A stretch of DNA of 45,536 bases from Segetibacter sp. (lineage in GTDB: Bacteria > Bacteroidota > Bacteroidia > Chitinophagales > Chitinophagaceae). Under the pieces are notes generated by a model that was not told the origin of the DNA, did not search any database, and saw only the letters and a list, made by a program, of their open reading frames with translations. Of this stretch, positions 1 through 45,536 are shown piece by piece; the first letter of the stretch is position 1; the number at the start of each line of letters is the position of its first letter. The translations under genes and the position numbers were made by a program. The stretch lies in assembly GCA_028288485.1 (NCBI GenBank), contig JAQBNO010000086.1:1-45536 (forward strand), given 5' to 3'.

Positions 1-1
1 G

Positions 2-151
2 CCATTAAGCAAAACAGGACGTATTGGTGCTGATCAACCAGCACTAATTTCTGTTGACTACAATTACGCTCTAATTGTTGATTTTAATACACTAAACCAT
101 CATCAACAACAAGCAGGAATTGCAGGACTTCGTTGTAGTAATGTTAAGTAA
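2..151 (+). CDS. C-terminal end of an unidentified protein (5' truncated by window)
   Basis: An open frame runs in from the window edge and ends with TAA, giving about 49 residues. The tail contains a Y-A-L-I-V-D-F-N stretch and ends G-L-R-C-S-N-V-K. This loosely resembles the end of Lcl_C (DUF1566) or FISUMP-type surface domains, which finish with an 'a-y-x-v-x-F ... x-v-R-C-v' pattern. The resemblance is weak and rests on the tail only. Nothing can be said of the N-terminus, start or operon. It could equally be the end of an unrelated secreted protein. Confidence 0.4.
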   Translation, partial: PLSKTGRIGADQPALISVDYNYALIVDFNTLNHHQQQAGIAGLRCSNVK

Positions 152-428
152 TACAGCGGCAAATTTCCTGTCCCCATTGCCTCGAAGGTTGAGCGTGTAC
201 AAATGTAACATGATAAGTTGCATAGTACAGTACCGGCGAAAATAAGCATTAAGAAAAATTACGAAGGGTTACTTTTTAATGATTAAAGCATCAACCAGTA
301 AAACCTGCTGCCAGTTGATACAATATCGAGGGCAAAAAAGCGTATGATGAATTAACGAGATAATACACGGAACGATTATTGAAAAATGTGATATATAACC
401 TTTTTTAACGAATTTAAAACTATGAATT

Positions 429-758
429 ATGCCCAACAGAATTATCGAGAATTTTTTTATTGCTGTACCAGGAACAGAGAAATCAGTAGTAAAATTTCTC
501 GTAAAAAGTGAAGAGGAACAAAATGAAAATGCCTGTACAATATGTGCCGAAATACCTAATGACGCATTAAAATACAATATGGTAAAAGCAGGTTCGGCCT
601 TATCCTGGGAAGGTGACGTAGTATATATTGAGATAGAAGGTGTGGAAGACGTAGCTTTTAAAAAGGCCGGTAATTATGCCAGTGACGAGGTTAGCTTTAA
701 TGAACACCTGAAAAAGATAAACCGGCTTGAAGAAAGAGGAAGTAAAGGAATTAGATAA
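429..758 (+). CDS. Hypothetical protein, 109 aa
   Basis: This is a complete ORF of 109 codons with an ATG start and no signal peptide or membrane segment. Composition is acidic in the middle (a run of E/Q/N near residue 30) and basic at the C-terminus. I do not recognise a family. Two cysteines lie close together (C-T-I-C, around residues 36-39). No Shine-Dalgarno sequence precedes the start, which is normal for Bacteroidota. It stands alone between a truncated gene and the convergent helicase gene. The regular alternation of charged and hydrophobic residues and the lack of a competing frame suggest it is real. Confidence 0.55.
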   Translation: MPNRIIENFFIAVPGTEKSVVKFLVKSEEEQNENACTICAEIPNDALKYNMVKAGSALSWEGDVVYIEIEGVEDVAFKKAGNYASDEVSFNEHLKKINRLEERGSKGIR

Positions 759-936
759 CCTCCCCGGGAAAGGTAGCGGAAAGTTACCCGTACCGACGGG
801 CAGAAAGTAAACAATTCGGGAAAGTCGTTATATTAGATAGCAGTTCCAAACCACTGTGTGCAGCTTTTATCGTGTGCTGTTGAACGCTAACTATACCACC
901 CGGGATGTAGTAGTGAGACGTTCTATCGACAACGAG

Positions 937-2844
937 TTACAAATCCATATACTCCCATGCACTTTGGTAGCCATCTTTCTCTTGCGCATAAGCCACAAAA
1001 TCAGCGTAAAAAGGGTGTTGAGCAATAGTGGCGCTATCGCCAACTACAACTAGCTTTTTCCGGGCACGCGTCATTGCTACGTTCATACGTCTGACGTCGG
1101 AAAGGAAACCTATCACATTATCTGAATTACTTCGTGTCATGCTAATGTATACAATATCCCGCTCCTGCCCCTGGAAGCTATCGATCGTATTTACTGAAAT
1201 AGCGTGTCTACATGCAGTCAGGTCGGGAGAACAAAGTACCAACTCTTTCAGCACCTCTACCTGGTGTTTGTAAGGGGAAATTACTGCAATCGTTGGGAAT
1301 TCGGCGATCGAATAGAGAGGCATTAACTGGTTTACCAGGCTGGTTAGATGCTTCAGCAAAAAACGCGCTTCTTCCCCGTTACTAATGCTGGTGCCTTCCA
1401 GTTTTTCATCGAAACTACATCCGGCGGTATCAATAAAAACAAGGGGTTGATCGCCTGGAAACAATAAGCGGTCAGCAACCGAAGGATGTGCCCTCAACCT
1501 GCCATCGTAAAACTCTTGCGATGAAAAGCCCATGATGCTTTCATGCATCCGGTATTGCTCCTCCAGCAAAACAACCGATTCAGGATGCAGTTCCACACAT
1601 TTCTCCATGAGCGTAGTCATTAACCCCTTCCTTGCAGCTTCGTCCGATTTGATTGTTGGTGGTAACTGGCAATGATCTCCAGCCATCACTACTTTTTGTG
1701 CCTTTAAAATTGGTATCCAGCAAGCAGGTTCAAGTGCCTGCCCTGCTTCGTCTATCACAAGTGTATGGTACCTCAACTGCCTTACGGTATAATGACTGGC
1801 ACCAACCATAGTGGCTGTAATGACATGAGCTTTAGAGAGCACATCATCGATAATGTATTGCTCGGTCCTTTCCACTTCTTTGCTGATATTCCTCGCTTCT
1901 GTAAACAGAGCTTTGCGCTGTTCCCGTTCGGCATATCCAAAGCTTCGCTTGTATTTATGAGCCATATCCCGATATTCCGAGGCCTGCTTTTTCAATCGTT
2001 TAATTTCTTTGTTGCTGCTGTGTGTCGCCATTTTATTGTCGAGGGTTAACTCCATCAAATGCTCTGATACCCTCGCGGGGTTACCTACACGAACTACACC
2101 CAGTCCTTCACCAGATAGCTTTTCGCTTAAAAGATCAACTGCTGCATTACTTGGCGCTACCACCAGGACCTGCTTACGATCCTGTTGAAACATGGCTTTA
2201 ATTGCCTGGACAAGGGTAGTGGTTTTACCAGTCCCGGGAGGTCCGTGAACAATAGCAAGTTCATTGGCCTGCAAAATTTTTGTAACAGCAGCTTGTTGTG
2301 TTGCATTCAAAGTATGAATTGCAACCGGCGAAATTTTGGAATTAAAGGTTGGCTTTTTTTGCCCGGTAAGTATTTTTATTACATCTCCCTCATCCTTCTT
2401 TTCTGCAATCGTAGGCGCGGTCTTGAGCGCATACTCCATTTCGTCGTAGCTGTTCTTGTCGAAGACTGCATCAATACCCAGTTTGCCGTTACGGGACCAA
2501 TCGGGCAACTCATCGGTACGTAACGATATTTTCAGCTTGTTGCCACTGATGTGTGAAATGGTGCCTTCTACCCTATCGTTTTTCGAATCATGATTCGAGA
2601 ACAGTGCCGCCGACATACCGAAGCGAAGTTGGTGAATAATATCGTGGTGCGTCGTTCGCTCTACTTCAACTGTAAGGTAATCGCCACGGCCAATTTCAGT
2701 ATCTTTTATAGCAATGGGATACCACGTCATTCCGTTCGCCCTTCGTTCAGTTACCGGCATGTTTTCGGTAAGTTGCTGGTACGACCTGCGGTCTTCTTCC
2801 TTTTCTATTTGCAGCAATTCAAGCAGCCTCTTGAAATAATCCAT
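937..2844 (-). CDS. IGHMBP2/UPF1-like superfamily 1 DNA/RNA helicase, 635 aa
   Basis: This is an ATP-dependent SF1B helicase of the UPF1/IGHMBP2/Dna2 type, presumed cytosolic and acting on single-stranded nucleic acid. The motifs appear in order: Walker A GPPGTGKT near residue 200, Walker B DEAG near 362, EQYRMH near 428, QGQERD near 555 and the arginine-finger motif TRAR near 590. The N-terminal ~150 residues form the beta-barrel region usual in this family. The frame stays open upstream to 3087, but the extension is not protein-like. Starting at ATG 2844 gives the usual family length (about 630-640 aa) and places the start just behind a TAnnTTTG promoter element. The gene is a single unit facing away from the SDR gene. 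The physiological substrate cannot be told from sequence. Confidence 0.93.
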   Translation of the reverse strand: MDYFKRLLELLQIEKEEDRRSYQQLTENMPVTERRANGMTWYPIAIKDTEIGRGDYLTVEVERTTHHDIIHQLRFGMSAALFSNHDSKNDRVEGTISHISGNKLKISLRTDELPDWSRNGKLGIDAVFDKNSYDEMEYALKTAPTIAEKKDEGDVIKILTGQKKPTFNSKISPVAIHTLNATQQAAVTKILQANELAIVHGPPGTGKTTTLVQAIKAMFQQDRKQVLVVAPSNAAVDLLSEKLSGEGLGVVRVGNPARVSEHLMELTLDNKMATHSSNKEIKRLKKQASEYRDMAHKYKRSFGYAEREQRKALFTEARNISKEVERTEQYIIDDVLSKAHVITATMVGASHYTVRQLRYHTLVIDEAGQALEPACWIPILKAQKVVMAGDHCQLPPTIKSDEAARKGLMTTLMEKCVELHPESVVLLEEQYRMHESIMGFSSQEFYDGRLRAHPSVADRLLFPGDQPLVFIDTAGCSFDEKLEGTSISNGEEARFLLKHLTSLVNQLMPLYSIAEFPTIAVISPYKHQVEVLKELVLCSPDLTACRHAISVNTIDSFQGQERDIVYISMTRSNSDNVIGFLSDVRRMNVAMTRARKKLVVVGDSATIAQHPFYADFVAYAQEKDGYQSAWEYMDL

Positions 2845-2849
2845 GGCGG

Positions 2850-2857
2850 CAAAGGTA
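2850..2857 (-). promoter_or_regulatory. -7 promoter element of the helicase gene
   Basis: Read on the minus strand the sequence is TACCTTTG, a perfect match to the Bacteroidota -7 consensus TAnnTTTG. Only five bases (CCGCC) separate it from the ATG, so transcription should begin at or within a few bases of the start codon, giving a leaderless or nearly leaderless mRNA. I found no good -33 TTG at the usual 17-23 bp spacing. Confidence 0.6.
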
Positions 2858-3019
2858 ACAGGCTGCTGAATATGAACCGGAAGCGAGCAGCAAAGGTTCA
2901 GTTTTTGTAATTGTTGCTTATTGGTATTCGCATTGTTAATACTGATTAGCGCGCTAATGATCGTGATTTTGATTATAACGATGCAACTTGCAAATAAGGC
3001 GCTGCTATGAAAAGATACG

Positions 3020-3056
3020 GTACAAGGGAGTGACACAACCGGAGATGAAATGAAAG
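3020..3056 (+). repeat. Dispersed intergenic repeat, copy 1 (divergent)
   Basis: The segment begins GTACAAGGGAGTGACACAAC and continues with GATGAA and ATGAAAG, matching the copies at 18087 and 22573 with a few substitutions. It lies in the gap between the divergent helicase and SDR genes, inside the rejected N-terminal extension of the helicase frame. That supports reading this stretch as non-coding. Confidence 0.55.
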
Positions 3057-3107
3057 ACAATTGATGGTCAAATAAAAATAATAACACAAAAAATCCTAAA
3101 ACTGCAT

Positions 3108-3884
3108 ATGCAAAAACTTACTGGCAAAGTTGCGCTGATAACAGGGTCGGACTCGGGGATCGGGCAAGCTACGGCTATTGAAATGGCAAAAGAAGGCGCA
3201 GACATTATTGTTTGCTACCACACCGATAAAGAAGGTGCAGAACATACGGCGAATGAAGTAAAGCGGTTGAACCGGAAAGCGATTGTTGTACGGGTAGACG
3301 TGAGCAATGAGGAAGAAGTAGAGCAAGTGTTTGAAACTGGTATCAAAGAAATGGGCGCGGTTGATATACTAGTGAATAATGCAGGTGTGGGCGGATCGGG
3401 AGCAAAAGTGGCAGACATGTCAACAGCCGATTTTGACAAAACAATCCGCACCAATCTTTATGGGACTTTCTTTTGTTGCCGCAATTTTATCAGGCATCGA
3501 AGAGACCGTGGCGGAAAAGGAAAGATCATTAATGTAACGTCTGTACATGAAGAAGTAGTGCAGGCCGGAATGGGCGATTATTGTGCGTCGAAAGGAGCTA
3601 TCCGCAATCTTACCCGTACGCTTGCAATCGAACTGGGAGATGCGGGAATTAACGTAAACAACATTGCCCCCGGGATGATACTAACTCCTATGAACCAGGA
3701 AGCTTTGGAGAATAAAGAAGTGCGGGAAGAACATTCGCAACACATACCCATGAAAAGGCCGGGCAACGCGCACGAGATTGGAAAACTAGCTGTATTTCTG
3801 GCTTCACCGGATTCTGATTATGTAACCGGTTCCAGTTATTTTATGGATGGTGGTTTGTCGCAAAATCTTGGACAGGGAGCATAA
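3108..3884 (+). CDS. SDR-family NAD(P)-dependent oxidoreductase, 258 aa
   Basis: This is a classical short-chain dehydrogenase/reductase of the glucose 1-dehydrogenase / 3-oxoacyl-ACP reductase-like group, predicted cytosolic. The cofactor-binding TGSDSGIG motif is at residues 12-19, NNAG at 90-93, and the catalytic triad is Ser145, Tyr158 and Lys162 (YxxxK). The C-terminal F-M-D-G-G motif is typical, and the length of 258 aa is normal. A cysteine sits in the active-site helix between Tyr and Lys (YCASK), as is common. The start is the first ATG after the helicase promoter region. The substrate cannot be assigned; the nearest paralogues act on sugars or on general stress carbonyls. Confidence 0.93.
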   Translation: MQKLTGKVALITGSDSGIGQATAIEMAKEGADIIVCYHTDKEGAEHTANEVKRLNRKAIVVRVDVSNEEEVEQVFETGIKEMGAVDILVNNAGVGGSGAKVADMSTADFDKTIRTNLYGTFFCCRNFIRHRRDRGGKGKIINVTSVHEEVVQAGMGDYCASKGAIRNLTRTLAIELGDAGINVNNIAPGMILTPMNQEALENKEVREEHSQHIPMKRPGNAHEIGKLAVFLASPDSDYVTGSSYFMDGGLSQNLGQGA

Positions 3885-3912
3885 CAACCGTTCGAAGCTT
3901 TTTGTTTATCAC

Positions 3913-4140
3913 TCAAGGAATTCCTATTGTTTCATCATCGTCTAATGGAATACTCGAGTTTCCCTGCCGGGAACCTGAACCATGTTTCCTTTCAAGTTCT
4001 TCCAAACTTTGTTCTGACATGCCAGTAGTCGGGAGCGGTGAGACAGCTTGAGGAGGCTCATTGCTCTTACCGGTTTTATTTCGATCAGTTGTGTTGCTAT
4101 CCTCAGTTCCGTCGATTTTTTGCTGGTTATTATCTTCCAT
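3913..4140 (-). CDS. Small hydrophilic, probably disordered protein, 75 aa
   Basis: This 75-aa protein has no hydrophobic segment and is rich in N, Q, D, E, S, T and P. It begins M-E-D-N-N-Q-Q and ends in an acidic D-D-D-E-T patch. The composition predicts intrinsic disorder. I do not recognise a family. It converges with the SDR gene, leaving 28 bp between stops. Three other ORFs here (29550, 39710, 44456) share this small, acidic, glycine/proline-containing style. Such proteins in Bacteroidota are often stress or stationary-phase genes, but that is inference. Confidence 0.6.
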   Translation of the reverse strand: MEDNNQQKIDGTEDSNTTDRNKTGKSNEPPQAVSPLPTTGMSEQSLEELERKHGSGSRQGNSSIPLDDDETIGIP

Positions 4141-4794
4141 AATTACTTATTTGATAAACAAAAGGGTAAAAACAATGCCAACCGCGCTTCAGCGCTGTAT
4201 TCTTTTTATAGTTTATAATTCACCTCATTAGGTTTTCCGGGGTACTTTATCTCATCCACGCCGGCAGAAAAATTATGCTGCTGTTGTAAAGTTTGCCATA
4301 GAACCAGCATGTACGCAGTATTGGAACAAATAAAGGAATTTGCAGACAAGTGCACGGTGACCAAACCAGGAAATATACACCAGAAAGATGTATTGTACAC
4401 CCAATGAGAGTGATGGAGATATGCCGGAAATTCAATTCATCTACCTCTCTGCTTGCAGCAGCCTTGCTGCACGTTGTTTGGTGATGGCAAGTCCTAAACC
4501 TGTTCCACGTATTTACGCAGTTTGATATTGCTGTCTTAAAACTTACGCAGGTATAAGTTGAAGAATAAATGACTCACTCCCCTTAATTTCAGCTCCTCCG
4601 TACCAATGGTTGAACTTTGTTTAAACATTTAATTTGTAAAAAACAATTAAATGAAACAAGGCTTCAATACTGTTTATATAATTCTACATTGAAAAAATAC
4701 CCGTTCTACAAGCACTTTTCGTAACCTCAGCCAGATCAATCCTTTAGCTATAAGGCACAGTTTTACCTGTTCTTACGAGGTAAAAAATGAGCAA
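4141..4794. other. Intergenic region with gene debris, no intact gene
   Basis: Apart from the histidine-kinase-like remnant at 4441-4512 (minus strand), I find no convincing gene. A 32-codon plus-strand frame from ATG 4309 (M-Y-A-V-L-E-Q-I-K...) ends at 4407 and looks protein-like, but is too short and isolated to call. A small GCAGCA...TGCTGC hairpin lies at about 4455-4470. The last 200 bp are AT-rich and probably hold the promoter of the DUF2382 pair, although I see no perfect TAnnTTTG there. Confidence 0.4.
4441..4512 (-). pseudogene. Remnant of a histidine-kinase ATPase domain (G2 box)
   Basis: On the minus strand a 23-codon open stretch reads I-R-G-T-G-L-G-L-A-I-T-K-Q and ends at a stop. 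G-T-G-L-G-L-A-I is the hallmark G2 box of the HATPase_c domain of sensor histidine kinases. Upstream the frame hits a stop at once and no other kinase motif (H box, N box, G1) is visible. This looks like a short relic of a kinase gene, although chance similarity over eight residues cannot be excluded. Confidence 0.35.
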
Positions 4795-5226
4795 ATGGCT
4801 GCTGAAGAAAATCTGAATTCTATAAATATGGACCCCTTAATTTCTGGTGATCGCATTACAATTCCAGTTATCGAAGAGCACGTAAAGTTCGACAGAAAGG
4901 TAATCGAGACCGGGAAGGTGAATATATCAAAGGTGGTATATGAAGATGTGGATAGTTATACAATTCCTTATACGGAAGAACAGGTTACCGTTGAAAGGGT
5001 TCCTAAAAATATAATTGTAGACGCGGTACCGCCGGCAATACGCTACGAGGATGATGTGATGATTATTTCAGTACTTAAAGAGGTACCGGTTGTAGAAAAG
5101 CGGATAATGCTGGTAGAGGAATTACGCGTAACTAAAATTAAAACCGAAAAAACTGAAACACACGAAGTATCGCTAAGGAAGGAAGAAGTAGAAGTAAACC
5201 GCACGGAAATTAGGACTTCCGTCTAA
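4795..5226 (+). CDS. DUF2382 (YsnF/AvaK-type) domain protein, 143 aa
   Basis: The protein is almost entirely one DUF2382/YsnF-like module: repeated short amphipathic beta-strand units such as I-P-V-I-E-E-H and E-V-P-V-V-E-K-R, alternating with charged E/R/K-rich stretches. No signal peptide or membrane segment is present. DUF2382 proteins are linked to general stress (B. subtilis YsnF, cyanobacterial AvaK), but the molecular role is unknown. Start 4795 is the first ATG that gives this domain in frame. It lies 53 bp upstream of a second DUF2382 gene on the same strand, with which it is probably co-transcribed, and the terminator after that gene would serve both. Confidence 0.85.
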   Translation: MAAEENLNSINMDPLISGDRITIPVIEEHVKFDRKVIETGKVNISKVVYEDVDSYTIPYTEEQVTVERVPKNIIVDAVPPAIRYEDDVMIISVLKEVPVVEKRIMLVEELRVTKIKTEKTETHEVSLRKEEVEVNRTEIRTSV

Positions 5227-5279
5227 GAGTTCTCACACATACTAAATATATATTCATTAAAAAACTAAAAACAACAATT

Positions 5280-6143
5280 ATGGCACAAACAGTAATCGGG
5301 ATGTTTGACAATGCGGCTGAAGCTCAGCAAGCAGTACAGGAATTAACGAGCAGGGGTTTTTCAAGAAGTAGCATTGATGTTTCTAACCCAAGTTCCCTTC
5401 CTACAGCTTCATCAGCTTCTTCCAGCAATTCTGAAGACGACGACAATGGGATCACAAAGTTTTTCAAATCACTCTTTTCCGACGATAGCGATAAATATAC
5501 GGCTGTTGCCACACGTAGTCAAAGCATTGTAACAGTACACGCGCAAACCGAAGACGAGGCAGAAGATGCGGCAGATATACTAGACGATTGCGGTGCAGTA
5601 GACGTAGACGAGCGTGCAGCATCATACGGGATAACAGGCGCAGGAGCAAGCAACTTTAGTGCTGACAATACGATAGAAGATCTATCCGGCACTAGAGGTA
5701 CAACCGGTTATAATACAGCTTCTGCCGGCGAAGCAACAAAAATTCCAATAATCGAAGAAAACCTTGAAGTAGGCAAGCGTGAAGTGCTAAAGGGTGGAGT
5801 TCGCCTTCGTAGCAGGATAGTTGAGCGTCCTGTAGAGGAGTCGCTGCGTTTAAGAGAAGAAAGTGTGCATATAGAAAGAACCCCGGTTAACAGGGCAGCA
5901 ACAAGCGATGACTTATCAAACTTTAGGAACACAGAAATTGAAATGACCGAGACAGCCGAAGTGCCTGTAGTTTCTAAAGAAGCACGTGTTGTAGAAGAAG
6001 TGAGTCTTGGTAAAGAGGTGAACGAAAGAACGGAGACAATATCGGACACTGTAAGGAAAACAGAAGTAGATGTCGATAACCTGGACACAACAACAGAGAG
6101 AACGGGTTATTCTTCTACTACTAACAGTGGTAGTGGCTTGTAA
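5280..6143 (+). CDS. YflT-like plus DUF2382 stress protein, 287 aa
   Basis: This is a two-domain soluble protein. Residues 1-110 resemble the heat-induced/general stress YflT (GSP17M) domain: it starts T-V-I-G-M-F-D-N-A-A-E-A, and later has an S-I-V-T-V-H-A strand followed by an E-D-E-A-E-D-A helix. The two halves of that domain are separated by an S/D-rich insert (about residues 40-70). A low-complexity linker follows, and residues 150-270 form a DUF2382 module beginning I-P-I-I-E-E-N. The tail is S/T/G-rich. The same pairing of domains is known in Bacteroidota and cyanobacteria. It follows the shorter DUF2382 gene and is closed by a strong intrinsic terminator. A role in desiccation, oxidative or osmotic stress is likely but not shown here. 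Confidence 0.85.
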   Translation: MAQTVIGMFDNAAEAQQAVQELTSRGFSRSSIDVSNPSSLPTASSASSSNSEDDDNGITKFFKSLFSDDSDKYTAVATRSQSIVTVHAQTEDEAEDAADILDDCGAVDVDERAASYGITGAGASNFSADNTIEDLSGTRGTTGYNTASAGEATKIPIIEENLEVGKREVLKGGVRLRSRIVERPVEESLRLREESVHIERTPVNRAATSDDLSNFRNTEIEMTETAEVPVVSKEARVVEEVSLGKEVNERTETISDTVRKTEVDVDNLDTTTERTGYSSTTNSGSGL

Positions 6144-6163
6144 GAATAATCATTGTACCTAAT

Positions 6164-6196
6164 AAAAAGCCATCGTTAAAGGATGGCTTTTTATTT
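6164..6196 (+). terminator. Intrinsic terminator of the DUF2382 gene pair
   Basis: AAAAAGCCATC pairs perfectly with GATGGCTTTTT across a 7-base loop, and T-rich sequence follows. It lies 20 bp after the stop of the second DUF2382 gene. Confidence 0.85.
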
Positions 6197-6630
6197 ATAT
6201 AGAACAGGCGAAAACAAATATCAATAACAAGAAAGGACTTATGCGTGAGTAAGAAATTCATCAAATCTATTTAAAGACAAAATATCTGGTTTCCAACTTC
6301 AGGAAGTTTATTAAACATTGTTGCACTGCGACCTATAGCTGTCAGGTCTTTTACCACCGCAAATAGATCTCGTATTTAGTTTTTGTTTGCGAACTACATC
6401 AATACCAGCTCCTCTAATAAAAAGACTAAGAGACACCCCTATTAAATATAAGTATGCCTGCCGAAATTTCTGAATCTTGTGTCTCATAAAATTAAGGCTA
6501 GGCTGAGGCAGCTACGATCGGCTACTGAAAAATAAAAGTGGAACGGTGATTGTAATATATGGTTTATCACTACTATTATAATAGTAAAAGTTTAAACAAG
6601 ATCGACAATAATAAATTATAAATACAAAGT
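6197..6630. other. Intergenic region, no gene seen
   Basis: About 430 bp without an ORF of convincing composition on either strand. AT-rich sequence with a TATTATAATAGT-like stretch lies just before the SemiSWEET gene and could hold its promoter. No repeat copy or strong hairpin was noticed. Confidence 0.5.
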
Positions 6631-6885
6631 ATGAATTGGATTGCAGTATTAGGAACAGTAGCCGCTTGTTGTACAACTTTGTCATTCCTTCCCCAGGCTA
6701 TAAAAACAATAAAAAATAAAGACACTTCAGCAATTTCGGCTGCGATGTATACTCTTTTTACTATCGGTACTCTACTATGGCTCCTATATGGAATTTACAG
6801 CAAAAACTTTCCTGTTATCCTCGCTAATGCGGTGACTTTCGCCCTGGCAAGCGTAATTTTGTTTTATAAATTCCGGTATAAATAA
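6631..6885 (+). CDS. SemiSWEET family sugar transporter, 84 aa
   Basis: This is a three-helix membrane protein of the SemiSWEET/PQ-loop (MtN3-like) family, which works as a homodimer moving small sugars across the inner membrane. Helix 1 covers residues 3-24 and contains the diagnostic Pro21-Gln22 (F-L-P-Q-A), followed by the conserved K-T-I-K-N-K-D-T-S-A-I-S loop. Helix 2 is about residues 39-57 and helix 3 about 62-80. The length of 84 aa matches the family. The gene is monocistronic, with its own terminator about 100 bp downstream. The substrate cannot be predicted from sequence. Confidence 0.92.
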   Translation: MNWIAVLGTVAACCTTLSFLPQAIKTIKNKDTSAISAAMYTLFTIGTLLWLLYGIYSKNFPVILANAVTFALASVILFYKFRYK

Positions 6886-6983
6886 CAGCAGTTCAGAGAA
6901 GTCGCATTAAAGCAAGATTTGTAAATACCCGCAAAAGAATATCAGCTTTGAAGCTATTATTAGAAGGAGAAAGGGCTACAACA

Positions 6984-7024
6984 AAAAAAGAGGCGTCTCC
7001 TGAGTTTGAGACGGCCTCTTTTTC
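6984..7024. terminator. Intrinsic terminator between SemiSWEET and the 59-aa gene
   Basis: A-rich sequence followed by GAGGC-GTCTC pairs with GAGAC-(G)-GCCTC and a T-tract. The A/T flanks on both sides would let it serve both the SemiSWEET gene and the convergent minus-strand small gene. Confidence 0.8.
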
Positions 7025-7106
7025 GTTCGCTGGTGAACGGCTACAACGGCGTGATTTTTTTTAGCAGATCGTTTTATCTGTTTTAAAGCTGCAGCATATC
7101 CAAATG

Positions 7107-7286
7107 TTAATTATTTGATTGATACAATCGCTTCGTTGTCCTTAATTTCTCGTTTTGCTGTTTGATCTGAAGCCTTAGCGACGACAGGTTGTTGATGTCC
7201 AGGTTCTGTAAAGCGGTGTTATACTCACTCTCCAACTTTTTTAACTTTTCCAGGCATCCGTTTACTCCATTCTGATTATTCTCCAT
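7107..7286 (-). CDS. Small coiled-coil-like protein, 59 aa
   Basis: Reading the minus strand from ATG 7286 gives an uninterrupted 59-codon frame beginning M-E-N-N-Q-N-G and ending at TAA 7107. It is strongly helical and charged: L-E-K-L-K-K-L-E-S-E-Y and L-R-L-Q-I-K-Q-Q-N-E-K-L follow heptad-like leucine spacing, suggesting a short coiled coil. There is no signal peptide or membrane segment. No family is recognised. It is just below a 60-aa cut-off and so easy to miss in annotation. The convergent terminator at 6984-7024 lies about 80 bp beyond its stop. Codon choice resembles the neighbouring genes, which supports it being real. Confidence 0.6.
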   Translation of the reverse strand: MENNQNGVNGCLEKLKKLESEYNTALQNLDINNLSSLRLQIKQQNEKLRTTKRLYQSNN

Positions 7287-8072
7287 ACATATTGTTTTGT
7301 TTACATCAGCTAATGATGTACCATCACTGACGATTAATGATATTATTTATCCACTGTTAATTTCATATCTGTTTCCCAGAAGCAGAATAACGGATGTGCA
7401 TAACTCACAAGGACGGTTTACTAATTTAGAACTAGTTAAGTGCTGAAGCTGTCATCTTATTATATTCCGGGTTTGTAAAAAGTAGCCGATGAGAAGGTTA
7501 CGATTTTACTTGCAGCCTCTGATAAAGAAATTCGGGTAGAATGACGGGGCATATATTAAAATATGTGTTGCTTAATAAGTACTTAAACAACAATGCGGGA
7601 AACCTGAAAAAACCGGCGGTAAAAACCGCCCGTTCAGTTATTGCTTTTTATAGTATTGGAAATTTTCTTTATCTACTTTCTCCTTACAACGGGAAGACTC
7701 AACTCGAGGCAAGACCTGAATAGAAAGCGGGCTAAAGAAAATAATACAATGAAAAACAATAGAATTACGTACACTTATTTTTTATTCTTTTGACTTTTTT
7801 CATTTCCCTTATTACCACCTTCGTTCATTGCATATCACAACATCGTTAAAAAAAATGAGCTGCTATTTCTCGGGTTGTTTTAGCCGTCGGCTTCACGATG
7901 TAATTTTGGTTATTTTTTATAACAACCGGGAATTTAAAGGAGGTTTATGTAAAGCAAAATGATGTATTTGTTAAGTAAAGGAGGCCTGCAAGAAATTTAT
8001 TTAACTATCCCTTATTTAAGAGCTAAGAAATAATCTATATTTAGTAATAATCCATAACCGTAAAATAATTCT
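7287..8072. other. Long intergenic region with Shine-Dalgarno-like motifs and a 24-codon ORF
   Basis: About 790 bp with no confident gene. A 60-codon plus-strand frame (7541-7723) lacks protein-like features. Two perfect AAAGGAGG motifs, unusual in this phylum, occur at 7936-7943 and 7977-7984. The first is followed after 3 bases by ATG immediately abutting TAA (7947-7952). A 24-codon frame from ATG 7959 to TAA 8033 (M-M-Y-L-L-S-K-G-G-L) contains the second motif. A TATATTTA stretch near 8036-8043, close to the -7 consensus, could drive the XRE gene. Confidence 0.4.
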
Positions 8073-8432
8073 ATGAAATCGAATGAACTTTTGAAAACGA
8101 TAGGCTTTAACATAAATAAAATAAGGCGGGACAAAGGAATAAAAGGAGAAACGCTCGGGAAAGAACTAGGCATCACAAAAGCTGCTGTCAGTAATATAGA
8201 AAATGGGTTGGTGGATTGTAAGATTTCTGTGTTACATCGAATAGCTGCTTTTCTTGATACTGACCTTCCTGTTTTTTTTGAGGAAAGCGGTAGTGTGAAT
8301 ATTAAAGAAGAACAGCTATCTGATTATCGTGAACAGTTGAAAAAACAAATACGAATCATCGACCTGTTAGTGTGCCGGATAGAATTTTTGAATGAACAAA
8401 TTGAATGTATGAGAATGGAAAAGGCAGGCTAG
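8073..8432 (+). CDS. XRE-family helix-turn-helix transcriptional regulator, 119 aa
   Basis: Residues 8-62 form a Cro/C1-type HTH domain (HTH_3): I-N-K-I-R-R-D-K-G, then G-E-T-L-G-K-E-L-G-I-T-K-A-A-V-S-N-I-E-N-G, then a helix ending at F-L-D-T-D-L-P. The remaining ~45 residues are helical and charged (Q-L-K-K-Q-I-R-I-I-D-L-L) and probably mediate dimerisation. It has no metabolite-binding or peptidase domain. The gene is alone, with a long unusual upstream region, and no target operon is obvious. Standalone XRE proteins of this size in Bacteroidota are common and of unknown regulon. Confidence 0.9.
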   Translation: MKSNELLKTIGFNINKIRRDKGIKGETLGKELGITKAAVSNIENGLVDCKISVLHRIAAFLDTDLPVFFEESGSVNIKEEQLSDYREQLKKQIRIIDLLVCRIEFLNEQIECMRMEKAG

Positions 8433-8681
8433 ACAGTCTGTTTAAGATGAACAAGTATTATGCTCGTTCATCTTATTCCAGTAGCAAACACCATATAATA
8501 AAACCAGCGAATTTCCTCCACCAGGAATAGCATTACCAACAGTTCAAGCACCAGGTTACCAAAGGGATCGATCAGAACAAGAGAAGGAAAATAGTAGTAC
8601 TTAAGCTAAGTACAAAAAAAGTTCTTTGAATATCGTTCCTGTATGTACTATTCGTTTTCTAGCCACCTAAATTCACCTGGT

Positions 8682-9857
8682 TTAAACATAAGTTAACCAC
8701 CACTGCCGGTGCTCCATCTTGTACTTGTTAAACCACCTGCAGGGCATGTACAAAGCTGCAACTACTGAAAGCCAGATCAAATAAACGACCAAAAGATCAA
8801 AGCCGAAGTTTACAGGTCTGAACGCAAAAATACTTTGCAGATCAAAGATGTCGGCAGAGGTAAGACCGGTAGCAAAAAAAACAATTACTACTAAAGTATG
8901 TAACAGGTAAAAATGAAGTATAAAATAAAAGAATGGCACGCGGCCATATACAGATAAAATATCGGCGACCCTTGAGCGTACATCCTCTATTAATGCAAGT
9001 AGCAATAATGCGGGTCCTATCGTCATACAAGAGAACTGGAGCGAAGGTGGATATTTACTTGTATTTAAAAATGAGAACAAGGAATGCTGGCCCGGCTTCC
9101 AGGCTCCCGGATCCCCATAGCCCCTGCATAAGCGCAGCACGATAAAAAGCAGTATAAGCAACGACCCGCTTAGCAGAAGTAAACGCTTCCTCTGTTCTGC
9201 AGGAAAATCTTTTTCGAACCATTTCCCCATACTGTATCCTACCAACATTACACCCGTCCAGGGAAGAATAGCGTAAAACGCGCCTATCATATGATTAGCA
9301 TTTATAGGAAGAACTGAGCCCCGTGAAGTTAATAATACTGTGCAGAGTGTAGCTGCCACCCCATTAGAAGGAAGCTTCGCATAATCTAATACATTGTGGC
9401 CAAAAACCAGCACCAGGCCTACAATAAGTACCACCTTATACGAGATCCGGATCAGTAGCCCGAGAACGATCATACTCCAGCCGATTGCCCAGATAACCTG
9501 TAGCAGTATAAAGCTAAAAAACGGGTTGAATGTTAGTCCGAATGTAACTATGGTAACCTCGGCCAGGATTAGCCACACGCCTCTTTTAATAAGGAAAGCG
9601 CTTGCTTCGGCCCGCGTTTTTCTTTGAGAGGAAAGATAGGCTGACAGACCGGAAAGCAATAAAAATACAGGCGCACAAAAATGGGTGATCCACCTTGTGA
9701 AAAACAAGGCTGCAGTAGTCGTTGCAGGATCTAGAGGATCTGCCGTCATAGCCGTACTGTGAAAATAATCGCGGGTATGATCTAGAGCCATGATAATCAT
9801 GATCAGTCCTCTGAGAATATCGATACTGGCAATGCGGTTAGTTGGTAAAGCAATCAT
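8682..9857 (-). CDS. DUF1624 / heparan-alpha-glucosaminide acetyltransferase-like membrane protein, 391 aa
   Basis: This integral membrane protein of about ten helices belongs to the DUF1624 (HGSNAT catalytic-like) family. It opens with the hallmark R-I-A-S-I-D-I-L-R-G, then M-A-L-D-H-T-R-D-Y-F-H at residues 22-32 and F-T-R-W-I-T-H-F-C-A-P-V-F near residue 55, the conserved residues proposed to handle the acyl donor. The length is typical for bacterial members. The family is thought to transfer acyl groups to glycans across the membrane; the bacterial substrate is unknown. Start ATG 9857 is immediately before the conserved N-terminal motif. It is a single gene divergent from the secreted protein at 10182. 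Confidence 0.88.
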   Translation of the reverse strand: MIALPTNRIASIDILRGLIMIIMALDHTRDYFHSTAMTADPLDPATTTAALFFTRWITHFCAPVFLLLSGLSAYLSSQRKTRAEASAFLIKRGVWLILAEVTIVTFGLTFNPFFSFILLQVIWAIGWSMIVLGLLIRISYKVVLIVGLVLVFGHNVLDYAKLPSNGVAATLCTVLLTSRGSVLPINANHMIGAFYAILPWTGVMLVGYSMGKWFEKDFPAEQRKRLLLLSGSLLILLFIVLRLCRGYGDPGAWKPGQHSLFSFLNTSKYPPSLQFSCMTIGPALLLLALIEDVRSRVADILSVYGRVPFFYFILHFYLLHTLVVIVFFATGLTSADIFDLQSIFAFRPVNFGFDLLVVYLIWLSVVAALYMPCRWFNKYKMEHRQWWLTYV

Positions 9858-10153
9858 TTTAGCACGATAAAATATTACTGGTGAAGAAGCTGCAGTTATA
9901 CAACAGCAATGCAGTTCAGTGTTAAGACAATATAAAGTATATATTTTTTATTAAAAACAAATGCAATTAAAATATTCACAACTGCTCCTGCCACACCATT
10001 ACAAAAACTCTTTCTGTGCAAGCAGTTCCCTATAATTTTAAAGCACCACAACATGCAATAGCAGTTCATAATTAAAAGTGTAGAAAAATGATGTGGCATA
10101 ATACTGGAAAGGGAAATGAATATTATTAAGAATATAAGTGGAATAAATGCACC

Positions 10154-10161
10154 TATATTTG
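10154..10161 (+). promoter_or_regulatory. -7 promoter element of the secreted-protein gene
   Basis: TATATTTG matches the TAnnTTTG consensus exactly. It lies 20 bp before ATG 10182 and downstream of the alternative in-frame ATG at 10116, which argues for the later start. No clear -33 TTG is visible. Confidence 0.55.
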
Positions 10162-10181
10162 TTTCAATCACAAGAAGTTTT

Positions 10182-10742
10182 ATGAAAAAAATACCGGTTT
10201 TATTAGTTGCGGCATTGTTTACAGGTCTTTATTCAACAGCACAGAATACAGACAGCGTTCAAACTCCTTCCATGCAGAGTACTCCGGTACAAAATCCTCC
10301 CCTGCAGAGTCGTACACTCCAAACTCCTGCAGTCGCCAGTCCCGCGAAAGCAGTATATGCAGAAGTAGGCGGACCGGGTATAGCTTCAATTAATTTTGAT
10401 ATGAGGCTAACTAAAACATTGGATGGTATCGGCTTCAGGGCTGGTTTTGGAGGATGGTCGATAGAAAAATCAACGGTGGTATTTGTTCCCCTTGGGCTCA
10501 ATTACATTACCAGTAAAAACAATAGGGACTATTTCGAAGCCGGTGCCGGTGGTACGATTGTAAGTAACAGCATTGGCGACGGTGACGGACCATTTCAAAG
10601 CTCTTTTGGCTTTTTAAACCTTGGCTACAGGAAGCAACCTGCAGAAGGCGGTTATTTTTTTAGAGCCACTCTTACACCCGTGTTTGGTAAAGGGTTCTTC
10701 TGGCCTTATTACGGAGGAGTAAGCTTTGGCTATACCTTCTAA
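10182..10742 (+). CDS. Secreted/outer-membrane beta-barrel-like protein, 186 aa
   Basis: From ATG 10182 the protein has a clean signal peptide (M-K-K-I-P-V-L-L-V-A-A-L-F-T-G-L-Y, cleavage near S-T-A-Q). A low-complexity segment of roughly seven-residue Q/P/T/S repeats (residues 22-50) follows. The rest shows alternating hydrophobic strands with aromatic girdles and ends in Y-T-F, an outer-membrane-barrel-type terminal aromatic. No family is recognised beyond a small OmpA-like or porin-like barrel. The frame is open to 10116, but that extension has no signal peptide and lies before the promoter element. It converges with the GlxA-type regulator at a shared terminator. Confidence 0.75.
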   Translation: MKKIPVLLVAALFTGLYSTAQNTDSVQTPSMQSTPVQNPPLQSRTLQTPAVASPAKAVYAEVGGPGIASINFDMRLTKTLDGIGFRAGFGGWSIEKSTVVFVPLGLNYITSKNNRDYFEAGAGGTIVSNSIGDGDGPFQSSFGFLNLGYRKQPAEGGYFFRATLTPVFGKGFFWPYYGGVSFGYTF

Positions 10743-10758
10743 TTTGTTAACCAGATAT

Positions 10759-10814
10759 AAAAAAACCTCTTATAGCTTCTATGTCTTAGATATAGGGTTA
10801 TAAGAGGTTTTTTT
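10759..10814. terminator. Bidirectional intrinsic terminator
   Basis: A-tract plus ACCTCTTATA pairs with TATAAGAGGT plus T-tract, with a 20-odd base loop. It sits between two converging stop codons and has A/T tracts suited to both strands. Confidence 0.85.
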
Positions 10815-10817
10815 ATT

Positions 10818-11798
10818 TTACGCAACGGCGCTAATACGGTTATACTTGTTTTTATATTCAATTGGTGATAGACCCGTAATACGTTTAAAAGTGGTACGGA
10901 AGGCTTTTGTATCGGTATAACCAACCTTATGCATGGCATCGTTCACATTTTCGCGTGTTGATTCCAGGCTAAGTTTAGCAGCTTCAATTTTTACTCTTTG
11001 GATATATTCTGCGACAGTATTCGCCGTTGCTTTTTTAAACCTCCGTTCAAAATTCCTCCTGCTCACCGCTACCATAGAAGCTAACTCATCGATCGTTATT
11101 CGCACCTGGTAATTTTTTTCAATAAACTCCTGCGCTTTTTTTATCGGTTCATCATCATGACCTTTTTGACCCTGGAAAATAGTAAACGACAGCTGGTTCT
11201 CGCGTTCAATTTCAATAGCAAATACCTTGGCTGAAAGTACGGCTATGTCTCGACCGGCAAATTTTTCGATCAGGTATAAAATCAGGTTCAGGTAAGAGAA
11301 AGCACCTCCGCTTGAATAAATACCCTGTTCATCTGTAATTATTTTTTCGGTAACCAGCGTTACGTCGGGAAACATGCTTCTGAAAGCATTGGTAGCCATC
11401 CAATGTGTTGCACATTTTTTCCCCTTTAATAAACCGGTTGAAGCAAGTAAGAATGCTCCGAGGCAAAGACTCGCAATTTCTGCCCCGTTATGGTGCTGCT
11501 CTATTATCCATGGAATAAACTCCCGGTTCTTTTCTATTGCTTCCACGATGTCACCGTCAAGGGCGGGAATAATAATAAGGTCTGTCTTTTTTACCTCGTT
11601 TATTATGGTGTTGCTGTTCACCGTAAATAAACCTCCACTTACAGGTGTTTCCTTTGTAAGCCCTACTAACTGCACGATAAACAAAGGAGGCGCCCCCTTC
11701 GCTTTATAAAACTCGTTCACTTGAGAAAACAATTGGCGCGACCCTTCAAGGCTGCCTAAAATAGCTCCTTTAGGAACAAGAATAGATATGTGCTTCAT
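10818..11798 (-). CDS. GlxA-type transcriptional regulator (DJ-1/PfpI plus AraC HTH), 326 aa
   Basis: The N-terminal ~185 residues form a DJ-1/PfpI-like domain, including the elbow A-S-L-C-L-G-A-F-L-L-A with its cysteine near residue 112 and the A-T-H-W motif. Residues ~215-320 are an AraC-type double HTH: I-D-E-L-A-S-M-V-A-V-S-R-R-N-F-E-R-R-F and later T-K-A-F-R-T-T-F-K-R-I-T-G-L-S-P-I-E-Y. Such proteins are DNA-binding activators whose first domain senses a ligand or has lost enzymatic function. The gene is divergent from the DinB gene at 11912 with 113 bp between. In Bacteroidota these regulators often sit beside DinB/SRPBCC/VOC clusters, which they may control; that is inference. Confidence 0.93.
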   Translation of the reverse strand: MKHISILVPKGAILGSLEGSRQLFSQVNEFYKAKGAPPLFIVQLVGLTKETPVSGGLFTVNSNTIINEVKKTDLIIIPALDGDIVEAIEKNREFIPWIIEQHHNGAEIASLCLGAFLLASTGLLKGKKCATHWMATNAFRSMFPDVTLVTEKIITDEQGIYSSGGAFSYLNLILYLIEKFAGRDIAVLSAKVFAIEIERENQLSFTIFQGQKGHDDEPIKKAQEFIEKNYQVRITIDELASMVAVSRRNFERRFKKATANTVAEYIQRVKIEAAKLSLESTRENVNDAMHKVGYTDTKAFRTTFKRITGLSPIEYKNKYNRISAVA

Positions 11799-11881
11799 AT
11801 TCTAAAAATAGGATAAAAACTTGTCGTAATCAACCCCTTGAATTGCCGTTTGCGCACCCGGTAAACTATCATTAATCGCAT

Positions 11882-11889
11882 TAGCTTTG
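11882..11889 (+). promoter_or_regulatory. -7 promoter element of the DinB gene
   Basis: TAGCTTTG matches TAnnTTTG. It lies 22 bp before ATG 11912, implying a leader of roughly 15 nt with no Shine-Dalgarno sequence. Confidence 0.55.
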
Positions 11890-11911
11890 TTATCTCACTT
11901 AAACCAACATC

Positions 11912-12409
11912 ATGGAAACTCAGCCAGCAAGCACCAAAATGTTTTCCCTTATTGTGTTGTTCGATATGCAGACGACCTTTTTGAAAAGCGCGCTTGAAGG
12001 CATTTCAGACAAAGACTCACACAATCGTTTAAACACAAAAGCAAATCACATAGCATGGCTTACCGGTAGCATTGTTCAGCAACGCTTTGAAATCGCTAAA
12101 GCTTTGGGTGTTGATCACGAACAGGCTGCAGACGAATTGTTTAAAGACAATAAGGGTATCCAGGACCATATTACCTATCCGCCCCTTGCGCAATTCAAAA
12201 ACGACTGGGAGAGTATCAGTCCCCTACTGCGCGAGGCCTTTCTGAAGGTAGAAGACAAGAAGCTGGAAGAATCGTTCGAGATGATGCCTGAAATGAGCAT
12301 GACTTATTTCGACCTCATCAGTTTCATCATTTATCGCGAAGCCAACATTATTGGACAGATCGCTTTATGGCGCCGACTGTTAGGTTACGAAGCGATGAAG
12401 TATATGTAA
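11912..12409 (+). CDS. DinB-superfamily protein, 165 aa
   Basis: This is a four-helix-bundle DinB-like protein. After a short N-terminus, F-D-M-Q-T-T-F-L-K-S-A-L-E-G-I begins helix 1. N-H-I-A-W-L-T-G-S-I-V-Q-Q-R-F carries the typical first histidine region, and F-I-I-Y-R-E-A-N-I-I-G-Q-I-A-L-W-R-R lies where the second metal-ligand helix is expected, with Y-R-E-A in place of the usual H-x-x-H. The incomplete histidine set suggests weak or no metal binding. Family members include bacillithiol-dependent transferases and many proteins of unknown role. It faces the GlxA-type regulator and heads the small-protein cluster. Confidence 0.8.
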   Translation: METQPASTKMFSLIVLFDMQTTFLKSALEGISDKDSHNRLNTKANHIAWLTGSIVQQRFEIAKALGVDHEQAADELFKDNKGIQDHITYPPLAQFKNDWESISPLLREAFLKVEDKKLEESFEMMPEMSMTYFDLISFIIYREANIIGQIALWRRLLGYEAMKYM

Positions 12410-12534
12410 CAGAAGTTCAGGTAAATTTCATTTAGTGGGACAAACATTAGTTCTTCTATTAAACATCGTCCACGCCGTGGCAGTGCTCACTTACGCAGTT
12501 AGCTTACTATTCAGCAATAAAAGAGTATAGAGTT

Positions 12535-13446
12535 ATGGAAAAATATCACCTGCAGAATGATGTAAAAGTATTTGGCTTCCAGGTAAAAAACTTTCCCGAT
12601 GGTGTTGGAGAAGCGTTCGATGCATTGATAAAAATGCTTCCACCTGCACACACCCGGCCTTTTTATGGAATTAGTGAATGCAGCGGGGAAGGCGTGGTAT
12701 ATATAGCAGCCGCTGAAGAAACATTTGACGGCGAAGGCAAGAAATACGGATGCGAAAATTATATAGTGGAAAAGGGCGAATACATTTCTGCGCCACTTGT
12801 GGACTGGACTTCTAAAACGCATTGCATAAAAGATGTATTTGAAGAGATAGTCAAAGATAAACGTGTCGACAAAACTCAGCCCGCTATAGAAGTCTACAAG
12901 AATATGAAAGAGATGATCTGTATGGTAAAGATTGATCAGCGAAAAGAAGTACAAAGTGAATTCGACACAACAATGGAAGAATTAATCCCATTGGTTTCCT
13001 CACTCTCGAATGAGCAATTGAATACTATTCCTTTTCAGGATAGCTGGACCGCTGGTCAAGTTGCACAGCACCTGATTAAAGCGAATGCGGGATTTTTACA
13101 ATTAATAAACGGACCGGTTAAGGAAACAGAACGCGCCCCGGATGCAATGGTAGAAACATTTAGAACAGAATTGACTGATTATAATCTTAAAAGAACTTCT
13201 CCTGAAGCTGTTCGCCCTGAAAATAAAATCTATATAGCAGAAGAATTATTACAAGCGTTAGAAGCAATAAAAGCGTCGATTGATAAGGCTCTTCAAGCTT
13301 TAGATCTTACAAAAACGTGTGCCGTTTTCGAGTTGCCTGTTTATGGCTTTATTACCCGGCTGGAGGGCGCCTGGTTTGTTACGTACCACATGCAGCGACA
13401 CATTCAGCAGCTTACGAAGATTATGCAAAAAATTGGCGCAGAATAA
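12535..13446 (+). CDS. GyrI-like effector-binding domain fused to a DinB domain, 303 aa
   Basis: Residues 1-140 resemble the stand-alone GyrI-like/AraC effector-binding proteins of Bacteroidota (V-K-V-F-G-F-Q-V-K-N-F-P-D-G-V-G, then F-Y-G-I-S, and K-Y-G-C-E near 80). Residues ~145-303 form a DinB four-helix bundle with W-T-A-G-Q-V-A-Q-H-L-I-K-A and the C-terminal Y-H-M-Q-R-H-I-Q-Q-L, giving the usual spaced histidines for a metal site. The two halves normally occur as separate proteins of 140-160 aa. The junction (about residue 143) is a continuous frame with no sign of error. A ligand-binding domain tied to a probable thiol-transferase-like domain suggests sensing or modification of small hydrophobic compounds, but this is inference. 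Confidence 0.82.
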   Translation: MEKYHLQNDVKVFGFQVKNFPDGVGEAFDALIKMLPPAHTRPFYGISECSGEGVVYIAAAEETFDGEGKKYGCENYIVEKGEYISAPLVDWTSKTHCIKDVFEEIVKDKRVDKTQPAIEVYKNMKEMICMVKIDQRKEVQSEFDTTMEELIPLVSSLSNEQLNTIPFQDSWTAGQVAQHLIKANAGFLQLINGPVKETERAPDAMVETFRTELTDYNLKRTSPEAVRPENKIYIAEELLQALEAIKASIDKALQALDLTKTCAVFELPVYGFITRLEGAWFVTYHMQRHIQQLTKIMQKIGAE

Positions 13447-13533
13447 ACTTCTTTGCCGGTACTAATTTGTAAAAACATTGACATCGTGGTAAAATAATCT
13501 TAAACTTGAGACTCCTTATTAAAATCAAAACAA

Positions 13534-14070
13534 ATGAAAATGTTAGTAAAAATCTTACTTGGAATAGTGGCGCTTATCGCCCTCCTGTTAGTAGTAGCAT
13601 TATTTATAAAAAAAGAATACACTATTCAACGTGAGATAACCATCAACAGGCCTGGTGGGGAAGTATTCGACTATATCAAACACCTTAAAAACCAGGACAA
13701 CTTCAGCAAATGGGTAATGACTGATCCGGGCATGAAAAAAGATTTCAAAGGTACAGACGGTACTGTTGGGTTTGTTTATGCGTGGGACAGCGAAAATAAA
13801 AATGCAGGAAAAGGCGAACAGGAAATCATAAAGGTCGACGAAGGAAAAAGCATCGATATTGAAGTCCGCTTTGAAAAACCTTTTGCAGGAATTGCTCATA
13901 CTCCCTTTACAACAGAATCAATATCTCCAACACAAACAAAAGTACTGTGGGGAATGGAAGGGAAAAATCCATATCCGATGAACCTTATGAACGTCTTTAT
14001 GGGTAATATGCTGGGTAAAGATTTAGAAACAAGTCTTAAAACACTAAAAGGGATTTTAGAAAGATCGTAA
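13534..14070 (+). CDS. Membrane-anchored SRPBCC (START-like) protein, 178 aa
   Basis: An N-terminal hydrophobic helix (residues 3-25, I-L-L-G-I-V-A-L-I-A-L-L-L-V-V-A) is followed by a polyketide-cyclase/START-like domain: I-N-R-P-G-G-E-V-F-D-Y-I-K-H-L is the characteristic strand-helix opening. The C-terminus has a long helix, M-L-G-K-D-L-E-T-S-L-K-T-L-K. The fold binds hydrophobic ligands in a deep cavity. The length agrees with the 'SRPBCC family protein' group common in Bacteroidota. It is 88 bp downstream of the GyrI-DinB gene and may be co-transcribed with it. The ligand is unknown. Confidence 0.87.
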   Translation: MKMLVKILLGIVALIALLLVVALFIKKEYTIQREITINRPGGEVFDYIKHLKNQDNFSKWVMTDPGMKKDFKGTDGTVGFVYAWDSENKNAGKGEQEIIKVDEGKSIDIEVRFEKPFAGIAHTPFTTESISPTQTKVLWGMEGKNPYPMNLMNVFMGNMLGKDLETSLKTLKGILERS

Positions 14071-14096
14071 TGTATTCAGTCACAGAATGTGGCGAA

Positions 14097-14444
14097 ATGA
14101 AGGGCAAAAAAGCTGAGATCGAAGCTGACGAACTATCATTAAGAGTGCAAATAAAAAAATCACAGAACGTATAAAATGGAATGCGCCGGGTTATTATTAT
14201 ACACCTGCGCAATCAAAACAGCCGGGAAAATCAACCGCAGAAGACATAGCCACCTTTCGCGTTAGCAACCATGTTCACCTTGTATTTCATCATCCCGCAA
14301 TTGTAACTATCAAGTCAACTCTTTTAAAGGGCGACCATAAAGACAGGCACGATGTACCTCACCAACATGCAGGAGGTGTATGCGCATAAAAAAGAGCTTG
14401 AAAACATCGTCGATAAACGGTTAGTATTTATACACGAACAATAA
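14097..14444 (+). pseudogene. Frameshifted DUF1801 (YdhG-like) gene
   Basis: Pieces of a DUF1801 protein lie in order but in different frames. The first frame gives K-K-A-E-I-E-A. A second frame from about 14138 gives I-K-S-A-N-K-K-I-T-E-R-I-K-W-N-A-P, the family signature, and runs through V-H-L-V-F-H-H-P to K-G-D-H-K-D-R near 14343. After a further shift, M-Y-L-T-N-M-Q-E-V-Y-A-H-K-K-E-L-E-N ends with TAA at 14444. At least two frameshifts are needed, so no full-length product can be made. It lies between two intact SRPBCC genes in the same orientation and is probably a recently decayed member of this cluster. Confidence 0.82.
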
Positions 14445-14460
14445 TTAATAAACAAGCCAT

Positions 14461-14904
14461 ATGGAAAAGCTTACATTTTCAACCACGATCAATGCACCCA
14501 AAGAAAAAGTATGGGAAGTGCTCTGGAACGATTCTACTTACAGGAAATGGACCAGTGTTTTTAGTGAAGGCTCCTGTGTCGAAACCGATTGGAAAGAAGG
14601 CAGCAAAATCCTGTTCCTTGACGGAAAAGGGCAGGGAATGGTCAGCATAATTGAAACAAGCAGACCCAACGAATTTATGTCGTTTAAACACCTGGGAGAA
14701 GTAAAAGATGGCGTTGAAGACACCGAAAGCGAAGCGGTAAAAAAATGGGCCGGCGCAATGGAAAACTACATCCTTAACGAAGTTAACGGTGCTACAGAAG
14801 TATCAGTCGAGGTGGATATTTCAGACGACTTCAAAGAATACTTTCTAAAAACCTTTCCCAAAGCAATCGAACAAGTGAAGGTATTATCAGAAAATCAACA
14901 GTAA
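14461..14904 (+). CDS. SRPBCC / AHSA1-like protein, 147 aa
   Basis: This soluble START-like domain covers nearly the whole protein. T-I-N-A-P-K-E-K-V-W-E-V-L-W opens the domain (residues 9-22), W-K-E-G-S-K-I-L-F is the conserved core (about 43-51), and a long C-terminal helix ends it. It belongs to the 'activator of Hsp90 ATPase 1 homologue' group, which in bacteria is of uncertain function. It begins 16 bp after the DUF1801 pseudogene and 33 bp before a VOC gene. A decayed paralogue lies at 15405. Confidence 0.88.
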   Translation: MEKLTFSTTINAPKEKVWEVLWNDSTYRKWTSVFSEGSCVETDWKEGSKILFLDGKGQGMVSIIETSRPNEFMSFKHLGEVKDGVEDTESEAVKKWAGAMENYILNEVNGATEVSVEVDISDDFKEYFLKTFPKAIEQVKVLSENQQ

Positions 14905-14937
14905 ATAAAAAAGATCCAACAATTAAACTCTAAAGCA

Positions 14938-15354
14938 ATGGCAACAAAAATTTTCCTAAATCTCCCCGTTAAAGATCTAAACAAATCGGTACAATTCTTT
15001 ACCAGCCTTGGCTACACATTCAACCCGCAGTTTACCAATGAAAACGCCACCTGCATGGTCATAACAGAGGATATATATGTGATGTTGTTAGTCGAGAAGT
15101 TTTTCAAAACATTTACTCCAAATGAAATTGCAGATGCCACAAAAGTGACTGAAGCTATTATCTGCTTGTCGGCCGAAAGCAGGGAAAAAGTAGATGAGAT
15201 AATCGACAAGGCTGTAGCTGCCGGAGGAACAACATATAGGGAGGCGCAGGATCACGGGTTTATGTACGGGCACAGTTACCGTGATTTGGACGGGCACATT
15301 TGGGAGATCATGTGGATGGATGTGAACGCTGCACCTCCTGCACCTGAGGGTTAG
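14938..15354 (+). CDS. VOC-family (glyoxalase/bleomycin-resistance-like) protein, 138 aa
   Basis: This single vicinal-oxygen-chelate protein has the pattern I-F-L-N-L-P-V-K-D-L-N-K-S-V-Q-F-F-T-S-L-G-Y at the N-terminus and the closing D-L-D-G-H-I-W-E-I-M-W-M-D near residue 120, with the usual metal-ligand glutamate. The length is typical for Bacteroidota 'VOC family' enzymes. The substrate is unknown; relatives are often mis-named glyoxalase or extradiol dioxygenase. It follows the SRPBCC gene closely and is probably in the same transcript. Confidence 0.9.
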   Translation: MATKIFLNLPVKDLNKSVQFFTSLGYTFNPQFTNENATCMVITEDIYVMLLVEKFFKTFTPNEIADATKVTEAIICLSAESREKVDEIIDKAVAAGGTTYREAQDHGFMYGHSYRDLDGHIWEIMWMDVNAAPPAPEG

Positions 15355-15404
15355 CACGTCTATAGAAATGATCATGTTGTAACCATGCACTCTAATACTA
15401 AACG

Positions 15405-15559
15405 ATGGAAAAGCCGACGATCAGGAAATCAATCGACAGAAGTGCACAAAAGAAAAAATTTGTGAAGGAACGCATGCAGAAACAGATTGGAAAGTGGGTA
15501 GCAAAGGTGTGGCAAAACTGTCCCCGATGAAAATGGCAGTTAAACCGGCTGCTGCCTGA
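15405..15559 (+). pseudogene. Degraded SRPBCC/AHSA1 paralogue
   Basis: From ATG 15405 one frame reads M-E-K-P-T-I-R-K-S-I-D, like the start of the intact SRPBCC gene at 14461. After a shift and an apparent internal deletion, a second frame (15464-15559) reads E-G-T-H-A-E-T-D-W-K-V-G-S-K before a stop. This matches the E-G-S-C-V-E-T-D-W-K-E-G-S-K segment of that gene. The 220 bp that follow hold only short open pieces, the last ending in V-N-L-Y before a stop near 15791, which I cannot assign. The whole stretch looks like decaying coding DNA. Confidence 0.65.
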
Positions 15560-15802
15560 AAGAGGTGAAGAAGTTTGGCGCGGTGGAAGGCGCAACCAAA
15601 CCTTGCACCGACTGGAAGAACATTTGAAGCGAAAAAAAGCAAAAACTTTATGGGAGGTGGCGATATCAATTCAGTTTACTGGTCAGTGTGTTCATAATAC
15701 TCCCGGCAGGACCTATGCGCTACAGCCTCGATGACGTGTTATTTTCACCAGGAACGAAGGAACCGGAAGGAAAAACGGTGAACCTGTACTAAATTTTTCA
15801 TT

Positions 15803-16078
15803 ATGGTAGAAGTCTTCAAAACGAACGTAACCGACAAGCACCAGGCAACAATCCTGGTAGACCAGATACACCGAAGCTTTACCGGTTATAAGGCGAATTT
15901 CGACCTCGAGGATTGCGATAAGATCCTGCGGATTGCCTCTTCAACGGGCTACATTCAATGCTCTTTCCTCATTGAACTTTTAAATAATTTCGGATGTACT
16001 GCCGAAGTCTTACCCGACGACTATCCTCCTGTTGGCATTATTGCCGATCAAAATGTGATGGAGGATAAATGGGTATAA
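15803..16078 (+). CDS. Conserved small protein, 91 aa, HMA-like fold suspected
   Basis: This is a 91-aa soluble protein starting M-V-E-V-F-K-T-N-V. It has a beta-alpha-beta-beta-alpha-beta rhythm: an initial strand, a helix H-Q-A-T-I-L-V-D-Q-I-H-R-S-F, a strand with D-L-E-D-C-D-K-I-L-R-I-A, and a helix F-L-I-E-L-L-N-N-F-G. This is like heavy-metal-associated-domain folds, but without the C-x-x-C metal motif. Similar proteins are widespread in Chitinophagaceae and carry no assigned function. The start is well placed after the decayed region. It may belong to the same small-protein cluster. Confidence 0.72.
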   Translation: MVEVFKTNVTDKHQATILVDQIHRSFTGYKANFDLEDCDKILRIASSTGYIQCSFLIELLNNFGCTAEVLPDDYPPVGIIADQNVMEDKWV

Positions 16079-16121
16079 TTCAGCAAGCGGTAAAAGAAGT
16101 TTTTTGAGCCGGGCTAACGAC

Positions 16122-16156
16122 TACTATCATGCTTTTCTTGCGTCGCACTCTTGTAC
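16122..16156 (-). repeat. Dispersed intergenic repeat, copy 2
   Basis: On the minus strand this reads GTACAAGAGTGCGACGCAAG and continues AAAAGCATGATAG. It shares GTACAAG-G-GCGACGCAA with copies at 25620 and 40081. It lies between two small genes and overlaps no recognised ORF. Confidence 0.7.
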
Positions 16157-16253
16157 TTAATATTGTTATTCGTCCCAACCCGGGTAAAAATGTTATCTCA
16201 CACTTTGGGAAAGTATACGACACGTTTTTTCCTACCAATAAAAACATAAAAAC

Positions 16254-16634
16254 ATGTTCAAAAACACAAAAGCATTTAGTGGCTTTTCAGTAGACAATAT
16301 TGAAAAAGCAAAGGAATTTTATGGCGGGGTTTTAGGGCTGCAGGTTGTTGAAAATAAAATGGGCATATTAGAGCTGCAAATAGCCGGTGGAACAACGATA
16401 ATAATATATCCGAAGCCCAACCATACTCCGGCAACTTTTACCATCCTTAATTTTCCTGTAGCTGATACTGAAAAAGCGGTAGAAGACCTGACGAAGCTAG
16501 GCATTTCGTTTGAGCAATACGATTACGAAGATTTTAAGACAGATGAGAAGGGTATTTTCAGGGGCGGCGGTCCATTGATAGCATGGTTTAAAGACCCGGC
16601 AGGAAATATTTTATCGGTGCTCGAAGAGGAGTAG
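16254..16634 (+). CDS. VOC-family protein, 126 aa
   Basis: This second single-domain glyoxalase-like protein opens with [23 protein letters not shown], the classic VOC start, and closes with [14 protein letters not shown], the metal-ligand strand. It shares the fold but little sequence with the VOC protein at 14938. The ligand is unknown. It is separated from the preceding gene by the repeat at 16122 and probably has its own promoter. Confidence 0.9.
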
Positions 16635-16690
16635 CAAACTATTTTTAGAGAAGCCGGCTTTATTATGTCAGGCCCTTCATAGCATTTGTA

Positions 16691-17875
16691 TTATTCCGGT
16701 TCAATAAGCGGATTTTTCATAAATACAGAAACAGGGAATCTCGTTTTATATTCAGGATGTTGTAAGGTTCGTTTACAAACTGCGTCAAACAACAAAGGAT
16801 TATATTTATAAATTTCCTTCAACGGCTTCCTCTCATCTTTGGATATATACCCCCTTTGTTGCAATATCGCTAAAGAGATATTGAAATTAATTGCAGGCAA
16901 AGGGTAATCACTCCCCTGCAGCAGCCGAGGATGAAGATCTGTTCGCATCAATAAATGCTTGAGGGCCGCGCCGGACCTGTTAATTTGCAGCATTGCTGCT
17001 ATATCTCCAAATAATAAACCTTTATACTCCTCCTTCTCCATTAGCCTAAGAAACAGGTTGAATGTTTTTATCGGTTTATTCTTGTTATCAAGGTCCAGAT
17101 TAACACCAAGACCGGCACAATGGGCCATAATTACCTTTACGCCGGTATCAAGGGCAGGTCGTAATAGCAAAGGGTTCCCATATATCTGGTACCCCGTCGT
17201 GTGCAAAGCTTCCTCTTTACCTGTATGTGCCAGCAGGATCATTTTATGTTGCTGCATCTTCCTGTAAAAAGGGATGCAAAGCTGACTCGAAGGATCCATT
17301 CCCATTTCGTTTGGAAGCCATTTAATTATCCTGCATCCCGATTCTGCACAACGATCTAACTCTTCCAATGCCCCGGGCTGATAAGGGTGAACCGAGCCAA
17401 CAGGAACAAATAAGTCTTTATGCTGCCTGGCTACTTGCAAAATGTAATTATTAGGAACATGCAATTGGGTTTTACTCTTTTTAGCCTGGCCTTTTTTACT
17501 GAAATGTTCGGCCATAGCAAGAATGTAAATTTTACCCGGCGAAGGAAACTTGTGAGCAAGTGCTGCAAGCCTTTCTACATATTGCTGGTCAGCCTTATTC
17601 TTATCGGTCATTCCTGACACGTTGGCCAGCACTTCATACTTAAGCTGCATAAAGGGATGCCACCACTGAAACATTTTTTTGTTAAGATAACAGCCCGTTC
17701 CCCCTGCACCGACACCGATAATATGTGCGTGGTGATCCCTGTAAGCACCCCCTGGAATTTCACCTAATGCATTATCAACAAGTAGCTGCGCTTCGCTGCT
17801 TAGTTCTTTTTTAGCTACATCATAATTACCGGCAACTGCAGTAAGCAGACTTCCGGCTTTACTAGCTTCTTCCAT
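16691..17875 (-). CDS. Amidohydrolase-family (metal-dependent TIM-barrel hydrolase) protein, 394 aa
   Basis: This is an amidohydrolase_2-type TIM barrel. The metal-binding H-x-H occurs at residues 49-51 (D-H-H-A-H-I-I-G). Further metal and catalytic positions fit I-I-L-L-A-H-T-G-K-E, V-I-M-A-H-C-A-G and L-L-Q-G-S-D-Y-P-L-P, the last carrying the conserved Asp. Relatives include gamma-resorcylate decarboxylase-like and lactonase-like enzymes; the substrate is not deducible. The frame extends upstream to a GTG at 17923, adding a short hydrophobic stretch. I prefer ATG 17875 because GTG starts are uncommon here and no signal peptide is expected. It is a single gene. Confidence 0.82.
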   Translation of the reverse strand: MEEASKAGSLLTAVAGNYDVAKKELSSEAQLLVDNALGEIPGGAYRDHHAHIIGVGAGGTGCYLNKKMFQWWHPFMQLKYEVLANVSGMTDKNKADQQYVERLAALAHKFPSPGKIYILAMAEHFSKKGQAKKSKTQLHVPNNYILQVARQHKDLFVPVGSVHPYQPGALEELDRCAESGCRIIKWLPNEMGMDPSSQLCIPFYRKMQQHKMILLAHTGKEEALHTTGYQIYGNPLLLRPALDTGVKVIMAHCAGLGVNLDLDNKNKPIKTFNLFLRLMEKEEYKGLLFGDIAAMLQINRSGAALKHLLMRTDLHPRLLQGSDYPLPAINFNISLAILQQRGYISKDERKPLKEIYKYNPLLFDAVCKRTLQHPEYKTRFPVSVFMKNPLIEPE

Positions 17876-18086
17876 ATAATGGTATTGTTTAATAAGATAC
17901 AGTAAGTATGCCAGCAAAAGCACAGCGCACCGAAACTATTTTAAAAATATCTTTTGAAAACTTTGTACAGTTACACGGGAAATTTTGAGAACTTGAACTA
18001 CTGCCAATAAAGGGGATCGGTTTCACTAACCTTTGTAGCTCTACTTTCTCCAGCTGCCTTGTTAGTGCGAGCAATCAAGGTTTGCC

Positions 18087-18120
18087 GTACAAGTGAGTGA
18101 CACAACGATGATGCTTCGAA
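18087..18120 (+). repeat. Dispersed intergenic repeat, copy 3
   Basis: It reads GTACAAGTGAGTGACACAAC followed by GATGATGCTTCGAA. The first 28 bases are identical to the copy at 22573. It lies in the 350-bp gap between the amidohydrolase and esterase genes, where I see nothing else. Confidence 0.8.
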
Positions 18121-18221
18121 AGGTAAATGCCGGTAACATAAAAATATAAGCTAACAAACAGGATTTTGAATAAATAATCGTCGAATATTTGCCGGTGAAA
18201 AGCTGTCTGGAATCCAACTGC

Positions 18222-19019
18222 TCACCGGTTCACAAACAAGTCAACCGCGCTTTGTGAAATAGATGAAGGAATCTCATGCTCCCCGTTAAACTCCTTGTAG
18301 TTTACGGTGTAACCAAGCCTTTGTAATTGAGGGACGATACGTCTGCTGCAGGAATTTATGGGAAGTATACCATCATTTACGCCATGGGAAATATATACAG
18401 TTGGTTTGCCTTTGTTTTCAACCGTATAGTAAAAGCCGGGTGAAAAAGCAATGACATGAGTAAACAGGTCGCCATTGCTTAAACCAAGACACAATGCATA
18501 CGAAGCGCCATCGGAAAATCCACCCACTGCAATATGGGTAGTATCGATATTATAACTGTCAAAGACAAGAGACAAGGCCTGGTCAATAAAGATAACGTCG
18601 GCATCAAAAGAGTCTTTGACAATAATATCCCAGGTAGCTCCGCGGGAAGCAGGCGCAACCAGGATAATATTTTTATCATCGGCGTATTGCCTTAACAAGT
18701 TGAGTCCATGTTCGGCCTGTCCGCCGGCACCATGCAACATGACTGCAAGAGCGGCGGGTCTCGCAGTATTATAACCTTTCGGAACATAAATAAAACCGTC
18801 TCTCTTGCCGTCGACATTCAGCGGCTGAACGCCTGTTTTAAATTCGGTCGCCGCAGCCTTATCTTTTGGCCTTGAAGTAAGGCGCCCTTTCTTATAAACG
18901 TTTCTTTCAGTTACCATATCCGTTTCTTTTTTTGTGCAGCCATTGTCTGTTGATACATAAGTAAACATTGCGAGAAACATCAGTGGCAGTTGCGCATGGA
19001 ATACAAAACCTTGCTTCAT
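18222..19019 (-). CDS. Exported alpha/beta-hydrolase esterase (LpqC / PHB-depolymerase-like), 265 aa
   Basis: This is an alpha/beta-hydrolase related to poly(3-hydroxybutyrate) depolymerases and feruloyl esterases. The oxyanion segment H-G-A-G-G is at 96-100 and the nucleophile elbow G-F-S-D-G has Ser169. The acid is probably Asp216 (H-G-V-N-D-G) and the base His248 (G-E-H-E-I-P). The N-terminus is hydrophobic (residues 9-20) with a cysteine at 28, so it may be exported and possibly lipid-anchored, although the lipobox is poor. The ester substrate is unknown. It is a single gene with long flanking spacers. Confidence 0.87.
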   Translation of the reverse strand: MKQGFVFHAQLPLMFLAMFTYVSTDNGCTKKETDMVTERNVYKKGRLTSRPKDKAAATEFKTGVQPLNVDGKRDGFIYVPKGYNTARPAALAVMLHGAGGQAEHGLNLLRQYADDKNIILVAPASRGATWDIIVKDSFDADVIFIDQALSLVFDSYNIDTTHIAVGGFSDGASYALCLGLSNGDLFTHVIAFSPGFYYTVENKGKPTVYISHGVNDGILPINSCSRRIVPQLQRLGYTVNYKEFNGEHEIPSSISQSAVDLFVNR

Positions 19020-19576
19020 AAAATATGGATAAATAATAAATCACAAAGAGATTTAAGGTGAAGTGTGAGTGATCTTAGGCATCAGGTGATAACAATGATC
19101 CGGCGTTTAATGAAATAAGGGATGCTGGCTATAAAATCCAGAACAGGTTTTTTTCGGTGCTTCCAGAAAGTACCGCGAAATACTAGTACGGGGCTTCTTA
19201 TTACTACACGTTTTCATTCTCGCAAGATTGTATGAGTAATACATAAACAAATAAAACGCCATTTCTTAGCGATTGCAGAAACAGAGTCATATGTGCAATT
19301 GTTTCCATTTCACGGGGAAAAAGGCCAAAAAAATCAACAAGAAGTAGAGATTGATGCAACGTGAGTTAGCAGTAAAATCGATTCTCACCTTTTAACGATT
19401 TCTTATACAGAACAACTGAAAGTAGCCGGGGGATAATTTTAAAAATCTCCTCCTATAATTTTGCTGTTATAAACAAGCAGGACATGACGTGCCGTTTTTA
19501 TATTGGACCGATATAACTTTACTGATCGCTCGTATAATTCACCTTGTTTTCGGATTATTCCCTCCTTCAATATTTT
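19020..19576. other. Intergenic region with possible coding remnant
   Basis: About 560 bp with no confident gene. One plus-strand frame (19079-19186) has coding-like composition (N-D-P-A-F-N-E-I-R-D-A-G-Y-K-I-Q) but is short, has no start and ends in a stop, so it may be debris of a lost gene. A 60-codon frame from 19489 overlaps the glycosyltransferase antisense and looks spurious. Confidence 0.35.
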
Positions 19577-20803
19577 TTAGCCTTGTGGTTCTTTTTCAAA
19601 TAAAGTTGAGAGTATTTTCTCCACTGTTTGCCCGAAGCGGTTGTTTGCCTCAGCTATCTTCCACTTTATAAATAATAAATCCTTGTTGTCTTTCTTTTGT
19701 GTCCATTCTTCTACGACTTTCATGTAATCCTTATTGCTAACCTCCTCGAGCGACTTTCCTACACCCAGCCTTTCCAAGCCATCTACATTATAATCCTGTT
19801 CAAGATGCGCCGTTTTACACAATACCGGTATTCCACAACTTAAAGCCTGGTATGCTGTTCCATTACCGCCGTGGCAAATCACAACGTCTGTCATACTAAA
19901 CAATTTACTGCTGTTGATAAAAGGGTAAGAAAAAACGTGTTTTCCCGTCAGTACTTTTTCATTATCGCCGGCAGTAACAATGTTGTATTTGTGATAAGCA
20001 GCACCATTTAAAAACGCGACCCCCTGCCAGCTACCGGTGCTTCCCATACTTACAAACAAAGTTTTTTTGGCTCGATCGAGATTATCAATTATTTCATCAT
20101 CCTCTCCTTTAAGGTGATAGTATAAAGGAGGTATAAAAAAATAATTTAAGGGTAGGTTGTTCTGGGGAAATAAGTGCGGTAAGTCACAGATGAGGTTCAC
20201 ATCGCCCTCCAGCTCCTGCATGTAGGAATGTTTAGGTGAAAGCTTTTCACGCTTACGAATCTTACTGAAAGGACGATGCATGTCATGAAAGAACATTTGT
20301 TCCCCAATATTGGTAAAATACTGGAATAATGAGGTTGGTAAGAGATTAAACAGTTTATATAATGGATGGTTCCTCGGCATTCTTCGCCGGTAAGCATAAT
20401 ACCTGCTCATGTAACCGTTGATCAACGAAAAGTAGCGAACTCCCGTTTTTTCGGCTGCCATTTTTAATGTAGGCGACATGTCGCCTAAAACTGCTGATGC
20501 ATTTAATCGCTCTATTGTTTTCAATTGTTCCTTGTATATATGCTCCAGGTCTCTTTCATTCAGCCATGAAAAGTCAAAAGAACCAACAGATGCCTGAACT
20601 TTATCTGCATCTAAAGTTGCACACTCAAATGTTTCAAATCCTTCTTGTACAACAAACGAATGGTAACGGGCAGAATAAAGGAACTTTATGTGGAAGTAAG
20701 GACTAAGGTGTTTTGCAAGCTGAAGGCATCGCAGGTAATGAGCCATTACGTTGTAAGGAAATACAAGCAATAAAGCTTTGTTACTGTTTTTTAAGTGCTG
20801 CAT
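19577..20803 (-). CDS. GT1-family (UDP-glycosyltransferase/MGT-like) glycosyltransferase, 408 aa
   Basis: This is a GT-B-fold glycosyltransferase of family 1. The C-terminal donor-binding motif C-H-G-G-N-G-T-A-Y-Q-A-L-S-C-G-I-P-V-L is near residues 315-333. T-L-F-V-S-M-G-S-T-G-S-W opens the second Rossmann domain near 255. The N-terminal half has a typical acceptor-domain start (L-L-L-V-F-P-Y-N-V-M-A-H-Y). No signal peptide is present, so it is cytosolic or membrane-associated. Related enzymes glycosylate macrolides, carotenoids or lipids. The acceptor cannot be predicted. It is divergent from the DUF2141 gene, with about 100 bp between start codons. Confidence 0.9.
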   Translation of the reverse strand: MQHLKNSNKALLLVFPYNVMAHYLRCLQLAKHLSPYFHIKFLYSARYHSFVVQEGFETFECATLDADKVQASVGSFDFSWLNERDLEHIYKEQLKTIERLNASAVLGDMSPTLKMAAEKTGVRYFSLINGYMSRYYAYRRRMPRNHPLYKLFNLLPTSLFQYFTNIGEQMFFHDMHRPFSKIRKREKLSPKHSYMQELEGDVNLICDLPHLFPQNNLPLNYFFIPPLYYHLKGEDDEIIDNLDRAKKTLFVSMGSTGSWQGVAFLNGAAYHKYNIVTAGDNEKVLTGKHVFSYPFINSSKLFSMTDVVICHGGNGTAYQALSCGIPVLCKTAHLEQDYNVDGLERLGVGKSLEEVSNKDYMKVVEEWTQKKDNKDLLFIKWKIAEANNRFGQTVEKILSTLFEKEPQG

Positions 20804-20905
20804 GAACGTTGTTTCCCCATAAAAAATTGGTACGGATATATTAAAGAGATAACAAATAATATGCTATTAAGGTTTAACTGGGATGATTGTTGCTTGCAAA
20901 CAAGC

Positions 20906-21340
20906 ATGAAGAGAATTATAACTTGTTGGGTTGTATTTTTTTTGCTGTCAAAATTTACCATAGCTCAAAGCAGCATAGTGGCCGAGATCCGGAATTTAGA
21001 GAATGACAAAGGAGTTTGCCGCGCCTGTCTTTTCAATAACCCGGCGTCTTTTAAAGGTGAAACCGGCAATCCCTTTCAATGTGTTGCAGTGCCGGTGAAA
21101 AATTTAATTGCACAAGCCGTATTCACCAACATTCCGGCCGGAACTTATGCCCTGTTTGTTTTTCACGATGAAAACAGCAACAATAAAATCGACAAGAATT
21201 TTATCGGCATCCCAAAGGAAGGGTATGGCGCTTCGAAAAATAAATTGCCTTTTGCGGGTGCTCCTACTTACGATGAAAATAAGTTCGTGGTAGATAATAA
21301 GGCAACAGTAAAGCTTTTGGTTAAGATCAGGAATTTATGA
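20906..21340 (+). CDS. Exported DUF2141 protein, 144 aa
   Basis: The mature domain fits DUF2141: I-V-A-E-I-R-N-L-E-N-D-K-G near the start, the signature A-L-F-V-F-H-D-E-N-S-N-N-K-I-D near residues 78-92, then G-I-P-K-E-G-Y-G-A-S. A signal peptide covers residues 1-20 (I-I-T-C-W-V-V-F-F-L-L-S, cleavage near T-I-A-Q). The frame is open from 20795, but ATG 20906 gives the signal peptide directly. The beta-sandwich domain is periplasmic and of unknown function; the D-E-N-x-N-x-K-x-D stretch looks like a calcium-type loop. It is divergent from the glycosyltransferase gene. Confidence 0.88.
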   Translation: MKRIITCWVVFFLLSKFTIAQSSIVAEIRNLENDKGVCRACLFNNPASFKGETGNPFQCVAVPVKNLIAQAVFTNIPAGTYALFVFHDENSNNKIDKNFIGIPKEGYGASKNKLPFAGAPTYDENKFVVDNKATVKLLVKIRNL

Positions 21341-21449
21341 ATTTCATGGACGCAACTTTGAAAGTGTATTAACTGTCGTAGCCCTTTAAGCAGTCGCCGA
21401 AGCAAGTAGTTTAGTTATGGCTGTAACCCGTTTAATAATTTGTCGATCC

Positions 21450-22310
21450 CTATATTTTTTTATCCCGGATATTCGCTCCCAGAAATACCCTTCCTGAGGT
21501 TGCCTTATCTATAAGACGGTTTGTTCCCCGGTAGTCATGAAAATTGAACCCGGTAATATTGCCGGAAGCATCAAAATTATAAGACTTGAAGATGATGGAA
21601 TGTCCGGCCAATGAATAATTATCTTTTGTTATAGCAGCAGGGTCGTTTCCCCACCAATATTGTACTAATGCGCCTTCCTGCAGTGCTCCTTTCCAAACGG
21701 CAGTATTTGTTACCAGGTCGGCATATCCCCTCGCCGCCAATGCTCCCCCTACCCCATAACCAAAATACGCGTTTGGGATGGTGTTCCGGTTAATAGTTCC
21801 CGTTCCTGAAATATTATAATCCTGCCCGGTGAGGCGAAGGTTTATTGGAATAATGCCTGAAGTATATAAATAGGCATGCCTTACCCGGGCAATGGCAACT
21901 GCAAAACACATCCCTCCGCAGTCTTTATACATATTAGCGACAGCAAAAGACTTCTTTGGATCGGTCCATAAAGGAGGAGGAACGTAGCCTGCAGGAACGC
22001 CCGGCAACCTTTCTATATGCCCTGTAAGCTTAACCCCCGTTTTCGATCCCGCGGTTTGTTGCTCATGCCTTCCACCTGTTAAACTCCACCCCCCATTATT
22101 ACTAAAATAAAGATGTTGCCCTATCTTATAATACTTTTCGCCACTGATAGTAGAACTACCAGGGGAACTGATACTAAGTGCTGGCGAGAGTCGTATTTTA
22201 TAACTATTCCCAGAAACCCTGGAAATGGCATTTGATGGAAGAAAAGGATGATTAGCCGCAAGGTATTTTAACACTTGTCCTGCGGGATTAACGGCAATAT
22301 TTTCGGGCAT
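21450..22310 (-). CDS. Orphan putative cysteine hydrolase (papain-like/NlpC-like arrangement), 286 aa
   Basis: No family is recognised with confidence. The C-terminal half contains the ordered residues of a papain-like cysteine hydrolase: a cysteine at the start of a helix (C-G-G-M-C-F-A-V-A-I-A, Cys131 or Cys135), then S-L-A-G-H-S-I-I-F with His237 opening a strand, and F-N-F-H-D-Y-R-G-T-N with Asp259 or a nearby Asn as third member. The first ~100 residues are S/G/Y/N-rich and strand-like. No signal peptide is present. This layout occurs in peptidoglycan amidase effectors and toxin domains, but an immunity gene or secretion partner is not seen next door. Confidence 0.6.
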   Translation of the reverse strand: MPENIAVNPAGQVLKYLAANHPFLPSNAISRVSGNSYKIRLSPALSISSPGSSTISGEKYYKIGQHLYFSNNGGWSLTGGRHEQQTAGSKTGVKLTGHIERLPGVPAGYVPPPLWTDPKKSFAVANMYKDCGGMCFAVAIARVRHAYLYTSGIIPINLRLTGQDYNISGTGTINRNTIPNAYFGYGVGGALAARGYADLVTNTAVWKGALQEGALVQYWWGNDPAAITKDNYSLAGHSIIFKSYNFDASGNITGFNFHDYRGTNRLIDKATSGRVFLGANIRDKKI

Positions 22311-22572
22311 ATACTTTCGTGTTTGAAAGACAATAAACCTAATAATAAAAAATCAGAAGTCATAATTCAATGCCGCTTACTTAACGTTGTCACCCCTAAA
22401 TGTCCACGGGTATCAGATTACTCCTATCGTTAATAAGGCTTCAACCGCTCAAGCTGACATTGTTTGTAGCTTAAGTCGATGAACATGACTCATGATTCGA
22501 GGATTGTAAACCCTGCATGAGTGGTTGAGTTAATGAATACAATAGGAAAAAAGACCTATTTACGCTTCGAAG

Positions 22573-22612
22573 GTACAAGTGAGTGACACAACGATGATGC
22601 TATGAAAAGTAA
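22573..22612 (+). repeat. Dispersed intergenic repeat, copy 4
   Basis: It reads GTACAAGTGAGTGACACAAC, then GATGATGCTATGAAAAGTAA. It is the best full-length representative, agreeing with copy 3 over its first 28 bases and with the copy at 40081 over the 3' half. It lies in the 380-bp gap between the cysteine-hydrolase-like gene and the carbonic anhydrase terminator. Nothing else is visible in that gap. Confidence 0.8.
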
Positions 22613-22645
22613 CTGCCCGCAGCCAAAAAAAATCATAGATGTTAT

Positions 22646-22677
22646 AAAAAAAGCCCGTCCGGGAAGACGGGCTTTTC
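22646..22677 (-). terminator. Intrinsic terminator of the carbonic anhydrase operon
   Basis: AAAAGCCCGTC pairs with GACGGGCTTTT, and an A-tract on the plus strand gives a U-run on the minus transcript. It is 15 bp past the stop of the carbonic anhydrase gene. Confidence 0.88.
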
Positions 22678-22691
22678 GACCAGGAACTAGA

Positions 22692-23363
22692 TTATGCAGT
22701 CATCATTTCCACTTCCTCTGGTTGATTAATAATTATAGTATCGTCGCAGAACTGGACCCTTCCCGATGCTACGTCGTACATAGCGCCGGCAATACCAATT
22801 TTGCCATCTTCCACCATTTCTCTTAGTAGCCTGCTCCTGTCCAGAATTTCCTGCACACTTCGTTTTACGTTTATCCTCGCCACATTCTCAACGAAGTCGG
22901 GGTTAGCGGACGTTCTGTTTTCGTGCGTGTACCTTTCCTGTTTTACAGCGGGCTCTATTTTGGAAAGCAGGTGTGATAAGTGTTCCATTTGCACACCGTC
23001 GCATGCCCCTTTTACCGCACCGCATTTTGTATGACCTAAAACCATAATAAATTTTGAGCCGGCGACCTTGCAAGCGAACTCCATGCTTCCCAGGATATCA
23101 TCGTTAATAACATTACCTGCTATGCGAACACTAAAAATATCGCCCAGCCCCTGGTCGAAGATTAATTCAGCAGAGGTCCGGCTGTCAATGCAACTAAGTA
23201 TAACTGCAAAAGGCCATTGACCGTCGCGGGTTTCGTTAACCTGCTGAAGCAGGTTCCTGTTTAATTTTAGATTATTTACAAATCGCGCATTTCCATCTTT
23301 TAATATTTGCAGTGCTTGTTGCGGAGTTATTTTTTCCTGCAATTCTTTTGTCAATGTTCTCAT
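22692..23363 (-). CDS. Beta-class carbonic anhydrase, 223 aa
   Basis: This enzyme interconverts CO2 and bicarbonate. Zinc ligands and catalytic residues fit the beta class: C-x-D-S-R at Cys58-Asp60-Ser61-Arg62, and H-T-K-C with His111 and Cys114. No signal peptide is present, so it is cytosolic. The length is normal. It starts 18 bp after the stop of the SulP transporter gene, so the two are almost surely one transcript. The pairing of SulP transporters with beta-carbonic anhydrases is well known and points to bicarbonate import and equilibration. A strong terminator closes the operon. Confidence 0.95.
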   Translation of the reverse strand: MRTLTKELQEKITPQQALQILKDGNARFVNNLKLNRNLLQQVNETRDGQWPFAVILSCIDSRTSAELIFDQGLGDIFSVRIAGNVINDDILGSMEFACKVAGSKFIMVLGHTKCGAVKGACDGVQMEHLSHLLSKIEPAVKQERYTHENRTSANPDFVENVARINVKRSVQEILDRSRLLREMVEDGKIGIAGAMYDVASGRVQFCDDTIIINQPEEVEMMTA

Positions 23364-23381
23364 CTCTTTAGGTTTTAAAGG

Positions 23382-25010
23382 TTAATGATAAGACAGTGTT
23401 CCAGTTTGTTGTAATGAATGTTTTTCTTCTGCAACAGGTTGATTGCTTTCGGAGACGACGTGGTGAGTATTATCGATTTTATATTTTTCTTTAAAGCCTG
23501 TAAGTGTACACTTAATGTTTTTTTCAGGCGCTTTTATTTTTTTAAATTCCCTGATCAGTTCCAATACGTCGAAGTGGATATACTGTGTTTTAGTAGCATC
23601 TATAATTACAGTAGAATTTGCAGGTAAATGATCCAATGTAAGTTTAATACTTGCCTTATTTAAAAATGACACCTCCTCTGATAAATGAATTTTGATGATC
23701 TCGCCTTCGTGATGATGTTCTTTGTGGAAGTAGTAGGAATTTTTCATGTTGCCATAAAGAATTGCTATTATGCTTGTTAATAGTCCTAAACCTACCCCGG
23801 TTAACAGGTCGGTAAACACAACTGCAACTACTGTAACCATAAAAGGTACCCACTCGTACTTTCCATTGGCAAACATTTCTTTGAATACGGATATACGGGC
23901 AAGCTTATAACCGGTTAACAACAGTATAGCTGCCAATGCACCTAAAGGAATCATATTTAATATTCCGGGAATTAAAGCAGAGCAAAAAAGAATTAAAGTA
24001 CCATGCATTATGGTGGAGGCCTTTGTTTTGGCCCCGGCGTTTATGTTAGCAGACGAACGTACAATTACACTCGTTATTGGTAAACCTCCTAACAATCCTG
24101 AAATCATGTTACCGACGCCCTGGGCCTTTAGTTCGCGGTTTTGGTTAGTTACTCTCCGTTGCGGGTCCATTTTGTCTACAGCCTCTATACATAATAAAGT
24201 TTCGATAGAAGCGACAGCCGCTATGGTTAGGGCAGTTATGATAACATCTTTATCCCAAATGGCTGAAAAATCGGGAAGTGTAAACAGCCCAATAAACTCT
24301 TTTACATTGTTCGCTACAGGTACTTGAACTAAATGTTCCTTGCTTACTGCAAATGCCGGAAAAAAGGCACTGAAAAGGAGGTTTAGCAGTATGCTTGCTA
24401 CAACTGCCACCAATGCCCCCGGCATTATTTTCAACCGCTTCATAAACGGTTTCTCCCAAGCAATCAGTATGGCTAACGAGACCAATGTAATGAGGGTTAC
24501 GCCCACATGGATGTGTTGCAATGGCTGTAGTAAAGCAGATAGAGTATTATCATTGCCCGATTGAAAATTCATCTGTCCTTCAGCTTCGGCGTCGTAACCA
24601 AAGGCGTGTGGTATTTGCTTTAAAATAATGATAATACCGATGGCGGTAAGCATTCCCTTTATTACACTGCCGGGAAAGTAGTTCGCGATACTACCTGCCC
24701 TTATAAACCCTAATACCAGTTGAATAGCTCCCGCCAGAAATACTGCAACTAAAAAGGTTTCAAAAGCACCAAGTTTATTTATACCTGCTAATACTACGGC
24801 AGTTAAACCCGCAGCAGGGCCACTAACACTTAAATTCGAATTACTTAAAGCACCGATAACAATACCACCAACGATACCTGAAATTAAACCACTAAAAAAA
24901 GGAGCACCGGAAGCAAGTGCAATACCTAAACATAACGGCACAGCCACTAAAAAAACAACTATACTTGAAGGAATATCATATTTAAGATTTGTAATTGCAA
25001 ACCTTTTCAT
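23382..25010 (-). CDS. SulP-family anion (probably bicarbonate) transporter with STAS domain, 542 aa
   Basis: This membrane transporter of the SLC26/SulP family begins D-I-P-S-S-I-V-V-F-L-V-A-V-P-L-C-L-G-I-A and has about 12-14 hydrophobic segments through residue ~415. Typical SulP motifs occur: N-L-S-V-S-G-P-A-A-G-L near 60, and G-L-L-G-G-L-P-I-T-S near 310. A His/Glu-rich linker (H-K-E-H-H-H-E-G-E) precedes a C-terminal STAS domain (about 440-510). Its operon mate is a carbonic anhydrase, so bicarbonate is a more likely substrate than sulfate; this is inference from context. A sodium dependence, as in BicA, cannot be read from the sequence. Confidence 0.93.
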   Translation of the reverse strand: MKRFAITNLKYDIPSSIVVFLVAVPLCLGIALASGAPFFSGLISGIVGGIVIGALSNSNLSVSGPAAGLTAVVLAGINKLGAFETFLVAVFLAGAIQLVLGFIRAGSIANYFPGSVIKGMLTAIGIIIILKQIPHAFGYDAEAEGQMNFQSGNDNTLSALLQPLQHIHVGVTLITLVSLAILIAWEKPFMKRLKIMPGALVAVVASILLNLLFSAFFPAFAVSKEHLVQVPVANNVKEFIGLFTLPDFSAIWDKDVIITALTIAAVASIETLLCIEAVDKMDPQRRVTNQNRELKAQGVGNMISGLLGGLPITSVIVRSSANINAGAKTKASTIMHGTLILFCSALIPGILNMIPLGALAAILLLTGYKLARISVFKEMFANGKYEWVPFMVTVVAVVFTDLLTGVGLGLLTSIIAILYGNMKNSYYFHKEHHHEGEIIKIHLSEEVSFLNKASIKLTLDHLPANSTVIIDATKTQYIHFDVLELIREFKKIKAPEKNIKCTLTGFKEKYKIDNTHHVVSESNQPVAEEKHSLQQTGTLSYH

Positions 25011-25061
25011 AACCTGTCTTTTTAAGTTAGTTAATGAATTAAATACAAAAAAACCGACGAA

Positions 25062-25445
25062 TTACAAAAGATCGGGAGGAGGAGTATTTGGCCGCCCAGC
25101 AAAGCTGCAATAAGGGCCGAAAGGAGTCAGTGGGGATGAATTTTTCAATTGTAAGTTAGAGAGGTTGTGACGCGCAGGATAGCAGGCATAAAACTGATCC
25201 TCGTTATCATGTTTACAGTTCTTATGCTCTTCCTTTTCGTCCTGGCTCTTTTCGTCCTGTCCGCCAGGTTTCATGATGCTACACTTTTGAATCAAGGCAG
25301 CATTGTCGGCAGTAAACTTAACGCCGGTTAGAATAATCATTAATGCTAACAGAAACTTTGTCATAAACATTGCTGCAAGCGATCTCTTAAAATGCATATC
25401 AAACGACATGCAAAATTTCGAACAAACTACCTTAAAACTTCTCAT
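25062..25445 (-). CDS. Small exported or membrane-anchored Cys/His-containing protein, 127 aa
   Basis: The N-terminal third carries one hydrophobic helix (M-F-M-T-K-F-L-L-A-L-M-I-I-L-T-G-V). The rest is hydrophilic, with a charged K/E/D/H stretch including H-K-N-C-K-H-D and C-Y-P-A-R-H, and ends P-P-P-D-L-L. In-frame methionines at the MHFKRS and MFMTKF positions are alternative starts, and the latter would give a cleaner signal peptide. I recognise no named family. It is 51 bp upstream of the SulP gene on the same strand, so it may be the first gene of that operon and might bind metal for it; the role is unproven. Confidence 0.6.
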   Translation of the reverse strand: MRSFKVVCSKFCMSFDMHFKRSLAAMFMTKFLLALMIILTGVKFTADNAALIQKCSIMKPGGQDEKSQDEKEEHKNCKHDNEDQFYACYPARHNLSNLQLKNSSPLTPFGPYCSFAGRPNTPPPDLL

Positions 25446-25619
25446 GCAGAAAAAAATGACGAATGGTAAGATTTAAACTGAAATAGTGACAGGATTTCTA
25501 AAAACCCCTGTTCGGGCAATAATACTCGCTTTTATAGCACTATTTGATGACCTATAAATTGACCCTTTTTCAACGAACAGGAAGAAAAATATTTATGGAC
25601 CCGCCAAAACGTGTTTATG

Positions 25620-25647
25620 TAGCATTGTTGCGTCGCACACTTGTACC
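25620..25647 (-). repeat. Dispersed intergenic repeat, copy 5
   Basis: The minus strand reads GTACAAGTGTGCGACGCAAC and continues AATGCT. It lies within the otherwise empty 390-bp spacer between the divergent SulP operon and the GreA-like gene. Confidence 0.75.
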
Positions 25648-25836
25648 TGCATTTTACACTCGGCTTTTCTTCTATTATTTATTATCACGAAAAACGTAAG
25701 GGGTACTAAAGCCAATGAACTCAGCTTCCAACGGTGTAAGGCTGCAACCATCACGAAATTGCTCCACCTGACTAAACAACCTTTATCTTCGTTACCGTCG
25801 TCGCGTAAATAAGGTTAAACGCGGTCGTATTATCGA

Positions 25837-26286
25837 ATGACATTTAAAGAAAAAATATATAGCGGTTGCGTTCAATTGATAAGGAACAAAATCGGCTTAC
25901 TTCAAAATGCCTTGGCTGATTTAAAGCAAAGTGCTTCAAACGAAACGAAAAGTACTGCCGGCGATAAGCACGAAACTGCGTTAGCTATGTTGCAAATTGA
26001 GCAGGAAAACATTAATAAGCAATTAACGGATGCACTGGCGCAAAAACTGGTTCTTGTAAAAATCGACCCTGCAGTTCGCCCCGTAAAAATTGTAAATGGC
26101 AGCCTCGTTAAAACCAACAAAGGATATTTCTTTCTGAGTGTTGCATTAGGCAAAATAGTGGCTGACGAGGTAACAGTAATTGCACTTTCACCTCAATCGC
26201 CTCTGGGAATAAAACTAATGGGATTAAAAGAAAATGATTCTGTGATTATGAATGGAACAAGCTACATTATTGAAAGCATCGAATGA
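25837..26286 (+). CDS. GreA/GreB-like protein, 149 aa
   Basis: A predicted N-terminal coiled coil (residues 1-75: L-I-R-N-K-I-G-L-L-Q-N-A-L-A-D-L and M-L-Q-I-E-Q-E-N-I-N-K-Q-L) is followed by a small FKBP-like C-terminal domain ending S-P-L-G-I-K-L-M-G-L-K-E-N-D-S-V. This is the layout of transcript-cleavage factors GreA/GreB, which act in the secondary channel of RNA polymerase. The coiled coil lacks an obvious acidic D-x-x-E tip and has an S/T-rich break instead. It therefore may not stimulate cleavage. Close relatives in Bacteroidota are often mislabelled as 3-oxoacyl-ACP synthase. It is a single gene. Confidence 0.72.
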   Translation: MTFKEKIYSGCVQLIRNKIGLLQNALADLKQSASNETKSTAGDKHETALAMLQIEQENINKQLTDALAQKLVLVKIDPAVRPVKIVNGSLVKTNKGYFFLSVALGKIVADEVTVIALSPQSPLGIKLMGLKENDSVIMNGTSYIIESIE

Positions 26287-26527
26287 AAGAAACCAAAAAA
26301 CTACAACAGGAAGTGGGATATGGTTGACGACCTTCGCGAAAGACGCCCGGAAACAAGCACAGCGACGGCAACCAAAAACAGGGCGTGTTTCTTCAACCTT
26401 CTCCGGAAAATAACAAAGCTACTCGAACTCACATTGTCGAAAGTAATTTAGTAGATGCGACACTTCAATTCAGGTTTACTCAACAATTCCCCACAATCTT
26501 TCACAATCCATAAATGGGTGCTTCTGT

Positions 26528-26686
26528 AAAAAAAATGGCCCCTCTGTGGAAACAGAGCGGCCTCTAACGATTGCTTGCCATATGAAAATCTTCGAATAAT
26601 TGTTTTTGTGCTGGGTATTACAGCTTAGTATGTTACTTCTTCTTAAACCTTAGCAGTTTTAGTGCCAACTGTTGTTATTTACTTTT
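26528..26686 (-). ncRNA. Putative small RNA, paralogue A
   Basis: The minus-strand unit starts just after a TAnnTTTG element, runs about 160 nt and ends in an intrinsic terminator. The terminator stem GGCC-G-CTCTGT / ACAGAG-G-GGCC has a TTCC loop and is followed by eight T. A 36-nt block immediately before and into the stem (plus-strand 26557-26592) is identical to that of paralogue B at 27244. Upstream the copies diverge except for CATAC-AAGCTGTA. No ORF is conserved apart from a five-codon ATG...TAG (M-A-S-N-R). The likely reading is a family of small structured RNAs; the function is unknown. Confidence 0.6.
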
Positions 26687-26692
26687 CTAATA

Positions 26693-26700
26693 CAAATATA
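26693..26700 (-). promoter_or_regulatory. -7 promoter element of small RNA A
   Basis: The minus strand reads TATATTTG, a perfect TAnnTTTG. No clear -33 TTG is found at 17-23 bp. Confidence 0.5.
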
Positions 26701-27243
26701 GTATAGATTTTTTTGCCATAAATTTAAATACCTGCCGTTTTTATTACAACTAAAGCTGAAATCCAAGCTACAACTAACTGATTTTGAACAGATTACGACG
26801 TAAAAACCATTTATGTCCAAAGATAAATTCAGGAAAATAATCTTTTTATAAAAATTAATAGAAAATTAAAAAGCTAGTTATTTGTCATTATTTTAAGTAA
26901 AATAGTACAAAAAGAATAAAATTGTGTAAATTAAAATAATTTTAATGCAATAAAACCTAAACAAAATAAAAAACCAACCGGTATTGCAATAAATAAAGCC
27001 CCCGACGTTTCGATCTTATTTGACAGTTAAAAAGATTGTCACGCAAGGATGGTACCAGAAAACTGGGAACCGGGTATCCAAAAAAAGAATTTTATCAGGT
27101 GAATGACAAGCAGACGTTTTCAGGGAATCCTAAAACTTGTCAGACTTAGACGATGGTTAAGAAGCGGGGATAATTGTGGGAATTTGAGAACCGATAAGAT
27201 GAAGCAAAAAAGGAAAAGTTAAATACGCAAAAGTTAAATACAC
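26701..27243. other. AT-rich spacer between the two small RNA genes
   Basis: There is no ORF of note on either strand. The sequence is strongly AT-rich around 26820-26990. At the right end a 15-bp unit (AAAAGTTAAATACGC) is repeated in tandem with one mismatch (27214-27228, 27229-27243). The spacing between the two RNA terminators is about 715 bp. Nothing shows whether this was once part of a larger duplicated segment. Confidence 0.45.
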
Positions 27244-27391
27244 AAAAAAATGGCCTCTCCGTGGAAACGGAGCGGCCTCTAACGATTGCTTGCCATATGA
27301 AAATCTTGAGTACTTATATTTGCGCTAACTACAGCTTTGTATGCAGGAAAAACAATTGTAAGAATATCTTCTTTGTATGTTTCTCATTCTT
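27244..27391 (-). ncRNA. Putative small RNA, paralogue B
   Basis: This has the same architecture as paralogue A: a TACATTTG promoter element, about 148 nt, then a terminator GGCC-G-CTCCGT / ACGGAG-A-GGCC with a TTCC loop and a T-tract. Compared with A, one stem pair changes from T-A to C-G on both sides, a compensatory change that supports selection on RNA structure. The identical 36-nt block is at plus-strand 27272-27307. The 5' region contains a 20-codon ORF not present in A, which I regard as incidental. It is transcribed away from the helical-repeat gene at 27517. Confidence 0.6.
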
Positions 27392-27397
27392 GCTACA

Positions 27398-27405
27398 CAA
27401 ATGTA
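27398..27405 (-). promoter_or_regulatory. -7 promoter element of small RNA B
   Basis: The minus strand reads TACATTTG, a perfect TAnnTTTG. A TTG lies upstream but at 25 bp, somewhat too far for a standard -33 element. Confidence 0.5.
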
Positions 27406-27516
27406 GGTCGCTATTTTATAACAGAATAAACAACTTAACTGGGGTTTTATCATGGCAAAGGGCCTAATGAACTTGTTAAACCCCTTGCTGACATTGACTT
27501 TCACACTAATTTATTA

Positions 27517-29070
27517 ATGATGCCCAACCGTATTTCAGATACTTTATTTCAACTTATACACTCTCTTGAAAAGGCTGAAAAAAGAAATTTCAAACTGTAT
27601 ATTAAAAGAAGTTCGGCAAAAGAGGACCTTAAAATTATTCAATTATTTGACGCAATAGATAAATTACCTGAATATGATGAGAAAGTTCTTCTAAAAAAAC
27701 TACCTTCTATAGAAAAACCTCAATTATCGAATTTAAAAACACATTTATACAAACAGGTTTTAGCAAGCCTGCGGTTATTAAAGACAACGGAAAACATCGA
27801 TCTTCAATTACACGAGCAACTGGACTATGCACGGATCTTATATAATAAGGGCTTGTATTTACAAAGCCTTAAGATTTTAGATAAGCTGAAAGAGTTAGCC
27901 CGCTCGTATAACCAGGACAGTTTTTTAATACAGGTGATTTCGCTGGAAAAGAAAATTGAAACTTTGCATATCACGCGAAGTATGCAGGACAGGGCCGACC
28001 AGCTAACGGCAGAAGCGAATGAAATAAATGAAAGAAGAAGAATAATTACGCAGCTGTCAAACCTTGCGCTGCAATTATATAGCTGGTATATTAAAAACGG
28101 GCATGCGCGTAACGAAGAAGATGAAAAAGATATAAAAAAATTTTTTACAGAAAATCTTCCGCCAGAAGCATGCAAGCTGAAAGGCTTTTATGAAAGGCTT
28201 TACCTATGCCAAAGCTATTGCTGGTATGCCTTTATTCGCCAGGATTTTTTGATGTACTATCGTTACACTCAAAAGTGGGTCAACCTGTTTCATGAAGAAA
28301 ATATAATGATAGGTGTGGAAACGGGCCATTATATAAAAGGCATGCATAACCTTTTAAATGCCCACTTTGATCTGCGAAATTTCAAGCAGTTTGAAATAGC
28401 GTTAAAACAATTTGAGGATTTTGGTTCTTCAGACGCTGCCAACCTGCACGATAACTTTCGAATTCAAACCTTCGTCTATATCTATAGCGCAAAAATTAAC
28501 CAGCATTTTATGTTGGGAACATTCGCTGAGGGCCTTTTATTGGTGCCACATATTGAAGAAAAGCTTCATCAATACGCACTATTTCTCGATACCCACCGAA
28601 TCCTGGTTATCAATTATAAAATTGCCACCTTATACTTTGGTAACGGTGATTATGGAACATCTATCGATTACCTGCAAAGGATAATAAACAACAATGTTGA
28701 CCTCCGAAACGATCTGCAGTGTTATGCCCGCCTGTTGCATCTTATGGCTCACTTCGAGCTGGGCAATTTTGAAATTATAGAATACCTCATAAAGTCGGTT
28801 TACCGGTTTATGGCTAAAATGCAAAACCTCACCGTTATCGAGGAAGAAATGTTCAAATTTCTACGCAGATCGTTTCATGTGTCAAGGAAAAAATTGAAAC
28901 CCGAATTTGAAAAATTTCTGTCCAAAATAAAGCAGTATGAAAAAAGCCGTTTCGAAACCCGTTCTTTTGCTTACCTCGATATTATTTCGTGGGTAGAAAG
29001 TAAGGTGTACGATAAAACAATGAGCGAAATAATAAAAGCAAAATATGCACAAAGTCGCCGCAGGCTATGA
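27517..29070 (+). CDS. Large helical-repeat (TPR-like) protein, 517 aa
   Basis: This all-helical cytosolic protein has no signal peptide or membrane segment. Degenerate TPR-like units can be seen, for example A-R-I-L-Y-N-K-G-L-Y-L-Q-S-L-K-I-L-D-K-L near residue 110 and I-A-T-L-Y-F-G-N-G-D-Y-G-T-S-I-D-Y-L near 370. Aromatic residues are common. The N-terminal ~90 residues are a conserved charged region (E-K-A-E-K-R-N-F-K-L-Y). Full-length relatives are common in Bacteroidota, especially Chitinophagaceae, and have no assigned role; a scaffold or regulatory function is plausible. The start is one of two adjacent ATG codons. The small RNAs lie upstream on the opposite strand. Confidence 0.82.
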   Translation: MMPNRISDTLFQLIHSLEKAEKRNFKLYIKRSSAKEDLKIIQLFDAIDKLPEYDEKVLLKKLPSIEKPQLSNLKTHLYKQVLASLRLLKTTENIDLQLHEQLDYARILYNKGLYLQSLKILDKLKELARSYNQDSFLIQVISLEKKIETLHITRSMQDRADQLTAEANEINERRRIITQLSNLALQLYSWYIKNGHARNEEDEKDIKKFFTENLPPEACKLKGFYERLYLCQSYCWYAFIRQDFLMYYRYTQKWVNLFHEENIMIGVETGHYIKGMHNLLNAHFDLRNFKQFEIALKQFEDFGSSDAANLHDNFRIQTFVYIYSAKINQHFMLGTFAEGLLLVPHIEEKLHQYALFLDTHRILVINYKIATLYFGNGDYGTSIDYLQRIINNNVDLRNDLQCYARLLHLMAHFELGNFEIIEYLIKSVYRFMAKMQNLTVIEEEMFKFLRRSFHVSRKKLKPEFEKFLSKIKQYEKSRFETRSFAYLDIISWVESKVYDKTMSEIIKAKYAQSRRRL

Positions 29071-29120
29071 TCTGCTTCTCTTGTAAAGCTTTCAGTAAGT
29101 TTTTTGGAGACGAGCGATTG

Positions 29121-29156
29121 TCGTTGTAGAATCATCGTTGCGACGCTCCGTTCCAC
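29121..29156 (-). repeat. Dispersed intergenic repeat, copy 6 (variant)
   Basis: The minus strand reads GGAACGGAGCGTCGCAACGA and continues TGATTC. It shares GAACGGAGCGTCGCAA with the copy at 31485, and the CGCAACGATGAT core with the copy at 40081. It lies 50 bp after the helical-repeat gene. Confidence 0.6.
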
Positions 29157-29297
29157 ACTAAACCATCGGTCAGCAAGAGGAAGAACCCTAATAAAAATTT
29201 AAAAAACGCTATTAGGCCAGGAGAAAAATAGCTGACGAAAGGTTTTGAAATAAAATATTTCTTACTTTTATTCCTCACCAAAGAAAAGGAGGTATTC

Positions 29298-29345
29298 ATG
29301 CAATCTACAGATAAATCATGGAAGCCTTCGGTTAGTATCGCCTAA
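29298..29345 (+). CDS. 15-codon micro-ORF with strong ribosome binding site
   Basis: ATG is preceded by AAAGGAGG at a 5-base spacing, the best Shine-Dalgarno context seen anywhere in the window. The encoded peptide begins M-Q-S-T-D-K-S-W-K-P and ends S-V-S-I-A. It is hydrophilic and not like a type I toxin. Ribosomes of most Bacteroidota do not rely on this motif, so its presence is notable. Whether the peptide or the act of translation matters is unknown. Confidence 0.4.
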   Translation: MQSTDKSWKPSVSIA

Positions 29346-29394
29346 CCGGGCTTTATCCATCAAAATAATCTGCTGGCGCACGAGAAGCGCCGGG

Positions 29395-29426
29395 GCCACT
29401 AAGCAAAAACTTAGTGGCTTTTTTAT
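29395..29426 (+). terminator. Intrinsic terminator of the structured RNA unit
   Basis: GCCACTAAG pairs perfectly with CTTAGTGGC across CAAAAA and is followed by TTTTTTATTT. Confidence 0.88.
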
Positions 29427-29436
29427 TTAAGGAAAA

Positions 29437-29493
29437 AACGTCAATCTTGAAAGGTAAAAAAAGTCGGCGTTTTTACCTTTCAAGATTGACGTT
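29437..29493. repeat. Perfect 24-bp inverted repeat
   Basis: The arm at 29437-29460 (beginning AACGTCAATCTTGAAAGG) is exactly complementary to 29470-29493, with a 9-base loop AAGTCGGCG. On the minus strand it is followed by six T, so it can end the transcript of the 62-aa gene at 29550. The stem is about twice the length of other terminators here. Confidence 0.85.
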
Positions 29494-29549
29494 CACATTT
29501 TGAACAAGAAATTGGAGCTGGTTGAATAAGCAGGTCGACCATTCCCCAC

Positions 29550-29738
29550 TCACGATTTGTTTATTCCTTCCATTGCTTTGTTTCTTGCTTTTTCAGCTTC
29601 CTCACCCGACATTCGCTCGGCTCCATCGGTTACATTTTGTGATTCTCCGGGATTAGTATCGTTGTCCGGTATATTTTTCAACCGGTTCGCTTCTGCCCTA
29701 TCACCCGCCTCGTGTTGATTTTCATTTGCTGGTACCAT
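29550..29738 (-). CDS. Small hydrophilic, probably disordered protein, 62 aa
   Basis: This 62-aa protein is rich in N, E, D, A and K and has no hydrophobic segment. It begins M-V-P-A-N-E-N-Q-H-E-A-G and has M-S-G-E-E-A-E-K-A-R-N-K-A-M-E-G near its end, which could form one helix. No family is recognised. It resembles, in size and style, the small proteins at 3913, 39710 and 44456. Its transcript probably ends at the 24-bp inverted repeat. Start ATG 29738 is the only one available. Confidence 0.6.
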   Translation of the reverse strand: MVPANENQHEAGDRAEANRLKNIPDNDTNPGESQNVTDGAERMSGEEAEKARNKAMEGINKS

Positions 29739-30041
29739 ACTTTTTAATTTTTAAATTATATAAGAATGTTTAACACCAATAGGACTATGAAAATCTGGTG
29801 CCGTTTTCTCCTTCCCCAAAATCAAAAGCATATGTAATCCCGCAGTCAGAGTTCGAGGAAGCCGGGAAACAGTACCGAAATATTTTCTACAGATATTTGC
29901 CCCGGTGGGCGATTGTATAAAGGAGACAGGTGTATGAAGCAAAAAGGCAAAACAACAGGGTAGACGGTTATAACGAACAACTCGCATGGCAAGAAAATTG
30001 AATAAGGTTCTACATCTTTTAATAACTAAAAACATTACGTT
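29739..30041. other. Intergenic region, possible coding debris
   Basis: A plus-strand frame with the reading A-Y-V-I-P-Q-S-E-F-E-E-A-G-K-Q-Y-R-N (about 29828-29920) looks protein-like but has no start codon and is short. No family is recognised. The last 40 bp are AT-rich and should contain the promoter of the small membrane protein at 30042. Confidence 0.3.
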
Positions 30042-30281
30042 ATGGCTACGAATTTAAATCCACAACACTCAGAAGGACCAGTAGCAACCGCTATTGAGGA
30101 ACAGACAGCGAAGCTTCCATCAGATTTATTTCTATGGACTGGTATCGGCTTTATGGCTATATCACTTGGATTACAATTGGCGGGTAAACAAAAAGCAAGC
30201 AACTTTATTGGACATTGGCCCACAAACATCTTAATTATGGGACTTTATAATAAGTTGGTTAAACTGGAAGGTCATGATTAA
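30042..30281 (+). CDS. Small single-pass membrane protein, 79 aa
   Basis: This 79-aa protein has a polar N-terminus (residues 1-28), one hydrophobic segment (about 30-47: L-F-L-W-T-G-I-G-F-M-A-I-S-L-G-L-Q-L) and a second weaker one near 58-68 (N-I-L-I-M-G-L-Y-N-K). It ends K-L-E-G-H-D. Similar small proteins occur in Bacteroidota without known function. It has its own terminator. Start ATG 30042 follows an AT-rich region without a Shine-Dalgarno sequence. Confidence 0.72.
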   Translation: MATNLNPQHSEGPVATAIEEQTAKLPSDLFLWTGIGFMAISLGLQLAGKQKASNFIGHWPTNILIMGLYNKLVKLEGHD

Positions 30282-30302
30282 CTGAACTGCTTATTTCTTC
30301 AT

Positions 30303-30340
30303 AAAAAAAGGTTTAAATCCGGCGGATGTAAACCTTTTTT
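30303..30340 (+). terminator. Intrinsic terminator of the small membrane protein gene
   Basis: AAAAAAAGGTTTA pairs with TAAACCTTTTTTT; the loop itself contains a short ATCC/GGAT pairing. Confidence 0.85.
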
Positions 30341-30423
30341 TATTTTTCTCCTGGTTTTGGCGTAGTAAATCCAAAGACGATCACATTTTACTAACGGTTT
30401 TTTGTTCTATAGTTTTAATAATC

Positions 30424-31200
30424 TCAACCGTTTGTCATTCGTTGTTTCATTGCTTCGTATAAGATCATTCCCGCAGCTACCGATACGTTCAAAGATTCAA
30501 AATCACCCTTCATTGGGATCTTGAACTGTTCATCACAGATCTTCATTAACGCAGGGAAAATTCCCTTATCCTCGCTGCCTAATACAATTGCACACGGCTC
30601 AGAAAGGGTTATATCAAAAACACTTTTTTCGGCCGTCATTTCGCTTGCAAATACTTTTACGCCGTTGAGCCGCAATTCATCAACGGCTTTCATTAAACTG
30701 TTTACCCGACATACAGGTACTCTTTCCAGCGCTCCGGCAGATGTTGTAATGGCATCTTCATTAAGGGCACCAACTCCCTTATCCGGAATGATAATAGCGT
30801 GTACGCCTGTACACAAAGCGGTTCGGGCCAGTGCTCCAATATTTCGCACGTCCGTTATTCCATCCAACAATAAAAACAAGGGAATCTCTCCTTTATCTAC
30901 AACAAATGAAATTACTTCCTGCAGGTCCTGGTATTGAATTTTAGAAATAACAGCGACGACCCCTTCATGATTACTTACGTTAAAACTATTCAGCTTTTCA
31001 ACCGGCACTTTATTTATCGGCACCTGGTTTTCTTCAGCGAGCCTCCTGATCTCATCAATTACTTCTCCGTGCACTGTGCTGACCACGAAAATTCTCTCTA
31101 ATTGCTTGCCTTGTTGCATCGCTTCTATCACTTTACTACGGCCAATGATAAGCGTATTTTTTTTGGGACGAGGCTTATGCTGTTGATTTCGAAAATTCAT
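30424..31200 (-). CDS. rlmB: 23S rRNA (guanosine-2'-O-)-methyltransferase, TrmH/RlmB family, 258 aa
   Basis: This is a SPOUT-class methyltransferase. A TrmH-type substrate-binding domain (residues ~15-95) starts N-T-L-I-I-G-R-S-K-V-I-E-A. The knotted catalytic domain follows: L-D-G-I-T-D-V-R-N-I-G-A-L-A-R-T-A (motif 1, near 118-134), I-V-L-G-S-E-D-K-G-I-F (motif 2, near 210), and L-N-V-S-V-A-A-G-M-I-L-Y-E-A (motif 3). RlmB methylates G2251 of 23S rRNA using S-adenosylmethionine; the related YacO/TrmH subfamilies are the alternatives. The start is 5 bases after a TTTG, as in the helicase gene. metK, which makes the methyl donor, is upstream. Confidence 0.9.
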   Translation of the reverse strand: MNFRNQQHKPRPKKNTLIIGRSKVIEAMQQGKQLERIFVVSTVHGEVIDEIRRLAEENQVPINKVPVEKLNSFNVSNHEGVVAVISKIQYQDLQEVISFVVDKGEIPLFLLLDGITDVRNIGALARTALCTGVHAIIIPDKGVGALNEDAITTSAGALERVPVCRVNSLMKAVDELRLNGVKVFASEMTAEKSVFDITLSEPCAIVLGSEDKGIFPALMKICDEQFKIPMKGDFESLNVSVAAGMILYEAMKQRMTNG

Positions 31201-31232
31201 AGCGGCAAAGTAAAGACTAAATGGGGGAATAT

Positions 31233-31310
31233 CGAGATTTTGAGATTGTGGAAGATATTGCGATTTTGTAGATTTTGAGATTTTGGAGCATAGTAATCGT
31301 GAAATTTTGG
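31233..31310. repeat. Degenerate GATTTTG-type tandem repeats
   Basis: Variants of GATTTTGAGATTTTGGA recur four to five times with irregular spacing between the rlmB start and the metK terminator. This looks like a decayed low-complexity array. Confidence 0.5.
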
Positions 31311-31484
31311 GACTGTAGCTTTTGAGACACTAATATCGGTTGCACAATACTTCTATTGCCCTGTAGTATTTTGGAGTAACTTTTTTTTGCAGGATGCTTC
31401 TTTCTCTTGAGGCTCTTTTAGCACTGTTATTTTTTTTGGAGATTATTCAAGGTGAAAAGTATGTTTAATAGCACCACTAATATT

Positions 31485-31515
31485 GAACGGAGCGTCGCAA
31501 GGGTGCGGAACAAGG
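31485..31515 (+). repeat. Dispersed intergenic repeat, copy 7 (variant)
   Basis: It contains GAACGGAGCGTCGCAAGGGT and CGGAACAAGG, sharing 16 bases with the copy at 29121 (opposite strand). It is the most divergent member from the GTACAAG subfamily. Confidence 0.5.
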
Positions 31516-31533
31516 GTATTGTGTTGGTCACAT

Positions 31534-31568
31534 AAAAAAACCTCTGTTCAAAAGAACGGAGGTTTTTT
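31534..31568 (-). terminator. Intrinsic terminator of metK
   Basis: AAAAAACCTC(T)GTTC pairs with GAAC(G)GAGGTTTTTT around an AAAA loop, 20 bp past the metK stop. Confidence 0.88.
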
Positions 31569-31587
31569 AAGTATTGTAATATAAAAA

Positions 31588-32841
31588 TTATTGTAGTTTA
31601 AAAGTATCCTTTACTTTTTGTACGTAATCCAGCTTTTCCCATGTAAATAACTCCACTTCAATTGTTTTAACTTCGCCTGCCGGAGTTACAAATTGTTTCG
31701 TTTTAACTTCTGGTTCGCGACCCATATGTCCATACGCAGCTGTTTCACTGTAGATAGGCGACCTTAGTTTTAAGCGCTGTTCGATAAAATAAGGACGCAT
31801 ATCAAAAATTCCTTCCACCAGTTTCGAAATTTCTCCATCCGACATACTCACCTTACCTGTTCCATAAGTGTTTACATAAATACTTGTGGGTTTGGCAACA
31901 CCAATCGCATAGGATACCTGTACCAAAACTTCGCTGCAAAGACCTGCCGCTACAAGGTTTTTAGCAATGTGACGGGTTGCATAAGCAGCACTGCGGTCAA
32001 CTTTTGAAGGATCTTTTCCGCTGAAAGCGCCACCACCGTGAGCACCTTTTCCACCGTAAGTGTCAACAATTATTTTACGCCCGGTAAGGCCTGTATCGCC
32101 GTGTGGACCACCGATAACAAATTTACCAGTTGGGTTAATGTGATATTTGATATCATCAGTAAACAGGTGGGTGTACTTTTGATATTTGCTCTTAACTCTT
32201 GGAATTAAGATATTAATGATATCACTCTTAATTTTAGCCAGCATAGTTTCTTCCGGACCAAAATCGTCGTGTTGAGTAGAAATAACAATAGCATCAATTC
32301 TTACCGGCTGATTATTATCATCATACTCAAGTGTAACCTGGCTTTTCGCATCGGGACGAAGATAGCTGATGATGCCATTTTCTCTTCTTAGTACGGCTAA
32401 TTCCAATAAAAGTTTATGAGCAAGATCAAGCGCCAAAGGCATATACGACTCTGTTTCGTTGGTAGCATAACCAAACATCATCCCCTGGTCGCCTGCACCC
32501 TGTTCTTCCTTATTCTGCCTGTCGACGCCCTGGTTAATATCTGATGATTGCTCGTGAATAGCAGATAAAACGCCGCAACTATTGGCTTCAAACATGTACT
32601 CGCTTTTGGTATATCCTATCTTACGAATAACCCCACGGGCAATTTCCTGTACATCGAGGTAAGCTTTACTTTTAACTTCACCAGCAAGCATGACCTGCCC
32701 GGTAGTTACCAAAGTTTCACAGGCAACTTTACTTTGAGGATCAAAAGCAAGAAAGTTATCAATTAAGGCATCACTGATTTGGTCAGCTACTTTATCCGGA
32801 TGTCCTTCAGAAACGCTTTCCGAGGTAAATAAATAAGGCAT
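31588..32841 (-). CDS. metK: S-adenosylmethionine synthetase, 417 aa
   Basis: This enzyme makes S-adenosylmethionine from methionine and ATP in the cytosol. Signatures appear in order: [15 protein letters not shown] at residues 11-25, [12 protein letters not shown] near 115, and [16 protein letters not shown] near 270. The length is at the long end for bacteria but normal for Bacteroidota. The promoter has a clear TATCTTTG element. I looked for a SAM riboswitch in the leader and saw none; the leader is only about 25-30 nt. It is monocistronic with a strong terminator. Confidence 0.97.
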
Positions 32842-32870
32842 AAACGATTAAATGTTTTAAAAAATGGTTG

Positions 32871-32878
32871 CAAAGATA
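32871..32878 (-). promoter_or_regulatory. -7 promoter element of metK
   Basis: The minus strand reads TATCTTTG, matching TAnnTTTG, 29 bp before the ATG. A TTA (one mismatch to TTG) lies 18 bp upstream as a possible -33 element. Confidence 0.6.
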
Positions 32879-32896
32879 TAGGTTTAAACCAGACGA

Positions 32897-34375
32897 CTAA
32901 ATCTTAGAATATATTAAACGGAGTCGCATTCTCAGCGGATTTGCTTCACTCATCCCTCCCCCACCGAGCCGCACCCTTCCATTTGCCACCTGATTGGCGT
33001 TGTTAGGCGAAAAGTAAAAGGTAGAAGTATTAGTGTTTGCAGGATAAGGGAAAGTATACTTTAAAGAGTCGTTGCTGGGAGCAGATAATCTAAGTGTATA
33101 ACTGCTATCCTTTCTTGTTACAATACCTTGCACATAACGCGTTAGTTCGAAACTGTAAGCTTTAACAATTCCGGCACCAGGAACGTCTTTATCCATTAAA
33201 TAACCACCGAAAGTTGCAAGATTAAAACTGCCTGTGTTATCCATGACAAAATCGTTGGGCACATTAGTCTGTACTTTATTTCCGCTGTCATAGCTACTCA
33301 ACAATAAGAACCGGGGTGGCGTTAATACTTGTTCCAAAAGTGAAAGGGGAGTTGCCTGGAAGGCCATTAATTCTGCTTTGTGGATGATAGCATTAGGAAA
33401 CCCGCGGAGTTTAGGAATTTTTATTGTTGCGAAAGTTCCGGGAGCTGTTTGAATAAAAACAAGACTGTCGTTTGCCTCAGGATTAGAAGTAAACCTGGCC
33501 AATTGGGAACTTCCATGTTCCCGCTTAATATGATTCGCGCTTCCTGAGACGGGAACAGAGAATGTATTTCCTGTACTAAATCTGAAATAGCTAACTGCAG
33601 TATCTCTTGTTGTAGCTGATTCGCTGCTTTTAAAATTATAAAACAGGGCAAGCTTGGTATTAGTATCTAATAGGTTTATGCGAATGAGTGCATTTCCGGG
33701 GCTACCGCCCGCAGGCATAACTGCGAACCCTTTAAAATTTACCCTGAAAAGACTGTCGCTGGCATATGCATTAGTGCCAAGCGAATCAAACTGCTTAATC
33801 AACTTTGTCGCAAAAGACGGTGAAAGCTTTATACGGATTTGATTAGCGGCATTTTCTAATCCATACTTCACAGAGTCAGTGACGCTTGGAATGTCAATAG
33901 TCTTGGTGCCTAACACTGTTCCTGTAGAAAAGGTACTGCTGACAGAGTAAGCGGAGTCGGTTTTTAAAGACTGGCTAAGTTCGCGTACCTCCCAGTTCTG
34001 CTGCATCATTGTATCGCCATAAGCACCTTTATAACTCAAAATAAGAACTGCAGAGTCGGCTATGGTTGAGCTGCCTCCGGGAATGGCAAATTTATACGAG
34101 GTTGGCTTTAGTTCGAAGTAGGCACTTGCAGTAGTTTTTCCAAATAAAGGATCGTTATTGATTACCCCTATCACATGATCGTCTTGTTTGTAAACTTTCA
34201 GGGAGTCATTGAGCCTGTTAACGAAATTATTTGAGACAATGTCAAGTGTAGTATCTAATGTGGTAACACCATCAATCGGTGGAATTAACCCGCTGCCAAT
34301 ATTTGTAGTTTCAATTTTTGTACAGCTGAAAAAAAAGAAAAAAAAGGCTATTACTAGCCATTGAAGCTTACGCAT
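32897..34375 (-). CDS. DUF4270 lipoprotein, 492 aa
   Basis: The lipoprotein signal M-R-K-L-Q-W-L-V-I-A-F-F-F-F-F-F-S-C has Cys18 as the lipidated residue. The mature part follows the DUF4270 pattern: I-G-S-G-L-I-P-P near residue 25, F-G-K-T-T-A-S-A-Y-F-E-L near 80, and a strand-rich body rich in S, T and N. It ends with strands of the type R-M-R-L-R-L-I-Y-S. DUF4270 proteins are cell-envelope lipoproteins of Bacteroidota of unknown function, usually next to a GT5-like glycogen-synthase gene, as here (32 bp downstream of it). The two are probably one transcript. Confidence 0.9.
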   Translation of the reverse strand: MRKLQWLVIAFFFFFFSCTKIETTNIGSGLIPPIDGVTTLDTTLDIVSNNFVNRLNDSLKVYKQDDHVIGVINNDPLFGKTTASAYFELKPTSYKFAIPGGSSTIADSAVLILSYKGAYGDTMMQQNWEVRELSQSLKTDSAYSVSSTFSTGTVLGTKTIDIPSVTDSVKYGLENAANQIRIKLSPSFATKLIKQFDSLGTNAYASDSLFRVNFKGFAVMPAGGSPGNALIRINLLDTNTKLALFYNFKSSESATTRDTAVSYFRFSTGNTFSVPVSGSANHIKREHGSSQLARFTSNPEANDSLVFIQTAPGTFATIKIPKLRGFPNAIIHKAELMAFQATPLSLLEQVLTPPRFLLLSSYDSGNKVQTNVPNDFVMDNTGSFNLATFGGYLMDKDVPGAGIVKAYSFELTRYVQGIVTRKDSSYTLRLSAPSNDSLKYTFPYPANTNTSTFYFSPNNANQVANGRVRLGGGGMSEANPLRMRLRLIYSKI

Positions 34376-34407
34376 CTATTTGATATAGATTAAATTAAGG
34401 GTTCACT

Positions 34408-35226
34408 TTACTTGGCCGCAAGGTCGTTATACAATTCTAAATACTCTGTTAAATCAGTATCCCAGCCTTTGAAAGGAATGATCTTCTTACCCTTTACTTT
34501 TGAGAATTCGTCTACCAGTTTTTTATCGATATTTTCTGCACCAAACGTTATCGCATCAGCGTAAGTAGCACCACCTTTTTGAAGAGCAATATTAGTAGCG
34601 TCTTTAAAAACTTCAAGATCCTTCTCCTTCAAACTGTTATGGATCAGCGCTTTTTTTGTGAAGTCTTCGCTCAGCTTTTCTTCAAAAGTGGTACTTCCGA
34701 TCGTATATATTACCTTACTATGTGCAAAAACAGGTTCTTTTTTGTATACAGTTTTTAAGTACAAAGGCACCAGGCCTGTCATCCAGCCACTGCAATGGAT
34801 AACATCAGGAGGCCAACCAAATTTCTTAACTGTTTCCAAAGCGCCTTTACAAAAGAAAATTGTTCTCAGGTCATTGTCATCGTACCACTTTTCTTCTTCA
34901 TCGTTGAAAACAAACTTTCTTTTAAAGAAATCTTCATTATCCAAAAAGTAAACCTGCAACCGTGCATTTGGTAATGAAGCAACTTTTATCTGTAACGGGT
35001 AATCATCATTATCCACACTTACGTTTATTCCCGAAAGCCGAACAACCTCATGTAAACGGTGCCTTCTTTCATTTACCGTTCCGAAACGCGGCATAATGCA
35101 CCTAACTTCCAAACCTGCATCGTTGCTCTTAATGGCCAGTTTATTTACTATCTCGGCAAATTCTGTCAGCTCTAAATATGGCGACATTTCATTGGAAATA
35201 AATAAAATTCTTTTCTTTGTTGACAT
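34408..35226 (-). CDS. GT5-like 'glycogen/starch synthase' N-terminal-domain protein, 272 aa
   Basis: The protein matches only the N-terminal Rossmann half of glycogen synthase (GT5): it opens R-I-L-F-I-S-N-E-M-S-P-Y and has a D-V-I-H-C-S-G-W-M-T-G motif near residue 140, as in D-V-V-H-A-H-D-W. The ADP-glucose-binding K-x-G-G-L motif of true synthases is replaced by L-T-E-F-A, and the whole C-terminal donor-binding half is missing (272 aa against about 480-500). It is probably not a glycogen synthase and may be a regulator or binding protein. It sits upstream of the DUF4270 gene and is divergent from panC, an arrangement seen across Chitinophagaceae, which suggests a conserved role. Confidence 0.82.
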   Translation of the reverse strand: MSTKKRILFISNEMSPYLELTEFAEIVNKLAIKSNDAGLEVRCIMPRFGTVNERRHRLHEVVRLSGINVSVDNDDYPLQIKVASLPNARLQVYFLDNEDFFKRKFVFNDEEEKWYDDNDLRTIFFCKGALETVKKFGWPPDVIHCSGWMTGLVPLYLKTVYKKEPVFAHSKVIYTIGSTTFEEKLSEDFTKKALIHNSLKEKDLEVFKDATNIALQKGGATYADAITFGAENIDKKLVDEFSKVKGKKIIPFKGWDTDLTEYLELYNDLAAK

Positions 35227-35269
35227 TATTCCGATTTGTTTTACTCATTAACCCTTAAAAAAGAGTGGG

Positions 35270-35297
35270 CAAAGGTAAGAAAATTTATTAGAATCAA
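35270..35297 (-). promoter_or_regulatory. Promoter of the GT5-like/DUF4270 transcript
   Basis: The minus strand has TTG, 17 bases, then TACCTTTG. Both elements and the spacing fit the Bacteroidota consensus TTG-N17-23-TAnnTTTG. It is the best complete promoter in the window and leaves a leader of roughly 35-40 nt. Confidence 0.75.
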
Positions 35298-35334
35298 CGG
35301 AGACAAAGGCTCTAGGCAAGCAAACCACCATCAA

Positions 35335-36186
35335 ATGATCTTATTTAAAGAAGCAGCAACACTAAAAAAGTACATCGGTAAAAATAAAGAGTCAGGTAAA
35401 AAAATTGGTTTTGTACCTACGATGGGTGCATTGCACCAAGGCCATCTTTCTTTAGTTGAAAGCTCTAAAGGCAAATCTGATATCACTATTTGCAGCATCT
35501 TCGTTAACCCAACCCAGTTCAACGATCCAAAAGATTTCGAAAAATACCCGGTAACGATCGGTAACGATATCCTGCTGCTGGAAAGCAACGGTTGCGACGT
35601 TTTATTTTTTCCTGCTGTTCATGAAATATATCCTGCCGGCACCTCGTCTCCTATCCATTATAACTTGGGAAGTATTGAAAATTTACTTGAAGGAAAGTAT
35701 AGGCCGGGCCATTTCCAGGGGGTTTGCCAGGTAGTGCATAAACTACTCGACATTGTAACGCCTGACTTTCTTTTTATGGGACAAAAAGATTACCAGCAGG
35801 TAATAGTGGTTAAACGATTGGTAGAATTGATACAACGGCCGGTACAGGTAATTACGGCAAGTACTTTCAGGGAAACAACCGGCCTTGCAATGAGTAGCCG
35901 TAACCTGCGCTTAAGTGAAGAGCAAAAACAACTTGCGGCCGGGATTTATAAAATGCTTGATTACATTAAAAATAATTATACCGCTTTTCCCGTTCCTGAC
36001 CTGGAAAAACATGCTGCCAATTATTTAATAACGCATGGTTTCGCAAAAGTAGATTATGTTGCCATCGCAAATGCAGAAACATTACAACCAGTAACTGATA
36101 GTAGAAATAACGAGGCAGCAGTTGCGCTGATAGCGGCATTTGTTGGCGACATAAGGCTGATTGATAATATGATTATTGCCGGTTAA
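35335..36186 (+). CDS. panC: Pantoate--beta-alanine ligase, 283 aa
   Basis: This enzyme joins pantoate and beta-alanine with ATP to give pantothenate, the coenzyme A precursor. The nucleotidyltransferase fold shows F-V-P-T-M-G-A-L-H-Q-G-H-L-S-L (HxGH) near residues 25-39. The conserved I-F-V-N-P-T-Q-F and G-Q-K-D-Y-Q-Q follow, and the late M-S-S-R-N is the K-M-S-K-S-type loop. The frame is open to 35236, but ATG 35335 gives the usual length and the usual M-I-L-F-K start. panD, often next to panC, is not in this window. The gene is divergent from the GT5-like gene. Confidence 0.96.
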   Translation: MILFKEAATLKKYIGKNKESGKKIGFVPTMGALHQGHLSLVESSKGKSDITICSIFVNPTQFNDPKDFEKYPVTIGNDILLLESNGCDVLFFPAVHEIYPAGTSSPIHYNLGSIENLLEGKYRPGHFQGVCQVVHKLLDIVTPDFLFMGQKDYQQVIVVKRLVELIQRPVQVITASTFRETTGLAMSSRNLRLSEEQKQLAAGIYKMLDYIKNNYTAFPVPDLEKHAANYLITHGFAKVDYVAIANAETLQPVTDSRNNEAAVALIAAFVGDIRLIDNMIIAG

Positions 36187-36253
36187 ACTTTTTCCATCAT
36201 AAACAGTTATCAAAGCCTTACTAAGGTAAAATAAGTATTATTAGGAAGCCAAT

Positions 36254-37300
36254 ATGAAAAAGAAGATACTCAATATCCTGAAATATGTTTCATTCCTCGG
36301 TTTGGGCGTTTTTCTTGTATGGTGGAGTCTCCAGCAAATTCCAGCGGATAAATGGAAAGATTTCAGAGCCGCTTTTTCTACAGCTAAATATGGTTTACTT
36401 ATTCCCGTCTTTTTTATTTTAATTTTCAGCCATGTTTTACGTGCACTCCGCTGGAAAATGCTGATGCTTCCAATGGGCTATAGTCCTTCTTTGACGAATA
36501 CTTTTTTTGCCGTGATGATTGGCTACCTCGCAAACCTTGCGGTACCAAGGCTGGGAGAAGTTTTAAAATGCACGATACTTGCAAAATACGAGCACGTACC
36601 GGCAGAGAAACTCGTAGGCACTATAGTGGCCGAGCGTGCATTTGATGTACTGTGCCTCGCCCTCGTTTTTTTATTAGCCTTCGCTTTCCAGTTCGAGATA
36701 ATAGGCGATTACGGGATTTCTTTATTAAAAAGATTATTTATAGGCACGTCGGGAAACTTTGATGTTTCAAAATTTGCAATAATAATTGCAGTAATAATAG
36801 TTGCCATATTTGCACTGCGCATGTTATTTAAAAAGTTTTCCAACTTTCCATTAATAGTTGCAATACGAAAGATTTTAAAAGGAATCTGGCAAGGCATAGT
36901 GAGCGTGAAAGACCTGAAACAGAAATGGCAGTTTATAGGTGCAAGTCTGGGCATTTGGGCAATGTATTTATTAGGTACGTGGGTAGGGTTCAATGGCACT
37001 GCAGGCACTGCCGGGCTGTCAATCGAAATAGCAGTTTCAGCGCTTGCTTTTGCAAGCGTAGGCATGATCGTTACTCCTGGTGGTATTGGCGCTTATGCAT
37101 TTTTACTAGCAAAAATTTTACAACAAAACGGCGTTCCTTTCGAAATAGGATTTGCTAATGGTACCCTGCAATGGTTCGCACAGTTTCTTATCATTATTTT
37201 TGCAGGCTTTGTATCACTGGGTCTATTGCCCTATTATAATAAAAAAAAGAAAAAACATGAAGAGGCCGGAAATAATCCCACTAAAAATACAAACACGTAA
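36254..37300 (+). CDS. Lysylphosphatidylglycerol synthase TM-like (UPF0104/flippase-like) membrane protein, 348 aa
   Basis: This polytopic inner-membrane protein has about eight helices. Family features include the N-terminal L-V-W-W-S-L-Q-Q-I, the H-V-L-R-A-L-R-W-K-M-L motif near residue 60, V-P-R-L-G-E-V-L-K-C near 95 and V-A-E-R-A-F-D-V-L near 120. The late T-P-G-G-I-G-A-Y motif is near 275. These match the flippase part of MprF and the UPF0104 proteins. There is no synthase domain. Its last 44 bp overlap the next gene, which suggests translational coupling. The likely role is lipid or glycolipid flipping. Confidence 0.88.
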   Translation: MKKKILNILKYVSFLGLGVFLVWWSLQQIPADKWKDFRAAFSTAKYGLLIPVFFILIFSHVLRALRWKMLMLPMGYSPSLTNTFFAVMIGYLANLAVPRLGEVLKCTILAKYEHVPAEKLVGTIVAERAFDVLCLALVFLLAFAFQFEIIGDYGISLLKRLFIGTSGNFDVSKFAIIIAVIIVAIFALRMLFKKFSNFPLIVAIRKILKGIWQGIVSVKDLKQKWQFIGASLGIWAMYLLGTWVGFNGTAGTAGLSIEIAVSALAFASVGMIVTPGGIGAYAFLLAKILQQNGVPFEIGFANGTLQWFAQFLIIIFAGFVSLGLLPYYNKKKKKHEEAGNNPTKNTNT

Positions 37301-37751
37301 TGAATTGATTAAAAGCGTAACCAGGTGGCGGTTTTTAGGAAAAACAATTTCTTTTACCAATGGCTGTTTCGATATTCTTCATTCCGGACATATTGCTTCA
37401 TTAAGTGAGGCGGCAAAAGAAGGTGACATTTTAATTGTTGGCGTTAATACCGATGCGAGTACCAGAAGGTTAAAAGGCGATGAAAGACCGGTTAATAGCG
37501 AAAGTAGCCGCGCCCTTTTACTGGCAAGCCTTGCAATAATTGATGCAGTTACGCTGTTTGACGAGGATACCCCCTTTGAATTGATACAAGCCATTATGCC
37601 CGACGTAATTGTAAAAGGTGGCGACTACACGTTCGATCAAATGATAGGTGCAAAGGAAGTAATTGCAAACGGGGGAAGAGTGGTAATTAACCCCATTGTT
37701 GAAGGCTATTCAACTACCGGAATTATTGAGAAACTAAGGAAATTGGGGTAA
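37257..37751 (+). CDS. Heptose-1-phosphate adenylyltransferase-type (HldE C-domain/RfaE2) nucleotidyltransferase, 164 aa
   Basis: This is a small cytidylyltransferase-fold enzyme. I-S-F-T-N-G-C-F-D-I-L-H-S-G-H near residues 25-39 carries the HxGH motif. D-E-R-P-V-N and V-K-G-G-D-Y are conserved. The end G-Y-S-T-T-G-I-I-E-K-L is the late motif of the RfaE2 family, which activates D-glycero-beta-D-manno-heptose 1-phosphate for LPS core synthesis. The frame is open to 37152 inside the upstream gene, but ATG 37257 gives the family length. It overlaps the flippase-like gene by 44 bp. The kinase partner is not seen in the window. Confidence 0.87.
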   Translation: MKRPEIIPLKIQTRNELIKSVTRWRFLGKTISFTNGCFDILHSGHIASLSEAAKEGDILIVGVNTDASTRRLKGDERPVNSESSRALLLASLAIIDAVTLFDEDTPFELIQAIMPDVIVKGGDYTFDQMIGAKEVIANGGRVVINPIVEGYSTTGIIEKLRKLG

Positions 37752-37764
37752 TCGTTCCCGTACA

Positions 37765-37905
37765 GCAGTGTTTTTTTCGGTTCCGGCCACTGAACCGGCT
37801 TCTGCAGCAGGTGCTGCCGACAGATCACAACGCTTGTACTGTAACGCATTATTCCAGGGCAGCTTACCCTGGGCCCGCGGTAGGGTCGCACACTGCAACG
37901 ATAGT
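37765..37905. other. Cluster of short perfect inverted repeats
   Basis: Three hairpins lie close together: CGGTTC/GAACCG (37778-37797), GCAGCA-GG-TGCTGC (37804-37817) and CCAGGG/CCCTGG (37854-37872). The stretch is GC-rich compared with its surroundings. A fragment GTCGCACACTGCAACGAT near 37885 may be a decayed copy of the dispersed repeat. A 71-codon frame across it has no protein-like features. It could be a structured RNA or a set of repeat palindromes. Confidence 0.4.
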
Positions 37906-37937
37906 AAAAATTTCAGCCTTTCGGAAAGCGTATATAT

Positions 37938-37980
37938 AAAAAAAACTGCAACAGTAATCGTAAAATATAACTGTTGCAGC
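37938..37980 (-). terminator. Intrinsic terminator of the 39-aa membrane protein gene
   Basis: On the minus strand CTGCAACAGT pairs with ACTGTTGCAG and is followed by seven T. It lies about 35 bp beyond the stop of the small gene. Confidence 0.75.
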
Positions 37981-38015
37981 TGAAGAATTGTAATTGAAAA
38001 AAAGCCTTTTCTTAC

Positions 38016-38135
38016 TTAGGCAAGATCATTCATTTCAAGGTAGATAACAAAAATGATATAGGCTAAAACTCCTAAGGCAATAATAGCATAGGTAAGCTTT
38101 TCGCTTAATTGAAAATCGTGTGTAGATTTTTGCAT
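38016..38135 (-). CDS. Small single-pass membrane protein, 39 aa
   Basis: Reading the minus strand from ATG 38135 gives 39 codons. A polar N-terminus (M-Q-K-S-T-H-D-F-Q-L-S-E-K) precedes one clear transmembrane helix (L-T-Y-A-I-I-A-L-G-V-L-A-Y-I-I-F-V-I-Y) and a short acidic tail (L-E-M-N-D-L-A). The helix, the clean boundaries and the terminator right behind it make it a likely real gene, although far below usual length cut-offs. Small proteins of this kind often stabilise larger membrane complexes, but no partner is evident here. No family is recognised. Confidence 0.62.
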   Translation of the reverse strand: MQKSTHDFQLSEKLTYAIIALGVLAYIIFVIYLEMNDLA

Positions 38136-38386
38136 GGCAGTAAAATTTATAGTTGAACAATTAAATAAAGCCTTGTGGGCGGGCTTATCATAGTAATTGG
38201 AAGAAAAGGGCCAATGAAACGAAGTATCGAAAATTCCTGCCTTTTAAGCAATGCCACTTAATTCTATTGGTTAAAGTTACTCAACTTTTTTATGAATCGG
38301 AGTATTTCAATAAATAAAGACGTTAAAACATTCTCAAAGGTTACGGGCCAGGTAAAAGTTTATAAAAGGGTTACAAACAGCAGTAA

Positions 38387-38995
38387 ATGAAAGAAAGCGA
38401 AAATCGATATTTTATTATCAATAAGCCGGGAAACATGGTTTCCCAGTTTATCAGTTCTCATAAAGTTCCCCTGTTAGGAGACCTCGCTTTTAACTTCCCG
38501 GAAGGCATACATGCAGTAGGAAGATTAGATAGAAATTCTGAAGGTTTACTGATATTAACAACCAATAAAAAAGTAACCCGGCTATTATTTGAAAGCGGAA
38601 CACCTCACAAAAGGCTGTATTTAGTGCAGGTAAAAAAAGTAGTAACACCTGAAACGTTACAACAATTAAGAACAGGCGTGTCTATCAGGGTAAAGGGTGG
38701 TGGAGATTATATTACCACCCCATGTGAGGTGGAGTTGGTTGAGAGGCCCGAAGACTTCATCAAACTGCCTGTCGTTCTGAAAGAATATAATCCGTCAAGT
38801 TGGTTATTAATTACACTTACTGAAGGAAAATTCAGGCAGGTACGAAAAATGGTTGCTGCCGTTCATCATCAATGCAAACGGTTAATACGGGTGGCGATTG
38901 AAGATATAACGCTGGAAGACCTGCCGACAGGTGGTGTAAGAGAAATGGAAGAAAAGGATTTTTTTAAACAGGCAAAAATAGAAATGCAGGAATGA
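38387..38995 (+). CDS. RluE/RsuA-family pseudouridine synthase, 202 aa
   Basis: This enzyme isomerises a specific uridine in rRNA to pseudouridine. It has I-I-N-K-P-G-N-M-V-S-Q near residue 10, the catalytic motif G-R-L-D-R-N-S-E-G-L-L-I-L with Asp48, the K-R-L-Y-L-V-Q-V strand, and the late G-K-F-R-Q-V-R-K-M. It lacks the N-terminal S4 domain, as in RluE (target U2457 of 23S rRNA in E. coli), and the length of 202 aa fits. RluE is the best guess, but RsuA-family members differ in target. It is followed at about 110 bp by the FKBP gene. Confidence 0.88.
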   Translation: MKESENRYFIINKPGNMVSQFISSHKVPLLGDLAFNFPEGIHAVGRLDRNSEGLLILTTNKKVTRLLFESGTPHKRLYLVQVKKVVTPETLQQLRTGVSIRVKGGGDYITTPCEVELVERPEDFIKLPVVLKEYNPSSWLLITLTEGKFRQVRKMVAAVHHQCKRLIRVAIEDITLEDLPTGGVREMEEKDFFKQAKIEMQE

Positions 38996-39104
38996 CAAGT
39001 ATTTGTTGCAGCGGCTTTATTGCCCGGAAGAAAGTAAGTTAAACTGCAACAATAGTGTTGATAGCATAAGTTTAAGTACTATTTTGCGTCGAAAGAAAAA
39101 AAGA

Positions 39105-39578
39105 ATGAAGAAAACGTTTTTTATTTTATTGATCTCAGTGGTCACCTTATTCTCGTGTAAGAAAGATGACGCAGATTGTCCGGAAGTTTCTACAACTGCA
39201 CCTGCAGCTGAAGTGACCAATTTACGCACCTATCTACAGACAAATAACATTACTGCTACTGAAGATCCGCGGGGATTTTTCTACCGGATTGAAGTAGCTG
39301 GAACGGGAGGGAAGCCGAGTGTATGCACCGACTACATTACTGTTAACTATGCAGGCACCTACACTGACGGTGTTCGCTTTGACGCAGGAAATAACGTATC
39401 ATTCCGCTTATCTAACCTGATAACCGGGTGGCAAGAGGGCATACCGCTTATTGCAAAAGGAGGAAGCATGTTCTTATACCTGCCACCAAGCCTGGCTTAC
39501 GGCGCAAATCCTCCACCTCCAATAAGGCCAAATGCCATTATGATTTTCAAGATGGATCTCACAGACATTCAACGATAG
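39105..39578 (+). CDS. FKBP-type peptidyl-prolyl isomerase lipoprotein, 157 aa
   Basis: The lipoprotein signal M-K-K-T-F-F-I-L-L-I-S-V-V-T-L-F-S-C has lipid-accepting Cys18. The FKBP domain occupies residues ~65-157, with V-N-Y-A-G-T-Y-T-D-G-V-R-F-D, then I-T-G-W-Q-E-G-I-P-L-I and Y-L-P-P-S-L-A-Y-G. It ends with F-K-M-D-L-T-D-I. The conserved core Y, F-D, W and Y-G positions are present, so it should be an active proline isomerase. It probably helps fold envelope proteins. Upstream in-frame codons to 39003 are not protein-like. It has an exceptionally strong terminator. Confidence 0.92.
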   Translation: MKKTFFILLISVVTLFSCKKDDADCPEVSTTAPAAEVTNLRTYLQTNNITATEDPRGFFYRIEVAGTGGKPSVCTDYITVNYAGTYTDGVRFDAGNNVSFRLSNLITGWQEGIPLIAKGGSMFLYLPPSLAYGANPPPPIRPNAIMIFKMDLTDIQR

Positions 39579-39633
39579 ATGACAATGAACTTTATCGTGC
39601 CTGCTATCGTGCAAGTATGATATTCCTAAAAGC

Positions 39634-39674
39634 AAAAGGTCAAACGTGAAAAATTATATCACGTTTGACCTTTT
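39634..39674 (+). terminator. Intrinsic terminator of the FKBP gene
   Basis: AAAAGGTCAAACGTGA pairs perfectly with TCACGTTTGACCTTTT, a 16-bp stem with a 9-base AT-rich loop. It could also end the convergent gene at 39710. Confidence 0.88.
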
Positions 39675-39709
39675 CAATTAAAAACACATCTTAATCAATT
39701 CAGTAAGAT

Positions 39710-39961
39710 CTATACTTCATCTGGTCCGGGAAACTCGCTTTTTTTTACCAGGCTGGCCTGGCTGTGTATCAAATCGTCAAGGTCTTGTTCTTTATCTTCC
39801 TTGTAGGTCGTTCCCATGTCCATACCAGATATTTCTTCCTCTTTTATCAATGTACCTTCCTCGTCCGGGTCTTTTTCACCTTCGTGTGTTTTTATTTGCT
39901 GTGCGGGATTAGGAGAAAAAATCTTCAAACCTTCGTTGGTATTATCTGAATTAGTGTCCAT
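39710..39961 (-). CDS. Small acidic, probably disordered protein, 83 aa
   Basis: This 83-aa protein is dominated by D, E, K, N and S. It begins M-D-T-N-S-D-N-T-N-E-G, has E-K-D-P-D-E-E-G-T-L and D-K-E-Q-D-L-D-D-L-type segments and ends P-G-P-D-E-V. No hydrophobic segment or known domain is seen. The net charge is strongly negative. It is the largest of four similar small proteins in the window. It converges with the FKBP gene and shares its terminator region. No function can be assigned. Confidence 0.6.
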   Translation of the reverse strand: MDTNSDNTNEGLKIFSPNPAQQIKTHEGEKDPDEEGTLIKEEEISGMDMGTTYKEDKEQDLDDLIHSQASLVKKSEFPGPDEV

Positions 39962-40080
39962 AAGTAGTTTGTTTTATAAACAACATAAAAAATTGTGCCT
40001 TTTGTTTTTATGTCAGGGTTTTAGTAGAAAGGGCAGCGACCCGAGCAAAATACCTAAAGCTACCAGGAGATATACAGTTA

Positions 40081-40119
40081 AAGTGATTGCGACGCAACGA
40101 TGATGCCATGAAAAGCAAC
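40081..40119 (+). repeat. Dispersed intergenic repeat, copy 8
   Basis: It reads AAGTGATTGCGACGCAACGA, then TGATGCCATGAAAAGCAAC. It joins features of both subfamilies: GCGACGCAA as in copies 2 and 5, and CGATGATGC-ATGAAAAG as in copy 4. It lies between the small acidic protein gene and the glpF terminator. Confidence 0.75.
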
Positions 40120-40164
40120 AGCTGGTATCAAAAAAAACAAAAATTCCCGACGCGACCTAAAACA

Positions 40165-40194
40165 CAAAAGCCGGATTCGACGTGGGGCTTTTGC
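40165..40194 (-). terminator. Intrinsic terminator of the glp operon
   Basis: CAAAAGCC pairs with GGCTTTTG, and the minus transcript continues with GTGTTTT. It is about 50 bp past the glpF stop. Confidence 0.7.
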
Positions 40195-40243
40195 TTAATC
40201 AGCACAAATAGGTTTACTGATCGGCAATTTTAGAAAATATAAA

Positions 40244-40972
40244 TTATTGAAGAATTCTGAAAACCAGGGCGGCTATCACCGCTCCGATAATTGGGGCAAT
40301 AACAGGGATCCAGGCATAAGGCCAGTCGCTGCTTCCCTTGTCCTTAATAGGAAGAATTGCGTGCATAATACGGGGACCTAAATCGCGTGCAGGATTTATG
40401 GCATAACCAGTTGTGCCTCCAAGTGACAGGCCAATAGCCCACACAGTAAAAGCCACGGGAATAGCGCCGATAGAGCCAAGCCCGATTTCTGTGTTGCTTG
40501 TGGTGATTACTGCACCGGCAAAATAAAACACTGCAAAAAGCAAAACAAACGAACCTATAATTTCGCTTGCAATATTCGACACGTAATTACGAACAGCCGG
40601 ACCGGTGCAAAAAACAGCTAAAACAGCATCAGGTGAATTAGTGCGTTTGAAATGATCGTAGTACATCAACCACACGAGAAACGAGCCTAAACAAGCGCCA
40701 ATCAATTGAGCCGCAATATATGGAACAACGCTTGCCCAGGCAAACTGACCTGCCACTGCCAATGCTATCGTAACAGCCGGATTTAAATGGGCTCCACTAA
40801 CCGGGCCTGCTACAACTACCCCAACATACACAGCAAGCGCCCACCCCGTAGTAATTACTATCCATCCGCCGTTATTTCCTTTTGTATCTTTTAAAACCAC
40901 GTTTGCTACTACGCCATCGCCTAGTAAAATCAACAGCATTGTGCCCATCATTTCTGCAACGAAAGGTGTCAT
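40244..40972 (-). CDS. glpF: Glycerol uptake facilitator (aquaglyceroporin), 242 aa
   Basis: This MIP-family channel lets glycerol diffuse through the inner membrane. Six helices and two half-helices carry the paired NPA motifs: H-L-N-P-A-V-T at Asn64 and I-N-P-A-R-D at Asn193. The aspartate after the second NPA-R (Asp196) is the mark of glycerol facilitators as opposed to water channels. The length is typical. It is the last gene of glpD-glpK-glpF, 61 bp after glpK, and a terminator follows. Confidence 0.96.
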   Translation of the reverse strand: MTPFVAEMMGTMLLILLGDGVVANVVLKDTKGNNGGWIVITTGWALAVYVGVVVAGPVSGAHLNPAVTIALAVAGQFAWASVVPYIAAQLIGACLGSFLVWLMYYDHFKRTNSPDAVLAVFCTGPAVRNYVSNIASEIIGSFVLLFAVFYFAGAVITTSNTEIGLGSIGAIPVAFTVWAIGLSLGGTTGYAINPARDLGPRIMHAILPIKDKGSSDWPYAWIPVIAPIIGAVIAALVFRILQ

Positions 40973-41033
40973 CTTTTATAACTATTTAGGGGTAATTAAA
41001 ATAAAATTGTTGCGTGTCGGAACCACGAAAGGT

Positions 41034-42527
41034 CTACAGTTCTGTCCACGCCTTCACTGCTTTTAAGGCTTTATTCCATCCGTTTATACCTTCCTGAATA
41101 GTGTCGCGGTTAGCTGACGGAGTAAACTGAACATCACGCTGCCACAGTTCCTGTATTTCATTTGCATCTTTCCAGTAGCCAGTTGCTAACCCGGCCAGGT
41201 ATGCTGCGCCCATAGCAGTGGTTTCTGTGATTTTGGGACGAACAACTTTTGTATTGAGAACGTTTGCCTGGAATTGCATTAAAAGGTTGTTTGCTGTTGC
41301 TCCACCGTCAACCCTCAGCTCTTTAATAGAAATACCAGAGTCGGCTTCCATCGCTTTAAGAACATCCATTGTTTGATAAGCAATAGCCTGAACTGCAGCC
41401 CGGGCTATATGTGCGGCTGTACTTCCGCGGGTTAGTCCTAAGATCATACCTCTTGCGTAAGGATTCCAATGGGGGGCGCCAAGGCCCGCAAATGCAGGAA
41501 CAAAATAAACGCCGTCAGGACTGTCAACTTTCATAGCCAGTTCTTCAATTTCTGCAGATGTTTTTATGATACCTAAGCTATCACGTAACCATTGAACAAC
41601 TGCCCCGGCTATAAATATGCTTCCTTCAAGTGCATATTGTGTTTCACCATTTACTTTCCACGCAACTGTTGTAAGAAGATTATTTTGAGAAACAATAGGC
41701 TTATTGCCAATATTCATGAGCATAAAACAACCAGTACCGTAGGTATTTTTAACCATACCGGGCTGTGTACACATTTGACCAAAGAGTGCTGCCTGCTGGT
41801 CTCCGGCTATTCCTGCAATAGGTATTTTAGAGGCGAATATGGTTGTTTTGGTTTCTCCGTATACTTCGCTTGATTGTTTAACGACCGGCAACATGCTCGT
41901 GGGAATAGTAAAAAGCTGCAGCAGTTCATCGTCCCAACTCAGGCTGTGAATGTTAAACAACATTGTTCTTGATGCATTTGTAACATCGGTAACGTGCAAA
42001 TCGCCTCTTGTAAAATTCCAGATCAGCCAGGTATCGATTGTTCCCATTATCAAATCACCTTCTTCGGCCTTTTTACGGGCACCTTCCACATTATCGAGGA
42101 TCCATTTCACTTTCGTTGCCGAAAAATAAGAATCGATAATAAGACCGGTTTTAGAACGGATCCGGTCATTCTTCCCCTGCGCTATCAACTCATCGCAATA
42201 CGCTGCTGTTCTCCTGTCTTGCCATACAATTGCATTATACACCGGAACCCCAGTTTTCCTATCCCACACTACAACCGTTTCCCGCTGATTGGTAATACCG
42301 ATAGCGGTGATATTTGTTCCGTTAATACGAGCTTTTACAGTCGCCTCGGCAGCAACGCCTGCCTGGGTTGACCAGATTTCTACCGGATCGTGTTCGACCC
42401 AGCCCGGTTGAGGAAAAATTTGGGTGAATTCTTTCTGAGCGACGGAGATTATCTGACCTTTTTTGTCAAAAATAATAGCCCGGGAACTCGTTGTTCCCTG
42501 GTCAAGCGCAAGAATGTACTGTTGCAT
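41034..42527 (-). CDS. glpK: Glycerol kinase, 497 aa
   Basis: This FGGY-family kinase phosphorylates glycerol to glycerol 3-phosphate with [16 protein letters not shown] lies at residues 9-21, G-W-V-E-H-D-P near 47, [12 protein letters not shown] near 240 and the adenosine motif D-G-G-A-T-A-N near 400. The length of 497 aa is standard. It traps glycerol that enters through GlpF and feeds GlpD, whose gene is 83 bp upstream in the same direction. Start ATG 42527 is immediately before the first conserved strand. Confidence 0.97.
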
Positions 42528-42610
42528 AGCAATCGTTTAGCAGTGTAGTTTGGTTAATAAGACGGTCTATTCTTCCACACGTATAAATCTTCCGGCTACA
42601 AGTTACCCGG

Positions 42611-44242
42611 TTACAGGGGTGCGTGAAGAAATAATTCGCTATTTATTTTTATTGGCTTTAACAGGTAATTGTTAGCCAGCTCTACAAATTCATCTACCTG
42701 TGCCTTCTTCCACTGGTTACTCCTGTTTAATTCATGCGCGAGGAGTTCGGCTACCATATCCGCCATATCTATTGCAGCTCTCGCATCCAGGAAAAGGGCT
42801 CTTACCCGCCGCGCCAGCACATCTTCTACAGTCCGCGCCATTTCGTACCGTGCGGCCCATATTACTTCAGCTTTAAGAAACGGCAGTCTTGCATGTAATT
42901 TCGTTCCCAACTCCGGGTTTGCCACCACCAGGTTTTGTAGTGCGGTCAAATCGCTGCCATATACATACAAATGGCTGGACCTATCTCCATTTTCCATAGC
43001 TCCATGAATTAGCACTTCTTCTGTTTTGCAAGCTATAGCAGGTAATTTGACGGTAGATATCGCTTTGTCTACAGTATCTTCTGCCATTTTCCTAAAAGTG
43101 GTCCATTTACCGCCGGTAATCGTGACCAGGCCTGAAGCCGACACGATAATTTTATGACTTCTGGAAATTTCTTTTGTTTTTTCTGAATCTTCTGCAGGTG
43201 CCGCGAGTGGCCTTAAACCTGCGAAAACACTCAGTACATCTTCACGTAAAGGTGTTCGAATTAAATATTCTTCTGTAGTTCGAAGAATAAATTCTATTTC
43301 CTCTTCCAGTGCCTGTGGTTCAATGCTGCTTTCTTTTAACAGAGTATCCGTTGTGCCCACGACCAGCTTGTTATGCCAGGGAACTGCAAACAATACACGT
43401 CCATCTTTGGTTTTTGGTATCATCAAGGCATCCTCGCCGGGTAAAAAAGATTTGTCGAGCACAAGATGTACCCCCTGGCTGGGTTTTACCAGCTTTTTTG
43501 AACCTGGCTTATCCATCTGTAAAACACCATCCACAAAAATACCTGTTGCATTTACAACGGCTTTTGCTGAAAGCTCATATTCAATCCCGGTTTCCTGGTC
43601 TTTCGCGATTACCCCTGAAATTTTTCCGTCAGAATTTTTGAGTAGCCCATGAACTCCAAAATGGTTTAGTGTAACGCCGCCCTTTTCTACGATCGTTTGA
43701 GCAAGGTTGATGGCAAGCCGGGAATCGTCAAATTGCCCGTCATGGTATACTACGCCACCTTTTAACCCTTCCGGATTAAGTGTTGGTAATCTTTTGACTG
43801 TTTCATTTTTGTTAATACGAACAGATTTACCGAGACTTAAATTGCCTGCAAAAAAATCGTATAGTTTTAATCCAATGGTGTAGAAAGGGCCGGACCACCA
43901 TTGGTAGTTCGGAATTATGAATGTTTGGTTTTTGACGAGATGCGGCGCATTCTTCAACAGCAACCCCCTTTCACGAAGTGCCTCTCTTACCAGGCGCACA
44001 TTACCCTGCGCCAGATACCGCACTCCTCCATGCACTAACTTGGTACTGCGGCTTGAAGTACCTTTGGCAAAGTCGGCCTGTTCTAACAGTAAAGTTGAAA
44101 ACCCACGTGTTACACTATCTAATGCAACTCCCAAACCTGTAGCGCCTCCACCAATTACAATAAAGTCCCATTTTTTTTGCAACGACAACTTGCTGAGCAA
44201 CTCGCTGCGGTTGAAACAATTATCTTTTTGGTGATTACTCAT
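42611..44242 (-). CDS. glpD: FAD-dependent glycerol-3-phosphate dehydrogenase, 543 aa
   Basis: This membrane-associated flavoenzyme oxidises glycerol 3-phosphate to dihydroxyacetone phosphate and passes electrons to quinone. The dinucleotide-binding motif V-I-G-G-G-A-T-G-L-G is at residues 29-38, then S-R-S-T-K-L-V-H-G-G-V-R-Y-L near 64-77. Further conserved blocks are K-D-G-R-V-L-F-A-V-P-W and T-I-T-G-G-K-W-T-T-F-R-K-M. A C-terminal helical domain (about 410-540) is the usual DAO_C cap. It is the first gene of the glp operon. A TTG-N19-CATATTTG promoter lies in front. No glpR or glpP regulator gene is in the window. Confidence 0.96.
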   Translation of the reverse strand: MSNHQKDNCFNRSELLSKLSLQKKWDFIVIGGGATGLGVALDSVTRGFSTLLLEQADFAKGTSSRSTKLVHGGVRYLAQGNVRLVREALRERGLLLKNAPHLVKNQTFIIPNYQWWSGPFYTIGLKLYDFFAGNLSLGKSVRINKNETVKRLPTLNPEGLKGGVVYHDGQFDDSRLAINLAQTIVEKGGVTLNHFGVHGLLKNSDGKISGVIAKDQETGIEYELSAKAVVNATGIFVDGVLQMDKPGSKKLVKPSQGVHLVLDKSFLPGEDALMIPKTKDGRVLFAVPWHNKLVVGTTDTLLKESSIEPQALEEEIEFILRTTEEYLIRTPLREDVLSVFAGLRPLAAPAEDSEKTKEISRSHKIIVSASGLVTITGGKWTTFRKMAEDTVDKAISTVKLPAIACKTEEVLIHGAMENGDRSSHLYVYGSDLTALQNLVVANPELGTKLHARLPFLKAEVIWAARYEMARTVEDVLARRVRALFLDARAAIDMADMVAELLAHELNRSNQWKKAQVDEFVELANNYLLKPIKINSELFLHAPL

Positions 44243-44258
44243 ATTTAATCTCTTAAAT

Positions 44259-44288
44259 CAAATATGAAACAAAATTTTTGTATAACAA
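44259..44288 (-). promoter_or_regulatory. Probable promoter of the glp operon
   Basis: The minus strand has TTG, 19 bases, then CATATTTG, one mismatch from TAnnTTTG. The 3' end is 16 bp before the glpD start codon. Confidence 0.5.
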
Positions 44289-44455
44289 TACTGTCGTAGA
44301 TAAACCTTTTTCTTTGTGAATTTGCATACGATTGACATAATATCATTTGCCTTACCACGTTGGAAGAATCTTAACCAAAGCAGAGCTAAACGAAGAAAAT
44401 GGATTACTAACAACGATGTCTTATTTAATGACTAATTCCTAATTTCTCAATGCCA

Positions 44456-44650
44456 TTATTCATCTTTAGGCTGCTGCTTTGCTCCGGTTATGCTTTTTTC
44501 ACCGTCCTTTTTATCAAACGATTCTGTTTCAGTTGGTTCAGGTATGTCTACACCTTCAACGGGGTCAATTGAAACAGCAGTGGCACTTTCATTTAAAATA
44601 AAATCCCCGTTTTGCATGTCGGCCAGCCCGCCTTTATTATTCTTATCCAT
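44456..44650 (-). CDS. Small acidic, probably disordered protein, 64 aa
   Basis: From ATG 44650 the protein starts M-D-K-N-N-K-G-G and has a D-P-V-E-G-V-D-I-P-E-P-T-E-T-E acidic centre and a K/Q-rich end (G-A-K-Q-Q-P-K-D-E). No hydrophobic segment or known domain is present. The frame continues to a GTG at 44674, but an ATG start is more likely. It resembles the small proteins at 3913, 29550 and 39710. It stands alone between the glp operon promoter and the RRM gene. Confidence 0.55.
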   Translation of the reverse strand: MDKNNKGGLADMQNGDFILNESATAVSIDPVEGVDIPEPTETESFDKKDGEKSITGAKQQPKDE

Positions 44651-44743
44651 AAATTTATTTGGTGAGTGAAGCACAATTTTTAAGCCAGCGTACCTGCTGT
44701 TTGTACTAAACTTTTTCTGATACTATTAAACTTGGTTGGCCGA

Positions 44744-44887
44744 ATGGATCCCTTTGATGACCACTCGCTTGTACTTTTGGCGCACATTGCAGCAAAAGAA
44801 ATTCTTGATATTCTTTCCAGCGATACCAAGTTGACAATCTGCGGTCTAAGTTCGCCATTTATGGACTTACCAGAAGTCGGATTTTAA
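44744..44887 (+). CDS. Possible small protein, 47 aa (doubtful)
   Basis: An open frame of 47 codons begins M-D-P-F-D-D-H-S-L-V-L-L-A and contains a helix-like A-A-K-E-I-L-D-I-L. No family is recognised, and no promoter or terminator is tied to it. The CACTCGCTTGTAC stretch inside it resembles part of the dispersed repeat, so the frame may be fortuitous. Confidence 0.25.
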   Translation: MDPFDDHSLVLLAHIAAKEILDILSSDTKLTICGLSSPFMDLPEVGF

Positions 44888-44994
44888 ACACAGGAAATCC
44901 CTTAAAAATCGCGGCCAGAAATAACCGTCAATTTTAAAAGCCACTTAATACAAATAAAGACTATAAGTTCCGTACTTTTACCAAAAATACCTGT

Positions 44995-45354
44995 ATGAAG
45001 ATTTTTGTAGCCGGACTTCCTTATGACCTCGATGATGCAGAATTGATAGAAATATTTGAAAAATTTGGAACTATAACGTCCGCAAAAGTGGCAATAGACA
45101 AAGAAACCGGAAAAAGCAAAGGATTTGCTTTCGTTGAGATGCCTAATAAAGAAGAAGCACTAGAGGCTATAGACGGGCTAAATGATATCTCGCTGGGTAA
45201 AAAGCCATTAGTGGTTAAAGAGGCTGAAGAAAGAAGTTCGAAGCCTGGCGGATCAAGTTCTGGCAACCGTAGTAGTGGCGGTGGTTATAATAAAAGCGGT
45301 GGTGGTTACAACAAATTCGGCTATGATAACGACACTAATTTCAACAAGCAATAA
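44995..45354 (+). CDS. RRM-domain RNA-binding protein with Gly/Ser-rich tail, 119 aa
   Basis: A single RNA-recognition motif covers residues 1-78: RNP2 is I-F-V-A-G-L (3-8) and RNP1 is K-G-F-A-F-V-E-M (42-49), with the exposed aromatics needed to stack on RNA. A flexible G/S/N/Y-rich tail follows, with G-G-G-Y-N-K repeats (about 85-119), like eukaryotic and cyanobacterial glycine-rich RNA-binding proteins. Such bacterial proteins are often cold-induced and bind mRNA. A TACTTTTA element, close to the -7 consensus, lies about 15 bp upstream. It is monocistronic. Confidence 0.93.
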   Translation: MKIFVAGLPYDLDDAELIEIFEKFGTITSAKVAIDKETGKSKGFAFVEMPNKEEALEAIDGLNDISLGKKPLVVKEAEERSSKPGGSSSGNRSSGGGYNKSGGGYNKFGYDNDTNFNKQ

Positions 45355-45455
45355 AGAGTGACTCTCTTATACGCGGAAAGAAAAAGACTTGATTGTCCAT
45401 ATATGGATTAAGCTTTTTTATCGCAGTTATATAAAAGTTGGGAAGAGCATATTAC

Positions 45456-45504
45456 AAAAGAGCAGTATCGCAATACTTATTTAAATTGCTATACTGCTCT
45501 TTTA
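45456..45504 (+). terminator. Intrinsic terminator of the RRM gene
   Basis: AAAAGAGCAGTAT-C-GCAAT pairs with AATTGC-T-ATACTGCTCTTTT around an AT-rich loop, about 100 bp past the stop. It may belong to the next gene on the other strand as well. Confidence 0.75.
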
Positions 45505-45536
45505 GTTTGTGGTGACTACTTTACCGATTTTACTAC

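Follow-up and report, generated by a model that had tools for sequence, protein, structure and literature searches.

Putative FopS-like small RNAs of Chitinophagaceae with a conserved pre-terminator tag complementary to SusC translation starts

We consider it likely, judging from sequence, that two short minus-strand units in a Segetibacter genome are stand-alone members of a lineage-specific, FopS-like family of Chitinophagaceae small RNAs (sRNAs) that represses SusC translation. The RNA element is real, family-wide and multicopy, and has no Rfam match. As read from its many copies, an ultraconserved and apparently single-stranded tag (U-run, CAUAUGGCAAGCAAUCGUUAG) lies directly before an intrinsic terminator. 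The tag occurs in stand-alone genes and in 3' UTRs and is predicted to be complementary to the SusC translation starts of its own genome. We found no earlier description of the family in the literature covered, which took in no preprints and few subscription journals.

The window, that is the whole 45,536 nt stretch of Segetibacter sp. DNA analysed (contig JAQBNO010000086.1), holds the two copies, units A and B, at a spacing of 715 bp between the plus-strand ORFs 25837-26286 and 27517-29070. No convincing gene overlaps them. The 517-aa gene at 27517..29070 (plus strand), which has no Pfam match and is divergent to the units, served as a marker of the locus. Unit A would give an sRNA of ~145-150 nt (about 27244..27392, minus strand) and unit B one of ~155-160 nt (about 26529..26687, minus strand), both with putative 5' ends. 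Upstream of unit A lies the -7-type element TACATTTG (27398..27405), which lines up with a TAnnTTTG-like element in relatives at that locus; the corresponding element of unit B, read from its sequence, is TATATTTG (26693..26700). Both units carry the core TTTTCATATGGCAAGCAATCGTTAG, the proposed seed (27279..27303 in A, 26564..26588 in B), followed by a terminator hairpin, AGGCCGCTCCGTTTCCACGGAGAGGCC in A (27252..27278, T-tract extending to 27244) and AGGCCGCTCTGTTTCCACAGAGGGGCC in B (26537..26563, T-tract extending to 26529). All of these elements lie on the minus strand, as does a CATAC-AAGCTGTA motif at 27330-27343 (A) and 26619-26632 (B).

Re-reading of the sequence confirmed this arrangement of twin minus-strand units with TAnnTTTG element, CATAC motif and terminator, which a first-pass annotation had described. 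The identical block next to the terminator, given there as 36 nt, is present and is 38 nt long (AAGATTTTCATATGGCAAGCAATCGTTAGAGGCCGCTC, minus strand, 27270-27307 in A and 26555-26592 in B). The sequence bears out the reported T-A to C-G change on both sides of the terminator stem (CTCCG/CGGAG in unit A, CTCTG/CAGAG in unit B) and shows an additional A-to-G difference on the 3' side of the terminator, facing an internal unpaired position. Folding of the whole units was only mildly unusual, with z -1.39 for unit B (19 of 200 shuffles equally stable) and z -2.34 for unit A (1 of 200). The window gave no match at gathering score to any family of Rfam 15, which may lack a FopS model. Sub-threshold matches from a permissive Rfam search belonged to unrelated families and were discarded.

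The two units had been taken for a pair of paralogues, but they belong to a larger set. A covariance model built from 61 copies found 11 places in the genome at E<=0.01, of which nine score >=44 bits, and a sequence search with unit B gave nine matches. The 23-nt core TTCATATGGCAAGCAATCGTTAG occurs there in seven exact copies and one copy with three mismatches, compared with none for the reversed control pattern, so its recurrence is not due to chance. With up to three mismatches permitted, as in all core searches from the own genome to the phylum, 99 of the 147 family genomes sampled, counting the own genome, contained the core (control: 0 in every listed row). In a sample of the order, 15 of 149 genomes matched; each belongs to the 18 from the same family, and the 131 outside the family had none (one control match). 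A sample of the phylum gave 5 of 247, all among eight same-family genomes, and none in the other 239 (two control matches). At E<=0.01, the covariance model detected members in 111 of these 147 genomes, though in some only weakly. In a sample of the class, it found nothing above 29 bits outside the family; outside-family hits in 13 of 198 genomes, all below 29 bits, were taken as chance or terminator-only matches. An exact-pattern scan of named genomes returned at least 119 stretches. The genera among the matches listed include Niabella and Hydrotalea (both Chitinophagaceae); many other listed titles belong to metagenome-assembled genomes whose label is Chitinophagaceae, Chitinophagales or Bacteroidetes, and one carries the label Flavobacterium. 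Because the scan pattern prescribed those letters, the 21-nt core is in part conserved by construction in these exact-pattern loci.

The common layout is a T-run, CATATGGCAAGCAATCGTTAG, a variable hairpin with a UUCN-type loop and a U-tract. We gathered 221 distinct copies from 208 loci. T occupies each of the four positions preceding the core, which the scan patterns left free, in 90-98% of copies. Within the next 42 nt, 197 of the 219 copies with enough sequence have a hairpin of -6 kcal/mol or lower. Twenty of the 22 hairpin-less copies have a hairpin copy 25-250 nt downstream, which identifies them as extra copies on its 5' side. The loop reads TTTCTA or TTTCCA in 149 of 196 copies, compared with 7 of the 154 other tetraloop terminators found in these loci. 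The alignment for covariation was restricted to copies whose loop is at position 12 and used 61 of the 62 distinct ones (L196 was omitted). In this alignment, 94.4% of cells pair and all 10 hairpin pairs have changed on both sides, with 123 double-change cells compared with 33 in shuffles; none of 500 shuffles reached any of the measures. The stem has thus changed in sequence but not in pairing, and loop and tag have been retained.

A TAnnTTTG element was found 40-175 nt upstream of 61 of 189 copies, compared with a mean of 13.2 and a maximum of 24 in 200 dinucleotide shuffles. Hexamers antisense to the core were rarer upstream than in shuffles (15 vs ~36 expected; 140 copies outside the lipoprotein class described below), suggesting that outside that class the tag is kept unpaired. 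The exception is GCTTGC, the complement of GCAAGC in the core, which occurs ~30 nt before the core in 22 of the 37 lipoprotein 3' UTRs that exceed 30 nt (shuffles: mean 0.5, maximum 2) and possibly acts as a built-in mask or sponge site. The covarying terminator pairs, the over-represented promoter-like element, a block kept family-wide between otherwise unrelated flanks, the lack of an Rfam match and specific complementarity to SusC starts (below) all speak, at the level of sequence, for the earlier proposal of a duplicated functional RNA with a shared target-binding block.

Family copies are stand-alone genes, lie in 3' UTRs (of small lipoprotein and porin genes) or are found on viral contigs. 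The first-pass annotation had seen neither the large size of the family nor its many 3'-UTR copies and those on viral contigs. Clustering of the neighbours of 197 hairpin copies defined three sites. At site I, the element follows a small lipoprotein gene, within its 3' UTR (34 ORFs in 32 loci). A divergent gene is present in 41 loci, its representative matching Pfam Sigma70_r2, and the downstream gene in 25 loci is, by eye, presumably prephenate dehydratase. The lipoprotein class (e.g. L005, L034 and L154) consists of tiny genes (MKKLLFVLAIGAFAACGS...), tandem or single, beside the divergent sigma-70-family gene. Site II is that of the window: homologues of 27517-29070 (58-86% identity) are divergent to the element in 24 other loci. 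The site II alignment has a perfect TAnnTTTG in 16 of 27 rows and the loose form TAnnTT[TC][GA] in 24 of 27, and an extra upstream GCAATCG is found in 19 of the 24 other loci and is absent from units A and B. At site III, the element occupies the 3' UTR of a porin gene (Pfam BBP2; six loci). Location of the shared block in a mobile element or at the 3' end of a protein gene had been named beforehand as evidence against a functional RNA. Other copies do lie in such places; units A and B stand alone. The 3'-UTR copies fit 3'-UTR-derived sRNAs, and one FopS member is 3'-end-derived according to PMC11697453.

Thirteen viral-contig stretches carry the element (L201 appears to be the same virus as L198). 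ARAGORN placed a tRNA within ~250 nt of it in six of the 13 (L196, L197, L199, L203, L204 and L208), and in L199 a tRNA-Phe gene lies between two element copies. Proteins of the viral contigs matched PHROGs in eight of ten cases tested, among them an endolysin just upstream of the L202 copy.

The complement of the core reads ...GATTGCTTGCCATATGAAAAA and thus contains a start codon followed by lysine codons. We compared predicted duplexes of the 29-nt motif with the starts of SusC genes in four genomes, two of them motif-bearing (the own genome, G000, where SusC genes were called by TIGR04056, and G055, of another genus). The start was taken as the farthest in-frame ATG, which may be wrong in some cases (L305 looks so), and genes were dropped where the start was not found or lay too near an edge. 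This left 48 of 49 matches over the cut-off in G000, 34 usable genes in G055 (out of 40 taken from 49 listed), 35 in G006 (out of 38 taken from 49 listed) and 28 of 31 in G188. In G000, the mean predicted energy at the 48 SusC starts was -15.19 kcal/mol. Shuffling the letters of the motif gave -10.35 (0/200; z -6.4), dinucleotide shuffling -10.88 (0/120) and reversal -9.26. The starts of 295 other ORFs (mechanical ORFs under 900 aa) gave -11.14 (p 1.8e-8) and SusC interiors -11.67 (p 1.7e-4). The start codon is the centre of the predicted pairing. In G055, the mean was -13.65, compared with -10.67 for letter shuffles (0/200) and -11.46 for dinucleotide shuffles (1/120); a truncated motif paired nearly equally well 200 nt upstream (-9.71 vs -10.36). 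No excess at SusC starts was seen in G006, which belongs to the family and lacks the motif (-10.41 vs -11.01 shuffled; 154/200), or in the outgroup G188, of the same order and another family (-9.54 vs -9.18; 64/200).

Some comparisons bound this signal. In G000, the GGCAAGCAAUCGUUAG part alone did not beat SusC interiors (p 0.31). A long target (18 nt, up to three mismatches) was not enriched genome-wide (24 vs 19 for the control, and eight of the 24 were motif copies). Complementary 8-mers at 967 mechanical ORF starts numbered 29, compared with a shuffled mean of 10.9 (maximum 19 of 60); ORF interiors had 15 and reversed k-mers gave 12, which makes the signal for ORF starts at large a weak one. 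The named loci contain one SusC gene that we found. In the window, AACGATTGCT lies directly before the ATG of the minus-strand gene 41034-42527 (42519-42537), by eye taken to be glycerol kinase. Its complement within the core is AGCAAUCGUU; the duplex is predicted at -19.3 kcal/mol, and the site is a possible non-SusC target. The start of the plus-strand gene 14461-14904 (AAGCCATATGGAAAAG, 14450-14470) gave a predicted duplex of -18.3 kcal/mol.

A seed could be predicted for a genus in which the motif is absent. The SusC starts of G006 (genus g7) are enriched in CGTTAT(G), ACGTTA and AAATTC/AATTCC/ATTCCA, and from them we predicted the seed TTTTCATAACG. The pattern occurred 40 times in G006 and 31 times in its congener G106, compared with 14 and 16 for the reversed control. 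We inspected 70 of the 71 sites, many of which are, by eye, antisense to the starts of ORFs beginning with MK. Five sites (L461 twice, L464, L488 and L523) have CATAACGTGGAAT in common, with a strong hairpin after it; four have a T-run of at least 5 behind the hairpin and two a TAnnTTTG close upstream. The letters of the search came from G006 SusC starts, and the CATAACG part of this seed (seed B) is therefore not independent evidence. The extension (GTGGAATTT, GTGGAATTTATAAA), absent from the search pattern and independent of it, pairs with G006 SusC starts (1/120) and matches the AAATTCC seen beforehand. Like the window's family, seed-B units combine TTTTCATA with a lineage-specific part (CGTGGAAT) and a hairpin and are complementary to the SusC starts of their own genome; unlike it, they have another extension, and in two of the five the seed lies close behind TAnnTTTG. 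Seed B was not found in the viral contigs. In genus g7 (G006, G106), these units thus form a second small-RNA-like family beside that of the window, TTTTCATAACGTGGAAT plus hairpin, with two copies 132 bp apart in G106.

As whole seeds, that of the window's family (seed A) was significant in G000 and G055, and seed B was strongest in G006 (z -9.2). Without UUUUUCAU, the shared CAU module, seed A gave 0/100 in G000, 9/100 in G055 (not significant; 20/120 in another test) and 100/100 in G006, and seed B gave 0/100 in G006 and 11/100 in G000.

We weighed four other explanations. The element might be a 3'-end device, bound by a protein or serving termination, processing or stabilisation, that has no base-pairing targets. 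The ever-adjacent terminator with its conserved UUCN-type loop would suit such a device, and so would the position of copies after unrelated genes and close to viral tRNA genes. It leaves unexplained, however, why SusC-start complementarity tracks the presence of the motif, why GCTTGC recurs in the longer lipoprotein 3' UTRs and why the seed prediction succeeded, and we regard it as unlikely. A CsrB-like RNA with many sites that titrates an RNA-binding protein is very unlikely as an account of its own, while being compatible with the sRNA reading. Many stand-alone genes do carry the extra GCAATCG and the genome encodes two RRM proteins, but in units A and B the 3' copy is the only one, most 3'-UTR copies occur singly, and the conserved stretch (21 nt plus the T-run) is long for a protein site. 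It is still harder to see the SusC resemblance as a shared style of translation initiation (A-rich, AUGAAAAA) without targeting. The UUUUUCAU part alone does give some signal in every genome (FopS R1' z ~-3 in all four), yet the part without it is specific to the genome, seed A to G000 and seed B to G006, and SusC starts differ from other genes' starts of the same genome. A REP/BIME-like mobile repeat or a recent, ordinary duplication would suit the multiple copies, their presence on viral contigs and tandem arrays in some genomes, but is scarcely credible for an identical core in many genera with covarying hairpins, unrelated flanks and conserved syntenic places.

LhrC and Qrr are sets of paralogous sRNAs with a common pairing block, of phyla, targets and sequences other than those here. 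Both (LhrC from Listeria, Qrr from Vibrio) are named as multicopy sRNAs in PMC11697453, which describes the closest known system, FopS, with GibS and RbpB. According to that paper, FopS comprises 14 sRNAs in B. thetaiotaomicron with an unpaired seed and a terminator, canonical promoters, one 3'-end-derived (3'-UTR) member and a phage copy; it pairs at SusC start codons and is antagonised by RbpB. The present family likewise has multicopy paralogues (the nine model matches), an unpaired conserved block followed by a Rho-independent terminator, and SusC translation-start pairing by predicted energy, weaker in G055. The FopS block is at the 5' end, whereas here a variable 5' part with a putative 5' end comes first and the seed directly precedes the terminator. 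Many 3'-UTR members, the conserved UUCN-type loop and extra 5' seed copies also set the family apart. The published R1' consensus GTGTTTTTCATAGTATTAGATTTAAGGTTAACAAA has only TTTTTCATA in common with the seeds here and is unrelated beyond it; the family thus falls outside the R1/R1' seed group, and seed-specific pairing differs between lineages. By all sequence tests, then, the family appears to work like FopS as described there, without being a FopS member by seed.

In the sRNA reading, a stand-alone or processed RNA would bear the tag near the terminator hairpin. UUUUUCAU would pair with the start codon plus the lysine codons after it (AUGAAAAA), and the remainder with the bases just upstream, which would block ribosomes on SusC mRNAs. 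By analogy with FopS in gut Bacteroides, the RNAs probably switch off the uptake of unneeded sugars. Several loci may let different signals feed one seed, through their own promoters and, in many genomes, through the small lipoprotein gene beside a sigma-70-family gene. An RRM protein may bind the RNAs, as RbpB binds FopS. The genome has two RRM_1 matches (mutual identity 40% over 63 aa); one, with a glycine-rich tail, is encoded in the window ~18 kb from the units (44995-45354, plus strand) and is an RbpB-type candidate partner. The direction of regulation, the 3'-UTR processing and the RRM-protein binding are what we infer.

A wider generalization is, in our view, plausible rather than likely: each Bacteroidota lineage may keep a multicopy sRNA family that joins a common anti-start module (UUUUUCAUA) to a lineage-specific extension co-evolving with the bases upstream of dozens of SusC starts. 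The code would then be readable from SusC starts alone, and viruses of these bacteria would carry the tag, perhaps to cut surface-receptor synthesis; their copies raise the idea of receptor control in infected cells. If the sRNA reading of the present family holds, a cheap way of finding such sRNAs would be to read the SusC starts, predict the seed and seek it before a terminator. An sRNA seed and dozens of SusC start sites would be seen to vary in step from lineage to lineage, and the control of glycan uptake by sRNAs would reach from gut Bacteroides to a large environmental family.
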